The position numbers and the translations under genes are program-made. The notes below the pieces were generated by a model, which ran no database searches, had not been told where the DNA came from, and worked only from the letters and a program-made list of their open reading frames with translations. A stretch of DNA of 64,000 nt from assembly GCF_001305575.3 (NCBI RefSeq), contig NZ_CP012373.2, forward strand, positions 3,920,799 through 3,984,798, in the 5' to 3' direction. Below, one piece after another: positions 1 through 64,000 of the stretch (within the stretch, counting starts at the first letter, position 1; each line of letters starts with the position of its first letter). This DNA comes from Beggiatoa leptomitoformis. GTDB lineage: Bacteria; Pseudomonadota; Gammaproteobacteria; Beggiatoales; Beggiatoaceae.

Positions 1-1
1 A

Positions 2-283
2 CGTGACGGCTTAACCCCGCAAGACCGCGCACGGATGAAAGATGAATACTCAGAAGCAGAATTACGCGAGAAAGAGAAAGCGGAAGACTTCAAAAAAGGG
101 CAGGAGAAAGGACGACAAGAAGGACGTGACGAAGGTATCGAAATCGGAATTGAAAAGGGAATTGAAAAAGGGATTGAAAAAGGGAAACTAGAAATAGCCA
201 AGAACTTACTAGCCCAAGGATTGCCAGTTGAATTAATAGAACAAACCACGGGGATTTCTCGGCAACTTTTTTTAACCGATTAA
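2..283 (+). CDS. C-terminal end of an Rpn-family nuclease, cut by window start
   Basis: The reading frame is open from base 2 and ends in a TAA at 281-283. Its residues RDGLTPQDRARMKDEYSEAE and the rest of the tail repeat, almost identically, the C-terminus of the next gene, so this is the end of a tandem paralogue whose catalytic N-terminal part lies before the window. The internal ATG at 35 is probably not a true start. The tail is rich in G-I-E-K units; this copy has more of them than the neighbour. It ends with the same IAKNLLAQGLPVELIEQTTG block that closes Rpn-type proteins. It is 13 bp from the downstream gene. The function of the tail is not known to me. Confidence 0.75.
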   Translation, partial: RDGLTPQDRARMKDEYSEAELREKEKAEDFKKGQEKGRQEGRDEGIEIGIEKGIEKGIEKGKLEIAKNLLAQGLPVELIEQTTGISRQLFLTD

Positions 284-296
284 TGGAGAAAAAACC

Positions 297-1127
297 ATGC
301 AAGTCGCCTCATTACGTTACGAAGTGATTTTTAAAAAAGCTTTTTGCGATGTAGAAGTGTTTAAAGCCTTTGTAAAAGATTTTCTGGGCATTGATTTAAA
401 AATAGACAAAGTCGAAACAGAAAAGAAATATGAAAAACCGATAGGGAATGTCGATTCGCGTTTTGACTTACACGCCGAAGATTTAGAAAATCGTGTCATC
501 GTCGATATTCAACATCGGCGTTATCCCGACCATTACGACCGTTTTTTACACTACCACTGTGCGGCACTATTACAACAAGTGGAAAATGCAAAAAATTATT
601 CTCCAAACTTAACTGTTTTTACCATCGTTGTTTCCACCTCTGGCACAAAAGAAGATGTTGCGATGGCAGAAATCAACTTTGACCCTATTGATTGCTTTAC
701 TAAAAAAGCCTTGAATAAAATTCATCACCGCATTCTCTATATTTCGCCAAAACATGTTAATGAAAACACCCCCGAACCCTATCGCCAATGGTTAGAACTG
801 ATAAAAGACAGCTTAGACGAAGAAATAGATGAAACGATTTACCATAAACACGAAATTTTAAAAGTGGTGGATTTAATCAAACGTGACGGCTTAACCCCGC
901 AAGACCGCGCACGAATGAAAGATGAATACTCAGAAGCAGAATTACGCGAGAAAGAGAAAGCGGAAGACTTCAAAAAAGGGCAGGAGAAAGGACGTGACGA
1001 AGGTATCGAAATCGGAATTGAAAAAGGGAAACTAGAAATAGCCAAGAACTTACTAGCCCAAGGATTGCCAGTTGAATTAATAGAACAAACCACGGGGATT
1101 TCGCGGCAACTTTTCTTAAATGATTAG
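297..1127 (+). CDS. Rpn family PD-(D/E)XK nuclease / putative transposase
   Basis: 276 residues. The N-terminal two thirds resemble the Rpn (PDDEXK_2) group of recombination-promoting nucleases, which cut DNA and stimulate RecA-independent recombination in the E. coli members. Visible motifs are SRFDLHAEDLENRVIVDIQ, with the D and the D-I-Q in the place of the usual D...ExQ active site; the first acidic residue of the ExQ is Asp here. The last 70 residues are charged and contain EKGRDEGIEIGIEKG repeats, then the conserved closing block IAKNLLAQGLPVELIEQTTG. The start at 297 is set by GGAG at 285-288. It lies directly behind the remnant of a near-identical tail, so the two arose by tandem duplication. 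Substrate and role in the cell are inference from the family. Confidence 0.75.
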   Translation: MQVASLRYEVIFKKAFCDVEVFKAFVKDFLGIDLKIDKVETEKKYEKPIGNVDSRFDLHAEDLENRVIVDIQHRRYPDHYDRFLHYHCAALLQQVENAKNYSPNLTVFTIVVSTSGTKEDVAMAEINFDPIDCFTKKALNKIHHRILYISPKHVNENTPEPYRQWLELIKDSLDEEIDETIYHKHEILKVVDLIKRDGLTPQDRARMKDEYSEAELREKEKAEDFKKGQEKGRDEGIEIGIEKGKLEIAKNLLAQGLPVELIEQTTGISRQLFLND

Positions 1128-1182
1128 AGAGTACTAACAAATTACCGCTTCTTTAGCATGACTAATTTTTGATGATATACCC

Positions 1183-1222
1183 AGACGGATAACGCCGCTT
1201 CAGGTGGTATTATCCGTCTTTG
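1183..1222. terminator. Hairpin terminator between convergent genes
   Basis: The 10-bp arms AGACGGATAA (1183-1192) and TTATCCGTCT (1210-1219) pair perfectly, and the loop side adds further GCC/GGT pairing. It lies between the convergent Rpn gene and cysB and could end both transcripts, although the T-run is short. The ACGGATA stem recurs at 4639-4674 and 8226-8258. Confidence 0.6.
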
Positions 1223-1257
1223 TTCACACTCAATGATTCTAATCCAGATAAGTCTTG

Positions 1258-2418
<1,161 letters not shown>

Positions 2419-3315
2419 ATGACTCGCCAACTGACCCATTTAGAAATTTTGGAAAGCGAATCGATGCACATCATCCGTGAGGTGGTCGCCGAGTTTCGCA
2501 ATCCTGTAATGTTGTATTCCATCGGTAAAGATTCTAGCGTGATGTTACGTCTTGCCCAAAAGGCGTTTTATCCCGCGCCTATTCCCTTTCCCTTAATGCA
2601 CGTTGATACGGGTTATAAATTCAAGGAAATGATTGAATTTCGTGATGAATATACTCGTTCTATTGGTGCGCGTTTAATTGTTCATCGTAATGAAAAAGCA
2701 ATTAGTGAGGGTGCGCATCCGCAAAAACTGGGGGTAGCACGTTGTTGTGGCGCGTTAAAAACGGCTGCATTGCTTGAGGGTTTAGAAAAATACGGTTTCG
2801 ATGCTGCTTTTGGTGGTGCGCGACGTGATGAAGAACGTTCGCGGGCAAAAGAACGCATTTTCTCTTTCCGCGATGAGTTTGGACAGTGGGAACCACGCAA
2901 TCAGCGTCCTGAGTTATGGCATTTGTATAATGGACGAATTCATGAAGGTGAATCAGTGCGGGTTTTTCCGCTCTCTAATTGGACTGAAATGGATGTTTGG
3001 GAATACATTCTGCAAGAGAAAATCCCCATCGTACCATTATATTTTGCTAAAGAACGCCAGATGGTACAACGTGGAACAGCCTTAATCCCTGCTGATAATG
3101 TGCAGTTAGGCGAGCATGAAACGGTAGAAACGGTATTGTGTCGTTTTCGTACCTTAGGTTGCGCACCCTGCACGGGGGCGGTGCGTTCTGCTGCGGTGAC
3201 ATTGGAAGAAATTGTGGAAGAATCCGCAGTTGCAACGCGCAGCGAGCGGGAAACACGCATTATCGATCATGGCAATTCTTCAATGGAAGATAAGAAACGG
3301 GAAGGGTATTTCTAA
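2419..3315 (+). CDS. cysD: Sulfate adenylyltransferase subunit 2 (ATP sulfurylase small subunit)
   Basis: 298 residues, typical for CysD. The PP-loop [11 protein letters not shown] at residues 33-43 is the ATP pyrophosphatase signature of the PAPS-reductase/CysD fold, and ARCCGALKT and [20 protein letters not shown] are characteristic CysD segments. With CysN it makes adenosine 5'-phosphosulfate from ATP and sulfate in the cytoplasm. The stop codon overlaps the cysN start by one base (TAATG at 3313-3317), so translation is coupled and the heterodimer is made in step. No cysC, cysH or cysI is in the window. In sulfur oxidisers this pair normally serves assimilation, since the oxidative route uses Sat with AprAB. 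Confidence 0.95.
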
Positions 3316-4592
3316 TGAACGCACCGAGTGTGATTTTAAATACAACAAGTGGCTTATTGCGCTTTGCAACCTCAGGTAGCGTGGATGATGGTAAATCAAC
3401 GTTAATTGGTCGTTTATTAGTAGATACTAAAGGTATTTATGAAGACCAATTGCAAGCCGCGCAAAATTATCATGAGCGTAAAGGGGGTAAGGGCGTTGAT
3501 TTAGCTTTATTGACGGATGGGTTACAAGCAGAACGTGACCAAGGCATTACGATTGATGTCGCTTATCGCTATTTTTCCACACCTCGCCGTAAATTTATTA
3601 TTGCGGATACACCGGGGCATGAGCAATACACGCGAAATATGGTAACAGGCGCAAGTACTGCGGATTTAGCCATTATTCTTATCGATGCGCGTAAGGGGAT
3701 TTTGCCACAATCGCGTCGTCATGCCTGTATTTCGCATTTATTGGAAATTCCACATATCCTTGTTGCTATTAATAAAATGGATTTGGTGGATTATTCAGAA
3801 GCAGTTTATAATCAAATTGTTGCAGATTTTAAAGTTTTCGCCGCAAAGTTAGGGTTGCATGATGTACATTACATTCCTATTTCTGCCTTAAATGGGGATA
3901 TGGTGGTAACGCGCGATAATAATATGCCTTGGTATCAAGGAAATACTTTATTAGGGACATTGGAAAATGTATCCATCGCTCGTGATTTAACCGCGCACCC
4001 GTTTCGCTTTCCTGTACAGGTTGTTAATCGGCCACAAGGGGAAGAATTGCACGATTTTCGGGGTTACATGGGGCGGATAGAATCGGGTGTGATTGCCGTT
4101 GGCGATGCTATCACGGTTCAACCCAGTGGTATGACCAGTAAAATTAAAGCGATTTATACGGGACAAGGAGAAGCCGATTTTGCTTTTGCCCCGCAATCGG
4201 TAACGCTGACTTTAACCGATGAACGAGATATTTCGCGTGGCGATATGTTGGTAAAAACGGGCGATACGCCACAGGTAGAAAAGCAATTTCAAGCAAAAAT
4301 TTGTTGGTTAGATAATTCTCCTTTAGATTTCAGCAAGAAATATTGGATTAAACACACGACTCAAACGGTGCGCGGTGTTATTCATCAACTGCATTACAGT
4401 TTAGACATTCATTCGTTAGAACAAAAAGAGATTGTTGGTAATACCTTACAAATGAATGAAATTGGGTTGGTTTCGCTAAAGCTTTTAAAACCGTTGATTA
4501 TTGATGCTTATTCTCATAATCGTGGCACGGGGAGCTTTATTGTGATTGATAGTGATACGAATAATACCGTTGCCGCAGGAATGATTGTTTAA
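3315..4592 (+). CDS. cysN: Sulfate adenylyltransferase subunit 1 (GTPase)
   Basis: 425 residues. All GTPase motifs are present: P-loop GSVDDGKS at residues 21-28, switch region RDQGITIDVAYRYF, DTPGHE at 98-103 and NKMD at 153-156. Two beta-barrel domains of the EF-Tu type follow. The protein uses GTP hydrolysis to drive APS formation by CysD. It is shorter than E. coli CysN (about 475) and carries no fused CysC kinase domain. It is translationally coupled to cysD and ends just before a strong hairpin. Confidence 0.95.
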   Translation: MNAPSVILNTTSGLLRFATSGSVDDGKSTLIGRLLVDTKGIYEDQLQAAQNYHERKGGKGVDLALLTDGLQAERDQGITIDVAYRYFSTPRRKFIIADTPGHEQYTRNMVTGASTADLAIILIDARKGILPQSRRHACISHLLEIPHILVAINKMDLVDYSEAVYNQIVADFKVFAAKLGLHDVHYIPISALNGDMVVTRDNNMPWYQGNTLLGTLENVSIARDLTAHPFRFPVQVVNRPQGEELHDFRGYMGRIESGVIAVGDAITVQPSGMTSKIKAIYTGQGEADFAFAPQSVTLTLTDERDISRGDMLVKTGDTPQVEKQFQAKICWLDNSPLDFSKKYWIKHTTQTVRGVIHQLHYSLDIHSLEQKEIVGNTLQMNEIGLVSLKLLKPLIIDAYSHNRGTGSFIVIDSDTNNTVAAGMIV

Positions 4593-4638
4593 GATTATGG
4601 TTTTAATCAGAATTAGGTGTTTTTACGGATAGTTCTGA

Positions 4639-4674
4639 ACGGATACTACCATTAAAAAAAGTGGTGGTATCCGT
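4639..4674. terminator. Terminator hairpin after cysN
   Basis: The arms 4639-4651 (ACGGATACTACCA) and 4662-4674 (TGGTGGTATCCGT) pair over 13 positions with one G-T pair, around an A-rich loop. It lies between the convergent cysN and nnr. The stem is a close relative of those at 1183 and 8226. Confidence 0.65.
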
Positions 4675-4707
4675 GCGGTTTTGTAAATCTTGGTTCGGAT
4701 AATCTGT

Positions 4708-6213
4708 TTAATCCGTTTGTTGTAACTCGGGATTTACAAAATAACGTAACCAAGGCAACAAATCGCTGGGTAATAGACCTCTTTCGCCTTCTAATGCGGC
4801 TTTGTCCCCTGCTTTACCATGTAAACACACGCCTAAATGTGCCGCTTGTAAAGTGGAAAATCCTTGTGCTAATAATCCGACTATAACCCCTGTCAGTACG
4901 TCTCCCATACCACCGGTTGCCATGCCGGGATTACCTGCGGTACAAATATTGATTTGTCCTTGTGTATCCGCAATTAATGTTCCCGCGCCTTTTAACACAC
5001 AAATATTTCCAAAACGCAGTTGTAGGGCTTGCACAGCGGCAAAGCGGTCAGATTCTACTTCATCAGTGCTTAAATGCAGTAGTCTGGCAGCCTCTCCAGA
5101 ATGGGGGGTAATAACGCTGTTGCTAAAACGAAAGGGTGAATGTGCTAATAAATTCAGTGCATCTGCATCAACAACAATGGGTTTATCGGTGTGGCGCACC
5201 GCTTCTAACATCTCTTTTGCCCATTGCCCTTGTCCTAAGCCTGTACCAATCGCCACTACATCCGCTTGTTCTAGTAAAGTTTTAAGTTCTTTGGCTGTTT
5301 CAACGCCATGACACATAATTTCAGGACGGGTTAGGTTTAGCATATCTGCATGTGCGGTGCGTGTCGCAATGCTGACTTTACCCGCACCCACGCGTCCTGC
5401 GGCTTCGGCGGCTAAGCGTGCCGCACCTGTCATACCGCGTTCGCCACCAATAATAAGGGCATGTCCAAACGCGCCTTTATGCGCATTACGAGGACGACGT
5501 TTAAAGGCCTCACGGCAAAGAATATCGGGGAGACGTGACACGGTATGGCGTACCTGTTTAAAAGTGGCTTCGGGAACTTGCAAGTCATCAAAATAAATTT
5601 TGCCACAATATTCAGGTCCATCCCCCGTAAATAAACCTTGTTTTAAACCAATAAAGCTGACTGTAATATCGGCTTTAATCGCTGTTCCCATTACTTTTCC
5701 CGTATCTGCTTGTAATCCAGAGGGAATATCTAGGGATAATACAGGGCAGGTACGCCGACTGACTGCGTCTATCACGTCGCGGAATTTACCTGCAACATCA
5801 CGGTCTAGTCCTGTACCAATTAAGGCATCAACAATAAGGTCGACAATGGAAAGTTTTTTTTCTGAAAAAACTTGTGGCGATAGTCCAACACTGAGCATGC
5901 CTTCAAAAGCGAGACGGGATTCACCTTTAAGCTGATTGGTATTTCCCAATTGCAATACTGTTACATCGTAGCCCGCAAGGTAGGCAAGACGGGCAACTAC
6001 ATAGCCGTCACCGCCATTATTGCCTGTGCCACAAAGCACGATAATACGTTTTGCTTTTGGGAAACAGGTTTGCATGACTTGAAATGCAGTACTGCCTGCA
6101 CGTTCCATTAAACAAATACCCGGTATTCCCATTTCTTCGATGGCAATACGGTCTAGTTCACGTACTTGGCTGGCACGGTATAATGGCAGAGGAAGTACGG
6201 ATTTATCTTTCAT
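4708..6213 (-). CDS. nnr: Bifunctional NAD(P)H-hydrate epimerase / ADP-dependent dehydratase
   Basis: 501 residues, the normal size of the fused YjeF protein. The N-terminal half (about 1-225) is the epimerase domain with the GTGNNGGDGYVVARL nucleotide-binding motif. The C-terminal half (about 235-495) is the ribokinase-like dehydratase with GTGLGQG, VVDADALN, TPHSGEAARLL and GNPGMATGGMGDVLTG. Together they repair the R- and S-hydrates of NADH and NADPH that form by damage or by GAPDH side reactions. In many gammaproteobacteria this gene neighbours tsaE and orn; here orn lies directly upstream on the same strand with a 92-bp gap. Confidence 0.93.
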   Translation of the reverse strand: MKDKSVLPLPLYRASQVRELDRIAIEEMGIPGICLMERAGSTAFQVMQTCFPKAKRIIVLCGTGNNGGDGYVVARLAYLAGYDVTVLQLGNTNQLKGESRLAFEGMLSVGLSPQVFSEKKLSIVDLIVDALIGTGLDRDVAGKFRDVIDAVSRRTCPVLSLDIPSGLQADTGKVMGTAIKADITVSFIGLKQGLFTGDGPEYCGKIYFDDLQVPEATFKQVRHTVSRLPDILCREAFKRRPRNAHKGAFGHALIIGGERGMTGAARLAAEAAGRVGAGKVSIATRTAHADMLNLTRPEIMCHGVETAKELKTLLEQADVVAIGTGLGQGQWAKEMLEAVRHTDKPIVVDADALNLLAHSPFRFSNSVITPHSGEAARLLHLSTDEVESDRFAAVQALQLRFGNICVLKGAGTLIADTQGQINICTAGNPGMATGGMGDVLTGVIVGLLAQGFSTLQAAHLGVCLHGKAGDKAALEGERGLLPSDLLPWLRYFVNPELQQTD

Positions 6214-6305
6214 GGTTTGCTCCTACACGAAAATCTTGCTGTCGTGCATTATTTGGTCGCTTGCGTCTGTCTCTGCAATGCCCGAAGTGACATAACACGC
6301 TATGT

Positions 6306-6854
6306 TTAAACAGGCAAACGCAAAAAATGTTCCCGATAATATTTTAATTCATTAATAGATTCATAAATATCTGACATAGCAAGATGTTGTGCAGTTTTGC
6401 TAAACTTGGGCAATTGAGGCATCCATCGCCGTGCTAATTCCTTTAGCGTACTGACATCTATTTGACGATAATGAAAATACTTTTCTAATGTGGGCATATA
6501 GGCATGTAAAAACAAACGGTCTTGACTGACTGTGTTGCCACAAATTGGCGATTTACCCGCAGGAACGTATTGTTGTAAAAATGCCAGTGTCATTTGTTCT
6601 GCGGTTGCTAAATCAATGGTACTTTCACGCACTCTTGTTACTAACCCCGACTCATTATGTTGGCGCGTATTCCATTCATCCATTGTGGCTAATAAGCTAT
6701 CAGGTTGATGAATAGCAATCACAGGGCCTTCAGCAACCAGATTTAAGTGAACATCGGTGATAACCGTTGCAATTTCAATAATGGATTCATGCGCTGGCTC
6801 TAAGCCTGTCATTTCCAAATCAATCCAAATTAAATGTGTTGGGTCTTGGGACAT
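6306..6854 (-). CDS. orn: Oligoribonuclease
   Basis: 182 residues, the usual length. DEDDh exonuclease motifs are clear: IDLEMTGL at residues 11-18 (Asp12, Glu14), [12 protein letters not shown] in the middle, and [11 protein letters not shown] near the end with the catalytic His and Asp. Orn degrades 2-5-nucleotide RNAs, including pGpG from c-di-GMP turnover, to mononucleotides in the cytoplasm. It is divergent from the M48 protease gene, with an 89-bp gap. Confidence 0.95.
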
Positions 6855-6943
6855 TATGCGAGTTACCTTTAACTTATATTAATTAATCCCTATTTTACCC
6901 TATACAATCGTTTCTATAGCGTCTAATTAAGAGAGTTTTATAC

Positions 6944-8188
6944 ATGAATGAATTAACCGTTGTATTTTTACTAGCCGTTATTGCGGGCGTAGGCTTGCAA
7001 TGGTGGCTTGCACAGCGACAAATTAAGATGGTGCAATCTAATAAAAACCAAGTTCCTACTTTATTTAAAGAAAAAATCGCGTTGTCCGAACACCAAACAG
7101 CAGGCACTTATACTGAAATTAAAACCCGTTTCGCACAAAAACTATTATTGTTAGAAACCGCTATTTTATTGGTTTGGACGGTTGGAGGGGGGTTAAATTT
7201 TTTAGACCATACATGGCGTGCAATGGGTTGGTCATCCTTATGGACAGGGGTTGCGGTTATCCTCAGTTTTATGCTGATTTCCTCACTGCTAGATTTACCC
7301 ATCAGTTGGTATCGAACTTTTCGAATTGAATCCACTTTTGGTTTTAACCGCATGAGTATGGAAACCTTTATTGCGGATACTTTAAAAGGCTTGGTTTTAT
7401 CGCTGGTTATTGCTGTTCCCTTATTAACCATCGTTTTATGGCTAATGGAATTTGCAGGTGCATTATGGTGGTTATGGGTTTGGTTTGTCTGGATAGGCTT
7501 TACATTACTAATGCTTATTGCTTACCCAACCTTTATCGCGCCGCTATTCAACAAATTTAAACCGTTAGAAGACAGTGAATTAAAACAACGAATAGATGGG
7601 CTATTACAACGCAATGGTTTTACCAGTGAAGGTATTTACGTCATGGACGGCTCGAAACGTTCTGGACATGGCAACGCCTATTTCACAGGTCTTGGTAAAC
7701 ATAAACAAATTGTTTTCTTTGACACTTTGCTAGAAGGATTAAATGTAGATGAAGTAGAAGCCGTTCTTGCGCATGAAGTAGGACATTTTAAACATAATCA
7801 CGTACAAAAACGTATGTTTTTTATGGGAATCATCAGCCTAAGTGGATTGGCTTTATTGGGCTGGTTAATACAACAAACGGCGTTTTATAATGCGTTTGGC
7901 ATCACAATGCCTAGCACTTACATGGCATTACTCCTATTCATGCTAATAATGCCTGTGTTTACCTTCTTTTTTAGTCCCTTATTCGCATGGGCGGCACGCA
8001 AACATGAATTTGAAGCAGACAGCTTTGCTGCTCAACAAGCAAGTGCCGACTGTTTAGTACAAGCCCTTGTGAAATTGTACAAAGAAAATGCCAACACACT
8101 CACGCCCGACCCTTTATATTCCGCCTTTTATGACTCACATCCCCCCGCGCCTGTACGCATTGCCCATTTAAACAGCGTAGGAAAATAA
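6944..8188 (+). CDS. M48-family membrane metalloprotease (Ste24/CAAX-protease-like)
   Basis: 414 residues. The zinc site HEVGH is at 277-281 and the third ligand lies in HEFEAD near 356, the M48 arrangement. Hydrophobic helices at the N-terminus, about 65-110, 150-200 and 290-345 fit the multi-span Ste24 architecture. Bacterial homologues are inner-membrane proteases. The enzyme is likely involved in envelope protein turnover, as bacteria lack CAAX prenylation; its natural substrate is unknown. A neighbouring orn gene is common for this family in gammaproteobacteria. The start ATG at 6944 follows GAGAG at 6930-6934. Confidence 0.88.
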   Translation: MNELTVVFLLAVIAGVGLQWWLAQRQIKMVQSNKNQVPTLFKEKIALSEHQTAGTYTEIKTRFAQKLLLLETAILLVWTVGGGLNFLDHTWRAMGWSSLWTGVAVILSFMLISSLLDLPISWYRTFRIESTFGFNRMSMETFIADTLKGLVLSLVIAVPLLTIVLWLMEFAGALWWLWVWFVWIGFTLLMLIAYPTFIAPLFNKFKPLEDSELKQRIDGLLQRNGFTSEGIYVMDGSKRSGHGNAYFTGLGKHKQIVFFDTLLEGLNVDEVEAVLAHEVGHFKHNHVQKRMFFMGIISLSGLALLGWLIQQTAFYNAFGITMPSTYMALLLFMLIMPVFTFFFSPLFAWAARKHEFEADSFAAQQASADCLVQALVKLYKENANTLTPDPLYSAFYDSHPPAPVRIAHLNSVGK

Positions 8189-8225
8189 TGGGCGGCCTAT
8201 GACAAATAAATAAAGGTCAAAGCCA

Positions 8226-8258
8226 ACGGATAACACTACTAAAAATAGTGCTATCCGT
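8226..8258. terminator. Terminator-like hairpin after M48 protease
   Basis: The arms ACGGATAACACTA (8226-8238) and TAGTGCTATCCGT (8246-8258) pair with a single mismatch and a 7-base loop. It sits in the 135-bp gap before the next gene. It belongs to the same ACGGATA stem family as 1183-1222 and 4639-4674. Confidence 0.6.
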
Positions 8259-8323
8259 GTTACTTTCACAACGGATTTACACTAAATAAATTTCGTCATG
8301 CAAACAAAATAAGAGTACATTCC

Positions 8324-9388
8324 ATGACACATAATAAACAGATTAAATTCATTTTCTTACTATTAAGTGTCTTCATCATTACCGCCTGCAATACCATCAG
8401 CTACTACGGGCAAGCCATGCAAGGACAAGTTGATATTTGGCAACGGATGCAACCCATAGAAAATGTCATAGCCCAAACCGACACCCCAACACGTTTAAAA
8501 CAACAACTGGCTGAAGTTCTTCAAATTCGCGCCTTTGCCAGTGATAAGCTATATTTACCAGACAATCCCAGCTACACCTTTTATGCTGATTTACAACGCC
8601 CTTACGTGGTTTGGAATGTTTTCGCTGCCGCGCCTTTTTCCATAAAACCGCAAGAATGGTGTTTTCTCGTCGTAGGCTGTGTCAGCTATCGAGGTTACTT
8701 TACCGAAGCGGATGCAAAACAAGCAGCAAGCGCATTACAAACAGAGGGATACGATGTTTATGTTGGAGGCATCGCCGCCTATTCAACACTAGGTTGGTTT
8801 ACCGACCCCTTATTAAACACCATGTTATCGTGGTCGCGAACACGCATTGCATCCGTCATTTTTCACGAATTATCCCATCAACTTTTATATATCCCCAATG
8901 ACACCGCTTTTAATGAAAGTTTTGCCATGACGGTAGAAACCATTGGTGTAGAACGTTGGTTAGCACAAAATGGGACACCTGCGGAATGGGAAAATTATCA
9001 ACAATATCGCCAGCGACGTGCCGATTTTATCGTTTTAATTCAACAAACACGCACAGATTTAGAACAGCTTTACCGTTCACCATTATCACAAGCAGATAAA
9101 ATCGCACAGAAAACACATATTTTTGCGCAACTACAAGCTAATTATCAACAAGTTAAACAACAAAAATGGGGAGGCTACGCAGGATATGATTTTTGGTTCG
9201 CAGAAACACTCAATAACGCTAAAATTACCTCAATATTGACTTATCAAGATTATATTCCCGCATTCACTACATTATTATCCGAAAAACAAGGCAATTTAGC
9301 TGAATTTTATCAAGCCGTTAAAACGCTATCACAATTGTCTGCTGAAGAACGTCAACAAACATTGAATGGACTGTTAGCTAGAAACTAA
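8324..9388 (+). CDS. Lipoprotein zinc aminopeptidase (DUF2265/PF10023-like)
   Basis: 354 residues. A lipoprotein signal ends in the lipobox ITAC, with Cys22 as the modified residue. The zinc motif HELSH is at 181-185, followed by NESFAMTVETIG, which supplies the next glutamate ligand. The segments CNTISYYGQAMQGQ and KLYLPDNPSYTFYADLQRPYVVWNVFAAAPFS are characteristic of the bacterial 'aminopeptidase' family PF10023. It probably acts at the periplasmic face of a membrane. The tail of this gene (from 9376) is the left boundary of the 1,071-bp duplication that follows; the final codons were copied to 10447. Confidence 0.85.
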   Translation: MTHNKQIKFIFLLLSVFIITACNTISYYGQAMQGQVDIWQRMQPIENVIAQTDTPTRLKQQLAEVLQIRAFASDKLYLPDNPSYTFYADLQRPYVVWNVFAAAPFSIKPQEWCFLVVGCVSYRGYFTEADAKQAASALQTEGYDVYVGGIAAYSTLGWFTDPLLNTMLSWSRTRIASVIFHELSHQLLYIPNDTAFNESFAMTVETIGVERWLAQNGTPAEWENYQQYRQRRADFIVLIQQTRTDLEQLYRSPLSQADKIAQKTHIFAQLQANYQQVKQQKWGGYAGYDFWFAETLNNAKITSILTYQDYIPAFTTLLSEKQGNLAEFYQAVKTLSQLSAEERQQTLNGLLARN

Positions 9389-9413
9389 ACTTAAAAACGC
9401 TTGCCGAGTCCAC

Positions 9414-10391
9414 TCAAGATAATTCATCGATTATTTTGATGGTTAAGCCCGTTACTTTTGCAATAGTCTCATGAGGAATACCTTCCTGTTTCAACTGCAA
9501 TGCAGTTAAACGAATCGCTGCATCTTTGCCTTTCTCCATACCTTCGGCAAGTCCTTTTTCAATCCCTTGAGCCAGCCCTTTCTCTATTCCTTCAGCCAGT
9601 CCCACCGCTTTGCCTTTTTCAACCCCTTCAGCTAATCCTTCAGCCAAACCCTCAGCTTTACCCTCATCAAAAGCCGTATCAATCACATTTTTTAAATCCC
9701 GATAGACTTTTAAACTTTCCTCATACTCCGCATATTCTTGGTCGGTATAATTTGCGATTTCTGCTTGTTCAAACAGCTTGCCGAATATCTTCTCTTGCAG
9801 TTTTTTCGGGCGGTTGGTTAAATTTTCTAAATTCCGTAAAATATATAGCCATTTGTCAAAATGCGTTTCTAATTCATTTTCAGTTTTGGTGAATTTGGGC
9901 ATTTCTAAATAGATATAAGTCAATTTGTCATAAAAGACTCTTTTGGTACTTTGGTCTATCAATTTAACTTCATGATGAAAAACGTCTTGGTCTTCTTTAT
10001 CCTCATCAAAGACAAAATCTAAAATGCCAACGGTATAAATTGCGTTTAATTTAAAATCCCATTGACCTTTTTCAGCTTGTTGTTGAATCGGAAACGTAGA
10101 GTAATAAATACTACGGTCTTTAAAATAGTTTTGTTTCGCCTTTTGTAATTCAACGATAAACCTTTCCCCGTATTCGTTTTCGCAATAAATATCAAAAATT
10201 GCTTTACGATTATCGATGTGTCGTCCAAGTTGTTCAGGAGGAAGATAAGTCAAGTCAATAATTTGTCCTGTCTTTTTCTGCAATAGCTCATTAAGAAAAT
10301 CGACAAGCAAGTCCTTATTTGGTTCACTCCCAAACAACTTTTTAAACCCAAAATCAGTAAAGGGGTTGATGTATTTGTCTTTTACGCGCAT
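9414..10391 (-). CDS. Rpn family PD-(D/E)XK nuclease (intact copy)
   Basis: 325 residues of the PDDEXK_2/Rpn type. The opening KYINPFTDFGFKKLFGSE is a family hallmark. The catalytic region reads IFDIYCENEYGERFIVELQ, with Asp and the E-L-Q of the nuclease fold, followed by YFKDRSIYY. The C-terminal 80 residues contain at least eight E-G-L-A / E-K-G units and then the closing block LKQEGIPHETIAKVTGLTIK. GAGGG upstream of the ATG (about 10397-10401) serves as ribosome site. A disrupted near-identical copy follows upstream. These proteins promote recombination and often multiply in genomes; its specific role here is not known. Confidence 0.85.
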   Translation of the reverse strand: MRVKDKYINPFTDFGFKKLFGSEPNKDLLVDFLNELLQKKTGQIIDLTYLPPEQLGRHIDNRKAIFDIYCENEYGERFIVELQKAKQNYFKDRSIYYSTFPIQQQAEKGQWDFKLNAIYTVGILDFVFDEDKEDQDVFHHEVKLIDQSTKRVFYDKLTYIYLEMPKFTKTENELETHFDKWLYILRNLENLTNRPKKLQEKIFGKLFEQAEIANYTDQEYAEYEESLKVYRDLKNVIDTAFDEGKAEGLAEGLAEGVEKGKAVGLAEGIEKGLAQGIEKGLAEGMEKGKDAAIRLTALQLKQEGIPHETIAKVTGLTIKIIDELS

Positions 10392-11088
10392 AAAATCCCT
10401 CTTGTATCAAACAATTTTATCTACTGCGCAGCTTTTTTTGTTACTTAGCTAGAAACTAAACTTAAAAACGCTTGCCGAGTCCACTCAAGATAATTCATCG
10501 ATTATTTTGATGGTTAAGCCCGTTACTTTTGCAATAATTTCATGAGGAATACCTTCCTGTTTCAACTGCAATGCGGTTAAACGAATCGCTTCATCTTTGC
10601 CTTTCTCCATACCTTCGGCAAGTCCTTTTTCAATCCCCTGAGCCAGCCCTTTCTCTATTCCTTCAGCCAGTCCTTCAGCCAAACCCTCAGCTTTACCCTC
10701 ATCAAAAGCCGTATCAATCACATTTTTTAAATCCCGATAGACTTTTAAACTTTCCTCATACTCTGCATATTCTTGGTCGGTATAATTTGCGATTTCTGCT
10801 TGTTCAAACAGCTTGCCGAATATCTTCTCTTGCAGTTTTTTCGGGCGGTTGGTTAAATTTTCTAAATTCCGTAAAATATACAGCCATTTGTCAAAATGCG
10901 TTTCTAATTCATTTTCAGTTTTGGTGAATTTAGGCATTTCTAAATAGATATAAGTCAATTTGTCATAAAAGACTCTTTTGGTACTTTGGTCTATCAATTT
11001 AACTTCATGATGAAAAACGTCTTGGTCTTCTTTATCCTCATCAAAGACAAAATCTAAAATGCCAACGGTATAAATCGCGTTGGTAGTG

Positions 11089-11502
11089 CTAAAGAAGCAG
11101 TGATTTGTTATAATCATTAATGAAAAAAATAGTAGCCCCAATGTGATTTTCTATTTTCTTGGAGAAAGATAAGGTTTTCCTCACTAAACGACTGACACGC
11201 TGTCTTAACGTATTATTAAATCGCTCTATATGATTGGTCAGCCCCGTCTCCTTCCCTACTGCTTGATGCCGTTTACTCGGAAGAACTTTCTGGTACGCTT
11301 CCCAGAAGTCGGTGTAACAGACTGCACATTGCCGATATACCGCTGGGAGTGAATTCCAGAGTGCTTGCGCTCCCTCAACATCTCGCTTCCCAAAGGCAAT
11401 CCCGACAACCTCTCGTGAGTCTCTATCCAACGCTAACCATACCCACACTTTCTGGCGACGCTGCCCAACAAATGACCACATCTCATCGCATTCTAAGCGC
11501 AA
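11089..11502 (-). CDS. insB: IS1-family transposase catalytic part (InsB)
   Basis: 137 residues if begun at the TTG at 11502, but more probably made as an InsA-InsB fusion by -1 frameshifting on the A8 run (minus strand, 11509-11516). DDE residues are visible as CDEMWSFVG (Asp), CYTDFWEAY (Asp) and NHIERFNNTLRQRVSRLVRK (Glu), the IS1 arrangement. The protein cuts and joins IS ends. It is intact to its stop near the left inverted repeat. Confidence 0.9.
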   Translation of the reverse strand: MRLECDEMWSFVGQRRQKVWVWLALDRDSREVVGIAFGKRDVEGAQALWNSLPAVYRQCAVCYTDFWEAYQKVLPSKRHQAVGKETGLTNHIERFNNTLRQRVSRLVRKTLSFSKKIENHIGATIFFINDYNKSLLL

Positions 11503-11792
11503 CTGTCCTTTTTTTTAACGGCTTGTTCTAGTCTTTGTTGCGCATACAAACCATTGACATAATGTTGTAGCCATGTGCCTGAGATTCCTGTAACACGGGC
11601 TATTCCTCTCAGTGAAAGTTTTTCTTTTAATAGCTTGTCCACCTGTGCCCACGTCTCTTGGCTTATGTATTTCTTGGTGGGTTGTTCTACAAATCGTCGT
11701 CCGCATTCGCGACATTTGTAGTTTTGTGTCCCTGTGCGGGTTTTTCCGTATTTCACAATGTGTGTCGCTTTACAGCTTGGGCAGGTTAGCAT
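11493..11792 (-). CDS. insA: IS1-family InsA DNA-binding protein
   Basis: 99 residues. A zinc ribbon is formed by CPSC at 4-7 and CRECGRRF at about 33-40, followed by a helix-turn-helix (SLRGIARVTGISGTWLQHYV). In IS1 this protein binds the ends and represses transcription, and the frameshifted InsAB is the transposase. The ribosomal slip site is A8 in the codons for AVKKKD near the end of the frame. The start ATG at 11792 is 64 bp inside the right end of the element. Confidence 0.9.
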   Translation of the reverse strand: MLTCPSCKATHIVKYGKTRTGTQNYKCRECGRRFVEQPTKKYISQETWAQVDKLLKEKLSLRGIARVTGISGTWLQHYVNGLYAQQRLEQAVKKKDSCA

Positions 11793-12238
11793 TTTAGGGA
11801 CTCTTCTTCTTTCTTCTGTTTTCTTATTTTAATATCACTTTCTCTTTAGCACTACCATCGCGTTTAATTTAAAATCCCATTGACCTTTTTCAGCTTGTTG
11901 TTGAATTGGAAACGTAGAGTAATAAATACTACGGTCTTTGAAATAGTTTTGTTTCGCTTTTTGTAATTCAACGATAAACCTTTCCCCGTATTCGTTTTCG
12001 CAATAAATATCAAAAATTGCTTTACGATTATCGATGTGTCGCCCGAGTTGTTCAGGAGGAAGATAAGTCAAGTCAATAATTTGTCCTGTCTTTTTCTGCA
12101 ATAGCTCATTAAGAAAATCGACAAGCAAGTCCTTATTTGGTTCACTCCCAAACAACTTTTTAAACCCAAAATCGGTAAAGGGGTTGATGTATTTGTCTTT
12201 TACGCGCATAAAATCCCTCTTGTATCAAACAATTTTAT

Positions 12239-12457
12239 CTACTGCGCAGCTTTTTTTGTTACTTGGTAAATGTCTAACATACTTTGAATTAATGACTGCT
12301 GTTCTACAGGCATTGTGTTAAATTTCTCCGCCATATCTGCACGAGCCTCACTCGGTGCTTCGTTCAACAAATAATAAATTGCCGCAATCCAGCGAAAATT
12401 ATCACCATCCGTATTTTTTAATACTGTTAAGGCTTCCGTTACCGTCGCAAATTCCAT
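12239..12457 (-). CDS. Small hypothetical protein next to the Rpn unit
   Basis: About 72 residues from the ATG at 12457, which is preceded by GAGGGA; an upstream in-frame GTG at 12469 would add four residues. The sequence (MEFATVTEALTVLKNTDGDN...) looks like a small helical acidic protein with no motif I recognise. It ends 29 bp before the start of the split Rpn gene on the same strand, so the two were probably one transcript. The last codons were included in the duplicated unit, as the same bases precede unit 2 at about 10420-10446. Confidence 0.6.
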   Translation of the reverse strand: MEFATVTEALTVLKNTDGDNFRWIAAIYYLLNEAPSEARADMAEKFNTMPVEQQSLIQSMLDIYQVTKKAAQ

Positions 12458-12628
12458 ATATTCCCTCACGTAGATTCATTTATCTAATAGTTTAAATCAT
12501 CTTTAATTTAGCATAGCATGGTTGTTAATTAGCCACGTTGCAACAAAGAAACCCACAGAATGCTTGTTTAAACTAAGCGACTTAATCGCCATTTTGAATT
12601 TAAAAATCCACTTTAACAACATCTATTT

Positions 12629-12661
12629 AACCTGTATTTACCTTAAAAAATACAGGTTTTT
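12629..12661 (+). terminator. Strong hairpin with T-run upstream of the DUF3683 dehydrogenase
   Basis: The arms AACCTGTATTT (12629-12639) and AAATACAGGTT (12648-12658) pair perfectly over 11 bp with an 8-base loop, followed by a short T-run. No + strand gene ends nearby (the last is at 9388). It lies 72 bp before the start at 12733, so it could be an attenuator in a leader or the terminator of an unseen small RNA. The rest of 12470-12732 is AT-rich with no other feature I can name. Confidence 0.5.
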
Positions 12662-12732
12662 CATGCCTTTAGCTACATTTTCTGCTAAACTTCAACTTCT
12701 TTAGACTTTCATTATCATCGGTTGTTACACTC

Positions 12733-15700
12733 ATGACGACACAAACCCGTATTCGTGAAATCCCTTACAACTACACTTCTTTTTCCGACCGAGAAGTTTT
12801 TCTTCGCTTGATGGGGGAAAATGCTTGGCAAACTTTCAACGAATTACGCACACAACGGAGAACAGGACGTTCCGCCCGTATGTTGCTGGAAGTGCTTGGA
12901 GATATTTGGGTTATTCAACGCAATCCCTTTATTCAAGACGATTTGCTCGACAACCATAAACGGCTTGAATCGCTGATTCATTCCCTAACACATCGTCTTG
13001 CCCAAATTGAAACCCGTGCGGAAGATAATCCTTTAACGCTTAGCTTGATAAAAACAGCTCAACAAACGGTACAACAATTTCATGCGTGGTTAGACAGCCA
13101 ACACATGCTACGCCGTAAAGTACGCCGTCGTTTGCGCCAAGTTACACATAAAGACAATATCCGTTTCGACGGACTAGCCCGCGTTTCGCATGTCACTGAT
13201 GCGACGGACTGGCGCGTTGAATATCCCTTTGTTGTCCTATGCCCTGATACTGAAAAAGAAACCGCAGGGCTGGTTAAAGCATGTATTGAACTTGGGCTAA
13301 CGCTGATTCCGCGTGGGGGTGGCACAGGTTACACGGGGGGAGCTGTACCGTTAGTACAAGACAGTGCTGTAATAAACATGGAAAAATTAGAAGCCATGGG
13401 AGCTGTCACACAACGCACTTTACCCAATGTCGACAAACCTGTCTCCACTATTTGGGTAGAAGCGGGTGTAGTGACTAAGCGCGTTGCTGAACGTGCCGCA
13501 GAACATAAATGTATTTTTGCAGTTGACCCTACTTCGCAAGAAGCCTCCACCATCGGCGGTAATATCGCCATGAATGCAGGCGGAAAAAAAGCCGTTTTGT
13601 GGGGAACAACGCTAGATAATCTCGTTTCATGGAAAATGGTTACACCTGATGCGGATTGGATAGAAATTGAACGCCTAAACCACAACTTAGGCAAAATTCA
13701 TGAAATCCCTTTCGCTGAATTTCGTGTAACCCGTTACGACATAGACGGCAAAACCCAAAAAGGTGAACCAACTGTTTTACGCATCCCCGCCCATGAAATC
13801 CGCAAACCGGGATTAGGTAAAGATGTTACTAATAAATTTCTTGGCGGTTTACCCGGAGTACAAAAAGAAGGTTGTGATGGCTTAATTACCTCCGCCGTAT
13901 TCGTTTTACACAAACAACCCACGTTTACCCGCACTGTTTGCCTAGAATTTTTCGGTGCGGACTTGCGCAAAGCCGTTCCTGCGATTGTCGAAGTGAAAAA
14001 CTACTTAGATAGCGTTCCTACCGTGTTACTAGCAGGCATGGAACACTTAGATGAACGATATGTACGCGCCGTGAAATACAGCACCAAAGCCCCACGTCAA
14101 GAACTGCCAAAAATGGTTTTATTAATTGATATTGCAGGAGAAGATGAAAATGCAATTGCACAATCTGCCTCACATATCGTCCGTTTAGCCAATGCTCGTG
14201 AAGCAGAAGGGTTTGTTGCTATTACCGCAGAAGCCCGTCAATTATTTTGGAAAGACCGTTCACGCACCGCCGCGATTGCAGCACATACCAATGCGTTTAA
14301 AGTCAATGAAGACGTTGTCATTCCGCTAGACCGTTTAGCCGAATACAATGACGAAATTGAACGGATTAACATCGAACAATCCACCCAAAATAAACTGCAA
14401 ATCGTTGATAAAATTCTTTATTATTTAGAAAATGATTTACCTACCAGCTTTAACACCAAACAAGGCGGTGATTTTGGACATTGCCAAGAATCAGGCGAAA
14501 TCTTAGCGACCAAAAAAGCAACCGCTATCGACTACCTGCAAAAAACCAAACAACTTTGGGCGCATTTAATGGCAAATTTAGACATGCCTGCCCACACGTT
14601 AAAAACCCTTACGGATGCAAATTTACTCACCTTTAGAGAAAGTTACAGTCTTGCCAATATTACAGATAATGGCACAGAAAGCATTTTTGCTTTATTACAA
14701 CGTCGCGACCTGCGAATTTCTTACCGTCTCACCGTTCAAAAAACACTAGACGATATTTTTATTGGCTTGAATTTACAAGAAGTTCAACAAAAAATCTGCG
14801 ATATACACCACAAAAAACGCAGTGGACGCTTATTTGTCGCTACCCACATGCACGCGGGCGATGGCAACGTACATACCAATATCCCTGTTAATTCTAATGA
14901 TTACGCCATGCTGCATGAAGCCGACCGCATTGTTGCCCGCGTTATGGCCTTTGCAGAAAAGCTTGGCGGGGTGATTTCAGGCGAACATGGCATTGGCATT
15001 ACTAAACTCCAGTTTTTAAGCCCTGAATATCAACAAGCCTTTATTCAATATAAAGAAAAGATAGACCCCAAGGGTCATTTTAATCGCGGAAAACTGCTTC
15101 CTAATGGCGGACTACAAAACGCCTATACCCCATCATTACGACTGTTAGAACGAGAAGCCCTCCTGCTAGAAGCCAGCGAATTGGGCGAATTGAACGTGAT
15201 GATTAAAGACTGCTTACGCTGTGGCAAGTGCAAGCCCGTCTGCAATACCCATGTCCCACGTGCTAACTTACTCTACTCGCCACGCAATAAAATCCTAGCG
15301 ACTGGATTGATTATTGAAGCCTTTTTATACGAAGAGCAAACACGACGCGGCATTTCTTTACGCCATTTTGACGAAATGAATGATGTCGCCGACCATTGCA
15401 CCGTTTGCCACAAGTGCGAAAATCCTTGTCCTGTGAATATTGATTTCGGCGATGTCACCATTAAAATGCGTAACATTCTGAAAAAACAAGGACAACGGCG
15501 GGCAAGTCTTGGCACATGGGCAGCGATGCGCTACCTCAACGCAACAGACCCCTTATTTATCAAAATTCTCCGTACTGCCATGTTAGATTGGGGATTTAAA
15601 GCCCAAAATTTGGGTTATCAACTGGCGAAAAAACTAGGGTTTGCAGGTAAAAAAACCATTCCGCACGCCACAACGGGCAAAATGCCCTTAAAAGCGCAAG

Positions 15701-16620
15701 TCATTAATTTTGTAAAAAAACCGCTACCCGCCAGTTTACCGAAAAAAACCATGCGCGGATTGTTAGAGCTAGAGGATAAAAATACCATTCCAATTTTGCG
15801 CGACCCTGCAAAAGTGACAGATGATAGCGAAGCCGTGTTTTACTTCCCCGGTTGCGGTTCGGAACGCTTATTTAGCCAAGTGGGTTTGGCAACCTTAGCC
15901 ATGCTGTATGAAGTTGGTACACAAACTGTTCTCCCACCGGGATATTTATGCTGTGGCTATCCACAACTGGCTAATGGTGACGAAGTTAAAGGGCAAAACA
16001 TCACCACAGGGAATCAAGTTTTATTCCATCGTGTAGCTAATAACTTAAATTATTTAGATATTAAAACCGTTATTGTCTCTTGTGGAACTTGCATGGACCA
16101 ACTGCTGAAATATCAGTTTGGACAAATTTTCCCCAACAGTCGTTTATTAGATATTCACGAATACCTAATGGAAAAAGGCATTACGTTAGAAGGAGTTAGT
16201 GGCGAACGGTATATGTATCATGACCCTTGTCATTCACCGATGAAAACGTATAATCCGACGAAAGTTGCTTCCAGTTTATTGGGGCAATCGGTTTTATTGT
16301 CTGAGCGGTGTTGTGGTGAAGCGGGTACGTTTGCGGTTGCGCGTCCTGACATTGCAACGCAAGTGCGTTTCCGTAAACAAGAAGAGTTACACAAAGGCGT
16401 GAAAAGTCTTAGTGGGACTGAAACTAATGAACAAGGGACGGTTAAAATGCTGACTTCTTGCCCTGCTTGCGTGCAAGGTTTATCGCGTTATCGGGATGAA
16501 GTAGGGATTGAAACCGATTATATTGTTGTAGAACTCGCTAATAAAAACTTGGGCAATGGCTGGCAACAACGGTTTATTGAAAAAGTTCAACACGGCGGGG
16601 TTGAACGGGTGTTGTTGTAA
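12733..16620 (+). CDS. DUF3683/FAD-linked dehydrogenase with Fe-S and CCG domains
   Basis: 1,295 residues, a natural fusion seen in beta- and gammaproteobacteria. Residues 1-150 are the DUF3683 region. The FAD domain (about 160-420) contains [15 protein letters not shown] near 192-206; a FAD_linked_oxidase C-terminal domain carries [17 protein letters not shown] and [16 protein letters not shown]. Two 4Fe-4S clusters follow ([11 protein letters not shown] near 826, [11 protein letters not shown] near 889), then heterodisulfide-reductase-type CCG domains ([47 protein letters not shown]). The build is that of GlcD/GlcF or D-lactate dehydrogenases fused in one chain, so it probably oxidises a 2-hydroxyacid and passes electrons to the quinone pool. 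The substrate cannot be read from the sequence. Confidence 0.85.
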
Positions 16621-16650
16621 TAATCAGGTTATTGGTTTTTAAGTTTATTT

Positions 16651-16681
16651 AGGGTGTATAACGCTGATGTTTATACACCCT
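16651..16681. promoter_or_regulatory. Perfect palindrome upstream of Sel1-kinase operon
   Basis: The 11-bp arms AGGGTGTATAA (16651-16661) and TTATACACCCT (16671-16681) are separated by 9 bases. The right arm ends 20 bp before the start codon at 16702 and is followed by ATTGTTT. It may be the terminator of the dehydrogenase gene, an operator for the following operon, or both. Confidence 0.55.
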
Positions 16682-16701
16682 ATTGTTTCAGGAGATTTGA
16701 A

Positions 16702-18570
16702 ATGGATTCAACAAATACGCCACCCAGTCGGAAAAAACCGCTTGCCAGTCATCAAGGATTACCGATTGAGAAAGTCGATAGCATAAAAAACGAGAACCCG
16801 CAGGTAGTTAAAGTTAATAAACACTTATTTAAACAGATGGAACAGGCGGCTAAACGTGGAGATGCTAAAGCGCAATTTAATTTAGCGGTTTGTTATCATA
16901 AAGGCGAAGGAGTTGCACAAAACCATGAAAAGGCTGTTGAATGGTATCAAAAATCCGCACAACAAGGGTTTTCTCAAGCGCAGTTTAATTTAGCGAATTG
17001 TTATAGAAAAGGCGTAGGGGTTGCACAAAACCATGAAAAGGCTGTTGAATGGTTTGAAAAATCTGCACAACAGGGGTTTGCCCAAGCACAGCTTAGTTTA
17101 GCTCTTTGTTATCACAAAGGCATAGGGATTGTGCAAAGCGATGAAGAAGCTTTTGAATGGTTTAAAAAATCTGCACAGCAAGGTGATGCTCAAGCACAGC
17201 TTAGTTTGGCTCTTTGTTATCATGAAGGCGTAGGGGTTGCACAACACCATGAAAAGGCTGTTGAATGGTTTGAAAAATCTGCACAACAAGGGGATGCTGA
17301 AGCGCAGTTTAATTTAGCGGTTTGTTATGAAAAAGGCAAAGGGGTTGCACAAAACCATGAAAAGGCTTTTGAATGGTATCAAAAATCCGCACAACAAGGG
17401 TTTGCTAAAGCGCAGTTTAATTTAGCGAATCATTATCACGAAGGTGTAGGGGTTGAGCAAAACGATGAAAAATCGCTTGAATGGCTTGAAAAAGCGGCTA
17501 AACAGGATAGTGATAAAAACATTGCTATTCTTGCTCAATATGCCCTAGCAACCGCTTATAAACAAGGTAGATTTGGTGCTATTAATTTATCTAAAGCGAA
17601 AGAATATTTACATGAGATTACAGATGATAAAGAAATAAATTCTATCTTAGAAGGAATACAAGAGATTGATGGGGAGAATCAAGAACAAGTTATCCGTGTT
17701 ATTCGTCAAGTATCAATGAATGCGTTAATTGAACTGGAAAGACAAGAGGCTAAAGAAAAAGCCGACAAGGAAATGTTATCGTTTTTAACGCATACCTTGA
17801 ATAATAGTTTAGGAACAGTTGATGAAAGTATTCACATTATTATTTCAACACTGGGAACAGACTATAAAGAGGATGCCAATAAATTCAAAGCAGTCTCACG
17901 ACTATTATCACTGGCGAATATTTTTTCTGTTACTAATACATTAATCCAGATGTTTAAACAATATATAACAGAACCAGAAAATTTTAAAACCAAATGGAAA
18001 CAAGATAATAAAGGCAGCGAAACCATTTATACAACCTTAGCTTTTGCCTTACAACAAACGGTTAATCGCTTGTTTTTTCGTCTGTCTTCCCGATATTTAG
18101 CTAAATTCTTTCCCCAATTCACTAATACGGAACAAGACCAACTTAAACAACAATTTGTACAAGAGATTCTTTTTATAGAAGATAAGTCTTCACAAAAAAT
18201 TATTGAATGGCTTAAAAATGAATTTGACATTATCGAACTAGAAATTGATGAGGAACAATTTCATTTTGAAAAAGATGGCATTAGATTCACTTTCTTATTT
18301 TCTATTTTTTCCGAAATTATTTACAATGCAATTCGTTATGCAACAGAAAAACCAATAAAAGTGACTTGGTCTAAAAATGCAGATAGTTATTGTTTTACCT
18401 GTAGCAATCGCTTTTCAATAGAAAAACGTTATAAAGAAGAAAAAAGTCAACAAGGACTTGTTTTTATAAGAAGATTATTAACGCTTTTGCATAAATCTGA
18501 ATTGATTGTTGACGATACAGAAGATAATTACACCATAACCGTTAAACTTCATCAGGATAATTTTATATGA
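16702..18570 (+). CDS. Sel1-repeat protein with histidine-kinase-like C-terminal region
   Basis: 622 residues from the ATG at 16702, chosen because AGGAG lies at 16690-16694; an upstream in-frame ATG at 16654 falls inside the palindrome and lacks a ribosome site. Residues 53-268 are six tandem 36-residue Sel1 repeats (consensus AxAQFNLAxCYHKGxGVAQN), followed by a degenerate seventh. After a helical linker comes FLTHTLNNSLGTV (His364), which resembles the H-box of a dimerising kinase domain. Near 535-545 FSEIIYNAIRYA resembles the N-box (Asn542) and QQGLVFIRRLL near 583-593 a G-box, so the end looks like a divergent HATPase. No transmembrane segment is seen, hence cytoplasmic. The stop overlaps the next start by 4 bp. 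Sel1 repeats usually bind proteins, so they may be the sensor. Confidence 0.7.
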   Translation: MDSTNTPPSRKKPLASHQGLPIEKVDSIKNENPQVVKVNKHLFKQMEQAAKRGDAKAQFNLAVCYHKGEGVAQNHEKAVEWYQKSAQQGFSQAQFNLANCYRKGVGVAQNHEKAVEWFEKSAQQGFAQAQLSLALCYHKGIGIVQSDEEAFEWFKKSAQQGDAQAQLSLALCYHEGVGVAQHHEKAVEWFEKSAQQGDAEAQFNLAVCYEKGKGVAQNHEKAFEWYQKSAQQGFAKAQFNLANHYHEGVGVEQNDEKSLEWLEKAAKQDSDKNIAILAQYALATAYKQGRFGAINLSKAKEYLHEITDDKEINSILEGIQEIDGENQEQVIRVIRQVSMNALIELERQEAKEKADKEMLSFLTHTLNNSLGTVDESIHIIISTLGTDYKEDANKFKAVSRLLSLANIFSVTNTLIQMFKQYITEPENFKTKWKQDNKGSETIYTTLAFALQQTVNRLFFRLSSRYLAKFFPQFTNTEQDQLKQQFVQEILFIEDKSSQKIIEWLKNEFDIIELEIDEEQFHFEKDGIRFTFLFSIFSEIIYNAIRYATEKPIKVTWSKNADSYCFTCSNRFSIEKRYKEEKSQQGLVFIRRLLTLLHKSELIVDDTEDNYTITVKLHQDNFI

Positions 18571-19982
18571 ATATTTTATGGATTGAGGATTTTGGGGCTG
18601 AAGGCGAACAAAAAACAATGTTCCAAGCGATTTTTAAAGAATTGCTCCCTTCAGAAGTATGTGATGCAGTTCTCAATAATAACGCTTTAGATTTAGCAGA
18701 TAATCCAGAAGACTTAACAGTATTTTTAGAGAAATTAGAAAAAGAGGCTTTTTTTAAAAATCGTGTTTTTCACAGCATCGATTTACGAGGGAATTATCAT
18801 GGATTTACAGAAATTTGTTCTAAAAAAGTACAGGATATCGATGTTGTGTTATTAGACCTGAGTTTAGGGGCAGACCCTGAATCTATACGCCCATCTTTAA
18901 AAGAAAATGGCTATGAACGTAAAAAAGGCGGTTTGTATCTTTATAACTATCTGATTTATTCAGGGTTTCCAAAAGAGAATATTTGCATTTTTACAGGTGA
19001 AGCAGAAAGTTTAAAAGAATTTGTAACAGCTTGTAAAACAATGCTAATTCCACAAGATAAAAAACCAAATGCTTTTGAAAAAAATACAAAAGGCTATAAT
19101 GAATTACGTGATTGGCTAAAACAACAAGAACAATCCCGTTATTTAACATTAAGACGAGGCATTATTAATGCTTGCCAGTTTATTAAAAAACATATTAAAG
19201 ACTCAAATGAAAATCTTCAGTTTCAGCACTTTCTGAAGGAAAAGCCTGATATTAGCGAATTAAAAGCCAATATGGCGGATTATTTGGATACGTTAGAAAA
19301 GTTCTTACCATTGATAGAACCTGTTAATAAAGAAGGAGATTATAAGCTATTTATTCGTACACTTGCGCATGAATGGGAAGATAATGCGAGTCCTAAAAAT
19401 TTAAATCTTACGACAGAAGATAAGTGTTTATCTGCGTTTGGTTGGATTATGAAATGTACACGAAATTGGATTGCCCATAATGGATTACAGCAACCTTTTG
19501 ATGAAAAAAGCGTAGCTTTTTTATTTATCGTTGCAATGCGTAGCATGTTCAAATTAGAGGAAAACGTACAAGGTTACGAAACAATACTTTTTTCCTTGCT
19601 AACATCTGCCATATCTGCAACAGATATGAAGAAAATCATAAAAAACAGAGAAATTCCATTAGCGCAAACATTCATAACTGCAAGAGATGAGCTTAAAAGT
19701 AAAACGCCTGAAGAAAAATCGTTTAATGAAGTTTTAGACACATTAAATCGCAAAAAAGCGAATTATGATTATATAAAAGGATTACATCAAATTTATTGGC
19801 TAACCTTGCCTAAAGCCACTGTTACCAGCGATGTTCCTGTGAAACAACAAGGGGATGAGTGGACTTGTACAACAACATATCGCTTGGATGAACTACATAG
19901 CTACGGCAAAAAACAATTCGAGAAAAACCCAGATTCCTTCCTTTTTCACTTCTCCCGCCATATTTACCCCTACAGTTTTTAA
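18567..19982 (+). CDS. Divergent receiver-domain protein with HEPN-type RNxxxH motif
   Basis: 471 residues. The start MNILWIEDF gives the acidic pair (Glu7, Asp8), VVLLDLSLG the phospho-acceptor (Asp97) and CIFTGEAE the Thr (143) of a response-regulator receiver. The receiver has an insert of about 40 residues before Asp97. The C-terminal half is helical with no DNA-binding domain that I recognise; it contains MKCTRNWIAHNGL, a match to the RNxxxH motif (Arg299-His304) of HEPN ribonucleases. ATGA overlap (18567-18570) couples it to the kinase-like gene, so the pair is a two-component-type unit. A HEPN effector would act on RNA instead of transcription. That the motif is catalytic is inference from six residues and context. 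Confidence 0.6.
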   Translation: MNILWIEDFGAEGEQKTMFQAIFKELLPSEVCDAVLNNNALDLADNPEDLTVFLEKLEKEAFFKNRVFHSIDLRGNYHGFTEICSKKVQDIDVVLLDLSLGADPESIRPSLKENGYERKKGGLYLYNYLIYSGFPKENICIFTGEAESLKEFVTACKTMLIPQDKKPNAFEKNTKGYNELRDWLKQQEQSRYLTLRRGIINACQFIKKHIKDSNENLQFQHFLKEKPDISELKANMADYLDTLEKFLPLIEPVNKEGDYKLFIRTLAHEWEDNASPKNLNLTTEDKCLSAFGWIMKCTRNWIAHNGLQQPFDEKSVAFLFIVAMRSMFKLEENVQGYETILFSLLTSAISATDMKKIIKNREIPLAQTFITARDELKSKTPEEKSFNEVLDTLNRKKANYDYIKGLHQIYWLTLPKATVTSDVPVKQQGDEWTCTTTYRLDELHSYGKKQFEKNPDSFLFHFSRHIYPYSF

Positions 19983-20030
19983 TAAATCTAAAGCTTGCAC
20001 ATGGGAACAAAAAATAGCGTATTAGACTGT

Positions 20031-20708
20031 TTAAACGCTCTCGCGCCATTGCAAGCCATATAAAACATCTTTTGGTGCAAATAAAAAATGTAATACCCGC
20101 CGTAAACCTGTTCCAGAAGATTTAGATGAAGCATGTAATAACAGTGGACGCATCACTAATGCAGAACCTTGTTCTGCAACACAGATAATCTCTTTTTGCA
20201 TGGTGTTACGCTGGGTAACTATCTTTTGTGGATTTAGACGACCCAATAAATGTGAACCCGAAATAACACGCAATGCGCCATCTTCAGCTAAACAGGGGTC
20301 AAGATGTATGCGAATCGCCAACATTTCTGCCAATAAAGCGGCGGGGGCTTGCACAAATAATCCGCTCTCTTTTTCTGACCAACCTTGTAATTGAGGATGT
20401 TCAACACGATACGCAACGGGAATGCTAAGGTCTTGATGAAAAGAGACTAGCCAATTACGAGATAACGATTTTTCAAAATAAGTGCATTGCACAGCAACTA
20501 TATTTGAAGAAAGTATGCTGGTAAGAATGGGATGCGCTCGCAAACGTTGCACTATTTCAGCACACCATGCTAGGGATAAAAGCGAACGAGTACCCGCAGA
20601 GGTAGGCGTAATCTTTGGGATGTTAGTAGCGAATGTCTCGCATTCAATCGGTGAAAAGACACTCGGCACTAACACAAAACCAGCAGTGGTTAAAGATGGT
20701 TGAATCAC
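20031..20708 (-). CDS. Phytanoyl-CoA dioxygenase family (PhyH) protein
   Basis: 225 residues, from a GTG start. The Fe(II)/2-oxoglutarate signature is visible as FHQD (His and Asp ligands) and LLLHASSKS (distal His), with an Arg for the 2-oxoglutarate carboxylate in LRRVLHFLF. RVISGSHLLGRL is typical of PhyH. Members hydroxylate lipids or small molecules. It lies 27 bp after ureA on the same strand, and ureA lies 15 bp after the sterol desaturase gene, so the three could share a transcript. The substrate is unknown. Confidence 0.75.
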   Translation of the reverse strand: MIQPSLTTAGFVLVPSVFSPIECETFATNIPKITPTSAGTRSLLSLAWCAEIVQRLRAHPILTSILSSNIVAVQCTYFEKSLSRNWLVSFHQDLSIPVAYRVEHPQLQGWSEKESGLFVQAPAALLAEMLAIRIHLDPCLAEDGALRVISGSHLLGRLNPQKIVTQRNTMQKEIICVAEQGSALVMRPLLLHASSKSSGTGLRRVLHFLFAPKDVLYGLQWRESV

Positions 20709-20735
20709 AACATAAGCCTATAAAATAATAGCTAT

Positions 20736-21038
20736 TTATACAATGGGATTATGCACGGTTACTAATTTTGTTCCGTCGGGAAAAGTTGCTTCTACTTGAA
20801 CATCGAGAATCATCTCGGCAATCCCTTCCATCACGTCTTCACGTGTGAGTAATTGCGCGCCTTCGCTCATTAGTTGGGCTACGGTTTTGCCTTCGCGGGC
20901 CCCTTCCATAATGGCACAAGCAATATAGGCAACGGCTTCAGGATAGTTGAGTTTTAATCCTTTGGCTTTGCGACGTTCTGCAAGTAAACCAGCGGTAAAT
21001 AAGAGTAATTTGTCTTTTTCTCTGGGGGATAATTCCAT
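20736..21038 (-). CDS. ureA: Urease gamma subunit (orphan)
   Basis: 100 residues, the standard UreA size. [40 protein letters not shown] and the end [15 protein letters not shown] are diagnostic. UreA is the small structural subunit of the nickel urease and has no activity alone. The start follows AAGGA. The usual neighbours ureB, ureC and ureD are missing: a sterol desaturase lies upstream and a PhyH gene downstream. Either the rest of urease is elsewhere in the genome or this is a remnant; the reading frame shows no decay. Confidence 0.95.
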
Positions 21039-21053
21039 TGTTAAATCCTTTGG

Positions 21054-21947
21054 TTATAGCTCACGTACCCATTTGAAACGTGATAGTTGTTGATGCCATT
21101 TGTGGTCACGAATTTGTTGGTAATACAGATTCATTTTTTGACAAAAAACGGTGTAAAACTGGGTTTTTTTGAGTAAAAAATGAAAAGGTAATAGTTGATG
21201 CAAAATAATATTATTGGTGTAGCCATCTTCGCCAAAGGTGGTTGGTGGGGGTTTGATGCTGGGGTCGGGGTCGTATGCGGTTTTAAAAATCAGGTCCATA
21301 AAAATAAAATTGCCTGAAAAATTGGTGTCCCATGCTTCTTTATCTTGGGCGTGGTGCCAGCGGTGAAAATGGGGGGAGGAGATGAGTAATTTATGCAGAC
21401 TGCGTGGCACGTTTAAATTGCTGTGGATAAATCTATCCATAAATCCGCGTGCAAATTCATAAATCAGTACAACTTCAGGACGTGGCGCAAGGTAGGCAAT
21501 GATAATGAGTATGGGGGCGGTAAATAAGGCACGGTCAAGGATGTGAAAGCGACTGGTTGAGAGGGAATCTAGCGTGGTAGAGCTGTGGTGAACGCGGTGG
21601 AATTCCCATAATACAGGGATTTTGTGCGAGTAATAATGGGCAGTGTAAAAAACAATCTCGCCAAGAATAATCAGGATTATCATGGTGTAGAAAAAGGATT
21701 TATCACTGAGATAGCCTTGTAAATAGCCATTGTGTTCTGCGGGAAAAACGTAAATCGCAACGCCCATGATGATAAAAAATTCAATGCCAAATGGGTGATA
21801 AGGATAGAGCAAATCACTTATAAACCCTTGTCTTAAAAGTGGCTTTTTTTGGATGTACCAGAAGCGTTCTAAAATGGGTAGGGAAAATACCCAGCCGTAG
21901 GCAATAAAAAAGTGTAATAGGTTCTGGAGGAAGTCAGGCAGTATCAT
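21054..21947 (-). CDS. Sterol desaturase / fatty-acid hydroxylase family membrane protein
   Basis: 297 residues. The eight-histidine diiron motif is present: HYYSHK and FHRVHHSS, then HFHRWHHAQD. Several hydrophobic helices (about 8-25, 38-60, 80-105, 160-185) place it in the inner membrane. Family members hydroxylate or desaturate lipids and sterol-like compounds with O2. It is divergent from exbB across 170 bp and sits immediately before ureA. Confidence 0.85.
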   Translation of the reverse strand: MILPDFLQNLLHFFIAYGWVFSLPILERFWYIQKKPLLRQGFISDLLYPYHPFGIEFFIIMGVAIYVFPAEHNGYLQGYLSDKSFFYTMIILIILGEIVFYTAHYYSHKIPVLWEFHRVHHSSTTLDSLSTSRFHILDRALFTAPILIIIAYLAPRPEVVLIYEFARGFMDRFIHSNLNVPRSLHKLLISSPHFHRWHHAQDKEAWDTNFSGNFIFMDLIFKTAYDPDPSIKPPPTTFGEDGYTNNIILHQLLPFHFLLKKTQFYTVFCQKMNLYYQQIRDHKWHQQLSRFKWVREL

Positions 21948-22117
21948 CTTTAGGATTCTGTGGTGAAAAAAAGCGGTTAATCGTTGTAATATAGCGTATC
22001 TTGGCAGGGCTTTAAACCAATGACTGCGGTTGTAAGATGGTGTAAAACTATTTGGTCAAGCGGACAAAATGTTAAGATAAGAAATAATCATATCAAGCCA
22101 ATGAGGAATTATTAACT

Positions 22118-22732
22118 GTGTTTCAAATTATAGTTGCGGGTGGCTGGGTGATGCTGCCTATTTTATTGTGTTCTATTGCCGCATTAGCCATTATTGGGGA
22201 GCGTTTTTGGAGTTTGCAACGAAAGTATATTATTCCAAAAGGCTTAATTAATCAGGTCTGGAAACGGATGCAGGAAGGCAATTTTGATAAAAAGCATTTG
22301 GAGGTGTTACGGAATAATTCCCCTCTAGGCAAGATGTTAGCTGCTGCGATTGCCCACATGCACCATGACCGTGAGATGATGAAATCGGGCATTTCTGAGG
22401 TGACTAATGAGGTTGTGCATGATTTGGAAAAATATTTGAATACATTGGGAACAATCGCAGAAATTTCTCCTTTGTTGGGTTTGTTGGGTACGGTGACAGG
22501 GATTATTAGTATGTTTGCCGCTGTTGGGGAGCATGGTTTAGGTAATCCTGCTGTGTTATCAAACGGGTTATCTGAGGCATTAATTACGACCGCCGCTGGT
22601 TTATTTGTCGCAATTCCAACGTTTGTGTTTTATCGATATTTTCGCGGTAAGGTTGACCAATTTCTTGTTGATATGGAACAGGAAACGTTAAAAATGATTG
22701 ATATTATTCATGGCGAGCGTGAGGCTGAATAA
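22118..22732 (+). CDS. exbB: ExbB/TolQ-type proton channel protein
   Basis: 204 residues from a GTG start with GAGGA upstream. MotA/TolQ/ExbB signature: TM helix 1 near 10-30, then LGTIAEISPLLGLLGTVTGIISMFAAV and GLSEALITTAAGLFVAIPTFVFYRYF. With ExbD (next gene, one-base overlap) it uses the proton gradient to drive TonB or another partner. The exbB-exbD-lpxK order occurs in many gammaproteobacteria, where its partner is often not a TonB. No tonB adjoins it here. Confidence 0.9.
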   Translation: MFQIIVAGGWVMLPILLCSIAALAIIGERFWSLQRKYIIPKGLINQVWKRMQEGNFDKKHLEVLRNNSPLGKMLAAAIAHMHHDREMMKSGISEVTNEVVHDLEKYLNTLGTIAEISPLLGLLGTVTGIISMFAAVGEHGLGNPAVLSNGLSEALITTAAGLFVAIPTFVFYRYFRGKVDQFLVDMEQETLKMIDIIHGEREAE

Positions 22733-23160
22733 TGTTTAAACGGCGACGGAGAGATAGTCGGGACAGTTTGCGGATTAATTTAACGCCGCTGATTGATACG
22801 GTTTTTTTGTTGTTGGTATTTTTTATGATGACGACGACGTTTAATCGGCAATCAGAGTTGAATATTGATTTACCTCAAGCGAATGGAGAAGCCCCTAAAG
22901 AACAAAATGCGCTAACGCGAATTTATATTACCGCACAGGGTGACTATGCGATTAATGATACTAGTAAAACATTAGTTAATAATCAATTAGATACTTTGAC
23001 GACGGCGTTAAAGCAAGTGATTGGTGATAGTTCTAACCCGCGAATGATGATTAGTGCCGATGCAAAAACGCCTCATGAAGCAGTAATGCGTGCGATGGAA
23101 GCGGCGCGTAATCTTAATTGTGTGCATTTGAGTTTTGAAGTAGAACAAAAATCTGAGTAA
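22732..23160 (+). CDS. exbD: ExbD/TolR-type energy transducer
   Basis: 142 residues. A single N-terminal membrane helix with INLTPLIDTVFLLLVFFMMTTTF contains the proton-carrying Asp (in LIDT). The periplasmic domain follows (LTRIYITAQGDYAIND...). The start overlaps the exbB stop by one base. It works in the ExbB-ExbD motor. Confidence 0.92.
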   Translation: MFKRRRRDSRDSLRINLTPLIDTVFLLLVFFMMTTTFNRQSELNIDLPQANGEAPKEQNALTRIYITAQGDYAINDTSKTLVNNQLDTLTTALKQVIGDSSNPRMMISADAKTPHEAVMRAMEAARNLNCVHLSFEVEQKSE

Positions 23161-23169
23161 GTTACTATC

Positions 23170-24168
23170 ATGAAGTGGAATGATATTTGGTATGGAAGCC
23201 ATCCCGTCAGCGTGTTACTAATCCCCTTTGCTTGGTTATATTGCGGTCTTGTGCGCTTGCGTCGTCAGTTTTATCGTTGGGGTATTTTCTCTTGTTATCG
23301 TCCGCCGATACCTGTCATTGTGGTCGGTAATTTAACCGTTGGGGGAACGGGTAAAACGCCGTTAGTCATTTGGTTAGCCCGTTTTTTAAAGCAACAGGGT
23401 TATCGGGTGGGGATTGTCAGTCGCGGATATGGGGGAAAAAGTGCGGTGTATCCTATTTCTGTTACTGAGCAAAGTGACTCAAGAATTGTTGGTGATGAGC
23501 CGATTTTATTGGCAAAACATAGCCATTGTCCTGTGATGATTGCGCCTGAACGAAAAAAAGCCGTTAAAATGTTATTGTCGCAATTTGCTTGTAATATCAT
23601 TATTAGTGATGATGGATTGCAACATTACGCGCTACATCGGGATATTGAAATCGCGGTATTAGATGATGTGCGCCGTTATGGGAATCGACGTTGTTTACCC
23701 GCAGGCGCGTTGCGTGAGCCGATTAGTCGGCTACAACAGGTTGATTTTTTGGTGACGAAAGGGGCAGTCGGTTTAAAAAATGAATTTTCTATGCAATATG
23801 ACTTGCAAGCCTTGCATGCGTTAACTGATGAGCGCGTTATAAAGCCTTTATCTGATTTACGTAATCAAGAAGTTCATGCGATTGCGGGGATAGGACACCC
23901 TGAAAAGTTTTTTAGTCGTTTACGGGATTTAGGCTTAAAAGTCATCAGTCACGAGTTTCCCGACCATTATTATTATACGGCAGATGATATTACCTTTATG
24001 GATAATCTGCCTGTGATTATGACGGAAAAAGACGCGGTAAAATGTAAATTGATTGCGGGCGCACAACATTGGTATTTGCCCATAGACGCGCGACTACCCG
24101 TTACATTTGGCGAGAAGTTATTACAACGTTTAAAAAGGATAGAAATAAATGGACAAAAGACTGCTTGA
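23170..24168 (+). CDS. lpxK: Tetraacyldisaccharide 4'-kinase
   Basis: 332 residues, typical LpxK size. The P-loop [16 protein letters not shown] lies near 49-64, and [19 protein letters not shown] is the family motif. It phosphorylates the lipid A precursor at the 4' position at the inner face of the cytoplasmic membrane, so the organism makes lipopolysaccharide. It begins 9 bp after exbD and its end overlaps the Trm112 start. Confidence 0.95.
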
Positions 24169-24337
24169 TATATTGGTTTGTCCAGTAACCAAAGCCCCAT
24201 TAATTTACGATAAAGATACGCATGAATTACGTTGTAAGGCTTCACGCTTAGCGTATCCTATTCGTGATGGTATTCCTGTTATGTTGCCTGATGAAGCACG
24301 GCAAATGACACAGGAAGAAATTGATCAGTTAAAGTAG
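24149..24337 (+). CDS. Trm112 family protein (YcaR-like)
   Basis: 62 residues. The sequence [20 protein letters not shown] and the end [17 protein letters not shown] is the Trm112/UPF0434 family; one of the usual zinc cysteines is retained (ILVCPV). It overlaps lpxK by 20 bp with AAGGA upstream, the same position as ycaR after lpxK in E. coli. Function in bacteria is uncertain; eukaryotic Trm112 activates methyltransferases. Confidence 0.9.
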
Positions 24338-24352
24338 TGCTAGCGAAGTATT

Positions 24353-24387
24353 GAGGGGATTTGTCTGAATAACAGATTAACCCCCTC
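24353..24387. other. Imperfect hairpin after Trm112
   Basis: GAGGGGATTTGTCTG (24353-24367) and CAGATTAACCCCCTC (24373-24387) pair with three mismatches. It lies between the Trm112 stop and the terminator at 24417. It may add to termination; nothing else is visible in the gap. Confidence 0.4.
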
Positions 24388-24416
24388 TAACGGTTTTATT
24401 ATTACGCAAATAAGTA

Positions 24417-24456
24417 AAAAAACCTGTCAGAAAGGGTAAATCCTGACAGGTTTTTT
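24417..24456. terminator. Bidirectional Rho-independent terminator
   Basis: AACCTGTCAG (24421-24430) pairs with CTGACAGGTT (24442-24451), with an A-run before and a T-run after. It separates the convergent lpxK/Trm112 operon and the SQR-type gene and can stop both. Confidence 0.9.
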
Positions 24457-24514
24457 TATCGTCTTATAAGACTTCTTGCAAGATGGATAGGGATTATCCG
24501 TTATTGCGAGGGGT

Positions 24515-25786
24515 TTATTCTAAACGTTCTATCCCTAACGCTTTCAAAATATACTTCTCAAATGCAGGTTCGGAAATTCCTTTTTTCATCTTGTGTAAGA
24601 AGTATTTCTCAAAACCAATCTTGGCTAAATGTACCCATTTCCCTTTTTTCGACCATGTCACATTACGTGGTGGAATTTGTGGAATAGCAACAAAAGCAAC
24701 CCCCGTATCACCCAAATCGGCTAAACAAATCGCGTTCCATGTTGCAACTTTACTAGGCTCTTTGCCTTGAATTTCATTCACAATATTTGCAACGGTTGCC
24801 GTAACCATAGACTCAATCATATAGCCTGTTTTTGGCGCGCCAACGGCGATAGGAGTCGCTTCTACAGGAGGGATAGCAATACATACCCCCACAGAATAAA
24901 TATTTTTATACATTTTGCTTCGTTGATAATCATCAACAATAACAAAACCGCGTGGATTACATAAACCTTCTACCGCAGCAACGGCATCAATCCCTTTAAA
25001 CGCGGGCAACATCATAGAGTAATTAAACGGTAACTCATGCTGTTTATAAACTTCACCCTTATCGTTATGCTCATCAACAAACATTTTACCCTGTTCGATT
25101 TTGCTGACTTTCGCATTAGTAATCCATTTAATATGTCGCTCACGCAATTCTGACTCGAGCATCCCTTTTGAATCACCAACCCCACCTAAGCCCATGTGTC
25201 CGATATACGGTTCGGCTGTTACATAAGTCATGGGAATATCTTTGCGGCGTTTTGCTTTGCTCAAAGCAGAATGCACAATCATTGCAAACTCGTATGCAGG
25301 ACCATAACAACTTGCCCCTTGTACCGCGCCAATCACAACAGGACCGGGATTGTCTAACAAACTTAAATAACCTTCATACGCCTTCTCAGCATGGTCTAAT
25401 GTACAAACAGAATGCGTAAAACCATTTACAGGGCCTAAACCCGGTACTTCATCAAAAGACAACTTAGGTCCTGTTGCAATCACTAAATAATCATAGTGAA
25501 TGGTTTGTTCACTGCTTAACGTGATTTGGTTTTGTTGCGCGTCAATTTTCGTGACGGTTTGCATAATAAAATTAATTTTTTTACGTTTTAAAACAGGCTC
25601 TAAGGCAAAACTAATATCTTCCCGCTTACGCCAACCCACAGCAATCCATGGATTTGAAGGAATAAAATGAAAATGGTCAGTTGTATTAATAACGGTTACT
25701 TCATGACCATTACCCAACTCATTTTTCAGCTCAAGTGCCGCAGGAAGCCCACCAATACCTGCCCCGATAATAACAACATGTGCCAT
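24515..25786 (-). CDS. sqr: Sulfide:quinone oxidoreductase-type flavoprotein
   Basis: 423 residues. The FAD motif VVIIGAGIGGLPAALEL opens the protein, and a second dinucleotide-fold segment follows near 150. Cysteines near 160 (QGASCYGPAYE) and 302 (SVGVCIAIPPVE) occupy the positions of the redox pair of SQR; a third (HSVCTLDH) is near 132. The C-terminal tail with two amphipathic segments (KIGFEKYFLHKMK, FEKYILKALGI) fits membrane binding. SQR oxidises sulfide to polysulfide or sulfane sulfur and reduces quinone at the membrane. Exact SQR type (III or VI) cannot be assigned by eye; related NAD(P)H dehydrogenases lack the Cys pair. It fits a sulfur-oxidising lifestyle. Confidence 0.78.
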   Translation of the reverse strand: MAHVVIIGAGIGGLPAALELKNELGNGHEVTVINTTDHFHFIPSNPWIAVGWRKREDISFALEPVLKRKKINFIMQTVTKIDAQQNQITLSSEQTIHYDYLVIATGPKLSFDEVPGLGPVNGFTHSVCTLDHAEKAYEGYLSLLDNPGPVVIGAVQGASCYGPAYEFAMIVHSALSKAKRRKDIPMTYVTAEPYIGHMGLGGVGDSKGMLESELRERHIKWITNAKVSKIEQGKMFVDEHNDKGEVYKQHELPFNYSMMLPAFKGIDAVAAVEGLCNPRGFVIVDDYQRSKMYKNIYSVGVCIAIPPVEATPIAVGAPKTGYMIESMVTATVANIVNEIQGKEPSKVATWNAICLADLGDTGVAFVAIPQIPPRNVTWSKKGKWVHLAKIGFEKYFLHKMKKGISEPAFEKYILKALGIERLE

Positions 25787-26026
25787 GCTTTATCCCCTTT
25801 ACTTCAAGTGGTTACTAAAAAAATATACTGCAACGTTATTGTTTATTCTATTAAATGCGAATATTCCCACAATATTAGCTGATAAATTCTAACTTGTGGA
25901 TAATATAATTGACGAGAAATATATGAAAAAATTATTACCACAATACGAAATAGTTATAAGATACCCTATAACCAATAAGTTAAGATAATTCAGCCTTTTT
26001 GCCTTACGCACTATCACATTATTCAC

Positions 26027-28060
26027 ATGACCAATAAATATAAGAGTTATCAATATATCCCACCCTTATTAAATGTACTACGGGAATTAGGTGGTAAGGC
26101 AGAATCCGCTGAAGTACGCAATAAAATTGTGCAACTTTTGAATATATCAGAGAGTACACGCCAAGAACTCAACACGCGAGGACTTTCTAAAGTAGAGAGC
26201 AATATTAGCTGGATGACGGTTTATCTCAATGCAGAAGGATTAATTGATAAAAATATTAGAGGCTTATGGCAACTAACTGAAAAAGGTAAACAAACTTATT
26301 TAACCAATACAGAAGCACGTGCATTATGTGCCAAATGGAACAAAATTTATAAACAGCGCAAAATACAACAACAAGATACGGAAAGCTCCGTTAAACTCCC
26401 CAGTTTAGAAACCACCTTTCAACACTTTCAAATTGACCCATTAGAAAAATTCCGCGTAAAAGTTCGCCAACACCAAGCACAACGCCTGCGTCAGTTATTG
26501 GCTAATCCTGAAACCGTTTCAGTTCAATGCTTTGAACAAGAAGTATGGATGTTTGAAAGTGCAGCAACCTTAAATGGCAACGATGTGACAGGGCGTATTT
26601 TTTTTAATCCGACCCCCTTAACAAACGCAGAAATTCAACAGTTTGAACAAGCCTTAGAAACAGGAGAATTAATCTTAGAAGGGCAACACATTTGGGGAGC
26701 GAGTGCCAATAATCCCATTTTTGCCCCCCATTTAAAGCACGAAGCACAAAAATACCATTGCATTCAAAAAGCCCTTATTCTACTCAATAACACGACTCTA
26801 ACCCCTTTAGAAAAAGCCATTGCTATCAAAGAAATATCTGGCTTTGGTGACATCATCACCACAGGATTGGTGATGGCGTTTCATCCTGACGAATTTGCTA
26901 TTTATCGCTATTCAGCCAAGCGCGTCTTAGAAGAACTCGGCTATACCATCCATTCATTAAGCACCTTTCAACAAGAAATATCAGGGCTGAAACAACGTTT
27001 AAATGCCCACGATTTTATTGAATTAGACTGGTTTTTATACCTACACTTACAACATCTTAACTTAGCAGATGAGGCGATGATGATGGATGACGATATGCCA
27101 ACATGGCAAGCACTCCTACAACCCAGCATCAACTACAAACCGCCTAGCTTTACTGAGATACAAACCTTTATCCAAGCTAAACAATTAGCTATTAGCACGC
27201 GCACCCTGCGCCGTTATCACCTAGCCTTGCAACTACGTGGTTTTGTTATTCTTTCAGGTCTAAGCGGTACAGGAAAAACATGGTTAGCCGAAAGTTATAG
27301 CGAAGCGATACAAGCAAAAACGCTACTTGTTCCCGTAGCACCAAACTGGACAAGTAACGAAGATTTATTAGGTTATCTCAACCCATTAGCCAATAAATAT
27401 CAAGATACGCCTTTTAGCCAATTTCTCCGCGAGGCAGGCAATGCTTATACACAATATGGCGAATTTGCACCCCCTTACCACTTGATTTTAGACGAAATGA
27501 ATTTGGCACGGATAGAATATTATTTTGCGCGGTTTTTATCCGCCCTAGAAATTCGCGCCCGCCAAGGTAACGCAATGATAGAACTCGCCCCTAACGAAAA
27601 AGTGCTATTCCCCCCTAATTTGTATTTCATTGGAACAGTCAATATTGACGAGACAACACACGGATTCGCCGATAAAGTTTACGATAGAGCGCAATTAATC
27701 GAATTAACCATTGATAGAGAAGCCTTAAGTGCGCAATTACACGACTTAGCCTATCAATCAATACTCATGGAAATTTGGGACTGTTTACACCCTATAGCCC
27801 CCTTTGCCTTTCGTGTAATCACGGAAATAAAACGCTATATTCAAGCAGCAGAGCAACTGGATGTTTGTTGGGAAGACGCATTAGATGAACAAATTATGCA
27901 GAAAATTCTCCCTAAAATACGCGGTGGCGATAACCGTATCACCATTGTATTAACACAGTTTATTCAACTAGCAGAACTGCACAAATTAACGTTAAGCAGG
28001 GATAAAGCACAACAAATGCTAGAAAACTTTAAACAATATGGCATAGGTTCTTATTTTTAA
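26027..28060 (+). CDS. McrB-like AAA+ ATPase with Mrr-type N-terminal winged helix
   Basis: 677 residues. The first 100 form an Mrr_N-like winged-helix domain (IPPLLNVLRELGGKAESAEVRNKIVQLL... VSNISWMTVYLNAEGLIDKNIRGLWQLTEKG type). The central 250 residues have no motif I recognise. The AAA+ domain of the McrB/AAA_5 type has Walker A GLSGTGKT at 411-418, Walker B YHLILDEMNLARIEYYF near 485-500 and the sensor-1 segment FIGTVNIDETTHGFADKVYDRA. In McrBC, McrB translocates DNA and McrC cuts; no mcrC gene is nearby. The downstream gene is convergent, 28 bp away. A defence role is plausible from domain make-up only. Confidence 0.72.
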   Translation: MTNKYKSYQYIPPLLNVLRELGGKAESAEVRNKIVQLLNISESTRQELNTRGLSKVESNISWMTVYLNAEGLIDKNIRGLWQLTEKGKQTYLTNTEARALCAKWNKIYKQRKIQQQDTESSVKLPSLETTFQHFQIDPLEKFRVKVRQHQAQRLRQLLANPETVSVQCFEQEVWMFESAATLNGNDVTGRIFFNPTPLTNAEIQQFEQALETGELILEGQHIWGASANNPIFAPHLKHEAQKYHCIQKALILLNNTTLTPLEKAIAIKEISGFGDIITTGLVMAFHPDEFAIYRYSAKRVLEELGYTIHSLSTFQQEISGLKQRLNAHDFIELDWFLYLHLQHLNLADEAMMMDDDMPTWQALLQPSINYKPPSFTEIQTFIQAKQLAISTRTLRRYHLALQLRGFVILSGLSGTGKTWLAESYSEAIQAKTLLVPVAPNWTSNEDLLGYLNPLANKYQDTPFSQFLREAGNAYTQYGEFAPPYHLILDEMNLARIEYYFARFLSALEIRARQGNAMIELAPNEKVLFPPNLYFIGTVNIDETTHGFADKVYDRAQLIELTIDREALSAQLHDLAYQSILMEIWDCLHPIAPFAFRVITEIKRYIQAAEQLDVCWEDALDEQIMQKILPKIRGGDNRITIVLTQFIQLAELHKLTLSRDKAQQMLENFKQYGIGSYF

Positions 28061-28088
28061 TAAATAACCTTGAATTAATTAATATTAT

Positions 28089-29927
28089 TTATTTCTTCTC
28101 TTTGGCGGATGTGTTATTTAAATCTTCAATACTTTCCATTAACTCCACAATAACACTGCTTAATGATTTTGTTGCATTATTTAAACTTTCATCTAACTTT
28201 TGGGTAAAACTTTCTACTTGTTGACGATAATTATCGACACCTTTACTTAACTCTTGGAAAACTTTAGCAACATCCTCATCTACTTTCTCAAAATGGCTTT
28301 GATATTTTTTCCAAACTTGCTCAACTGTTTTATTCGTACTATTCAAGCTCTCACTAGAACTGGTACTAACGGCTTGCAATGTATTAACCGTTGTTTCCAT
28401 TGACTGGCTGAGGGTTTTTACATTATTTAGCGTCAAATTTAACGCCTGAACTGTTTCGCTCAAAGGTTGCCCAACTAAAGTTAATTGCGCCCCTGTTTCT
28501 ACCAACTGTGTTTGAATATTCCCTAATTGTTTTAACGACAATTTAAACATTTCTACAGTTTGACCACTCATTTCACTCATTTCTGTACGCACAATTGCAA
28601 ATTTATCCGCCGCATCCGTTAATTGAGTAGCTAATTGTTGCGAAGCACTGGATAAACGCATCTCTAACTTTTCCCCCGCTAATCCTAACGCAGCCCCTGC
28701 ATCTTGGGCTTTGGTACGTAGATGATTGCTAGATTCATCAATCCCTTGCTTTAGTCCTGTCATCGCGGTTAATAACGCACTCAACGGCTCACCAACCCGT
28801 TGTAATTCTTGAGCAGCAGTCTGATTAATTTCTGCTGTTGTCGCAGACATTCGTTCTAATAAATTATCTGCCGCATGGTTAAAGCCTTGTTGCAAAGTAG
28901 AAGCCGCATCCGTCATGCGCGAGCCAAAATCTACACCTGACATATCAAACTGTTGGCGTAATTCGCCGAGTGTAGGAATTAACTTTTCTAGGGCTTGCGC
29001 GACTTGTTTCATTTCCTCCCCTGCCGCGTTTTGTAGATGCTGGCTAAAGGTTTCAACCATGCGCTCTAGCGCGTTTTGATTCATCCCCCCAACCCTGTCC
29101 GCTAGTCCGTCAATTGCAACAGATAACGGTTTCATTGCTTTCGCCAATTTTTCAGAAAATTTATCTTCTAAGGCATTGGCGATTGAGGCGGCTAAATCAG
29201 TATTAAACCGTTCTAATTGTTCAGTTTGGCGTTTACTTTCTTCTATTTGCGCACCATTAACTTGTTCTAGGGTAATAAAGGTTAAGTGACTTTCCAAACT
29301 ATGACAGAAAATATGGAATTTTTCTTGTAAGTTATGCAGTTGCACTTTTTCACGCCATGAAAATACAATAGAGGCGATGAGACCCGAAATAGAAGTAATA
29401 AATTTAAAGGTTGCCGCATGTAATAAATCACGCAAAGCTTGTTGTGCTTTTTCAATATCAGGTGCAGCAACACCTTGACTTGCAAACCATAAAGCAGCAA
29501 CCAATCCAATAAAAGTAAAAAATAAACCAATACCAACAAAAATATTAGGAGCTGATTGATAAAGGCGTAAATTTAAACGTGGGGCAATCAGTGTTGTTTC
29601 ATTAAAGTATAAATCAGGGCGATGGGTGTAAAAAATCGGTTCACGGGGTTTTTTTGGCAAAATAAGGGTTTTACGAAAGGCTTCCCACTGCTGCGCGAGC
29701 AATGGATTTTTCTGTAATTGTTCGTTTAATATTTCATAATGATTGATAAATTCACTAGGCGGAATTTTATCAATGGCTTGTTGTGCTTGGAATAATTGGC
29801 GTTCAAACCGTGCGAGAGTGAGGCGAAATAATCCCCAAATACTCAGCGCAAGCAATAAAATACTTAATGCAAGTCCCCAAGGAATCATAGGGTTATTGAT
29901 AAGGCTAAAAAATAAATCCATTTGCAT
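28089..29927 (-). CDS. ZorA-like MotA/TolQ-family membrane protein with long coiled-coil tail
   Basis: 612 residues. Three membrane helices lie at about 16-37, 129-149 and 174-192; the pair around IGLFFTFIGLVAALWFA and FITSISGLIASIVFSW has the MotA/TolQ/ExbB pattern. A 420-residue cytoplasmic tail of heptad-rich sequence follows. This is the architecture of ZorA of the Zorya anti-phage system, where five ZorA and two ZorB form a proton-driven motor. zorB should follow zorA, but the next gene is the convergent McrB-like gene, and no OmpA-type partner is in the window. The start is uncertain (29927 or 29921), with no good ribosome site; an IS1 remnant abuts it 12 bp upstream. Confidence 0.68.
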   Translation of the reverse strand: MQMDLFFSLINNPMIPWGLALSILLLALSIWGLFRLTLARFERQLFQAQQAIDKIPPSEFINHYEILNEQLQKNPLLAQQWEAFRKTLILPKKPREPIFYTHRPDLYFNETTLIAPRLNLRLYQSAPNIFVGIGLFFTFIGLVAALWFASQGVAAPDIEKAQQALRDLLHAATFKFITSISGLIASIVFSWREKVQLHNLQEKFHIFCHSLESHLTFITLEQVNGAQIEESKRQTEQLERFNTDLAASIANALEDKFSEKLAKAMKPLSVAIDGLADRVGGMNQNALERMVETFSQHLQNAAGEEMKQVAQALEKLIPTLGELRQQFDMSGVDFGSRMTDAASTLQQGFNHAADNLLERMSATTAEINQTAAQELQRVGEPLSALLTAMTGLKQGIDESSNHLRTKAQDAGAALGLAGEKLEMRLSSASQQLATQLTDAADKFAIVRTEMSEMSGQTVEMFKLSLKQLGNIQTQLVETGAQLTLVGQPLSETVQALNLTLNNVKTLSQSMETTVNTLQAVSTSSSESLNSTNKTVEQVWKKYQSHFEKVDEDVAKVFQELSKGVDNYRQQVESFTQKLDESLNNATKSLSSVIVELMESIEDLNNTSAKEKK

Positions 29928-29938
29928 TATCCATTGAG

Positions 29939-30220
29939 GGTAGTAGTAAATAATGATATTAAAGAAATAGATTAGTGAGGGAAAACCTCAAAATGTTAAG
30001 TTGTCCGACATGTAAAACAATGGTTTGTAGAACAACTCACAAGCAATATATCCACACTGAAGCGTGTGATAAGCGTTGGTTATTCGTTGGAACACGTCAA
30101 GAGAAAGTGTGGATTCGCGTTAGAAAAAGACTCTCAACGCGGTGGGAAAAGAAGATTAGGTCTTAAGAATCATGTCGTTGCTATTATCTTTTTTATTAAC
30201 CACTTAATCAATTACTACAT
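29939..30220 (+). mobile_element. Degenerate IS1-family remnant
   Basis: The left end GGTAGTAGTAAATAATGATA resembles the IS1-family end at 11856 read inwards, including the TGATATTAAA that follows. A 63-residue frame from 29994 begins MLSCPTCKTMVCRTTHKQYI, matching the zinc ribbon of InsA at 11493, then jumps to CDKRWLFVGTRQEKVW, matching the start of InsB. At 30168-30200 LKNHVVAIIFFINH matches the InsB end. Most of the element (about 500 bp) is deleted and the frames are broken. The right end cannot be placed exactly because the inverted repeat is lost. Confidence 0.8.
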
Positions 30221-30223
30221 TAT

Positions 30224-30460
30224 TTATATTTCATCTAATGTTGGTAAACCAAAGCCCTGATTTGATTTGAATTCAATTTCATAACCCAAATTAAAAAGTA
30301 TTAAATCTAAAGTCTTAACAGAAGTATTTCCCAACTCACCTCTTTCAACTTTGCCTAAAGTCACTCTACTGATACCGCAGCGCGTTGATAATTGTTCTTG
30401 TGTTAATAGCTTCTCTTCTCTTAACTTTCTAATTTTACTTCCAATTTCGTGTAATTTCAC
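30224..30460 (-). CDS. hipB: HipB-type helix-turn-helix antitoxin
   Basis: About 78 residues from the GTG at 30460, which has AAGGA eight bases upstream; an ATG at 30487 gives nine extra residues and no good ribosome site. KIRKLREEKLLTQEQLSTRC and SRVTLGKVERGELG form an XRE/HipB helix-turn-helix. HipB neutralises HipA and represses the operon. The gene follows hipA (overlap 26 bp), the reverse of the usual hipB-hipA order. It ends at the IS1 remnant. Confidence 0.82.
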   Translation of the reverse strand: MKLHEIGSKIRKLREEKLLTQEQLSTRCGISRVTLGKVERGELGNTSVKTLDLILFNLGYEIEFKSNQGFGLPTLDEI

Positions 30461-31643
30461 TAGGAATATCCTTGTAACTTTTTTCATCTAAAGACAATAT
30501 CCAGCTATCAATCATTATTTGTCCTATTTTTGCAAAATCGTTATTTTTTAAAATGTATTCTTGAAGATTGGAGATACTATTTTTTATGGATTCAATACAG
30601 TCTGCATAAATTTTTAACGCCTTACTTTCTTTTAAATAACAGTATTGTAGTCCGAATTTTATCAACTCTTTTTTACCAAACCATATTTTTTTACCAAACA
30701 TGCTTAAAGCGGGTCTATCGTTATGAATATAAGCAACTGTATTAACCACATCATAAGCGGGTGAAAACCATCTATTTGAAAAATCGTGGTTATACAGCAT
30801 TCCAAAATTTTTAAGGTGAGCATCTCCATTTTTAAGTAGATAATTCATAATGATTACTTTATAAAAACATTCCATATCTTTTAATTGATTGGTTGATATT
30901 GTGTATATCGTTTTTGCAATTTGTTCATAGCTTCCACTATATTTTTCATCCCTATTTTTACCAAGTAGTGTCAAAATCTCTTCAAATCCCCAAAAAGTAT
31001 CGGTTTCTTTATCATAATTAAATCTTTCAACTAATAAAAATTTATTATTTTGGGATAATTTAATATTGGGTATTTTTACACCTGTTTTTTCTACGGCTTT
31101 TAAACAAAAATATTCATTAAGTGCAAGTTGTTGATATTCTTCTCCCCAAGTTTTTATAATGTACTCTTTTGATGCAATACTCTCTTTATCTTTTAAGATA
31201 GCGAGTGATTTTCGTTGAACACCAGAAATAGCATTTTTATCTAAAAAAGTAGTTACAATTTTTGTAAAAGTATCTTGGGTATCGTTTTGTAAAATATCAT
31301 CTAAATCAAATGAAAAAAATTCTTTTTTTAATATTTCGCTTTCGTAGGATAATCTTCCTTGAATATTTGAACAAATATGGGAAAAAATCAAAAAATCGTT
31401 AAGATAGCCATATTTTTTTGTCAAAAACTGTTTAAAAATTTCAAATAAATACCCTTCAGGCATATTCATATCAAAAATGGGGTGTAATTTGTAGTCCCAA
31501 ATATAGGAAGAATTTTTATAAGGCATAATCAATGAAATAGGTTTACTCTCAACGGTATAATTAAAACCATATTGATTTTTCTCGGGTTCAAAAAACAGCT
31601 TTCCTACTTCTTCATTATCCACTTTTACTTTTATAGCTTTCAT
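30435..31643 (-). CDS. hipA: HipA-type kinase toxin
   Basis: 402 residues. The N-terminal beta domain (MKAIKVKVDNEEVGKLFFEP) is the 'couple_hipA' region. The kinase core contains the ATP-loop area and the catalytic segment NGDAHLKNFGMLY, then AYDVVNT, whose Asp binds metal. HipA phosphorylates a glutamyl-tRNA synthetase (or another target in homologues) and halts growth. The 3' end encodes the beginning of hipB in another frame, so the two are translationally linked. A perfect 9-bp palindrome stands 11 bp upstream of the start. Confidence 0.85.
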   Translation of the reverse strand: MKAIKVKVDNEEVGKLFFEPEKNQYGFNYTVESKPISLIMPYKNSSYIWDYKLHPIFDMNMPEGYLFEIFKQFLTKKYGYLNDFLIFSHICSNIQGRLSYESEILKKEFFSFDLDDILQNDTQDTFTKIVTTFLDKNAISGVQRKSLAILKDKESIASKEYIIKTWGEEYQQLALNEYFCLKAVEKTGVKIPNIKLSQNNKFLLVERFNYDKETDTFWGFEEILTLLGKNRDEKYSGSYEQIAKTIYTISTNQLKDMECFYKVIIMNYLLKNGDAHLKNFGMLYNHDFSNRWFSPAYDVVNTVAYIHNDRPALSMFGKKIWFGKKELIKFGLQYCYLKESKALKIYADCIESIKNSISNLQEYILKNNDFAKIGQIMIDSWILSLDEKSYKDIPSEITRNWK

Positions 31644-31653
31644 AGATTCACTT

Positions 31654-31677
31654 AAATGATAAATTTACTTATCATTT
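31654..31677. promoter_or_regulatory. Palindromic operator candidate for hipAB
   Basis: AAATGATAA (31654-31662) and TTATCATTT (31669-31677) are perfect inverted repeats with a 6-bp spacer. The position, just upstream of the hipA start, fits a HipB operator that covers the promoter. Additional TATCATC half-sites lie about 30 bp further upstream (31708-31728). Confidence 0.6.
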
Positions 31678-31755
31678 AATGATTTTTTCGTAAAAATGTA
31701 AAGTAATTTTATCATCTAACTATCATCTTTTTTATTAGCCACCACCGCATCATAA

Positions 31756-31795
31756 AAAAAGCCAGCATCTATCGGGTGATAAATACTGGCTTTTT
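31756..31795. terminator. Bidirectional terminator
   Basis: AAAAAGCCAG (31756-31765) and CTGGCTTTTT (31786-31795) pair over 10 bp, the loop also folds, and a T-run follows on either strand. It lies after the epimerase-like gene (read leftward) and behind the hipA promoter. Confidence 0.85.
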
Positions 31796-31817
31796 ATTAT
31801 TCATGTGTACAAATTGC

Positions 31818-32783
31818 TTAATATCCACCTGCTTGATGGCGGAAACGGCTATAAGCAGCTCTATAATCAGGATTTTTGAAGTAGCGTGGCATAACGGCTT
31901 CAATAGTCGTTGGAATAATGCCTAATTTTGCGAAATCATTGCCTTCTTTAGGACAAATACTATCGGTTTGAGATGATAGGTAATTGTCTAAAGAATAGGG
32001 TTTTCCCGGAATGTGTTCAAAAACCTTTGCTTGTAAGAATGAATGGCTTTCACTCAAGGGGATAATCCAGCGTTTTATGCTTAATAATTCGCGCGCGGTG
32101 TAATTTACTAATTCAAGCAAGCTATAAACCTTAGGACCACAGAGATTATAACGTTGACCATGATGCTCACCGTTTTTATTGTCTAAGACCTTTACCAGTG
32201 CATCGACAACATCATTTACCCAAACAGGGGCAAATTTTGTGTTAGGACAAGGAACGGGAAAAACAGGCGCGATTTGAAGTATGTTTGCAAACCGATTAAA
32301 GAAAGAATCGTCGTTGCCAAAAATAACGGAGGGTCTAAAAATCGTGGAGCTAACGCCTTTTGTCGCTAAAATTAAATCTTCTGCTTCGCCTTTGGTACGT
32401 AAGTAGTTGCTAGAGCCTCTTTTTGCATCAGCATTTAATGCGCTAAGATAAAGAAACTTTTCCACTTTATTCGTTTTGCAGGCGGTTAATAGGTTTTTAG
32501 TAATCTCAACGTGTGCCTTACGAAAGCCACTGCCGTCATTGCCAACTTCGTTGAGAATGCCAACTAAATTAACAACAGCATCCGCACCAACCAATTGTTT
32601 ATTTAATTCCGCTTGGTCGAATACATTGGTAGAAATCACTTTTACGGAAGGTAACACGAGCAAATCGCGGTGTTTTTCACGTTGCCGAGTGAGTACATTT
32701 ACTTGGCAACCTTGATTTGCTAGGCGCGCTGTTAAATGTTTACCAACAAATCCAGCTCCCCCCACAATACAAATTTTACGCAT
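31818..32783 (-). CDS. Complex I NDUFA9-like NAD(P)-binding protein
   Basis: About 321 residues from the ATG at 32783, preceded by AAGGA; a TTG seven codons earlier is less likely. The dinucleotide motif is ICIVGGAGFVGKHLTARLA. VVNLVGILNEVGNDGSGFRKAHVE, YLRTKGEAEDLIL and FRPSVIFGNDDSFFNRFA are typical of the NDUFA9 group of atypical short-chain dehydrogenases. The usual catalytic YxxxK is replaced by YLRTKGEAE-type residues. Bacterial members are of uncertain function; in mitochondria NDUFA9 stabilises complex I. Confidence 0.8.
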   Translation of the reverse strand: MRKICIVGGAGFVGKHLTARLANQGCQVNVLTRQREKHRDLLVLPSVKVISTNVFDQAELNKQLVGADAVVNLVGILNEVGNDGSGFRKAHVEITKNLLTACKTNKVEKFLYLSALNADAKRGSSNYLRTKGEAEDLILATKGVSSTIFRPSVIFGNDDSFFNRFANILQIAPVFPVPCPNTKFAPVWVNDVVDALVKVLDNKNGEHHGQRYNLCGPKVYSLLELVNYTARELLSIKRWIIPLSESHSFLQAKVFEHIPGKPYSLDNYLSSQTDSICPKEGNDFAKLGIIPTTIEAVMPRYFKNPDYRAAYSRFRHQAGGY

Positions 32784-33034
32784 TACTGTTTTCCTTGTAG
32801 CCAAATCAAGAATATGGGTAAAAAGGGTTATTATACCTTTTTTTACAATGAGAATGACGGCAATCTTGCGATAATACGCAAAGCCGAGTCCATTATTTTT
32901 AATATAAAATCAATGGATAATAATTTAAAAATGGACTTGTCAGGATTCATCAGCTTTTTTAAATTAAACGGTTTTTAAACGCTTATGCACAGATAGGTCT
33001 GAGAATCCTGATTAATTGCGCACAATTTGTTGGT
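32784..33034. repeat. Gap with a degenerate inverted repeat
   Basis: TCAGGATTCATCAG (32939-32952) and CTGAGAATCCTGATTA (33000-33015) form a weak stem. Both arms resemble the GTCTGCATCAG...AGACAG palindromes at 39198 and 41250. I see nothing else in this 251-bp stretch. Confidence 0.35.
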
Positions 33035-34597
33035 TTATTTGTCTGTAATTGTTACATCTAGGGTTTTTTCACTTAAAACCAACGTTCCATCTGCTAAACG
33101 ATAGCCAAAGCTGATGTTTAACGCGCCTGTTGCGACAAACTGTCCTGTGTATAGGGTTAAATCTAGTTTATCGGTTAAGGTGACGGCTTGTTTAAATGCG
33201 GTGAGTTGTTCTGCATCTTGATTCCATAACAAAATATTGGTGCCATTTTGTAGCATGAAGTAAACGGGTTGAAAATCAGGAGTATCTGGCAGGCTAAAAC
33301 GTGCATAGACAACTAAATCTACTGTTTGTCCAATATGAGCAGGCACTGCTTGAATTTGTCCTTGAATAGTAACTTCATCACTTAATTGTTGTGTAACGCT
33401 TGTTACTGCTTCTGCGCCATTAACGGCAATACCGCCAAAAAATGCTGCCTCCGCGACGGTGCTGCCTAAATTGGGTAGTGTTTTGGGGATATTTGTTGTT
33501 GCAGGGCTTTCATCCCACACAAAAATACCTTTTTGTGTATTAGCATATAAGCGATTGTTGTTGCTTGGGTCTATGACTAAACGCTTTACTCCAACAGCGG
33601 TATTTGCAGGAAACCCCGCATTCATGGCTGTCCATGTCATCCCGCCATCCGTCGTTTTATAGACTCCTTGCCCTGTATTGCCCGCCCACACACTGCGCGA
33701 AATGCCTGCATATAAGGTGTTAGGTGTTTTTGGGTCAGCAACTAGGGTTTGTACAGAATACGTTTCTAAATTAACCCCAGCGGCGGTTAAATAATTAGAA
33801 AACTCTACCCATGTTTTGCCACCATCGGTGGTTTTATATAAATGACCGCGCCCGCCCAACATATCTTCATCTTTAGACACATATAGGGTGTCAGATTGGT
33901 GTGGGTCGATTAACCATGTTGCATGTGCCGTTTTATCCCAAATACGTTGCCATGTTGTGCCACCATTAACACTTTTAAATACGCCCCACACCGCAGCACT
34001 ACTACTGCCTAATTTACCATTACTAACAGGGAATTGCCGACCACTTGCGTATAACACGCTGGGATTTTGTGGGTCAATTAGTAATCCAAATTTATTAATT
34101 ACGTCTAACCCTTGTTGTAGTAATGTCCATGTGTTGCCATCATCAATGCTCTTATACAAACTCGCATTTGCCTTACTATATAAAATACTAGGATTTTTCG
34201 GGTCTAATGCAATCACTGCTTGCGTCATTGCATCCCAACTAGCACCGCTATCGGTACTTTTATACGCCTTACCCAAATCACTTAAACCAGATGTATGACT
34301 ATTACCATATAAAATACTTGGTGTTTGCGGATTAACCGCGAAAACAAAAACGGGTTGTCGATTTGCCCGCAAGGTTTGCCATGTTTTACCACTATCCGCA
34401 CTTTTGTAAATATCAACATAAAGTTGTGCGGGATTTTTCGGGTCTATGAATAAATTAGAAAACTCATCAATCGTGCTGACATCTCGTGTTAGCGGTAAGG
34501 CTTGCCATTCTGTTGCAAAAAGATTTAACGACATAAATAAACTGCTAGACAAAACAGCCTGCAAAATTAGCACAGTAAAATTGTTTTTCTTCAACAT
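33035..34597 (-). CDS. Secreted BNR/YCF48-like beta-propeller protein
   Basis: 520 residues. An N-terminal signal peptide (KKNNFTVLILQAVLSSSLF, cleavage probably near ATEW) directs export. At least six BNR-type repeats carry the S/T-x-D-x-G-x-T/S-W motif: SADSGKTW, STDSGASW, SIDDGNTW, SVNGGTTW, TTDGGKTW and TTDGGMTW, separated by DPKNPS/ LYAG-type segments, as in sialidase-like and YCF48/sortilin-like propellers. The last 130 residues form a different, all-beta domain. No catalytic motif of a sialidase is seen. It probably binds a ligand or acts at the cell surface; function unknown. Confidence 0.72.
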   Translation of the reverse strand: MLKKNNFTVLILQAVLSSSLFMSLNLFATEWQALPLTRDVSTIDEFSNLFIDPKNPAQLYVDIYKSADSGKTWQTLRANRQPVFVFAVNPQTPSILYGNSHTSGLSDLGKAYKSTDSGASWDAMTQAVIALDPKNPSILYSKANASLYKSIDDGNTWTLLQQGLDVINKFGLLIDPQNPSVLYASGRQFPVSNGKLGSSSAAVWGVFKSVNGGTTWQRIWDKTAHATWLIDPHQSDTLYVSKDEDMLGGRGHLYKTTDGGKTWVEFSNYLTAAGVNLETYSVQTLVADPKTPNTLYAGISRSVWAGNTGQGVYKTTDGGMTWTAMNAGFPANTAVGVKRLVIDPSNNNRLYANTQKGIFVWDESPATTNIPKTLPNLGSTVAEAAFFGGIAVNGAEAVTSVTQQLSDEVTIQGQIQAVPAHIGQTVDLVVYARFSLPDTPDFQPVYFMLQNGTNILLWNQDAEQLTAFKQAVTLTDKLDLTLYTGQFVATGALNISFGYRLADGTLVLSEKTLDVTITDK

Positions 34598-34765
34598 AAT
34601 ACAATTTCCTTGTCATTATTGTTTGGTAAAAGCGCGATTTTTCGGGGCAATGCCGAATGTTATGATAATCATCAAGCCTGCTTAGGAAAAGTATAATATT
34701 CATGTAGGATTAAGTAAGAGAGATTCCTGCCCTCTACTTTAACACGCCCTGTTGTTGCTAATTCA

Positions 34766-34788
34766 GATAGTTTTGTAGCATAACTATC
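34766..34788 (-). terminator. Small hairpin after yejE
   Basis: GATAGTT (34766-34772) and AACTATC (34782-34788) pair over 7 bp just beyond the yejE stop. It is weak and lacks a clear T-run, so it is a tentative terminator. Confidence 0.35.
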
Positions 34789-34792
34789 CGTC

Positions 34793-35824
34793 TTAAGATT
34801 TCCGTGCGTTAAATGTTTCACGCAAAGATTCACCAATAAAAGCTAATAAAACTAACATACTAACTAGGACGATAAAGGTAAATAGTGATAGCCACCATGC
34901 TTCAATATTATTCTTTCCTTGTGCGAGTAAATTACCCAAACTCGGCTCGGTTGGCGGTAAACCCAATCCTAAAAAATCTAAACTGGTGAGGGCTAAAACG
35001 GCTCTACTGATAAAAAAAGGAATATAGGTTAAAACAGGGGTCATGGCGTTAGGTAATAAATGTCGCCAGATAATTTTAAAATGTCCTACACCTAAGGCTT
35101 GTGCAGCGTAAATATAGGTAAAATTGCGTCCTTTTAGAAATTCTGCACGAACATAATCTGCCAAGCTTATCCAGCCAAATAAGGAGAGTAAAACAATCAG
35201 TAGTAAAATACTGGGATGGAAAAGTGAGGAAAAAATGATTAATACATATAATTCGGGAATACTCGTCCAAATTTCAATTAAACGTTGAGAATATAAGTCA
35301 ATACGTCCACCAAAATAGCCTTGTATCGCCCCTGCGAGAATACCAATAAAAACAGCAATAAACATCAAGGTTAATCCAAATAAAACGGATAAGCGAAAGC
35401 CGTAAATTAAACGTGCTAAGACATCGCGTCCGTGGTCATCTGTACCCAGTAGGTGCGTATCTGACGGTGGTGCGGGGTTGGGGGTTGCGGTGGTGTAATT
35501 GAGGGTATTAAAGGAATAAGGATTTGGTGTTTCTATCATCCAGTTATCTGCGTGGGTCAATTGTTCGCGGATAAATGCGTCTGTGTAATCTGCTTCCGTT
35601 GCAAAAAAACCGCCGAAAGTGGTTTCGGGATAGGTTTGTATAATGGGGAAATAATATTGATAATTATAAAAAATTAATAAGGGTTTTTCGTTGCTTAGAA
35701 ATTCGGCAAATAAACTAAGGAAAAATAAAATACTAAAAATCCACAAACTATAGTAACCACGTTTGTGGGTTTTAAACCGTTGCCAACGGTAGCGTAGTGG
35801 ATAGGGGGAGGGGGATGAATTCAT
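34793..35824 (-). CDS. yejE: Peptide/microcin-C-type ABC transporter permease YejE
   Basis: 343 residues. The N-terminal YRWQRFKTHKRGYYSLWIF and the large periplasmic loop PETTFGGFFATEADY, then THLLGTDDHGRDVLARL and the EAA loop ALGVGHFKIIWRHLLPNAMTP are specific to YejE. With YejB it forms the inner-membrane channel of a peptide importer. The start overlaps the yejB stop by 4 bp. Neither yejA nor yejF is in the window after it. Confidence 0.88.
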   Translation of the reverse strand: MNSSPSPYPLRYRWQRFKTHKRGYYSLWIFSILFFLSLFAEFLSNEKPLLIFYNYQYYFPIIQTYPETTFGGFFATEADYTDAFIREQLTHADNWMIETPNPYSFNTLNYTTATPNPAPPSDTHLLGTDDHGRDVLARLIYGFRLSVLFGLTLMFIAVFIGILAGAIQGYFGGRIDLYSQRLIEIWTSIPELYVLIIFSSLFHPSILLLIVLLSLFGWISLADYVRAEFLKGRNFTYIYAAQALGVGHFKIIWRHLLPNAMTPVLTYIPFFISRAVLALTSLDFLGLGLPPTEPSLGNLLAQGKNNIEAWWLSLFTFIVLVSMLVLLAFIGESLRETFNARKS

Positions 35825-36876
35825 TGGTTGATAGAACCATATTGAATACGAGGGTCGATGAGAACATAGCTAATATCAGTGAGTAGTTTTGCAAATAAAC
35901 TGAGCAGGGTAAAAATATATAATGAGCCTAAAACAACAGGATAATCTCGTTGTATAATAGACTGATAAGCCAGTAAACCTAATCCATCTAGGGAAAAAAT
36001 CGTTTCAATAAGTAAGCTACCTGAAAAAAAAGCGGTAACAAAAGCCGTTGGAAAACTGGTTGCAATGGGAATAATGGCGTTGCGGAAAACGTGTCTATAT
36101 AAAATGGCATTAGGGGTTAATCCATTAGCCAGTGCGGTAATCACATATTGTTGTTTGATTTCTGCTAAAAAACTATTTTTGGTTAAAAAAGTCATTAAGG
36201 CTAAGTTAGTGACTAGTAATGCGGTGATAGGTAAGACTAAATGCCATAAGTAATCGGTGATTTTAGCCATTAGCGGGAGTGAATCCCAATGGTCTGATAT
36301 TAAACCACGCAAGGGAAACAGATTGAAAAAACTCCCCCCGCCGAAGAGAACGAGTAGGAAAACCCCCAAAACGAAGCTAGGGGTTGCATAACCAATTAAA
36401 ATTAAAGTGCTGGTTGTTATGTCAAAGGCTGAGCCATCATGCAAGGCTTTACTAATTCCTAGCGGGATTGCGATGAGATAGGTTAAAAAAAACGTCCACA
36501 ATCCAATACTCAGCGAAACAGGGAGTTTAGCAAGAATTAAATCTATAACAGATTGATGATAAAAATAACTTTCACCTAGCTCAAAAAATACATAATTCTG
36601 TACCATAAGAAAAAATCGTTCAGGGGCAGGTTTATCAAATCCATATAAGGCTTTTAACTCAGCAATCCGCTTTGCATCTAACCCCGTCGCACCCCGATAT
36701 AATCCCTCTACGCCAGTACTTGCCTCGCCTTGTTTATTTTGACCTTTTAACTCGCTAATTAATTGTTCAACGGGTCCACCGGGAACAAATTGTGTGATGA
36801 TAAATGCAACCAGCATGACCCCAAATAGCGTCGGAATCATTAAAAGTAAACGACTGAAAATATAGCGGGTTAGCAT
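35821..36876 (-). CDS. yejB: Peptide/microcin-C-type ABC transporter permease YejB
   Basis: 351 residues. Six predicted membrane helices, with the N-terminal YIFSRLLLMIPTLFGVMLVAFI and the EAA loop ALANGLTPNAILYRHVFRNA, then PVVLGSLYIFTLLSLFAKLLTDI. The sequence GGPVEQLISELKGQ after TM1 is typical of YejB. It starts the operon, 191 bp from the divergent DUF255 gene. No solute-binding protein gene is next to it. Confidence 0.9.
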   Translation of the reverse strand: MLTRYIFSRLLLMIPTLFGVMLVAFIITQFVPGGPVEQLISELKGQNKQGEASTGVEGLYRGATGLDAKRIAELKALYGFDKPAPERFFLMVQNYVFFELGESYFYHQSVIDLILAKLPVSLSIGLWTFFLTYLIAIPLGISKALHDGSAFDITTSTLILIGYATPSFVLGVFLLVLFGGGSFFNLFPLRGLISDHWDSLPLMAKITDYLWHLVLPITALLVTNLALMTFLTKNSFLAEIKQQYVITALANGLTPNAILYRHVFRNAIIPIATSFPTAFVTAFFSGSLLIETIFSLDGLGLLAYQSIIQRDYPVVLGSLYIFTLLSLFAKLLTDISYVLIDPRIQYGSINQ

Positions 36877-37067
36877 TATAAAATCGTCAGTGGAATAAAG
36901 TGATTTAACGCATTTTACCAGAGTCTTTATGTTTAGCGAGATGACAAGGGTATGAACGGTTTTATTTTAAATGTAAACGTCGCTTTAATTCAGCGCAATA
37001 AATACCAATAGAATCTATGTTGGACTCAGATTAAACTTGCCTCACCGAATTCATTCAGGAGTTTTCC

Positions 37068-39176
37068 ATGTCTGCGATGTCAGATACTTCTCACACCAAC
37101 GCGCTCGTTCACGAAACAAGTCCCTATTTACGCCAACATGCGAATAATCCTGTACATTGGCATCCGTGGGGAGAAGAAGCCTTGCGTTTAGCCCGTGAAC
37201 AAGATAAACCAATTTTATTATCAGTCGGTTATTCCGCATGTCATTGGTGTCATGTCATGGCGCATGAGTCTTTTGAAGATACCACAACCGCGCAAGTGAT
37301 GAATGAATTATTCATTAATATCAAAGTTGACCGTGAAGAACGTCCTGACCTTGATAAAATTTATCAAATGGCACACCAAATTTTAACCCGTCGGGCAGGA
37401 GGGTGGCCATTAACGATGTTTTTAACCCCTGATACACATTATCCTTTTTTTGGGGGAACCTATTTTCCAAAAGAGCCACGATTTAATTTACCCGCGTTTA
37501 AAGACATTCTCTATCGGGTAGCGGAATTCTATCGCCAAAATCGTGCGACGATTACCGAACAATGTCAACAGCTTGCTCAAGCCATTGATTATCACGAAAC
37601 CCCAAGAACGGAAGGGCTTACAACCAATACAATCAGCCCAGAATTACTCAATACGGCACGTCAACAAATCGAGCAAAGTTTTGACAACGAATGGGGTGGA
37701 TTTAGTAAAGCACCGAAATTTCCGCATCTAACAAATATTGAACGTTTATTTCATCACTACCACATCACGGCTCATCAAGAAAATCCTGACGAGGATGGTT
37801 TACAAATCGCCTTGCATACCCTAACACGTATGGCGTTAGGTGGTATTTATGACCATGTTGGCGGTGGTTTTTGCCGTTATTCCGTTGATGAATATTGGAT
37901 GATTCCACATTTTGAAAAGATGTTGTATGACAACGCGCCGTTTTTAACAACGTATAGCGAAGCGTGGCAATTAGCCAAAATTCCTTTATATAAACAAGTC
38001 GCATTGACTACTGCCGATTGGGTATTGCGCGAGATGCAATCGCCAGAAGGTGGCTTTTATTCAACGTTAGATGCTGATTCTGAAGGTGAAGAAGGCAAGT
38101 TTTACGTTTGGACACCTGAAGAAGTAAAAGGCTTATTGTCACCCGAACTATACACCCCATTGGCTTATCAATTTGGTTTAAACCGACCTGCTAATTTTGA
38201 AGAACACTATTGGCATTTATTCGGCTGGCACGACCGCGAAGCAGTGGCAGAAAAATTTAATTTACCTTTAGATGAAATCAATGCCCGTTTAGATAAAGCC
38301 CTCGCGCTATTGTTTCAGGCGCGTGAACAACGGATACATCCGGGACGCGATGAGAAAATTTTAACCGCATGGAATGGGATGATGATTAAAGCCCTTGCGG
38401 TTGCAGGGCGCATTTTTGGACGCACAGATTATATTCACGCCGCTGAACAATCTTTAAATTTTATCCGTAATACTTTATGGAAAAATGGACGATTATTAGC
38501 AACTTATAAAGATGGTAAAGCACATTTAAATGCGTACTTAGATGATTATGCGTTCTTAATTGAAGGGATTTTTACCTTATTACAATGTCGCTGGAATAAT
38601 AGCGACTATAGCTTTATGCTTGAATTGATTGAAGTATTATTAGCCGAGTTTGAAGATAAAGAAAAAGGCGGATTTTTCTTTACGGGTAAACATCATGAAA
38701 ACCTGATTGCGCGTTTAAAACCGTTGATGGATGAAGCCTTGCCCTCAGGTAATGGCGTTGCAGCAACAGTTTTAGGACGATTAGGGCATTTACTGGGAAA
38801 TGACGAGTATTTACGCGCTGCTGCACGGACGATAGATATAGCCCTCCCTGCGATGGAACAATTAGCCTATGCACACAATAGTTTGCTATTAGCGGTAGAG
38901 GATTATTTATTTCCGCCCCAACTCATTATTATCCGTGCAGACGCAAAACATTTACCAATATGGCAAGCCGCTTGTCAGCAAGATTACGCGCCGCAACGAC
39001 TCTGCTTTGCAATACCCAATCATACAAATGATTCCTTAACAGGGGTCTTGGCAAATTGCCATCCGCAAGGTGAGGCTGTTGCGTATATTTGTCAAGGTTA
39101 TCAATGTAGCGCGCCCATACGCAGTTTGCCTGCGTTAGAAAAGGCATTACTTGCAGATAATGAGCGAGTTATGTAG
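37068..39176 (+). CDS. DUF255 thioredoxin-like protein (YyaL/spermatogenesis-associated 20 family)
   Basis: 702 residues. The thioredoxin-fold N-terminal part holds LLSVGYSACHWCHVMAHESFED with the CHWC centre near 60. IKVDREERPDLDKIY and GWPLTMFLTPD follow, and a six-hairpin glycosidase-like domain forms the rest (GGIYDHVGGGFCRYSVDEYWMIPHFEKMLYDNA). This is the DUF255/YyaL family, found in all domains of life with no settled function. The start ATG follows AGGAG with a proper gap. Confidence 0.9.
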   Translation: MSAMSDTSHTNALVHETSPYLRQHANNPVHWHPWGEEALRLAREQDKPILLSVGYSACHWCHVMAHESFEDTTTAQVMNELFINIKVDREERPDLDKIYQMAHQILTRRAGGWPLTMFLTPDTHYPFFGGTYFPKEPRFNLPAFKDILYRVAEFYRQNRATITEQCQQLAQAIDYHETPRTEGLTTNTISPELLNTARQQIEQSFDNEWGGFSKAPKFPHLTNIERLFHHYHITAHQENPDEDGLQIALHTLTRMALGGIYDHVGGGFCRYSVDEYWMIPHFEKMLYDNAPFLTTYSEAWQLAKIPLYKQVALTTADWVLREMQSPEGGFYSTLDADSEGEEGKFYVWTPEEVKGLLSPELYTPLAYQFGLNRPANFEEHYWHLFGWHDREAVAEKFNLPLDEINARLDKALALLFQAREQRIHPGRDEKILTAWNGMMIKALAVAGRIFGRTDYIHAAEQSLNFIRNTLWKNGRLLATYKDGKAHLNAYLDDYAFLIEGIFTLLQCRWNNSDYSFMLELIEVLLAEFEDKEKGGFFFTGKHHENLIARLKPLMDEALPSGNGVAATVLGRLGHLLGNDEYLRAAARTIDIALPAMEQLAYAHNSLLLAVEDYLFPPQLIIIRADAKHLPIWQAACQQDYAPQRLCFAIPNHTNDSLTGVLANCHPQGEAVAYICQGYQCSAPIRSLPALEKALLADNERVM

Positions 39177-39197
39177 TTATTTATACGACATTTTTAG

Positions 39198-39281
39198 CTG
39201 TCTGCATCAGTGCTTCTAACCGTTGTCAAAAAATGACCGCATTGATAATGCAGGTAATTCTGATAGTTCTGATTCAGACAG
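39198..39281. repeat. Palindromic repeat element, family GTCTGCATCAG, copy A
   Basis: CTGTCTGCATCAG (39198-39210) is inverted at 39269-39281 (CTGATTCAGACAG) with one mismatch. The middle contains AACCGTTGTCAAAAAATG, also found in copy B at 41250. It follows the DUF255 stop and precedes pdxB. Confidence 0.6.
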
Positions 39282-39379
39282 TCGCTTATTTTTTACCCTG
39301 TGATAGTAATGAAGCAAGCACGTAGATTCGATAAACTGTGCATCTGCCCAATAATACGCACCACAATACAATAATAAAT

Positions 39380-40528
39380 ATGAAAATTTTAGCTGATGAA
39401 AATATTCCCTATGTCCACGAAGCCTTTTCCACATTAGGTGAAGTACAAACAATTGCTGGACGGACGTTAAAACAAGCAGATTTAATCGCGTCTAAAGCGG
39501 ATGTTTTATTAGTTCGCTCCGTAACGCGGGTTAATAAAACTTTATTAGCAGATACTCGCGTGCAGTTTGTCGGCACAACCACGATAGGCGTTGACCATGT
39601 TGATACGACATATTTACAACAACAATCTATTGGTTTTGCCAACGCACCGGGTAGTAATGCAACTTCTGCCGCTGAATATGTCATCAGTGCATTAATTATT
39701 CTTGCCCAACAACAAGGGTTTCAATTAACTCAAAAAACTGTGGGAATTGTTGGTTGTGGCAATGTTGGTTCACGTGTCCTTGCAAAATTAAACGCATTGG
39801 GTGTGACTTGCTTGGTCTGTGACCCCCCATTACAAGCACGTACAGGCAATGAAAGCTATGTCAGCATGGCAGAAATTGCACAAGCTGACATTATTACCTT
39901 GCACGTGCCTTTAATAACCACAGGTTATTATCCAACATGGCAATTGATTGACAGCCATTTTTTACGACAACTCAACCCAAATGTTATTTTAATTAACACA
40001 TCACGCGGTGATGTCGTTGACGAAACCGCGTTAATCCAACGCCTTGTTAAATACCCGTTGATGAATGCCGTATTGGATGTTTGGGAAAAAGAGCCAGTTA
40101 TTAATCAACTGCTTTTACAACGAGTTGCATTAGGAACACCCCATATTGCAGGCTATAGTTTTGATGGCAAAGTACGCGGGACGGAGATGATTTATACCGC
40201 AGTTTGTCAATATTTTGAACAAAATCAAACATGGTTTGCACAACAATCCATGCCTGCTTCCGCGTTACTTAGCTTAAAATTCAGCGATACTGCACAAGAT
40301 AATCAAATCATTCATACAGCCGTCAGTAATGTCTATGATGTACGACGAGATTCTGACGCTTTACGGCGCGGTATTTATGCAGACGACCCCAGCGAATACT
40401 TTGACGTATTGCGCCAACAATATCCAATTCGTCGTGAATTCGCCTGTGTGACGATTTCCTTACCTGCCACAAAAGCCTGTTTAGCATCTCAACTGCGTGA
40501 CCTAGGATTTCAAGTTGTTATCAATTAG
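39380..40528 (+). CDS. pdxB: Erythronate-4-phosphate dehydrogenase
   Basis: 382 residues from the ATG at 39380 (MKILADENIPYVHEAF); an ORF from 39338 adds 14 residues of no family likeness. The NAD fold motif VGIVGCGNVGSRV, NTSRGDVVDETAL with the catalytic Arg, the Glu segment and PHIAGYSFDGKVRGTEM with the catalytic His are all present. It oxidises 4-phosphoerythronate in the DXP-dependent route to pyridoxal 5'-phosphate. Length matches the E. coli enzyme. The C-terminal domain (DVRRDSDALRRGI) is PdxB-specific. Confidence 0.95.
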   Translation: MKILADENIPYVHEAFSTLGEVQTIAGRTLKQADLIASKADVLLVRSVTRVNKTLLADTRVQFVGTTTIGVDHVDTTYLQQQSIGFANAPGSNATSAAEYVISALIILAQQQGFQLTQKTVGIVGCGNVGSRVLAKLNALGVTCLVCDPPLQARTGNESYVSMAEIAQADIITLHVPLITTGYYPTWQLIDSHFLRQLNPNVILINTSRGDVVDETALIQRLVKYPLMNAVLDVWEKEPVINQLLLQRVALGTPHIAGYSFDGKVRGTEMIYTAVCQYFEQNQTWFAQQSMPASALLSLKFSDTAQDNQIIHTAVSNVYDVRRDSDALRRGIYADDPSEYFDVLRQQYPIRREFACVTISLPATKACLASQLRDLGFQVVIN

Positions 40529-40680
40529 TCAGCCTAACCCTTTTATCGCTACTTTTCATCTGCTATTACTATTGCTATTACTATTATAACAATAGCTTGG
40601 CAACTGTTTTCTACTTAAAAAATAAAAAAAGTGGAATGACGTTTGCTAAAGGTACAACTATAAAACCATAAACCATCAAG

Positions 40681-41226
40681 ATGAAAATAATGTTAAAAAA
40701 GCCACCCTCCAATGTAACTACACAAGCCGATGAAGTTGTTGCTGTTGAAAGTCAATTGCAAGCGACGCTTTCTCGTGAATTGAACGAGTTTCGCCTCATT
40801 GCGGAACAATTAAAAGGCAGTCTGGTTGATTTTCACCAACAATCAGTTCTGTCTGATGAATGGATGAATGATGTTTTACGCAGAGCGGATTTACTGTATC
40901 AAGATTCTGCCAGCACTTTTGCCGATGACTCATTAAAAATGCTACGTGAAACCCAACTTGCACGCGAAGTTTCAGAAAAAACCAGAGAATTAGAGGCTGA
41001 ATTAGCCCATATTAATCAGTTAAAAACACAAATTGCACCCGCTAAAACTGATTATAGTGACATGCGCGACCAGCAAGAAATAGAACGGTTAGAAAAAGAA
41101 CTCTTAACAATTAATCAATCGCATCATGTCGTGGAAACACCCGCGCCGCCTAAAAAAGTTAAAGATATAAAAAATATAGATTTATCTTCAGAGGTAGATA
41201 TTTTAGTCAAAAAGCTCAGAGAATGA
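40681..41226 (+). CDS. Hypothetical coiled-coil protein
   Basis: 181 residues, highly charged. Long heptad-like stretches (LQATLSRELNEFRLIAEQLK; SEKTRELEAELAHINQLKTQ) predict coiled coils. No signal peptide or membrane helix and no motif I recognise. It starts from ATG at 40681 or 40690 with no strong ribosome site. It is isolated between pdxB and the third Rpn locus. The C-terminus contains a Pro-rich APPKKVKDIKNI link. Confidence 0.6.
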   Translation: MKIMLKKPPSNVTTQADEVVAVESQLQATLSRELNEFRLIAEQLKGSLVDFHQQSVLSDEWMNDVLRRADLLYQDSASTFADDSLKMLRETQLAREVSEKTRELEAELAHINQLKTQIAPAKTDYSDMRDQQEIERLEKELLTINQSHHVVETPAPPKKVKDIKNIDLSSEVDILVKKLRE

Positions 41227-41249
41227 GAAAGTATAAGACAAAGACGGTC

Positions 41250-41331
41250 TGCATCAGAATTTTCAGAACTAACCGACACAAAAAATGGCTATCGCAATAA
41301 TTCCGAAAATTTTAATTTAGACAGTCTTTTC
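41250..41331. repeat. Palindromic repeat element, family GTCTGCATCAG, copy B
   Basis: The left arm GGTCTGCATCAGAATTTTC and the right arm GAAAATTTTAATTTAGAC form an imperfect stem of about 20 bp. The middle ACTAACCG...CACAAAAAATG is shared with copy A at 39198. It lies just after the coiled-coil gene stop. Confidence 0.6.
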
Positions 41332-41376
41332 TCATTTGGGTGGTAACGTAGCTAAAGACGAAAAATATCAGGAAGA

Positions 41377-42324
41377 TTATAGTTTATCACTGGCTATTCC
41401 TGTTAATTGAACAACTTGCTCAATACTTATACCATTAGCTAATAATTTTCTAGCCAGTTCCAACGCAGCCGCACGTTTTCCTTCAGCTAACCCTTCTTCT
41501 CTCCCTTCTTCTCTCCCAGCTTCACGTCCTTCTTCGAGTCCTTCCGCTCTCCCTTCTTCCCGTCCGATAATACGCCCCTCTTCACGCCCTTCTTCTAATC
41601 CGTCTTCTCGGGCGGTGCGTTCAATATCCTGTGCAACCACAACATCGGTTAAAAAATCGCTATACCCTTGACGTTCTGCTAAAGACATTTGCATTAACCG
41701 TAATTTATCTCGAGCTTTAGCAATATTTTTTGCTTTAAACTCGGTTTTAACCTCAGAGTGTTTAAACATGTAAATCCATTCGTCTAGGTCTTCTGCAATT
41801 AAGTCTTTAAACTTATTGACATTAATTAAATAATACTCAGGGAATATCTTATGTGCATCCGCGAGTTGGCTACGGTTGCCTAATGTGAGTAATTTCTTGC
41901 TATGTAAGCCGCGAAACTCATTCGCACTGTGATATACATAATCATCCCCTAGACCTAAATTAAAATAAAGGATACTGATAGAAATCACCTTTTTGACATT
42001 GTAAAACGCAGAACCCTCTTCAATATGTTCGATAATGGCTTTTGAGACACCAAATAAAATACGCTGAAAATAATCACTTTCTCGCTGGTTTTGAATCTCT
42101 ATAATCATCAAACGTTCTTGACTATCTTTAACCAGTAAATCTACACGATTGAATTTTAATTTATACTCTTGATTACTCTCGCTTTCTAAAATTTCTAAAA
42201 CGGTAATATCTTCTTTCAATAATGCGGTGAGAAACCCTTCCAAAATGTCAAAATTTGCCTTATCACGCAATATCGTCTTAATCGCCCAATCAAAACGCAC
42301 CAGTTTTTCAGGATTGGTTTTCAT
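41377..42324 (-). CDS. Rpn family PD-(D/E)XK nuclease (distinct subtype)
   Basis: 315 residues. The opening VRFDWAIKTILRDKANFDILEGFLTALL and the catalytic block RVDLLVKDSQERLMIIEIQNQRESDYFQRI give Asp and E-I-Q of the PDDEXK_2 fold. The C-terminal region has at least ten EEGRE / AEGLEEGRE units, then LARKLLANGISIEQVVQLTG, the same closing block as the other Rpn loci. It is only distantly related to the copies at 297 and 9414. It stands alone downstream of the groE operon with convergent neighbours. Confidence 0.82.
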   Translation of the reverse strand: MKTNPEKLVRFDWAIKTILRDKANFDILEGFLTALLKEDITVLEILESESNQEYKLKFNRVDLLVKDSQERLMIIEIQNQRESDYFQRILFGVSKAIIEHIEEGSAFYNVKKVISISILYFNLGLGDDYVYHSANEFRGLHSKKLLTLGNRSQLADAHKIFPEYYLINVNKFKDLIAEDLDEWIYMFKHSEVKTEFKAKNIAKARDKLRLMQMSLAERQGYSDFLTDVVVAQDIERTAREDGLEEGREEGRIIGREEGRAEGLEEGREAGREEGREEGLAEGKRAAALELARKLLANGISIEQVVQLTGIASDKL

Positions 42325-42393
42325 GATTTTTCCTTATTAGCTAACATGGTTAGTGTAAAGTTTAACAGATTAAAAATCGCACGCAGACAAATA

Positions 42394-42420
42394 AAAAACC
42401 CCGCCTTGTGAGCAGGGTTT
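42394..42420 (-). terminator. Terminator after groEL
   Basis: Read leftward, AAACCCTGC and GGCGGGGTTT form a stem around CACAA, followed by six T residues. It lies 45 bp after the groEL stop. Confidence 0.85.
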
Positions 42421-42464
42421 CTTTTTACTAATCTTTAAACAACAGCCGTTTAAGACCGATGGGT

Positions 42465-44162
<1,698 letters not shown>

Positions 44163-44450
44163 TTAAGCTAAGACACCCATGATGTCTTCTTCACGCATGA
44201 CGAGTAAGTCTTCACCGTCGACTTTAACTTCTGTGCCTGAGTATTTGCCAAATAAGACAACATCATCAACCTTGACATCTAAGGGGCGGACATCACCACT
44301 TTCTAATAATTTGCCTTTACCAATTGCGACGACTTTGCCACGAATAGGTTTTTCTGTCGCGCTATCAGGAATCACGATACCACCTGCGGTTTTACGTTCT
44401 TCTTCCATGCGTTTGATGATGACTCTATCGTGTAAAGGACGGATTTTCAT
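44163..44450 (-). CDS. groES: Co-chaperonin GroES (10 kDa)
   Basis: 95 residues from the ATG at 44450 ([20 protein letters not shown]), preceded by GGAG. The mobile loop [18 protein letters not shown] and [20 protein letters not shown] are intact. It caps GroEL. The longer frame to 44504 is upstream sequence. Confidence 0.97.
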
Positions 44451-44508
44451 TAAAAACTCCCTGCGGTTATCTGTTATTAGTGTGTTAGGTATTGATTCTA
44501 GCATTTTG

Positions 44509-44535
44509 TTAGCACTCTTACTACTAGAGTGCCAG
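44509..44535. promoter_or_regulatory. CIRCE-like HrcA operator upstream of groES
   Basis: TTAGCACTC (44509-44517), 9 bp, then GAGTGCCAG (44527-44535). The consensus CIRCE is TTAGCACTC-N9-GAGTGCTAA; the left arm is perfect and the right arm has two changes. It sits 59 bp before the groES start, so HrcA repression is expected. Confidence 0.85.
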
Positions 44536-44611
44536 TTACGCCGATATGGGATTATAGAATGTGTATTTCAAGAGGAAAATTAAGAAATTTATGTAATAGG
44601 TTTGTCGTGAT

Positions 44612-44651
44612 TGAGACTTTCTGACATCGTTTAAACATCAAGAAAGTCTCA
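44612..44651 (-). terminator. Hairpin between htpX and the groE promoter
   Basis: TGAGACTTTCT (44612-44622) and AGAAAGTCTCA (44641-44651) pair over 11 bp with an 18-base loop. It lies 13 bp after the htpX stop and could end htpX transcription; no T-run is present. Confidence 0.55.
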
Positions 44652-44663
44652 TCATGATGAGAA

Positions 44664-45533
44664 TTAGGCCTGTTGTCTTAAGGCGGCAATGCGGTCGTCT
44701 ATGCTGGGATGGCTAGAAAACAGTTGTTGGATAATCCCTGTTGTTTGACTGCTATGAATCCCAAACGCACTCATTTGTGCGGGCATTTCGCCTGTGTGAG
44801 CCTGTTGCAGGCGTTGTAAGGCGTGAATCATTTTATTAGCACCTTCCAATTTTGCCGCGCCTGCATCAGCTCTAAATTCGCGCAGGCGAGAGAACCACAT
44901 TACAATTGGCATTGCCAAGATTCCAAAGACAATTTCGGCAACAATACTGGTAATGTAATAGCCCAAACCGGGTGCGCTGCTGTCGTCGCCTTCTTCACGG
45001 AAAAATCCATCTACAAAGTGTCCTACTAGACGGGCAAGCAGAATAACAAACGTATTCACTACACCTTGTACTAACGTCATCGCAACCATATCACCATTAG
45101 CAACGTGGCTGATTTCATGAGCTAATACCGCCTCAACCTCATCTTTGTTCATACCATTTAATAAGCCCGTACTAACCGCAACTAATGCGTTGTTGCGATT
45201 CATCCCTGTTGCAAACGCATTCATATCAGGTGAATCATAGATTGCAACTTCAGGCATACCAACGCCTGATTTTTTGGCTTGTTGTTGAACGGTTTCTAGC
45301 AACCATTGTTCGGTACTATTACGCGGATTTTCAATTACTTCCGCGCCAACCATCATTTTGGCACTCCATTTAGAAATGGCAAGGGATATAAACGCACCGC
45401 CCATTCCAAAAATTAACGCAAAAATTATAAGCCCTGATAAAGTCGTCTGATTTGCGCCGAAAATAGACGCAACAATGCTGAGTAATACCACGACAGCAAT
45501 GTTGGTAATGACCATTAGAATGATGCCTTTCAT
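44664..45533 (-). CDS. htpX: HtpX membrane zinc protease
   Basis: 289 residues, typical. Two N-terminal membrane helices (ILMVITNIAVVVLLSIVASI and LIIFALIFGMGGAFISLAI), then VLAHEISHVANGDM with the zinc motif and the third ligand in REFRADAGAAKL. HtpX removes misfolded inner-membrane proteins with FtsH. Its place beside groESL is coherent with stress response, though it has its own promoter region. Confidence 0.96.
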   Translation of the reverse strand: MKGIILMVITNIAVVVLLSIVASIFGANQTTLSGLIIFALIFGMGGAFISLAISKWSAKMMVGAEVIENPRNSTEQWLLETVQQQAKKSGVGMPEVAIYDSPDMNAFATGMNRNNALVAVSTGLLNGMNKDEVEAVLAHEISHVANGDMVAMTLVQGVVNTFVILLARLVGHFVDGFFREEGDDSSAPGLGYYITSIVAEIVFGILAMPIVMWFSRLREFRADAGAAKLEGANKMIHALQRLQQAHTGEMPAQMSAFGIHSSQTTGIIQQLFSSHPSIDDRIAALRQQA

Positions 45534-45668
45534 AATATATCTAGCTCCTTAAACATGATTAAATATTGTTGTATAACAAATATATAATTTTATTCACTGG
45601 GTGAATAAGATTGTAATTCAGGTTTTGTTTGACATATTATGGCTGTTAAGTTCATTTATCAAGACGTT

Positions 45669-46490
45669 TTAGTGAGAATTTTCTTGATTTATAGTCATGT
45701 TTTCAGTGTTGACGATATTATTGGAAGGAGTTTGCCCATCGGTTTGTTCGTTTATGTTTGTTTGTACGGTTGTTTTTTCTATAGATAAAGCACTCAATTG
45801 GGTTGTATCAATTTTCACACCCGTATTAAGATACGCATATAAATCATGAGCAAAACCATCTAGCTCATTAAATAAATTACGATTTCCACGTATTAATGCG
45901 TTGTAACCTAAAACAGCAGGAATTGCTACCGTAAGCCCTACTGCAGTCATAATTAAGGCTTCTCCAACAGGGGCTGCAACCGTTTCTAACGTCGCGTTGC
46001 CCTGCGAGCTAATAGACATTAACGCGCCATAAATCCCCATGACCGTCCCCAATAAGCCCACAAATGGCGCGGTACTGCTGATGCTAGCAAGAATACTTAA
46101 GCCAGAATTTAGTTTTTCGCGTTCTTCATTCATTGTCCGACGCATAGCGCGGGTAATAAATTCGCTTTGCGTACAAATTGTACCCACCTGTTTTGTCACC
46201 ACATCAGCATGGTGTGCTGCTGCAATCACGCCTTGTAATGCTAACCGCGAAAAGGGATCGCGGGCTTTATGCGTTGTAAGCCATTGGATTAATTCTTCTA
46301 ATACCATTACGGTATTAAAAAAATGTTGAAATCGCCGTGCTTGTAAATGGACGAACCACAGTTTTAATAATTTAGTGATGATTAAGTACCATGACAAAAT
46401 GGACATTAGTAATAATAAAAGCAGAATACTCAATGCCATTGGATTATCTGCAACATGCTGTAAAAAATCGCTAAAACCGAAATGTGACAT
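45669..46490 (-). CDS. exbB: ExbB/TolQ-type proton channel, tonB-linked
   Basis: 273 residues. TM near 16-38, then GLSILASISSTAPFVGLLGTVMGIYGALM and GEALIMTAVGLTVAIPAVLGYNALIRG, the family signature. The C-terminal 45 residues are polar and Asn/Thr-rich. It begins 12 bp after the tonB stop. No exbD follows; the next gene on the strand is htpX. This protein may use the ExbD at 22732 or another ExbD elsewhere. Confidence 0.9.
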   Translation of the reverse strand: MSHFGFSDFLQHVADNPMALSILLLLLLMSILSWYLIITKLLKLWFVHLQARRFQHFFNTVMVLEELIQWLTTHKARDPFSRLALQGVIAAAHHADVVTKQVGTICTQSEFITRAMRRTMNEEREKLNSGLSILASISSTAPFVGLLGTVMGIYGALMSISSQGNATLETVAAPVGEALIMTAVGLTVAIPAVLGYNALIRGNRNLFNELDGFAHDLYAYLNTGVKIDTTQLSALSIEKTTVQTNINEQTDGQTPSNNIVNTENMTINQENSH

Positions 46491-46502
46491 GTTTTATTTT
46501 CC

Positions 46503-47303
46503 TTAATATAGTTCCCACGTAATTGGGATAATAATCCATTCAGTAACTGCCTTACCTGCCTGTTTTGCAGGTATATAACGCCAACGCATTACGGCTGCAT
46601 AAGACGCTTGGTCTAAACGACTAAATCCACTACTTTCTTTAATTTCTGCCTGTTCTGCATAACCTTCGGTATTAACCATCACACGCATTAAAACCGTTCC
46701 TTGCTCATTATTTTTTCGCGATAAAAAAGGATAAGCGGGTTTAGTATTATGTAAATATTGAGCTTTATAATCTGCGGGTGTATAACTTTCTCCAAGCGTG
46801 CTATCAGGTAAATCCGCCGTTTTATATTTTGCCCACAAACTTAAACCTGTTGGTGTTGGCACAGCAGGTGAGGAATCAACAGTAAGATGATTTTCTGTCG
46901 TTTTGTTGGCTAAGACAGGTTTTATAACTGGTGATTTCGTCGGTGATGTTTTTTTCTCTACTTTTTCCGTTTTTTCACTAATGGGCTTGGTTATTTTTTT
47001 TATAACTATTTGCTTTTGATTGTTTTTTGTAGCAACAATTGGCGCGGGTTGAGCAGGAATGGGAGCAACAGCGGGGGGAGGCGTTTGTTGAACGGGAATA
47101 GCGGCGGGCGGCGATGTAATAACAGGAGAGGGTGATGTAACCGCTTGTATAGGAACAATTAAGCTTACCTGCAACGTTTTTGCAGGCGTTGATGGACGTT
47201 TTTCTTGTGAAACATAAAGCAGTTTCCAAACAATCCACCCATGTACGGCAAGAATAACCAACAAGACAATGAGCATTTTCAGTGTCTTTACAAGAAATGA
47301 CAT
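46503..47303 (-). CDS. tonB: TonB energy transducer
   Basis: 266 residues. A single N-terminal TM helix (KMLIVLLVILAVHGWIVWKLL), a Pro/Lys-rich spacer (TPPPAVAPIPAQPAP; KKITKPISEKTEKVEKKTSP) that spans the periplasm, and the C-terminal TonB domain (KPAYPFLSRKNNEQGTVLMR; SSGFSRLDQASYAAVMRWRY). It transmits proton-motive energy to outer-membrane receptors such as the one at 50589. It heads the exbB operon. Confidence 0.92.
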   Translation of the reverse strand: MSFLVKTLKMLIVLLVILAVHGWIVWKLLYVSQEKRPSTPAKTLQVSLIVPIQAVTSPSPVITSPPAAIPVQQTPPPAVAPIPAQPAPIVATKNNQKQIVIKKITKPISEKTEKVEKKTSPTKSPVIKPVLANKTTENHLTVDSSPAVPTPTGLSLWAKYKTADLPDSTLGESYTPADYKAQYLHNTKPAYPFLSRKNNEQGTVLMRVMVNTEGYAEQAEIKESSGFSRLDQASYAAVMRWRYIPAKQAGKAVTEWIIIPITWELY

Positions 47304-47670
47304 AACTATTCACTAATTGGGTTTTATGAGAAATAACCGAAGGGTTGAGCCTAAAACAGCGTGATTCAGTATAACGGATAGTCAGGAAAGGTAAATAAGC
47401 AGTACAAAGAAAAAAGGAGGGGACACGCGAACACTTGCTTGTCACCCTACCCTAAAGATTCAGGAGCTATATCACTCGCAGAATAACTATTCAAAAACCT
47501 TGCCATTTATTTGCTCCGCGATGAATTTTAAAAAAATAAATATAAATCAATTTATTATGTATTAACTTTGTCAGTTGAAACCAAAGCGGGTTAAAAAATC
47601 ATTCGACAAATCTATAAACATGTATATAATTACACTATGTGAATAAACACATAAATAGAGACCACTTACT
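47304..47670. promoter_or_regulatory. tonB-lexA divergent intergenic region
   Basis: This 367-bp gap holds the divergent promoters of tonB and lexA. The only defined site I see is the LexA box at 47620-47635. The segment 47410-47470 (AAAAGGAGGGG...) has no clear ORF. Confidence 0.45.
47620..47635. promoter_or_regulatory. Candidate SOS (LexA) box
   Basis: ATGTATATAATTACAC matches the gammaproteobacterial CTGT-N8-ACAG pattern with an AT-rich centre but with A for the first C and C for the last G. It lies 36 bp before the lexA start, where autoregulation is expected. Confidence 0.6.
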
Positions 47671-48276
47671 ATGGAAGAACTAACTTCTCGTCAAAGACAA
47701 ATCTGGGAATTTATTGTACAACAAATAGATACTACCAGAATGCCACCAACTCGTGCAGAAATTACCCGCGCTTTCGGGTTTAATTCCCCCAACTCTGCCG
47801 AACAACATTTACAAGCCCTTGCAAAAAAAGGTTATATAGAATTATTAGCAGGCTCATCAAGAGGTATTCGTTTACTTAAGGGGATTGGTTTACCCGTTAT
47901 TGGTAGAGTTGCAGCGGGACAACCCATCTTAGCAGAACAACATGTAGAAGGACGTTATCAACTAGACGAAACCCTATTTCACCCGCGTGCTGATTACCTT
48001 TTGCGTGTGCAAGGTCTGAGTATGCGCGACATAGGCATTTTAGATGGTGACTTTTTAGCAGTACACCGTACCGAGAAAGCCAATAATGGGCAAATTGTTG
48101 TTGCTCGCGTGGATGGTAATGAAGTAACTGTTAAACGGTTTCAACAACAAGACCATGAAGTTCAACTACTACCAGAAAATCCAGATTTTCAACCCATCAT
48201 CGTTGATTTACGAACGCAACACCTAGCCATTGAAGGATTAGGCGTAGGCGTGATTCGAAGCAATAAAATTTTGTAA
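47671..48276 (+). CDS. lexA: LexA repressor
   Basis: 201 residues, typical. Winged helix in residues 1-70 ([39 protein letters not shown]). Cleavage site Ala82-Gly83 in [13 protein letters not shown], catalytic Ser117 (GLSMRDIGI) and Lys155 (VTVKRF). The repressor of the SOS regulon self-cleaves when RecA is activated. A LexA box precedes it. The following genes start 92 bp downstream and are on the same strand. Confidence 0.96.
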
Positions 48277-48368
48277 AAACTCAAGATTAACGCTGTATTT
48301 GATTATGTTAGCGGCATAGTCAAGACACAACAATATTTTTTCCCTCTTTAGCAAGCGAGGTTAGCATC

Positions 48369-48761
48369 ATGTTGTCTGTTCAAACCCTTCACAACCGCAC
48401 CACAGCATGGGCAAAACGGATTTTATCCGCTGTCCTACCCACTCCTATCCTGCCTATTGAACTTGAAACGCCTGACTTGCCAGAAGTCACGCTTGCGACA
48501 CCTGTCGACATTAACAGCGATGACATTTGTTTTAATACCGTCAAACAAGCCATTTTAAGCCGTCACTGCCTGCCAATCCCTAACCAACTGAAACAAAATT
48601 ATAATTTAACCTACGCAACCGCAAAACACTATTTAAATCGTTTAGTAGAAACAGGTCATCTACTTCGCGAAACAAACGGACGCTACATCCTTAACCGCGA
48701 TAACCCCGCAAACCAAGTCGGTTTTAACCAACTCGCACAACGCCTAAAACGGATGAATTAA
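48369..48761 (+). CDS. Hypothetical protein with C-terminal winged-helix-like module
   Basis: 130 residues, start supported by GAGG at 48358-48361. The C-terminal part CFNTVKQAILSRHCLPIPNQ, then LTYATAKHYLNRLVETGHLL and NGRYIL has the pattern of a small winged helix. The same pattern closes the protein at 49071 (VTEAILTGDCSPTLSQLQKR, TPVAKDYLSALAEQGHLVRK). No family name is known to me. It lies directly after lexA and before two membrane-protein genes, probably in one transcript. Confidence 0.55.
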   Translation: MLSVQTLHNRTTAWAKRILSAVLPTPILPIELETPDLPEVTLATPVDINSDDICFNTVKQAILSRHCLPIPNQLKQNYNLTYATAKHYLNRLVETGHLLRETNGRYILNRDNPANQVGFNQLAQRLKRMN

Positions 48762-48801
48762 CAAGGAAAATCATTTAAAGAAGCGCAACACAGGAGGTTT
48801 T

Positions 48802-49053
48802 ATGGGAATCACGCTAACCGATGCACACGGCACGACAGCACAACAACGCTTTAAAAAACGACGGGTTAAGACAGAAAAAGCCCTACAAAAAATTCGCCAA
48901 CGTCCCAGTAGTCTCAGCTTATTTGTTAAATATTTCTTTATTCCACTGATATTACTAATGTTCTGGCTGTTTCTTAAAGTTGACATCCGCTTAAATGACA
49001 CTCACGAAGTCGGACAACGTTTATACACCTTAGCTGCTTTTTTAAGCCAATAA
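48802..49053 (+). CDS. Small single-pass membrane protein of unknown function
   Basis: 83 residues. A very strong ribosome site (AGGAGG, 48792-48797) precedes the ATG. The first 40 residues are basic (QQRFKKRRVKTEKALQKIRQR), then one membrane helix (FVKYFFIPLILLMFWLFL) and a short outer tail. By the positive-inside rule the basic half is cytoplasmic. It ends 17 bp before the next gene. Confidence 0.6.
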   Translation: MGITLTDAHGTTAQQRFKKRRVKTEKALQKIRQRPSSLSLFVKYFFIPLILLMFWLFLKVDIRLNDTHEVGQRLYTLAAFLSQ

Positions 49054-49070
49054 AGCAGTCAGGGGGAATG

Positions 49071-50234
49071 ATGAACCTAATACACCTGCGCCAAAATACA
49101 CTGCTGTTTTCTGCCTTATTTGTCGCTATTGGCATGGCATGTAATGCCATTTTCTACTGGCATCTTGCCAGCGACGCGCTATCTAGCGTGATTTATGTGA
49201 TTTTAGGACTCAGCTTCGACGGCTTCAAAATTCTCTTATTACCGCTGGCTTTTGTATTCTTTGTCGTTTTACAACGTCCCTTTATGGCATTTGCCAGCGT
49301 GACGATTTGGCTTTGTCTAACCGTTATTTCCCTAATAGCGGCCTATGGCTTTTTTACCACCGTACAAGCCCAAGCCGAAAAACAAAATTTACAAGAAAGC
49401 CCGCAATATCAATCTTTACAACAATCGCTTACCAATATCAATGCACAACTAGATAAGCTCGCCAGCTATGCAAGCATTGATGTAGTCGGCATTCAACAAA
49501 AACTTGCACAAAACCAACAACCACGATTACAACAACTACAACAAGAAATGTCCGCGTATGCAGAACCCGACTGCACCCCCAAACGCGATAAAAATGGGAG
49601 CAGTTTTAAAAGCCGAGCAGTTGAGTATTGTAACCAACTCAAAGCAATAGAGGCAGAAATGCAACCCTATCTCGCACAAATAGAAAACTATAATCAATAC
49701 CGCGCCCTTATGACTAATCGGGAAAGATTACTCAATCAACTGGCTACTTTTAACCAAGCAGAACATCTTGTAGAAATAGTCAATCCCACGTTTATTGCTA
49801 TAGGTAAACAAATCAATATGGAAGGTGATGCAGTAAAACGGGCAATCCTTACTTTTACCGCTATTGCAACGGAAGTATTAGGTACATTTGCGGCGTTAGT
49901 CGTTGCCATTTTGTCCATTGGCAACAAGATAAACGACAAAAAACGCAACGCATATAAAGTAAAAATTGATGAATCTGAAGAAAACAATGCAACGGATGCA
50001 ACAGAACCAACAAATCGACTTGGGCGTTACGATACAGGCATCCGCACAGGCATGGATAACCGTTTTAAAGAAGTGACTGAAGCAATTTTAACGGGTGATT
50101 GCTCGCCTACCCTGTCACAACTGCAAAAACGTTTCAGCATGGGAACACCCGTTGCTAAAGATTATTTATCCGCATTAGCCGAACAAGGTCATCTAGTCCG
50201 TAAAGAAAACGGACAATACAAATTAGCTGAATAA
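49071..50234 (+). CDS. Membrane protein with coiled coil and C-terminal winged-helix-like module
   Basis: 387 residues from ATG 49071; ATG 49068 is too close to the GGGGGA at 49062-49067. Three N-terminal membrane helices (about 10-32, 38-68, 72-98), a coiled-coil and Gln-rich stretch of about 140 residues, a fourth helix (ILTFTAIATEVLGTFAALVV, 264-290), and a 55-residue cytoplasmic end that matches the last half of the 130-residue protein at 48369. Such a build could tether a DNA- or protein-binding domain to the membrane. No homologue is known to me. Confidence 0.6.
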   Translation: MNLIHLRQNTLLFSALFVAIGMACNAIFYWHLASDALSSVIYVILGLSFDGFKILLLPLAFVFFVVLQRPFMAFASVTIWLCLTVISLIAAYGFFTTVQAQAEKQNLQESPQYQSLQQSLTNINAQLDKLASYASIDVVGIQQKLAQNQQPRLQQLQQEMSAYAEPDCTPKRDKNGSSFKSRAVEYCNQLKAIEAEMQPYLAQIENYNQYRALMTNRERLLNQLATFNQAEHLVEIVNPTFIAIGKQINMEGDAVKRAILTFTAIATEVLGTFAALVVAILSIGNKINDKKRNAYKVKIDESEENNATDATEPTNRLGRYDTGIRTGMDNRFKEVTEAILTGDCSPTLSQLQKRFSMGTPVAKDYLSALAEQGHLVRKENGQYKLAE

Positions 50235-50255
50235 GATTAACCGCTTATCCCGTTT

Positions 50256-50293
50256 GCACCTTTTCTTGTTTGTGGGAAAAGGTGCTTTTTTTT
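50256..50293 (+). terminator. Rho-independent terminator
   Basis: GCACCTTTTC (50256-50265) pairs with GAAAAGGTGC (50276-50285), followed by eight T. It ends the three-gene unit after lexA. Confidence 0.92.
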
Positions 50294-50336
50294 AGTTTTG
50301 GGGTTAAAAGTACGAAATTAATCACTTAAAAATTAT

Positions 50337-50508
50337 TTATAGCTAACGCACTTTAAAATGATTATTGTAGGGTGGAATGGGCGCAAGCCGTATTCCACAA
50401 CAGTGCAAGCTTTCTGCATAAACTCAGCTATTTTTGGCGTTTTATGGTGGAATACGCTACGCTATTCCACCCTACATTAAGCTGCTTTTTAAGTTGCGTT
50501 AGCTATAA
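50337..50508. repeat. 172-bp palindromic repeat element
   Basis: The outer arms TTATAGCTAACGCA (50337-50350) and TGCGTTAGCTATAA (50495-50508) are perfect inverted repeats. An inner pair, TGTAGGGTGGAAT (50366-50378) and ATTCCACCCTACA (50464-50476), is also perfect. A third pair, GTATTCCAC / GTGGAATAC, lies within. It has no ORF and occupies most of the 354-bp gap between the terminator at 50256 and the receptor gene. Confidence 0.75.
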
Positions 50509-50588
50509 CGAGTAAATTTGATGCGCTCTTTTTACTGATGTTCTGTTTAATCTTTTTATAGTACTGTTGCTATATCTTATTTCAATAG

Positions 50589-52733
50589 TTATTGAAACCG
50601 ATAATTAAATTCTAAAAAATAAGTGCGTCCTTCCAATGGTAAATCGTAAGGAATCGGTAAAATTCCTTGCGTATTTACTCCTAAACTTGGTTCTGTGGCA
50701 TATTCATCAAAAACATTACGGATTCCTGCCGTGACTTCCCAAGGCTTAGGGGCTGGGGTGTAGTGCAGAGTCAGATGTGTCAGCGTGTAGTCCGCAACGG
50801 GGGGGCGTGGGTCTCCTTCAATACGTTCACGCTCACCCGTCCATTGCACCTGTAGATTCAGTTTCCAATGAGGCGCGAAAAGCCAATCTGTACGGAAATA
50901 GGCAGAATGGGCAGGGTGTGGAATACTCCCTTCATCAGCCGTTTCACTCGTTTGTTTATTATCTTGAAACGCATAATGTCCACTGAGCAAGAGATTATCT
51001 AACGCTTGCCATTTTACTTGCCATTCAAAGCCTTTGCCTTTTTGCGTCGCAACGTTTTGTGCAAGAAAGGCTTGAGGGTAATTATCAGGCGGGGGAATAA
51101 CAGGTAAATATCCAATCCCTTCATCAAATTGATAATAAAATAAATTTAAATCGGTTTGCAACGTTTGTACAGGGCGATAATTAAATCCTAACTCTATGGT
51201 TTTAATAGTTTCTGGCTCTAACTCTTTATTTCCCAATGAAACTGGGTTATTCCGTCCATAAAGCTCTAAAAAAGCAGGTGCGCGAAAGGCTTGCCCGTAC
51301 AATAATTTACTGGTTAATGTCGGCGTTGTTTGCCAGACAAGTGCTATGCGCGGGTTTAACGTTGTGCCAAAATCAGAATAATAATCATAACGTAAACCTG
51401 TGGTTAGTTCCCAATGTGGTGCAAAGTTGTAGGCATCTTGAATAAATGCGTGCCAATTTTGGCGAATGCCTGACTCCAAAAAACTATTGGGGGAATTTGA
51501 CCAACTTAACAAATAGGCCTTTTCGGGTAGCTCAGGATAATACGTTCTTACATCAGTAACATTATATAAATCACCATATTGATACCCCATTCCAAGACGG
51601 ATGAGGTGTTGTTGCCACCCTTTATAAAATGCGTTGAGATTGAAACGGCTTTGTACTTCGCTCGTGCCTACATTCGCGCTAATGCCATCGTAATAACCCA
51701 ACGCACCCGCAGGGGCGACTAGCAACAATTTATCTGCGTGCCATCGTTGCTGATGGTAATTCCCTTGCACACTAACTTCCCAGTCATCTGTTTTAGTTGG
51801 AATTTGGTAGGTTAAATCCGTATAAATTTGGTCACTTTGATAACGTCCTTCTGGGTCAACACTTTGTAATATCCCCATGCCATTACCCAAATTGCGCCGA
51901 ATTTTTGTCCCACCGTGCCATTGCCAACGAACGGTGCTTAAACCTAATTGCAGGTCTAATGCTTCCTCGCTACGGCTTACACTACCCGGTGCAAGAGAGC
52001 TTTTTGTGCCATAGAGTTTATCGATTTGAGAGTAAAAATCTTCTTGAACAAGACTTTTATCGCCATCAGTATCACGGTATTGCAGAGAAAAACTAGTCTC
52101 TATTCCCCGCCATTTATCACCATGTAATAACCATGTTTCATAAGTATCGAAACTGCCAATCCGCGCACCTGCTTCAGTTCCATTAATATCAGCCGCACTT
52201 TTAGTAATAAGATTTATCACCGCAGAAAACGCATCTGCGCCATACATAGCAGACCCCGGTCCACGAATAATTTCAATCCGCGCCAAGTCACGAATAGGAG
52301 TACTGCCTTCTGTCAATAATCGCCCGCCGTTATACAAAGAAGTGATAGGAATACCATCACGTAACATCAACACATGCGGGTTATAAGGCGAGCTATGCAC
52401 ACCACGCACAGAATAATAAGGGGCATAATTAAAAAAATTGCGGGAAACTTGAATACCGGGGACAGTTGCAAGAACTTCATCTAAGGTTTGCGCGCCTAAT
52501 GCGGCTATATCACTCGCGGTAATCACCGTTGTTGTTGCTGGGGCTTTATTAATTTCTTGTGTCGTACCTGTTGCAATACTGGTAACTTCTACCTCCATCA
52601 ATTCTTCTAAAGAAAGATGTTTAATCTCTAATATCGTCTCTTCATCCGTTGCATAGACATTTTTGTCAACAATAATAAGTGACAAAACCATTAGGAGTAA
52701 AAAAGGATAAATAAGTGTAATAGATGAACGCAT
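50589..52733 (-). CDS. TonB-dependent outer-membrane receptor
   Basis: 714 residues. A signal peptide is followed by a plug domain (SIATGTTQEINKAPATTTVI; LDEVLATVPGIQVSRN; VLMLRDGIPITSLY; IEIIRGPGSAMYGADAFSAVINLITK), then a barrel that ends ...LEFNYRFQ with the C-terminal Phe-like end typical of outer-membrane barrels. The substrate cannot be told; the closest style is colicin/vitamin/ferric-siderophore receptors. TonB at 46503 could serve it. The DNA upstream is 741 bp without a gene. Confidence 0.88.
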   Translation of the reverse strand: MRSSITLIYPFLLLMVLSLIIVDKNVYATDEETILEIKHLSLEELMEVEVTSIATGTTQEINKAPATTTVITASDIAALGAQTLDEVLATVPGIQVSRNFFNYAPYYSVRGVHSSPYNPHVLMLRDGIPITSLYNGGRLLTEGSTPIRDLARIEIIRGPGSAMYGADAFSAVINLITKSAADINGTEAGARIGSFDTYETWLLHGDKWRGIETSFSLQYRDTDGDKSLVQEDFYSQIDKLYGTKSSLAPGSVSRSEEALDLQLGLSTVRWQWHGGTKIRRNLGNGMGILQSVDPEGRYQSDQIYTDLTYQIPTKTDDWEVSVQGNYHQQRWHADKLLLVAPAGALGYYDGISANVGTSEVQSRFNLNAFYKGWQQHLIRLGMGYQYGDLYNVTDVRTYYPELPEKAYLLSWSNSPNSFLESGIRQNWHAFIQDAYNFAPHWELTTGLRYDYYSDFGTTLNPRIALVWQTTPTLTSKLLYGQAFRAPAFLELYGRNNPVSLGNKELEPETIKTIELGFNYRPVQTLQTDLNLFYYQFDEGIGYLPVIPPPDNYPQAFLAQNVATQKGKGFEWQVKWQALDNLLLSGHYAFQDNKQTSETADEGSIPHPAHSAYFRTDWLFAPHWKLNLQVQWTGERERIEGDPRPPVADYTLTHLTLHYTPAPKPWEVTAGIRNVFDEYATEPSLGVNTQGILPIPYDLPLEGRTYFLEFNYRFQ

Positions 52734-53474
52734 CTTTGAATTCTCAAAATAGTATATTATTACAACAACTAACTGTAAATAATGATTAAATTTCGTTTAA
52801 AGTACATCAGAATATCAAAAAAATCTGCAATTCTGATGTATTTACCCCTGCTAGACAAACAATGAACATAAATAGAATATGCAAAAATCATGAAAAAACT
52901 GAGCGTTATGCTTAATTATTTTTATAATCAATAAATTAATTATGCGGTTATTTTTATAGAAAAAAATGTAAAAGTTATCTTTTAAAATATAAATTATAAT
53001 TTTTTACATAAAGTTAAAATGAAATCACTTCATGACTTCGATTAACAATAAAAATCATCATTACAAACCAACTGTTTTGTAGGTTTTAAATATATTATTT
53101 TTTATCATCACGCTTTATAAAATACCCTCCATTATGAGAAAATATGAGCGTTTTTAAGGAAATAATTTATAAAACAACGTGATAATTAAAAAAACTTATT
53201 TGATTTATGCCCTGTCATTTTTAGAAAAACATGATTTTTTTTCATACAACCGTTGATTACTTTTAACTAAATAATGAATGGATTATAACGCTATAAAAAT
53301 CGTTTTCTATAATAATAATCGACTAAAAGGTTGCTTTTTTTGAAAAACTATTAAAAATAGTTTCTTTAACCAAAAAAGTGGCTAGATGGTTGCATACGTG
53401 AGAGTGACCACGTTGTAAAAACTAAAGAAATTAAAAAAGCTTTTTCTCTCTGTTACTGCTTCAAAGGATGAACT
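52734..53474. other. Long AT-rich region without genes
   Basis: This 741-bp stretch is strongly AT-rich and contains no ORF with family likeness. It must carry the divergent promoters of the TonB-dependent receptor and the MscK-like gene. I found no convincing Fur box, RNA gene or repeat in it. Confidence 0.5.
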
Positions 53475-56400
53475 ATGTATAAACTAGCCCATTATCTAGG
53501 GATATTGTTACTCAGTATCTCAGTATCACAGACACTTGCCGTAGAACCACCCACGATAACAGCAACACCTGATGAGGATTTAAACCAATTATCAAAAGAA
53601 ATTTTATTAGAACACACGAATGTGGCAGTCAATGCGTTAACGGCTATTCATGCACACCTTACTGAACTAGTTGAACAAGAAAAAACCCTCACACAAGAAA
53701 TAGAAGCTAAAACAGTTGAAAAAACGGCGTTTAAACTTCCCTCTCTTCCCCCTGTTACCGACATTATTACTGACCCTGAGCAAGCGCAATTATTTGTAAA
53801 AGCACATGAAACTCAATTAACAGCATTACAACAGCTCAGTGTTTTATTAAAAAGTTTGCAAGGGTTGACGAAAAAACATCAAGAAGTTGCCTTAAAATTG
53901 GCCAATGAAAATAAATTATTAGCTGATGCACAGACTAAATATTTACCGTTAGCCACAGCGTTAATAGCGCGCAAAGAAACAGGAGAACTAACGACCGAAC
54001 AAGTACCTGATAATGTATTAAAATCACTTACTAATAATGAACAACCCGTTTTATTAGAAAAGGTCAACCAATGGCAAGCGCAAGCCGCACGAGACGAAGT
54101 AATTATTGCTGACAGTGAAACGCAATTAAAAACGCTGGCAGAACAGCAAACACAAGTAGAAACTGCATCTAAAAAAGCCGTTGAACAATTACAAGAAGCC
54201 AGTCAACGTGCAGAATGGCGCAAAGACTTTAATTCTCGACAATTAACAGATTTGATTGCCTTTTTTAACACCCGTTTTAATACATGGAATACAACGGTTG
54301 GCATTCTGAACGAACAAACTAAGTTACTGACTGAAAAAGTAACGGGCTTGACTGCACAACAAACTGCATTAGAAAAAGCGACTCCCCCCGATTCCTCACA
54401 ATTCACGGTCACAGATGAACCCGTTAAAAGCCTACAAGAAGCCAAGCAGAATTTATTAATTGCACAAGCAAATCAAACCTTTCGTGAACAACAATTTGCT
54501 GAGTTAAATACCATTAATACAACGTTACAAGAACTGTCTGGCAAATTAGGACAGGACACTGAGCAAGCAGATAAACTACTAAAAGAAGGTATTGAGTTAG
54601 TTGTTTTAACAGAAGTTATTCAAAGTTTAAGCCAGACCGAAAGTGGTCAAAAAACCGTGCTGCCTGAAGCCATTACACAAGAGGTTATTCAAGAAACCGT
54701 GACGGTTGTTCGTGGTCAAGCCGACATGTTTAAAACCCAACAGACAAACTTTATGGCACTCGCCGATACGCTTAAAAAGCAGTTAGAAGATGCAAATACG
54801 GCATTAACTGAGGCAAAAACTATCGTTGTTACAGGAGAAAAACACTTAGAATGGGAAAAAGAATGGGTTGCGTTTTTAAAAGAAGTAGAAAAACTGACGA
54901 ATGACGAACTCATTAGTAGTTTTCAAGGGACGTTAACCCAAATAGTCGACATACAAAAACAAGCAGAAACACAAACACTAGAAACAGACAAAAGTCGTCA
55001 AGCCTTAGAAAAAAACATGAAAGCCTTGACAGGACATAAAGACCCCGTTGCTTTAGACAATATAAAGCGAGAACAAGAATTTACACAATGGTATAGCGAA
55101 CAAAACATACACCTAGACCCCCCCGTAAAACAAGTTGCGGTTACAGATACCCCAACAACCAGCAGTAGCGTAAAGACCACGACAGACACAACGCCTACAA
55201 CGACCAATGCAACCACCACCACATCCACGACAACAACCGTTTCTCCCACCGTATCTGCTACAACGCCGACTGTTGAAGCCACCCCCGCACCAACTGCACC
55301 AGCTAAACGCCAAACAATAACCGAAGAGGCCATAGAAACCGCTCAAACACAAATGGAAAAAACTGTCGTGCGTTATTTACGCACCGTGCAAGAATGGCGC
55401 GAATTACGGCAAACTGTTTTAACACAATTAACAGAACATGAACAAAAAGTTAAGACCTTATTACAACGCTTGGAAGAACAATTAAGCCTTGCACGGCGGG
55501 CATGGGGTAGCGCGACATTATTACAAACAAAAGCCAGTCAAGGGGAAATAGCCCAAGAAACCTTACCGCCAACCATTAAAACATGGGTCTCACGTGAACA
55601 AGTGCTGACATTACAAACAGCGATTACGACGCTGGAAACGGAATTAACCAGTTTACAAAAACAACGAGACAGCATAACAGCTAACACATTGTATGAAGGC
55701 TACTTAAAGCCATTGCAAACATGGCGGGACAGCTTGGCACAACAAATAGGACAGTTACAAGAACGCTTAGGCTTAGAAAATAATTACACGCCGCCCGACG
55801 TTAAAACGATGGAAGAATTTGAAAAAAACAAACATGAACGAGAAGTATCCCAACGGATTGAAGCTGACCGCGATTTATATGAAAAATTCTTGGGTGGCAT
55901 TGTTGGCAAACATACAGAAGAACTTGACCAATTACTTTATGGTTATTATGAACGCTTGATTAGTTTAGAATACCAATACAATAACTTAGAGGAACGTAAA
56001 AAACGTACACAAGCATTAATTAAATTGGCAGAAGCCCGTCGCCCAATGTTTGAAGAATTAGAACAACAGGTACGTAATACCCTCAATGTTGCCGAAACCC
56101 AATTTGATGTTGAACAAACCAAAGTTAAAACGGTCTTCTTTCCCGCCAAAACGACAAATCTGCTCAGTGAATTAAAAGAACGGACAGATATTAGTTTAGA
56201 AGTTAATGAGTTGCCAAAGCTACCGCTAGGTGTAGATGAACAAGCCTTATATGAAAGTAAAGTATTGTTAGTTAATAAATTACTTGAGCCATTTGTCAAA
56301 GTATTGGGCTATCGTGCATGGTTGACTGATATTCGCCAACAACGGGTAGAATTGGGGGGGATTGATACTGAAGTTGGTAAACTCAAGGAAGAAGTTGCAG

Positions 56401-57401
56401 GCTTAGAATCCAAACAACAAGAATTACAACGACAAATTTATAAATTAACAGGGTTTCCTGCCAGTGTCTTAGATAAAATAACCAAGGCAACGGATACACC
56501 CTTAAGCCAAAATGAACGCAACCAATTATTAACAGGGGAAATTAACCCTCTACGTGAAGACCGTTTAACAGAACTCAATTGGGCGACTGTAAGAACCTTA
56601 GGATGGCTCGTTTTAATTCCATTTATCGCATTTCTTTCTATTAAAATCATGTATTTATTTGGAAAACGGACAATTTCACGCGCCAGCCATCCTGATGAAG
56701 ACCCCAATTTACGAAAAGAACGCGAAGAGCGCGTAAAAATTCTATTCCACGTATTCAGCACCGCGTGGACAATTCTGGTTGTTGTTTTATCCGTGATTTA
56801 CATGTTTAAAGCCGTGAATGTGGATGTGTTGCCCCTACTTGCCTCAGCAGGAATACTTGGTTTAGCCATCGCTTTTGGGGCGCAACGTTTAGTCAGCGAT
56901 TTCTTTTCAGGCTTTTTTATTCTCCTAGAAAATCAATTTAAAACAGGTGATTTAGTCACAATAGACCATGTCACAGGCAATGTAGAACGTGTAACACCAC
57001 GCTTAACTATCGTTCGTGACACATTAGGACGCACACACTACTTTCCAAATGGTAGTATTGACCATGTTTATAACCATGTGCGCGGTTGGGAAGCGATTAA
57101 TATTGAGATTCCCGTGCCTTATGAAGTTCCGACAGAACAAGTATTTACCTATCTACAACAAACCATTGATGAAATGAAATCAGACGAAAAGCTAAAACGA
57201 TTAATTTTAGCCATGACTATTCGGGGCATTAACGAATTTGACGATTATGCAGTACGGTATCAACTTTGGATTAAAGCCCTACCTGATGAACAATTTGGCG
57301 TTGCCCGCGAATTCCGTCGTCGTATCAAAAAGCTATTTGATAACGCAGGTATTAAAATGCCACAACGCATGGGAATTGTGATACAAAAAGACCCAACATA
57401 A
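53475..57401 (+). CDS. Large MscK/KefA-like mechanosensitive channel
   Basis: 1,308 residues. Signal peptide (YKLAHYLGILLLSISVSQTL), then about 1,000 periplasmic residues rich in coiled coil, interrupted near 552-612 by a Thr-rich linker. Membrane helices at about 1036-1056 and 1090-1110 precede the MscS core: LLASAGILGLAIAFGAQRLVSDF is the pore helix TM3, followed by GDLVTIDHVTGNVERVTPRLTIVRD and the cytoplasmic beta/alpha domain. MscS-type channels open on hypo-osmotic shock. It has fewer membrane helices than E. coli MscK (about 11) and a longer periplasmic part. RBS AAGGA. Confidence 0.85.
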   Translation: MYKLAHYLGILLLSISVSQTLAVEPPTITATPDEDLNQLSKEILLEHTNVAVNALTAIHAHLTELVEQEKTLTQEIEAKTVEKTAFKLPSLPPVTDIITDPEQAQLFVKAHETQLTALQQLSVLLKSLQGLTKKHQEVALKLANENKLLADAQTKYLPLATALIARKETGELTTEQVPDNVLKSLTNNEQPVLLEKVNQWQAQAARDEVIIADSETQLKTLAEQQTQVETASKKAVEQLQEASQRAEWRKDFNSRQLTDLIAFFNTRFNTWNTTVGILNEQTKLLTEKVTGLTAQQTALEKATPPDSSQFTVTDEPVKSLQEAKQNLLIAQANQTFREQQFAELNTINTTLQELSGKLGQDTEQADKLLKEGIELVVLTEVIQSLSQTESGQKTVLPEAITQEVIQETVTVVRGQADMFKTQQTNFMALADTLKKQLEDANTALTEAKTIVVTGEKHLEWEKEWVAFLKEVEKLTNDELISSFQGTLTQIVDIQKQAETQTLETDKSRQALEKNMKALTGHKDPVALDNIKREQEFTQWYSEQNIHLDPPVKQVAVTDTPTTSSSVKTTTDTTPTTTNATTTTSTTTTVSPTVSATTPTVEATPAPTAPAKRQTITEEAIETAQTQMEKTVVRYLRTVQEWRELRQTVLTQLTEHEQKVKTLLQRLEEQLSLARRAWGSATLLQTKASQGEIAQETLPPTIKTWVSREQVLTLQTAITTLETELTSLQKQRDSITANTLYEGYLKPLQTWRDSLAQQIGQLQERLGLENNYTPPDVKTMEEFEKNKHEREVSQRIEADRDLYEKFLGGIVGKHTEELDQLLYGYYERLISLEYQYNNLEERKKRTQALIKLAEARRPMFEELEQQVRNTLNVAETQFDVEQTKVKTVFFPAKTTNLLSELKERTDISLEVNELPKLPLGVDEQALYESKVLLVNKLLEPFVKVLGYRAWLTDIRQQRVELGGIDTEVGKLKEEVAGLESKQQELQRQIYKLTGFPASVLDKITKATDTPLSQNERNQLLTGEINPLREDRLTELNWATVRTLGWLVLIPFIAFLSIKIMYLFGKRTISRASHPDEDPNLRKEREERVKILFHVFSTAWTILVVVLSVIYMFKAVNVDVLPLLASAGILGLAIAFGAQRLVSDFFSGFFILLENQFKTGDLVTIDHVTGNVERVTPRLTIVRDTLGRTHYFPNGSIDHVYNHVRGWEAINIEIPVPYEVPTEQVFTYLQQTIDEMKSDEKLKRLILAMTIRGINEFDDYAVRYQLWIKALPDEQFGVAREFRRRIKKLFDNAGIKMPQRMGIVIQKDPT

Positions 57402-57430
57402 GCGCGTAGGCTACCATCCCCTAACATTTG

Positions 57431-57520
57431 GGTAGTGCTGAAGCAATAAGGACAGTAGCTAAACTTAATCTTTCCCCCGTTAATGGGGGATTCAGGGGGA
57501 AATCTGCGTTTAGCACTCCC
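57431..57520. repeat. 90-bp element with IS1-like ends
   Basis: The left end GGTAGTGCTGAAGCA and the right end TGCGTTTAGCACTCCC are inverted relatives of each other and of the IS1-family end GGTAGTGCTAAAGA at 11082. The inside holds a TCCCCC-GGGGGA hairpin (57473-57490). No target duplication is seen. Confidence 0.5.
57473..57490. terminator. Hairpin after the MscK-like gene
   Basis: TCCCCC (57473-57478) and GGGGGA (57485-57490) pair around a 6-base loop; an alternative right arm GGGGGAAA is at 57495-57502. No strong T-run. It may end the channel transcript. Confidence 0.4.
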
Positions 57521-57570
57521 AACAACGGAAACTTCCGAAATTCAAGCTCACAACACTAGACCGCATCACT

Positions 57571-58851
57571 ATGCAACGACTTATTACCGCTATTATTTTT
57601 AGTCTATTCCTACACACCGCATGGGCTGTACCCGTGTTTCACGTTGATACACAACATAAAAATGGGCAAGACGTTGGTATCGAATTAGGTAAGGGGATTT
57701 TAGACAAAATTCCTGATTTTGGCGCGCAGGTGGACAAATTACTTGCAAGTCACTTTGATACATCTACTTATCAAACATTATTAGCCAACATAAAAAACTT
57801 TCGAGTAAAAATTCCTAAAGCCTATCAAGATGAATTAGAAGGACTTGCGACAATCGTCGTTTCCACCGCCAATAACCAACTGGGAGACGGAAAACTCTCT
57901 TTTGATGAATTATGGGCGTTTCAACACATTTTTGATAAAAATAACGTCATAAATGGTTCTGGATTAGGCGTATTTGGTGATTTAAACGGATTACAAACAC
58001 CAATTATTGGCAGAAATGTAGAGATAGAACCCAACGACGCATTACGTGCTTTACAAGCAATTACGGTTTATAAAAATCCGCTAAATACGGTTGTTAATAT
58101 TGGTTTTGCTGGTTATTTAGGGGTTATTTCAGGCTTTAACAGCGATGGGCTTTATGTTGGTTATTTCAGTGCAGGGGGTAACAATCTGGTTGATGATGTT
58201 GACGAATTAGTAAAACAATCAGCAACGTTTATGCTGCGTAAAGCCCTAGAAACGGGTAAAAATATTGGGCAAGCGACGAGTCTATTAATTCACGATATCT
58301 ATTACTCACCCCACAATATACTACTCGCTGACCCTAAAAATATTAATGTCTTAGAATACTCAAATACCACACAAATTCGCCAAGCAGACAGCCCCCTACA
58401 AACCGAAATGCCTTGGCATAACCCGCAACAATTGGCGGTTTTAAATTGTTTTGTCCACCGCGATTCCCCTGCAAATTGTATTGACATGGCAGACCGCGCC
58501 CGTTGGAACCAATTTGACAGCCTCGCAAATTTTAGCCCCGAAACACCTGCTAATGCGCTACAAATAATGCAAATTATGCGCAATCAAGAAAATATACCAT
58601 CAGAAGCCATTTTTACAAAAAATACCTTACAATCAATGGTTTTTGAACCGAAAACACGGCGTTTATTTCTTTATAATCAAACTGACAAAACGGCTGAACC
58701 GCCTGAATATCCCTTGTTTGCCGATATTGATAATCTTGTCGCTACCCCAGAATCTTATCTATCGCTGACACAAACGGATTATATTTTTATCATTGCGTTA
58801 TTTTTAAGCATGGTTGCCATTATGTTTTGGGTTGCTCGCATCCGCTGGTAG
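57571..58851 (+). CDS. Ntn-hydrolase-fold (C45/choloylglycine-hydrolase-like) membrane-anchored protein
   Basis: 426 residues. Signal peptide (MQRLITAIIFSLFLHTAWA), and a C-terminal membrane helix (FIIALFLSMVAIMFWVARIRW). The middle contains GRNVEIEP and GVISGFNSDGLYVGYFS, segments typical of C45 acyltransferases and related linear-amide hydrolases. The family's nucleophile Cys, expected some 15-20 residues before GRN, is absent; the site reads INGSGLGVFGD. Either Ser or Gly stands there, so it may be inactive or use another residue. The next gene (SyrD-like exporter) starts 10 bp later, so the two are one operon. Confidence 0.6.
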   Translation: MQRLITAIIFSLFLHTAWAVPVFHVDTQHKNGQDVGIELGKGILDKIPDFGAQVDKLLASHFDTSTYQTLLANIKNFRVKIPKAYQDELEGLATIVVSTANNQLGDGKLSFDELWAFQHIFDKNNVINGSGLGVFGDLNGLQTPIIGRNVEIEPNDALRALQAITVYKNPLNTVVNIGFAGYLGVISGFNSDGLYVGYFSAGGNNLVDDVDELVKQSATFMLRKALETGKNIGQATSLLIHDIYYSPHNILLADPKNINVLEYSNTTQIRQADSPLQTEMPWHNPQQLAVLNCFVHRDSPANCIDMADRARWNQFDSLANFSPETPANALQIMQIMRNQENIPSEAIFTKNTLQSMVFEPKTRRLFLYNQTDKTAEPPEYPLFADIDNLVATPESYLSLTQTDYIFIIALFLSMVAIMFWVARIRW

Positions 58852-58861
58852 GAAACACTTT

Positions 58862-60475
58862 ATGGAAATTATTCAATTTTTTAGACAAGAAACAAATATT
58901 CCAATTCATCGAGTTATAACGGTTGGAATAATTGCAGGTTTTGCCAATAGCATGTTATTAGCAATTATCAATATTGCCGCAGAACAAGTGGCGAATAGTG
59001 TTTTTGAAGTACAACTATTTGTCCTCTATGTTATTGCTTTTGGAATATTTGCTTATACACAACGTTATTTGATGATACGCACAACAACGTTAATTGAAGA
59101 AATTGTGCGCAAAATTCGTGTACGTTTAACCGACAAAATCCGCCATTGTGAACTGCGTTTTATTGAGGAAAGTGGACAATCCGACTTTTACGCACAAATC
59201 ACGCAACAAACCAGTTTAATTTCACAAATTTCATTACAAATGAGTCTGGCTATTCAATCACTATTTGTTGTATTGATTAGTCTATGTTATTTATTATTTA
59301 TTTCCCCCTTAAGTCTATTAATGGCGATTATCCTCTTAGGTATTAGTATTCCTATCCATGTACTTAATAATTATAAAGCGAAAGAAAAACATAGTATTGT
59401 TGCTAAACAACAAACCTTATTATTTGAATCTGTCGGAAATATTTTAAATGGTTTTAAAGAGTTAAAATTTAATTATAAGAAAAGTAATGCTGTTTTTGAG
59501 CATTTGCAAAAAGTTGCATGTCTCGCAGAGAGTGCGAAAATTGAAGCAACGTATGTTGAAGTGACCTTGATGACATTTGTTCGCTTGTCTTTTTATATCC
59601 TGATTGCGTTGTTAATTTTTGTTATTCCTGCGTTTTTTGAAAGTTATTCTGGCGAAGTATTTAAGGTAGTCGCAACCTCATTGTTTATTATGGGACCCTT
59701 AACAGTGACGGTGTTTTATATTCCAACGTTAAACTTAGCGAATATTACAATTAAGAATATTTATGCGTTAGAAGATAAAATTGAAAGTCATTTAGACAGT
59801 CAAGAACGCGATTTTGCCCCATTTACAACATTTAATAGTCTGCAACTAACCGATGTTAGCTTTTCTTATAAAAATGTAGATGGAAGTGAATCTTTTTTTA
59901 TCCAAAATATTAACTTAAGTCTTCAACAAGGCGAGATTTTATTTATTGTGGGTGGTAATGGGAGCGGTAAATCAACTTTACTTAAGGTATTGACAGGATT
60001 GTATTATCCAAGTGAAGGAACGATTCAACTGGACCAACAACTTATCGAACGGACGCATTATTATAATTATCGGGAATTATTTTCTACGATTTTTACCGAT
60101 TTCCATTTATTTAACCATTTGTATGGCTTAGATAATATTGACGAGAAAAGAGTTCATGCGTTATTGGCTGAATTAGAATTGAATGATAAACCACGCTTTA
60201 TTAATGGACAATTTACCAATCTTAATTTATCCACAGGACAGCGGAAACGGTTGGCATTATTAATCACCTTGTTAGAGGACAAGCCCATACTCATTTTAGA
60301 TGAGTTTGCCGCAGACCAAGACCCGAATTTTAGACAATATTTTTATGAAACCTTATTGCAAACGTTAAAAACCAATGGTAAAACCGTGATTGCCGTTACC
60401 CACGACGATAAATATTTCCATCTTGCTGATAGAGTAGTAAAAATGGATTATGGCAAATTGGTTGCTTATCCATAA
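58862..60475 (+). CDS. Cyclic-peptide-export-type ABC transporter (SyrD/PvdE-like)
   Basis: 537 residues from the ATG at 58862 with AGGA upstream; the frame from 58814 overlaps the previous gene. Six membrane helices in the first 290 residues are followed by the ATPase domain: Walker A GGNGSGKST, signature NLSTGQRKR (LSTGQ in place of LSGGQ), Walker B KPILILDEFAADQDP and a His-loop THDDKYFH. LSTGQ and DEFAADQDP are the marks of the SyrD/PvdE group that exports siderophore precursors and lipopeptides to the periplasm. No peptide synthetase gene is in the window. Fusion of the permease and ATPase is normal for the group. Confidence 0.82.
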   Translation: MEIIQFFRQETNIPIHRVITVGIIAGFANSMLLAIINIAAEQVANSVFEVQLFVLYVIAFGIFAYTQRYLMIRTTTLIEEIVRKIRVRLTDKIRHCELRFIEESGQSDFYAQITQQTSLISQISLQMSLAIQSLFVVLISLCYLLFISPLSLLMAIILLGISIPIHVLNNYKAKEKHSIVAKQQTLLFESVGNILNGFKELKFNYKKSNAVFEHLQKVACLAESAKIEATYVEVTLMTFVRLSFYILIALLIFVIPAFFESYSGEVFKVVATSLFIMGPLTVTVFYIPTLNLANITIKNIYALEDKIESHLDSQERDFAPFTTFNSLQLTDVSFSYKNVDGSESFFIQNINLSLQQGEILFIVGGNGSGKSTLLKVLTGLYYPSEGTIQLDQQLIERTHYYNYRELFSTIFTDFHLFNHLYGLDNIDEKRVHALLAELELNDKPRFINGQFTNLNLSTGQRKRLALLITLLEDKPILILDEFAADQDPNFRQYFYETLLQTLKTNGKTVIAVTHDDKYFHLADRVVKMDYGKLVAYP

Positions 60476-60553
60476 TGGCGAATCCTGTCTTATTTTGGTT
60501 TGATTATGTTTGTTATATAAACAATGTTTTACAATATGTTACGGAGTTTTATT

Positions 60554-60934
60554 GTGTCAAGAGCAATGCCTATTCCTACCGATATTAAGTTGCATCAAAA
60601 ATCTAAACATTTAGAAATCACTTTTGAATCAGGTGAGCATTTTGATTTTACTTGTGAATTTTTGCGCGTTTTTTCTCCTTCTGCGGAGGTGCGTGGACAT
60701 ACTGAAGCACAAGCGGTGTTACAAGTGGAAAAAGCGGCAGTCAATATTGAAAAAATTGAACCTGTTGGAACGTATGCGGTTATTTTATTTTTTGATGATG
60801 GACATAACACGGGCATTTATTCTTGGGATTGGTTATATCATTTGGGTATAAATCAGTCATCATTATGGACAACTTATTTGGCCGCGTTAGAAAAAGCGGG
60901 CAAAAGTCGTTTTGCGGTTACGCTTAAACATTAA
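60554..60934 (+). CDS. DUF971 family protein
   Basis: About 126 residues from the GTG at 60554, preceded by GGAG at 60543-60546; ATG 60566 (MPIPTDIKLH) is an alternative. The sequence KHLEITFESGEHFDFTCEFLRVFSPSAEV and VGTYAVILFFDDGHNTGIYSWDWLYHLG is DUF971, the N-terminal domain of gamma-butyrobetaine hydroxylases. Stand-alone members are near Fe-S or chaperone genes in some genomes; role unknown. Confidence 0.85.
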   Translation: MSRAMPIPTDIKLHQKSKHLEITFESGEHFDFTCEFLRVFSPSAEVRGHTEAQAVLQVEKAAVNIEKIEPVGTYAVILFFDDGHNTGIYSWDWLYHLGINQSSLWTTYLAALEKAGKSRFAVTLKH

Positions 60935-60955
60935 GCATCATGCTTGAGAAATATA

Positions 60956-62134
60956 ATGCCTCCCATCCCCTATACTGCCGCGTTATATCTTGCTGTTATT
61001 CAATTTTTATTTGCCAGTACATGGACGATATATGTGATTTATCTGCCACAGTTGCTGATGCAAGCAGGTATTGATAGCCAATGGTTACGTTGGATTTTAT
61101 TGTGTGACCAATTAACTTTTATTTTTATGGATATAGGCTTAGGCTTTGCTGCGGATAAAGTACAACGTGCAGTGGGCAAATTGGGTGGGGTGATATTAAA
61201 ATTTAGTCTGGTTTCTTGTGTCGCCTTTTTAGCCATTCCGCAAGGATTAAGTGCAACAGGGCTATTGGTTTTATTATTTATTTGGGTCATTAGTTCTTCT
61301 GCCTTGCGCGTGCCTCTCTTGGTATTATTGGGTAAATACACGGCTAAACCCCAGTTACCGATGGCAATTGCGTTGCAATCTGTGGGCTTAGCTGTTGCGG
61401 GTTCTATCGCTCCTTATTTGGGCATGTACTTAACGACGATAGACCCGCGCATTCCTTTTTTTATCAGTAGCATCACTTTATTATTAGCTATCAGCGGATT
61501 AGTTTATGTAGAAAAATGGTTGCAACGACAAGCAACGACAGCGACAAGTACCCCATCACCTGTTTTACCCGTTCCCCCAGTTATGTTATTTATTATCGCT
61601 TATTTATGTGCAGGCATTGGTTTTCAGGTTCATTCTGCATTTAATGGCACACCGCAACTTTTACAGTTTGTCAGTAAAGCTGAATTGCCGTATTTATTGC
61701 CTATTTTTTGGATAGGGTTCAATTTATTAATTTTTCCTATGGGTTTATTAATCAAACGGCTGGGTGTTTTTCCTGTTTTAATCGGGGTAAGTGTTCTTGC
61801 CGCAGGATGTGCATTTTTTGCAACCATTGCGACAACTTTAACGCAATTACTCATTGCGCAATTTTTTATGGGTGGATTTTGGGGCAGTATGTTTATTGCG
61901 GGTATCACTGCTGCATTAAATTTAGGCAAAACGGGCAAAGAAGGAATGATTTTAGGATTATGGTCTTCTATGTTAGCAATGGCCGCCTTTTTGCGGATTG
62001 GTTTGTCACTATCAGGCTGGCAAGAAACCACAGAAATACAAACACTATTGCCCTTACTGCCCGTTGTATTTTGGGCAAGTGTGGCAGGATTACTGATAAT
62101 TATGTTACGGATTTATCGCCAACCTGCTAGATAA
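60956..62134 (+). CDS. MFS transporter
   Basis: 392 residues from ATG 60956 (a TTG at 60944 adds four). Twelve hydrophobic helices fit the major facilitator superfamily. GLGFAADKVQRAVGKLGG between helices 2 and 3 resembles the MFS loop signature GxxxDRxGR. The substrate is unknown. It starts 21 bp after the DUF971 gene. Confidence 0.8.
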   Translation: MPPIPYTAALYLAVIQFLFASTWTIYVIYLPQLLMQAGIDSQWLRWILLCDQLTFIFMDIGLGFAADKVQRAVGKLGGVILKFSLVSCVAFLAIPQGLSATGLLVLLFIWVISSSALRVPLLVLLGKYTAKPQLPMAIALQSVGLAVAGSIAPYLGMYLTTIDPRIPFFISSITLLLAISGLVYVEKWLQRQATTATSTPSPVLPVPPVMLFIIAYLCAGIGFQVHSAFNGTPQLLQFVSKAELPYLLPIFWIGFNLLIFPMGLLIKRLGVFPVLIGVSVLAAGCAFFATIATTLTQLLIAQFFMGGFWGSMFIAGITAALNLGKTGKEGMILGLWSSMLAMAAFLRIGLSLSGWQETTEIQTLLPLLPVVFWASVAGLLIIMLRIYRQPAR

Positions 62135-62232
62135 ACACCTGCTTTTTAATTAAAAACCGTTTGAATTAGCTGATTTAAACAATGTATTTATCTCCTTTTA
62201 ATCGCTTAAGAAAATAAAAACCAAAGCAACCT

Positions 62233-63363
62233 ATGGCACGGCTTCAACCCCATCATTTTCAATATGATAACCCACTTATTTTAAGCAGTACTGCCTTGCT
62301 TTTGCTGGGATTACTGATGGTTGCATCGACATCGATTAATATCGCTGTCATGCAATTTAACGAACCGCTATATTTTTTCTGGCGACAACTGGTTTATATC
62401 ATAATTGCCTTAATTCTAACGGTAATAACGATACAAATTCCCTTAAAATGGTGGCAAACAACCAGTATTCCGCTTTTATTTTCAGGAATGCTCATGTTAT
62501 TACTGGTTGTGATTCCCGGTATTGGTCATGAAGTGAATGGCAGTATGCGCTGGTTTAGTCTAGGCTTTATGAGTATTCAACCCTCTGAACCAATGAAATT
62601 ATTTATGATTTTATTCGTTTCAGGCTATTTAATCCGTCGTAGTCACGAGGTGCAAGAATCGCTTAGCGGCTTTGTAAAACCGATGGCAATTGTTTGTATT
62701 ATTACAGGTTTATTACTGCTTGAACCTGACTATGGCGCGACAGTCGTCTTGTTTGGAACAGTGCTTGGCATGTTATTTCTAGCAGGCGTTCCGTTACGCC
62801 AATTTACCTCATGGATTGTAGTTGTATCCTTTGCCCTTGTATTATTAATGATTATTGCACCCTATCGTATTCAACGGCTCACCAGCTTTATGAATCCGTG
62901 GGCCGACCCTTTTGATAAGGGTTTTCAACTGGTACAAGCACTTATTGCGATTGGGCGCGGTGAACTTTTTGGTGTGGGATTAGGTCTAAGTGTGCAGAAA
63001 CTCACCTACCTACCTGAAGCACATACCGATTTTTTATTCGCCATTTTGGCTGAAGAGTTTGGTTTATTTGGCGTATTAATCGTGATTGGTTTATTTGTAT
63101 TCCTCATTCATCGCACCTTTGCAATTGCACTAAATGCAGAACGGCATGGAATGTACTACGCAGCCTATATTGCGTATGGAATTGGCTTATGTTTTGCGAT
63201 TCAAACCAGTATCAGCATGGGGGTAAATTTGGGTTTATTGCCAACCAAAGGGTTAACGCTACCGTTAATGAGCTATGGGGGGTCTAGCATGATAGTCAAT
63301 TGCATGATGTTGGGGTTTTTGCTACGAATTGATTATGAAGCGAAACGACTCAAATTTTCCTAG
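62233..63363 (+). CDS. ftsW: Peptidoglycan glycosyltransferase FtsW (SEDS family)
   Basis: 376 residues, ten membrane helices. LLLLGLLMVASTSI, GHEVNGSMRWFSLGFMSIQPSEPMK, LLLEPDYGATVV, LPEAHTDFLFAILAEEFG and GLTLPLMSYGGSSMIVN are SEDS motifs; LPLMSYGGSS and VNGSMRWF favour FtsW over RodA. It polymerises septal glycan with FtsI. It is not in a dcw cluster here: an MFS gene is before it and gspC after it, which is unusual for FtsW. RodA remains possible. Confidence 0.8.
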   Translation: MARLQPHHFQYDNPLILSSTALLLLGLLMVASTSINIAVMQFNEPLYFFWRQLVYIIIALILTVITIQIPLKWWQTTSIPLLFSGMLMLLLVVIPGIGHEVNGSMRWFSLGFMSIQPSEPMKLFMILFVSGYLIRRSHEVQESLSGFVKPMAIVCIITGLLLLEPDYGATVVLFGTVLGMLFLAGVPLRQFTSWIVVVSFALVLLMIIAPYRIQRLTSFMNPWADPFDKGFQLVQALIAIGRGELFGVGLGLSVQKLTYLPEAHTDFLFAILAEEFGLFGVLIVIGLFVFLIHRTFAIALNAERHGMYYAAYIAYGIGLCFAIQTSISMGVNLGLLPTKGLTLPLMSYGGSSMIVNCMMLGFLLRIDYEAKRLKFS

Positions 63364-63393
63364 TTTTTAAACAGATTATTTAAGGTTTTCCGC

Positions 63394-64000
63394 ATGACCA
63401 AAACGTTATTTCCTGCCTTTTCTTTCCTCCTGTCGCCACGCCTAGCAGTGATAGTAAACTTAATTCTATCTGCCATTATTGGTTATGCAGTGGTACAACT
63501 GGCTCTCTATTTAATTGATAAACAAACGATTAAAACATTGCCCATTCCACGCATGGCAATGACAACGACAACATCACCTGTCAAACCGCAGCCCTTATCT
63601 GTAGAACCCTTGTCTGGTCTGTTTGGACAATTGGTTATGACCGAACAACCCGCATTAAATACAACGCCACCCGATACCCCCTTAAATTTGAAACTGCATG
63701 GAATTTATTTTAACGATGAAAATCCGCAATTATCCTACGCCATGATTGCAACGCCTGATAAAGCAGATAAAACAGGACATTATAAAATAGATGAAGTATT
63801 GCCTTCAGGGGTGACTTTACATCAAATTCATGCAAAATACGTTATCTTAATGCGCAATGGACGCTATGAAACCTTAAGATTATTAAATAGTTCTACCGAT
63901 AACAAAATAATAACACCCAGTAACAGCAATAACACAACCGTTATTTCCCCGCCACCATTACCCACAACCACCACAACCGACAATAGCAGTAATACCCTTT
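63394..64000 (+). CDS. gspC: Type II secretion protein GspC (5' part, cut by window end)
   Basis: The frame is open from ATG 63394 to the end of the window (202 codons). A short cytoplasmic start, one membrane helix (LAVIVNLILSAIIGYAVVQL), a Pro/Thr-rich linker, then the homology region LNLKLHGIYFNDENPQLSYA and IDEVLPSGVTLHQIHAKYVI with RNGRYETLRL, which is the HR domain of GspC that contacts the secretin GspD. The end turns into a Thr/Ser/Asn-rich stretch. RBS is weak (AAGG). A gsp operon presumably continues beyond the window. Confidence 0.8.
   Translation, partial: MTKTLFPAFSFLLSPRLAVIVNLILSAIIGYAVVQLALYLIDKQTIKTLPIPRMAMTTTTSPVKPQPLSVEPLSGLFGQLVMTEQPALNTTPPDTPLNLKLHGIYFNDENPQLSYAMIATPDKADKTGHYKIDEVLPSGVTLHQIHAKYVILMRNGRYETLRLLNSSTDNKIITPSNSNNTTVISPPPLPTTTTTDNSSNTL

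Follow-up and report, generated by a model that had tools for sequence, protein, structure and literature searches.

What do the three uncharacterised genes that follow lexA in Beggiatoa leptomitoformis encode, and does their place behind the gene of the SOS repressor mean that they answer to DNA damage? The genes, here called uA, uB, and uC, lie on the same strand as lexA (Table 1) in a window of 64,000 nucleotides, by which we mean the whole stretch of DNA analysed, taken from a 4.27-Mb single-contig genome.

Table 1. Positions (window coordinates) of the features of the lexA-uA-uB-uC locus
Feature	Position	Strand	Basis
Promoter of lexA-uA-uB-uC, TCGACA, 16 nt, TATAAT	47603..47630	+	11 of 12 consensus bases; kept in sister species
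Predicted SOS box 1, ATGTATATAATTACAC, over the -10	47620..47635		TGT-N8-ACA; kept in both species
Predicted SOS box 2, ATGTGAATAAACACAT, 17 bp after box 1	47637..47652		Palindrome kept in both species
lexA, SOS repressor	47671..48276	+	TIGR00498, E 7e-71
Leader hairpin, TTGATTATG-TTAGCGG-CATAGTCAA	48299..48323	+	Loop kept, stems differ yet pair, in three uA leaders
uA, 130-aa soluble protein, winged helix at residues 55-108	48369..48761	+	ORF, profile
uB, 83-aa basic single-pass membrane protein	48802..49053	+	ORF, hydropathy
uC, 388 aa	49068..50234 (start 49068 or 49071)	+	ORF, hydropathy, model
uC winged-helix module	50043..50231	+	Pairwise match to uA, profile, predicted structure
Intrinsic terminator of the operon	50256..50285	+	13-pair stem, then T run

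Gene arrangement and conservation

The gaps between lexA, uA, uB, and uC measure 92, 40, and 14 bases, respectively. A scan of the locus found a single good promoter, ahead of lexA, and a single strong terminator, at 50256, while the gap between lexA and uA contained no promoter-like site. An initial annotation had proposed an operon from tight spacing, strong ribosome sites, and one terminator; the spacing, the terminator, and the clear ribosome sites before uB (AGGAGG) and uC (GGGGG) agree with it, but the site before uA is weaker. The predicted features support the view that lexA, uA, uB, and uC form one operon.

In comparison with the sister species, the dN values of uA, uB, and uC are 0.26, 0.39, and 0.15, synonymous sites are close to saturated, and the protein identities are 67%, 57%, and 79%, respectively; the first 100 residues of uC, which comprise its three-helix membrane block, are almost identical. 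The substitution pattern indicates that purifying selection acts on each of the genes, which argues that they are real genes. The earlier expectation that they would co-occur in other genomes holds for the sister species, where the trio is syntenic, but the exact uA-uB-uC trio was found in two species of one genus only. The sister genome carries, in addition, a second uA-uB-uC copy without lexA, which shows about 99% identity over the stretches that align and is broken by a 100-N scaffold gap; further upstream of uA, the sequence of this lexA-less copy has no blastn match to the lexA copy.

The leader of uA contains a possible RNA control element, namely a hairpin that recurs in the three uA leaders (window 48299-48323, L044, and L043) with stems of 10, 5, and 6 bp around an invariant TTAGCGG loop. 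This hairpin was noticed after the fact and in three sequences; stems of at least 5 bp around a 7-nt loop occur at only about 0.9% of window positions, 6 of 104 distinct TTAGCGG sites at all loci have a stem of at least 4 bp, and the folding energy of the uA leader is ordinary. Elsewhere, TGTTAGCGGCAT was considered as a repeated operator and rejected, there being no excess of it in the window. Just past the operon terminator (window 50367-50475) lie GTAGGGTGGAAT-type repeats in opposite orientation; repeats of this type are commoner in the window than in shuffles.

Predicted SOS boxes at the operon and its relatives

In both species, the lexA promoter contains a pair of TGT-N8-ACA boxes at a distance of 17 bp, of which the first lies over the -10. 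A conserved box of the lexA-box form is also present before recA in both species. We trained a position matrix on the lexA and recA boxes only (five training sites) and applied it to held-out loci, where the score is the best within 300 bp upstream. The two boxes of the window, which were themselves in the training set, reach 18-20 bits, and no other site in the 64 kb scores high (next best 10). Among the held-out loci, scores were as follows: (i) 17.4 for the lexA-less second copy, in which the promoter layout is as at lexA, with two boxes directly before uA; (ii) 19.2 for the related operon of G015 (putatively the MAG Beggiatoa sp. SZUA-411), which again has two boxes 17 bp apart; (iii) 17.2 for a transglycosylase gene of G030 (putatively a Thiomargarita MAG); and (iv) 14.7 for a uA-like gene of G015, where the box precedes an uncertain 93-codon ORF. 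Such scores are reached by 0.1 to 0.5% of 4,082 background windows, positives included, and the maximum in 22 control regions upstream of relatives without the winged helix was 7.3.

Boxes are thus present at 4/4 winged-helix loci versus 0/22 controls, a comparison that covers few independent operons, of which one has the scaffold gap and one is split between contigs. The 14-mer TGTATATAATTACA of box 1 also stands before the G015 operon, and the exact form CTGT-N8-ACAG was found three times in the scanned loci, always before the G015 or G030 operon. The positions of the boxes relative to transcription starts are those that we infer. SOS control of lexA-uA-uB-uC is well supported by these predictions, and the SOS link first suggested by the neighbourhood of lexA has gained predicted LexA boxes before the operon, the lexA-less copy, and the related operons. 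Because of the 4/4 versus 0/22 distribution, we predict that SOS boxes go with the winged-helix class in three genera and not with the whole core family of uC.

The winged-helix module shared by uA and uC

The matching C-terminal segments of uA and uC, pointed out in the initial annotation, share 43% identity (23/54 aa; E 5e-13). A profile of seven such modules compared with solved structures yielded winged-helix proteins, with IclR, LexA, and GntR types among the matches listed, and the predicted structure has the element order H-H-H-E-E (pLDDT 72-80). The related module of a G015 protein, predicted separately, has an identical order of elements. The guess of a winged-helix-like module is therefore upheld by profile search and structure prediction; the alternative, that the two modules differ in fold, finds no backing, for the sequences are alike enough to suggest that uA has a winged helix like that of uC.

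The predicted winged helix of uC superposes on FtsK-gamma, SelB, and IclR at Z 8.3-8.6, all tied, and FtsK-gamma bound to KOPS DNA is among these tied best structural matches. In sequence, the module is less similar to FtsK-gamma (hhalign probability 46%) than to the LexA domain, and we did not adopt kinship with either, as each gives profile similarity only. FtsK resembles uC in having membrane helices first and a winged helix last; uC differs, however, in that it is without a motor domain (no ATP-driven motor was found in the Pfam and NCBIfam scans) and in that other winged helices match equally well. FtsK_gamma (PF09397) is not above cut-off in six Beggiatoaceae genomes (G000, G001, G015, G030, G004, and G026) and is clear in two genomes from other families of the class. 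Two Beggiatoaceae genomes also encode a distant copy of the module behind an N-terminal region that by eye looks like a MUG113/T5orf172-type domain (L117:6407-6961 and L054:1477-1983).

Membrane topology of uC and its reading as a regulator

The hydropathy of uC peaks near residues 11-34, 50-68, 72-90, and 266-288, and its predicted layout comprises three membrane helices, an antiparallel coiled-coil hairpin at about 100-235, which the model predicts with confidence at about 110-225, a fourth helix at 266-288, and the winged helix, which the model places at 326-388. The membrane helices are poorly modelled, at low confidence (three-sequence alignment), and the four-helix topology rests on hydropathy. 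Since a strongly positive stretch follows the fourth helix, the winged helix would, by the positive-inside rule, lie on the cytoplasmic face. No hydrophobic membrane segment was detected in uA by hydropathy, and uB has one, at residues 40-62. Hydropathy thus agrees with the original picture of a soluble uA, a uC with four membrane helices and a coiled-coil middle, and a small, basic, single-pass protein between them.

Scans of uA, uB, and uC against Pfam, NCBIfam, PHROGs, and PADLOC gave nothing above cut-off, and the uC core matched no family in Pfam, NCBIfam, or PHROG. Weak formin, MotA, AbiEi, and SMC-like matches look like coiled-coil or generic winged-helix noise and were set aside, as was a fold search with the uC coiled coil, which returned generic helical hairpins.

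The main rival in mechanism to the envelope checkpoint proposed below is a ToxR/CadC-like role, in which uC would be a membrane-bound one-component transcription regulator whose coiled coil senses the envelope and whose winged helix controls promoters; uA would be its soluble partner or antagonist, and SOS would only set the amount of uC. Such a role would suit a winged helix that resembles regulator DNA-binding domains, a periplasmic domain with a confidently predicted hairpin, and a soluble twin in the same operon, and ToxR and CadC, like uC, have a periplasmic domain and a winged helix tethered to the inner membrane within a single polypeptide. Their winged helix, however, is N-terminal, of the OmpR/PhoB type, and followed by one helix, whereas that of uC is C-terminal after four helices. 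Assignment of uC to the ToxR/CadC family therefore fails, since neither the location of the winged helix in the chain nor its type agrees, and no match to Trans_reg_C was found in uC at E up to 5. The wider reading as a regulator is set back in that no target site was found and in that relatives of uC swap the tail for zinc ribbons or lose it, as in a DNA anchor; we consider it unlikely, if still worth keeping in view.

Relatives of uC, tail exchange, and mobile elements

Matches to the uC core, some of them weak, were present in 14/42 genomes of the order, and in a class-wide sample of 369 genomes, the sole match of the core profile was the genome of the window itself. By these searches, the core is seen in this bacterial family only, on chromosomes and on mobile elements. 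Plasmid searches gave one weak Microbulbifer match with uC and none with uA; viral-contig scans with uC, two paralogues, the G015 winged-helix/SRAP-like protein, and uA returned no relatives, nor did phage records contain a relative of uC.

The core is constant while its tail varies among (i) a winged helix, in the window and the sister species; (ii) a winged helix plus an SRAP-like domain in one frame, in G030; (iii) a zinc ribbon; and (iv) a short tail. Core relatives with zinc-ribbon tails lie on small linear plasmids and integrated elements, adjoining replication genes and integrases. The relatives on mobile elements are without boxes and without the winged helix, which suggests that a role in the damage response need not be inherent in the core.

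This distribution raises the alternative that uC descends from a membrane protein of a mobile element and still is a DNA anchor of plasmid or phage type (in partition, DNA transfer, or exclusion) that came to lie behind lexA by chance domestication and has no part in a checkpoint. The zinc-ribbon relatives speak for such an origin, but the winged-helix members have predicted SOS boxes in three genera and are under strong sequence constraint, and members linked to a transglycosylase are chromosomal in several genera; on balance, we regard this origin as quite improbable.

Several of these elements have features of their own. The sister species has two small replicons, L027 (G001:C3, 9.0 kb) and L028 (G001:C1, 11.4 kb), on which a zinc-ribbon uC relative is encoded along with a ResT/TelK telomere resolvase and a D5-type primase-helicase, with a LexA-type box before each primase-helicase gene; in L028, a 28-nt perfect inverted repeat pairs position 157 with the far end, as in hairpin-ended linear plasmids. 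Inovirus (filamentous-phage) prophage genes adjoin elements with zinc-ribbon uC relatives at L041:11594-17256 (Zot, coat B, and replication initiation factor) and L029:14866-17025 (replication initiation factor). Four further zinc-ribbon relatives (L106:5352-6899, L108:6008-7756, L109:5647-7458, and L110:7494-9044) contain a GG-V--DGLVHAHADEAVLN-like stretch that resembles, by eye, the C-terminal motif of phage tape-measure proteins.

Transglycosylase and SRAP-like partners, and the place of uB

The uC-type gene is immediately preceded, in G015, G030, and several other cases, by a gene for a membrane-anchored SLT lytic transglycosylase (identified as SLT in G030 and L037 by its resemblance in sequence), which in the related operons occupies the position of uB. 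The gene order in G015 is transglycosylase, membrane protein, and winged-helix/SRAP-like protein. In two other genera, an SRAP-like domain is fused to the winged helix, and in G030 both are in one frame with the membrane protein. SRAP is an SOS-associated repair domain (YedK/HMCES). With known SRAP proteins, the domain of the relatives shares an MCGG N-terminus in some members and ARxES, YMEKD, and IHxRWP-like motifs; it differs in that active-site residues are partly changed and in that it is joined to a winged helix and, once, to a membrane protein. Its match to PF02586 (E 0.015; 15.3 bits) is below the 27.1 cut-off, and the hhalign probabilities are 72% and 53%, which is a weak match. The N-terminal cysteine is found as MCGG in G014 and L139, replaced by an internal CGG or CHG in G015 and G030, and missing in L141 and L142. 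Given the weak match and the cysteine that some members lack, we call the domain SRAP-like only. No such domain was found in the genome of the window.

On the Methylophaga thalassica plasmid NZ_CP143310.1 (L139:2162-4441), a free-standing SRAP-like relative is encoded behind lexA and the gene for DNA polymerase IV, in what appears to be one operon. This hypothetical protein, which Pfam does not name, has relatives on Pseudomonas, Nitrosomonas, and other Methylophaga plasmids. A lexA/DNA polymerase IV setting is known for SRAP genes (PMC3765255).

Position and topology would fit uB as a shortened transglycosylase; we rejected this candidate, as its match to the anchor of the G015 enzyme is not significant (BLASTP E 0.29), and a Pfam scan found no SLT domain in uB. 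Small membrane proteins encoded next to lexA are SOS division inhibitors in other bacteria, and two of them, ChiZ and YneA, touch the cell wall through LysM (PMC6851548). As a small, basic, bitopic protein encoded inside a lexA operon, uB has the features of these lexA-linked inhibitors, and in a genome with no SulA above cut-off, it might by itself be the effector, an SOS-induced division inhibitor like SosA or YneA to which uA and uC are accessory. We judge this very unlikely, since uB shows the lowest conservation among the three proteins (57%), was found in the genus Beggiatoa only, and has neither a LysM domain nor other similarity (Pfam, NCBIfam, and PHROGs).

A proposed SOS-induced envelope module

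That lexA adjoins these genes by coincidence and that the operon lies outside SOS control agrees with the restriction of the exact operon to one genus but is very unlikely, given that predicted boxes immediately precede both the lexA-less copy and the related operons in two further genera (4/4 versus 0/22).

We tentatively favour, at somewhat under even chances, a LexA-repressed operon in which uA, uB, and uC constitute an SOS-induced envelope module that probably serves as a DNA-damage checkpoint at the envelope. LexA cleavage triggered by RecA would lead to production of uC, of soluble uA with the same winged helix, and of small single-pass uB together. uC would extend its coiled-coil hairpin into the periplasm and hold its winged helix at the cytoplasmic face of the inner membrane, where this domain would dock on DNA. 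The rest of uC, in the membrane and periplasm, would act on the machinery of the cell wall or septum; in the related operons, it is encoded together with a peptidoglycan-cutting transglycosylase. For its part, uA would compete for the DNA sites of the uC winged helix or pair with it there. The output of the module could be transcription, DNA tethering, or a block of division. The sequences support the operon layout, the SOS boxes, the topology, the winged-helix fold, and the transglycosylase and SRAP-like partners; what we infer is the DNA binding, the action on the wall or on division, and the part played by uA.

In the SOS response, division is controlled by unrelated small inhibitors that differ by lineage. 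Since membrane inhibitors encoded beside lexA are known elsewhere, and since no SulA was found above cut-off in either Beggiatoa genome, a division role of the operon is reasonable by analogy. SosA, YneA, and ChiZ (and SulA in function) are comparable in that membrane protein genes lie beside lexA, with LexA control predicted here; the present locus differs from them in having a four-helix winged-helix protein and its soluble twin and in lacking LysM or sequence similarity.

Beyond this checkpoint, an undescribed SOS pathway is conceivable, though rather unlikely, in which a transmembrane coiled-coil adaptor would join a cytoplasmic DNA-recognising head to a periplasmic peptidoglycan hydrolase; in Beggiatoa, the hydrolase would have become an inert anchor, uB, and the head would have been duplicated as uA. 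The head would be the winged helix, plus the SRAP-like lesion-binding domain in two genera, and would tether DNA, whether damaged or specific, at the inner membrane. We know of no other case in which a membrane-held winged helix, a transglycosylase, and an SRAP-like domain are combined under LexA boxes. If such a pathway exists, a DNA damage signal would go straight to the cell wall.

To our knowledge, division arrest after DNA damage has no description in large filamentous bacteria such as Beggiatoa. The operon is a concrete candidate for SOS division control in Beggiatoa, and the predicted boxes in three genera make the idea directly testable.
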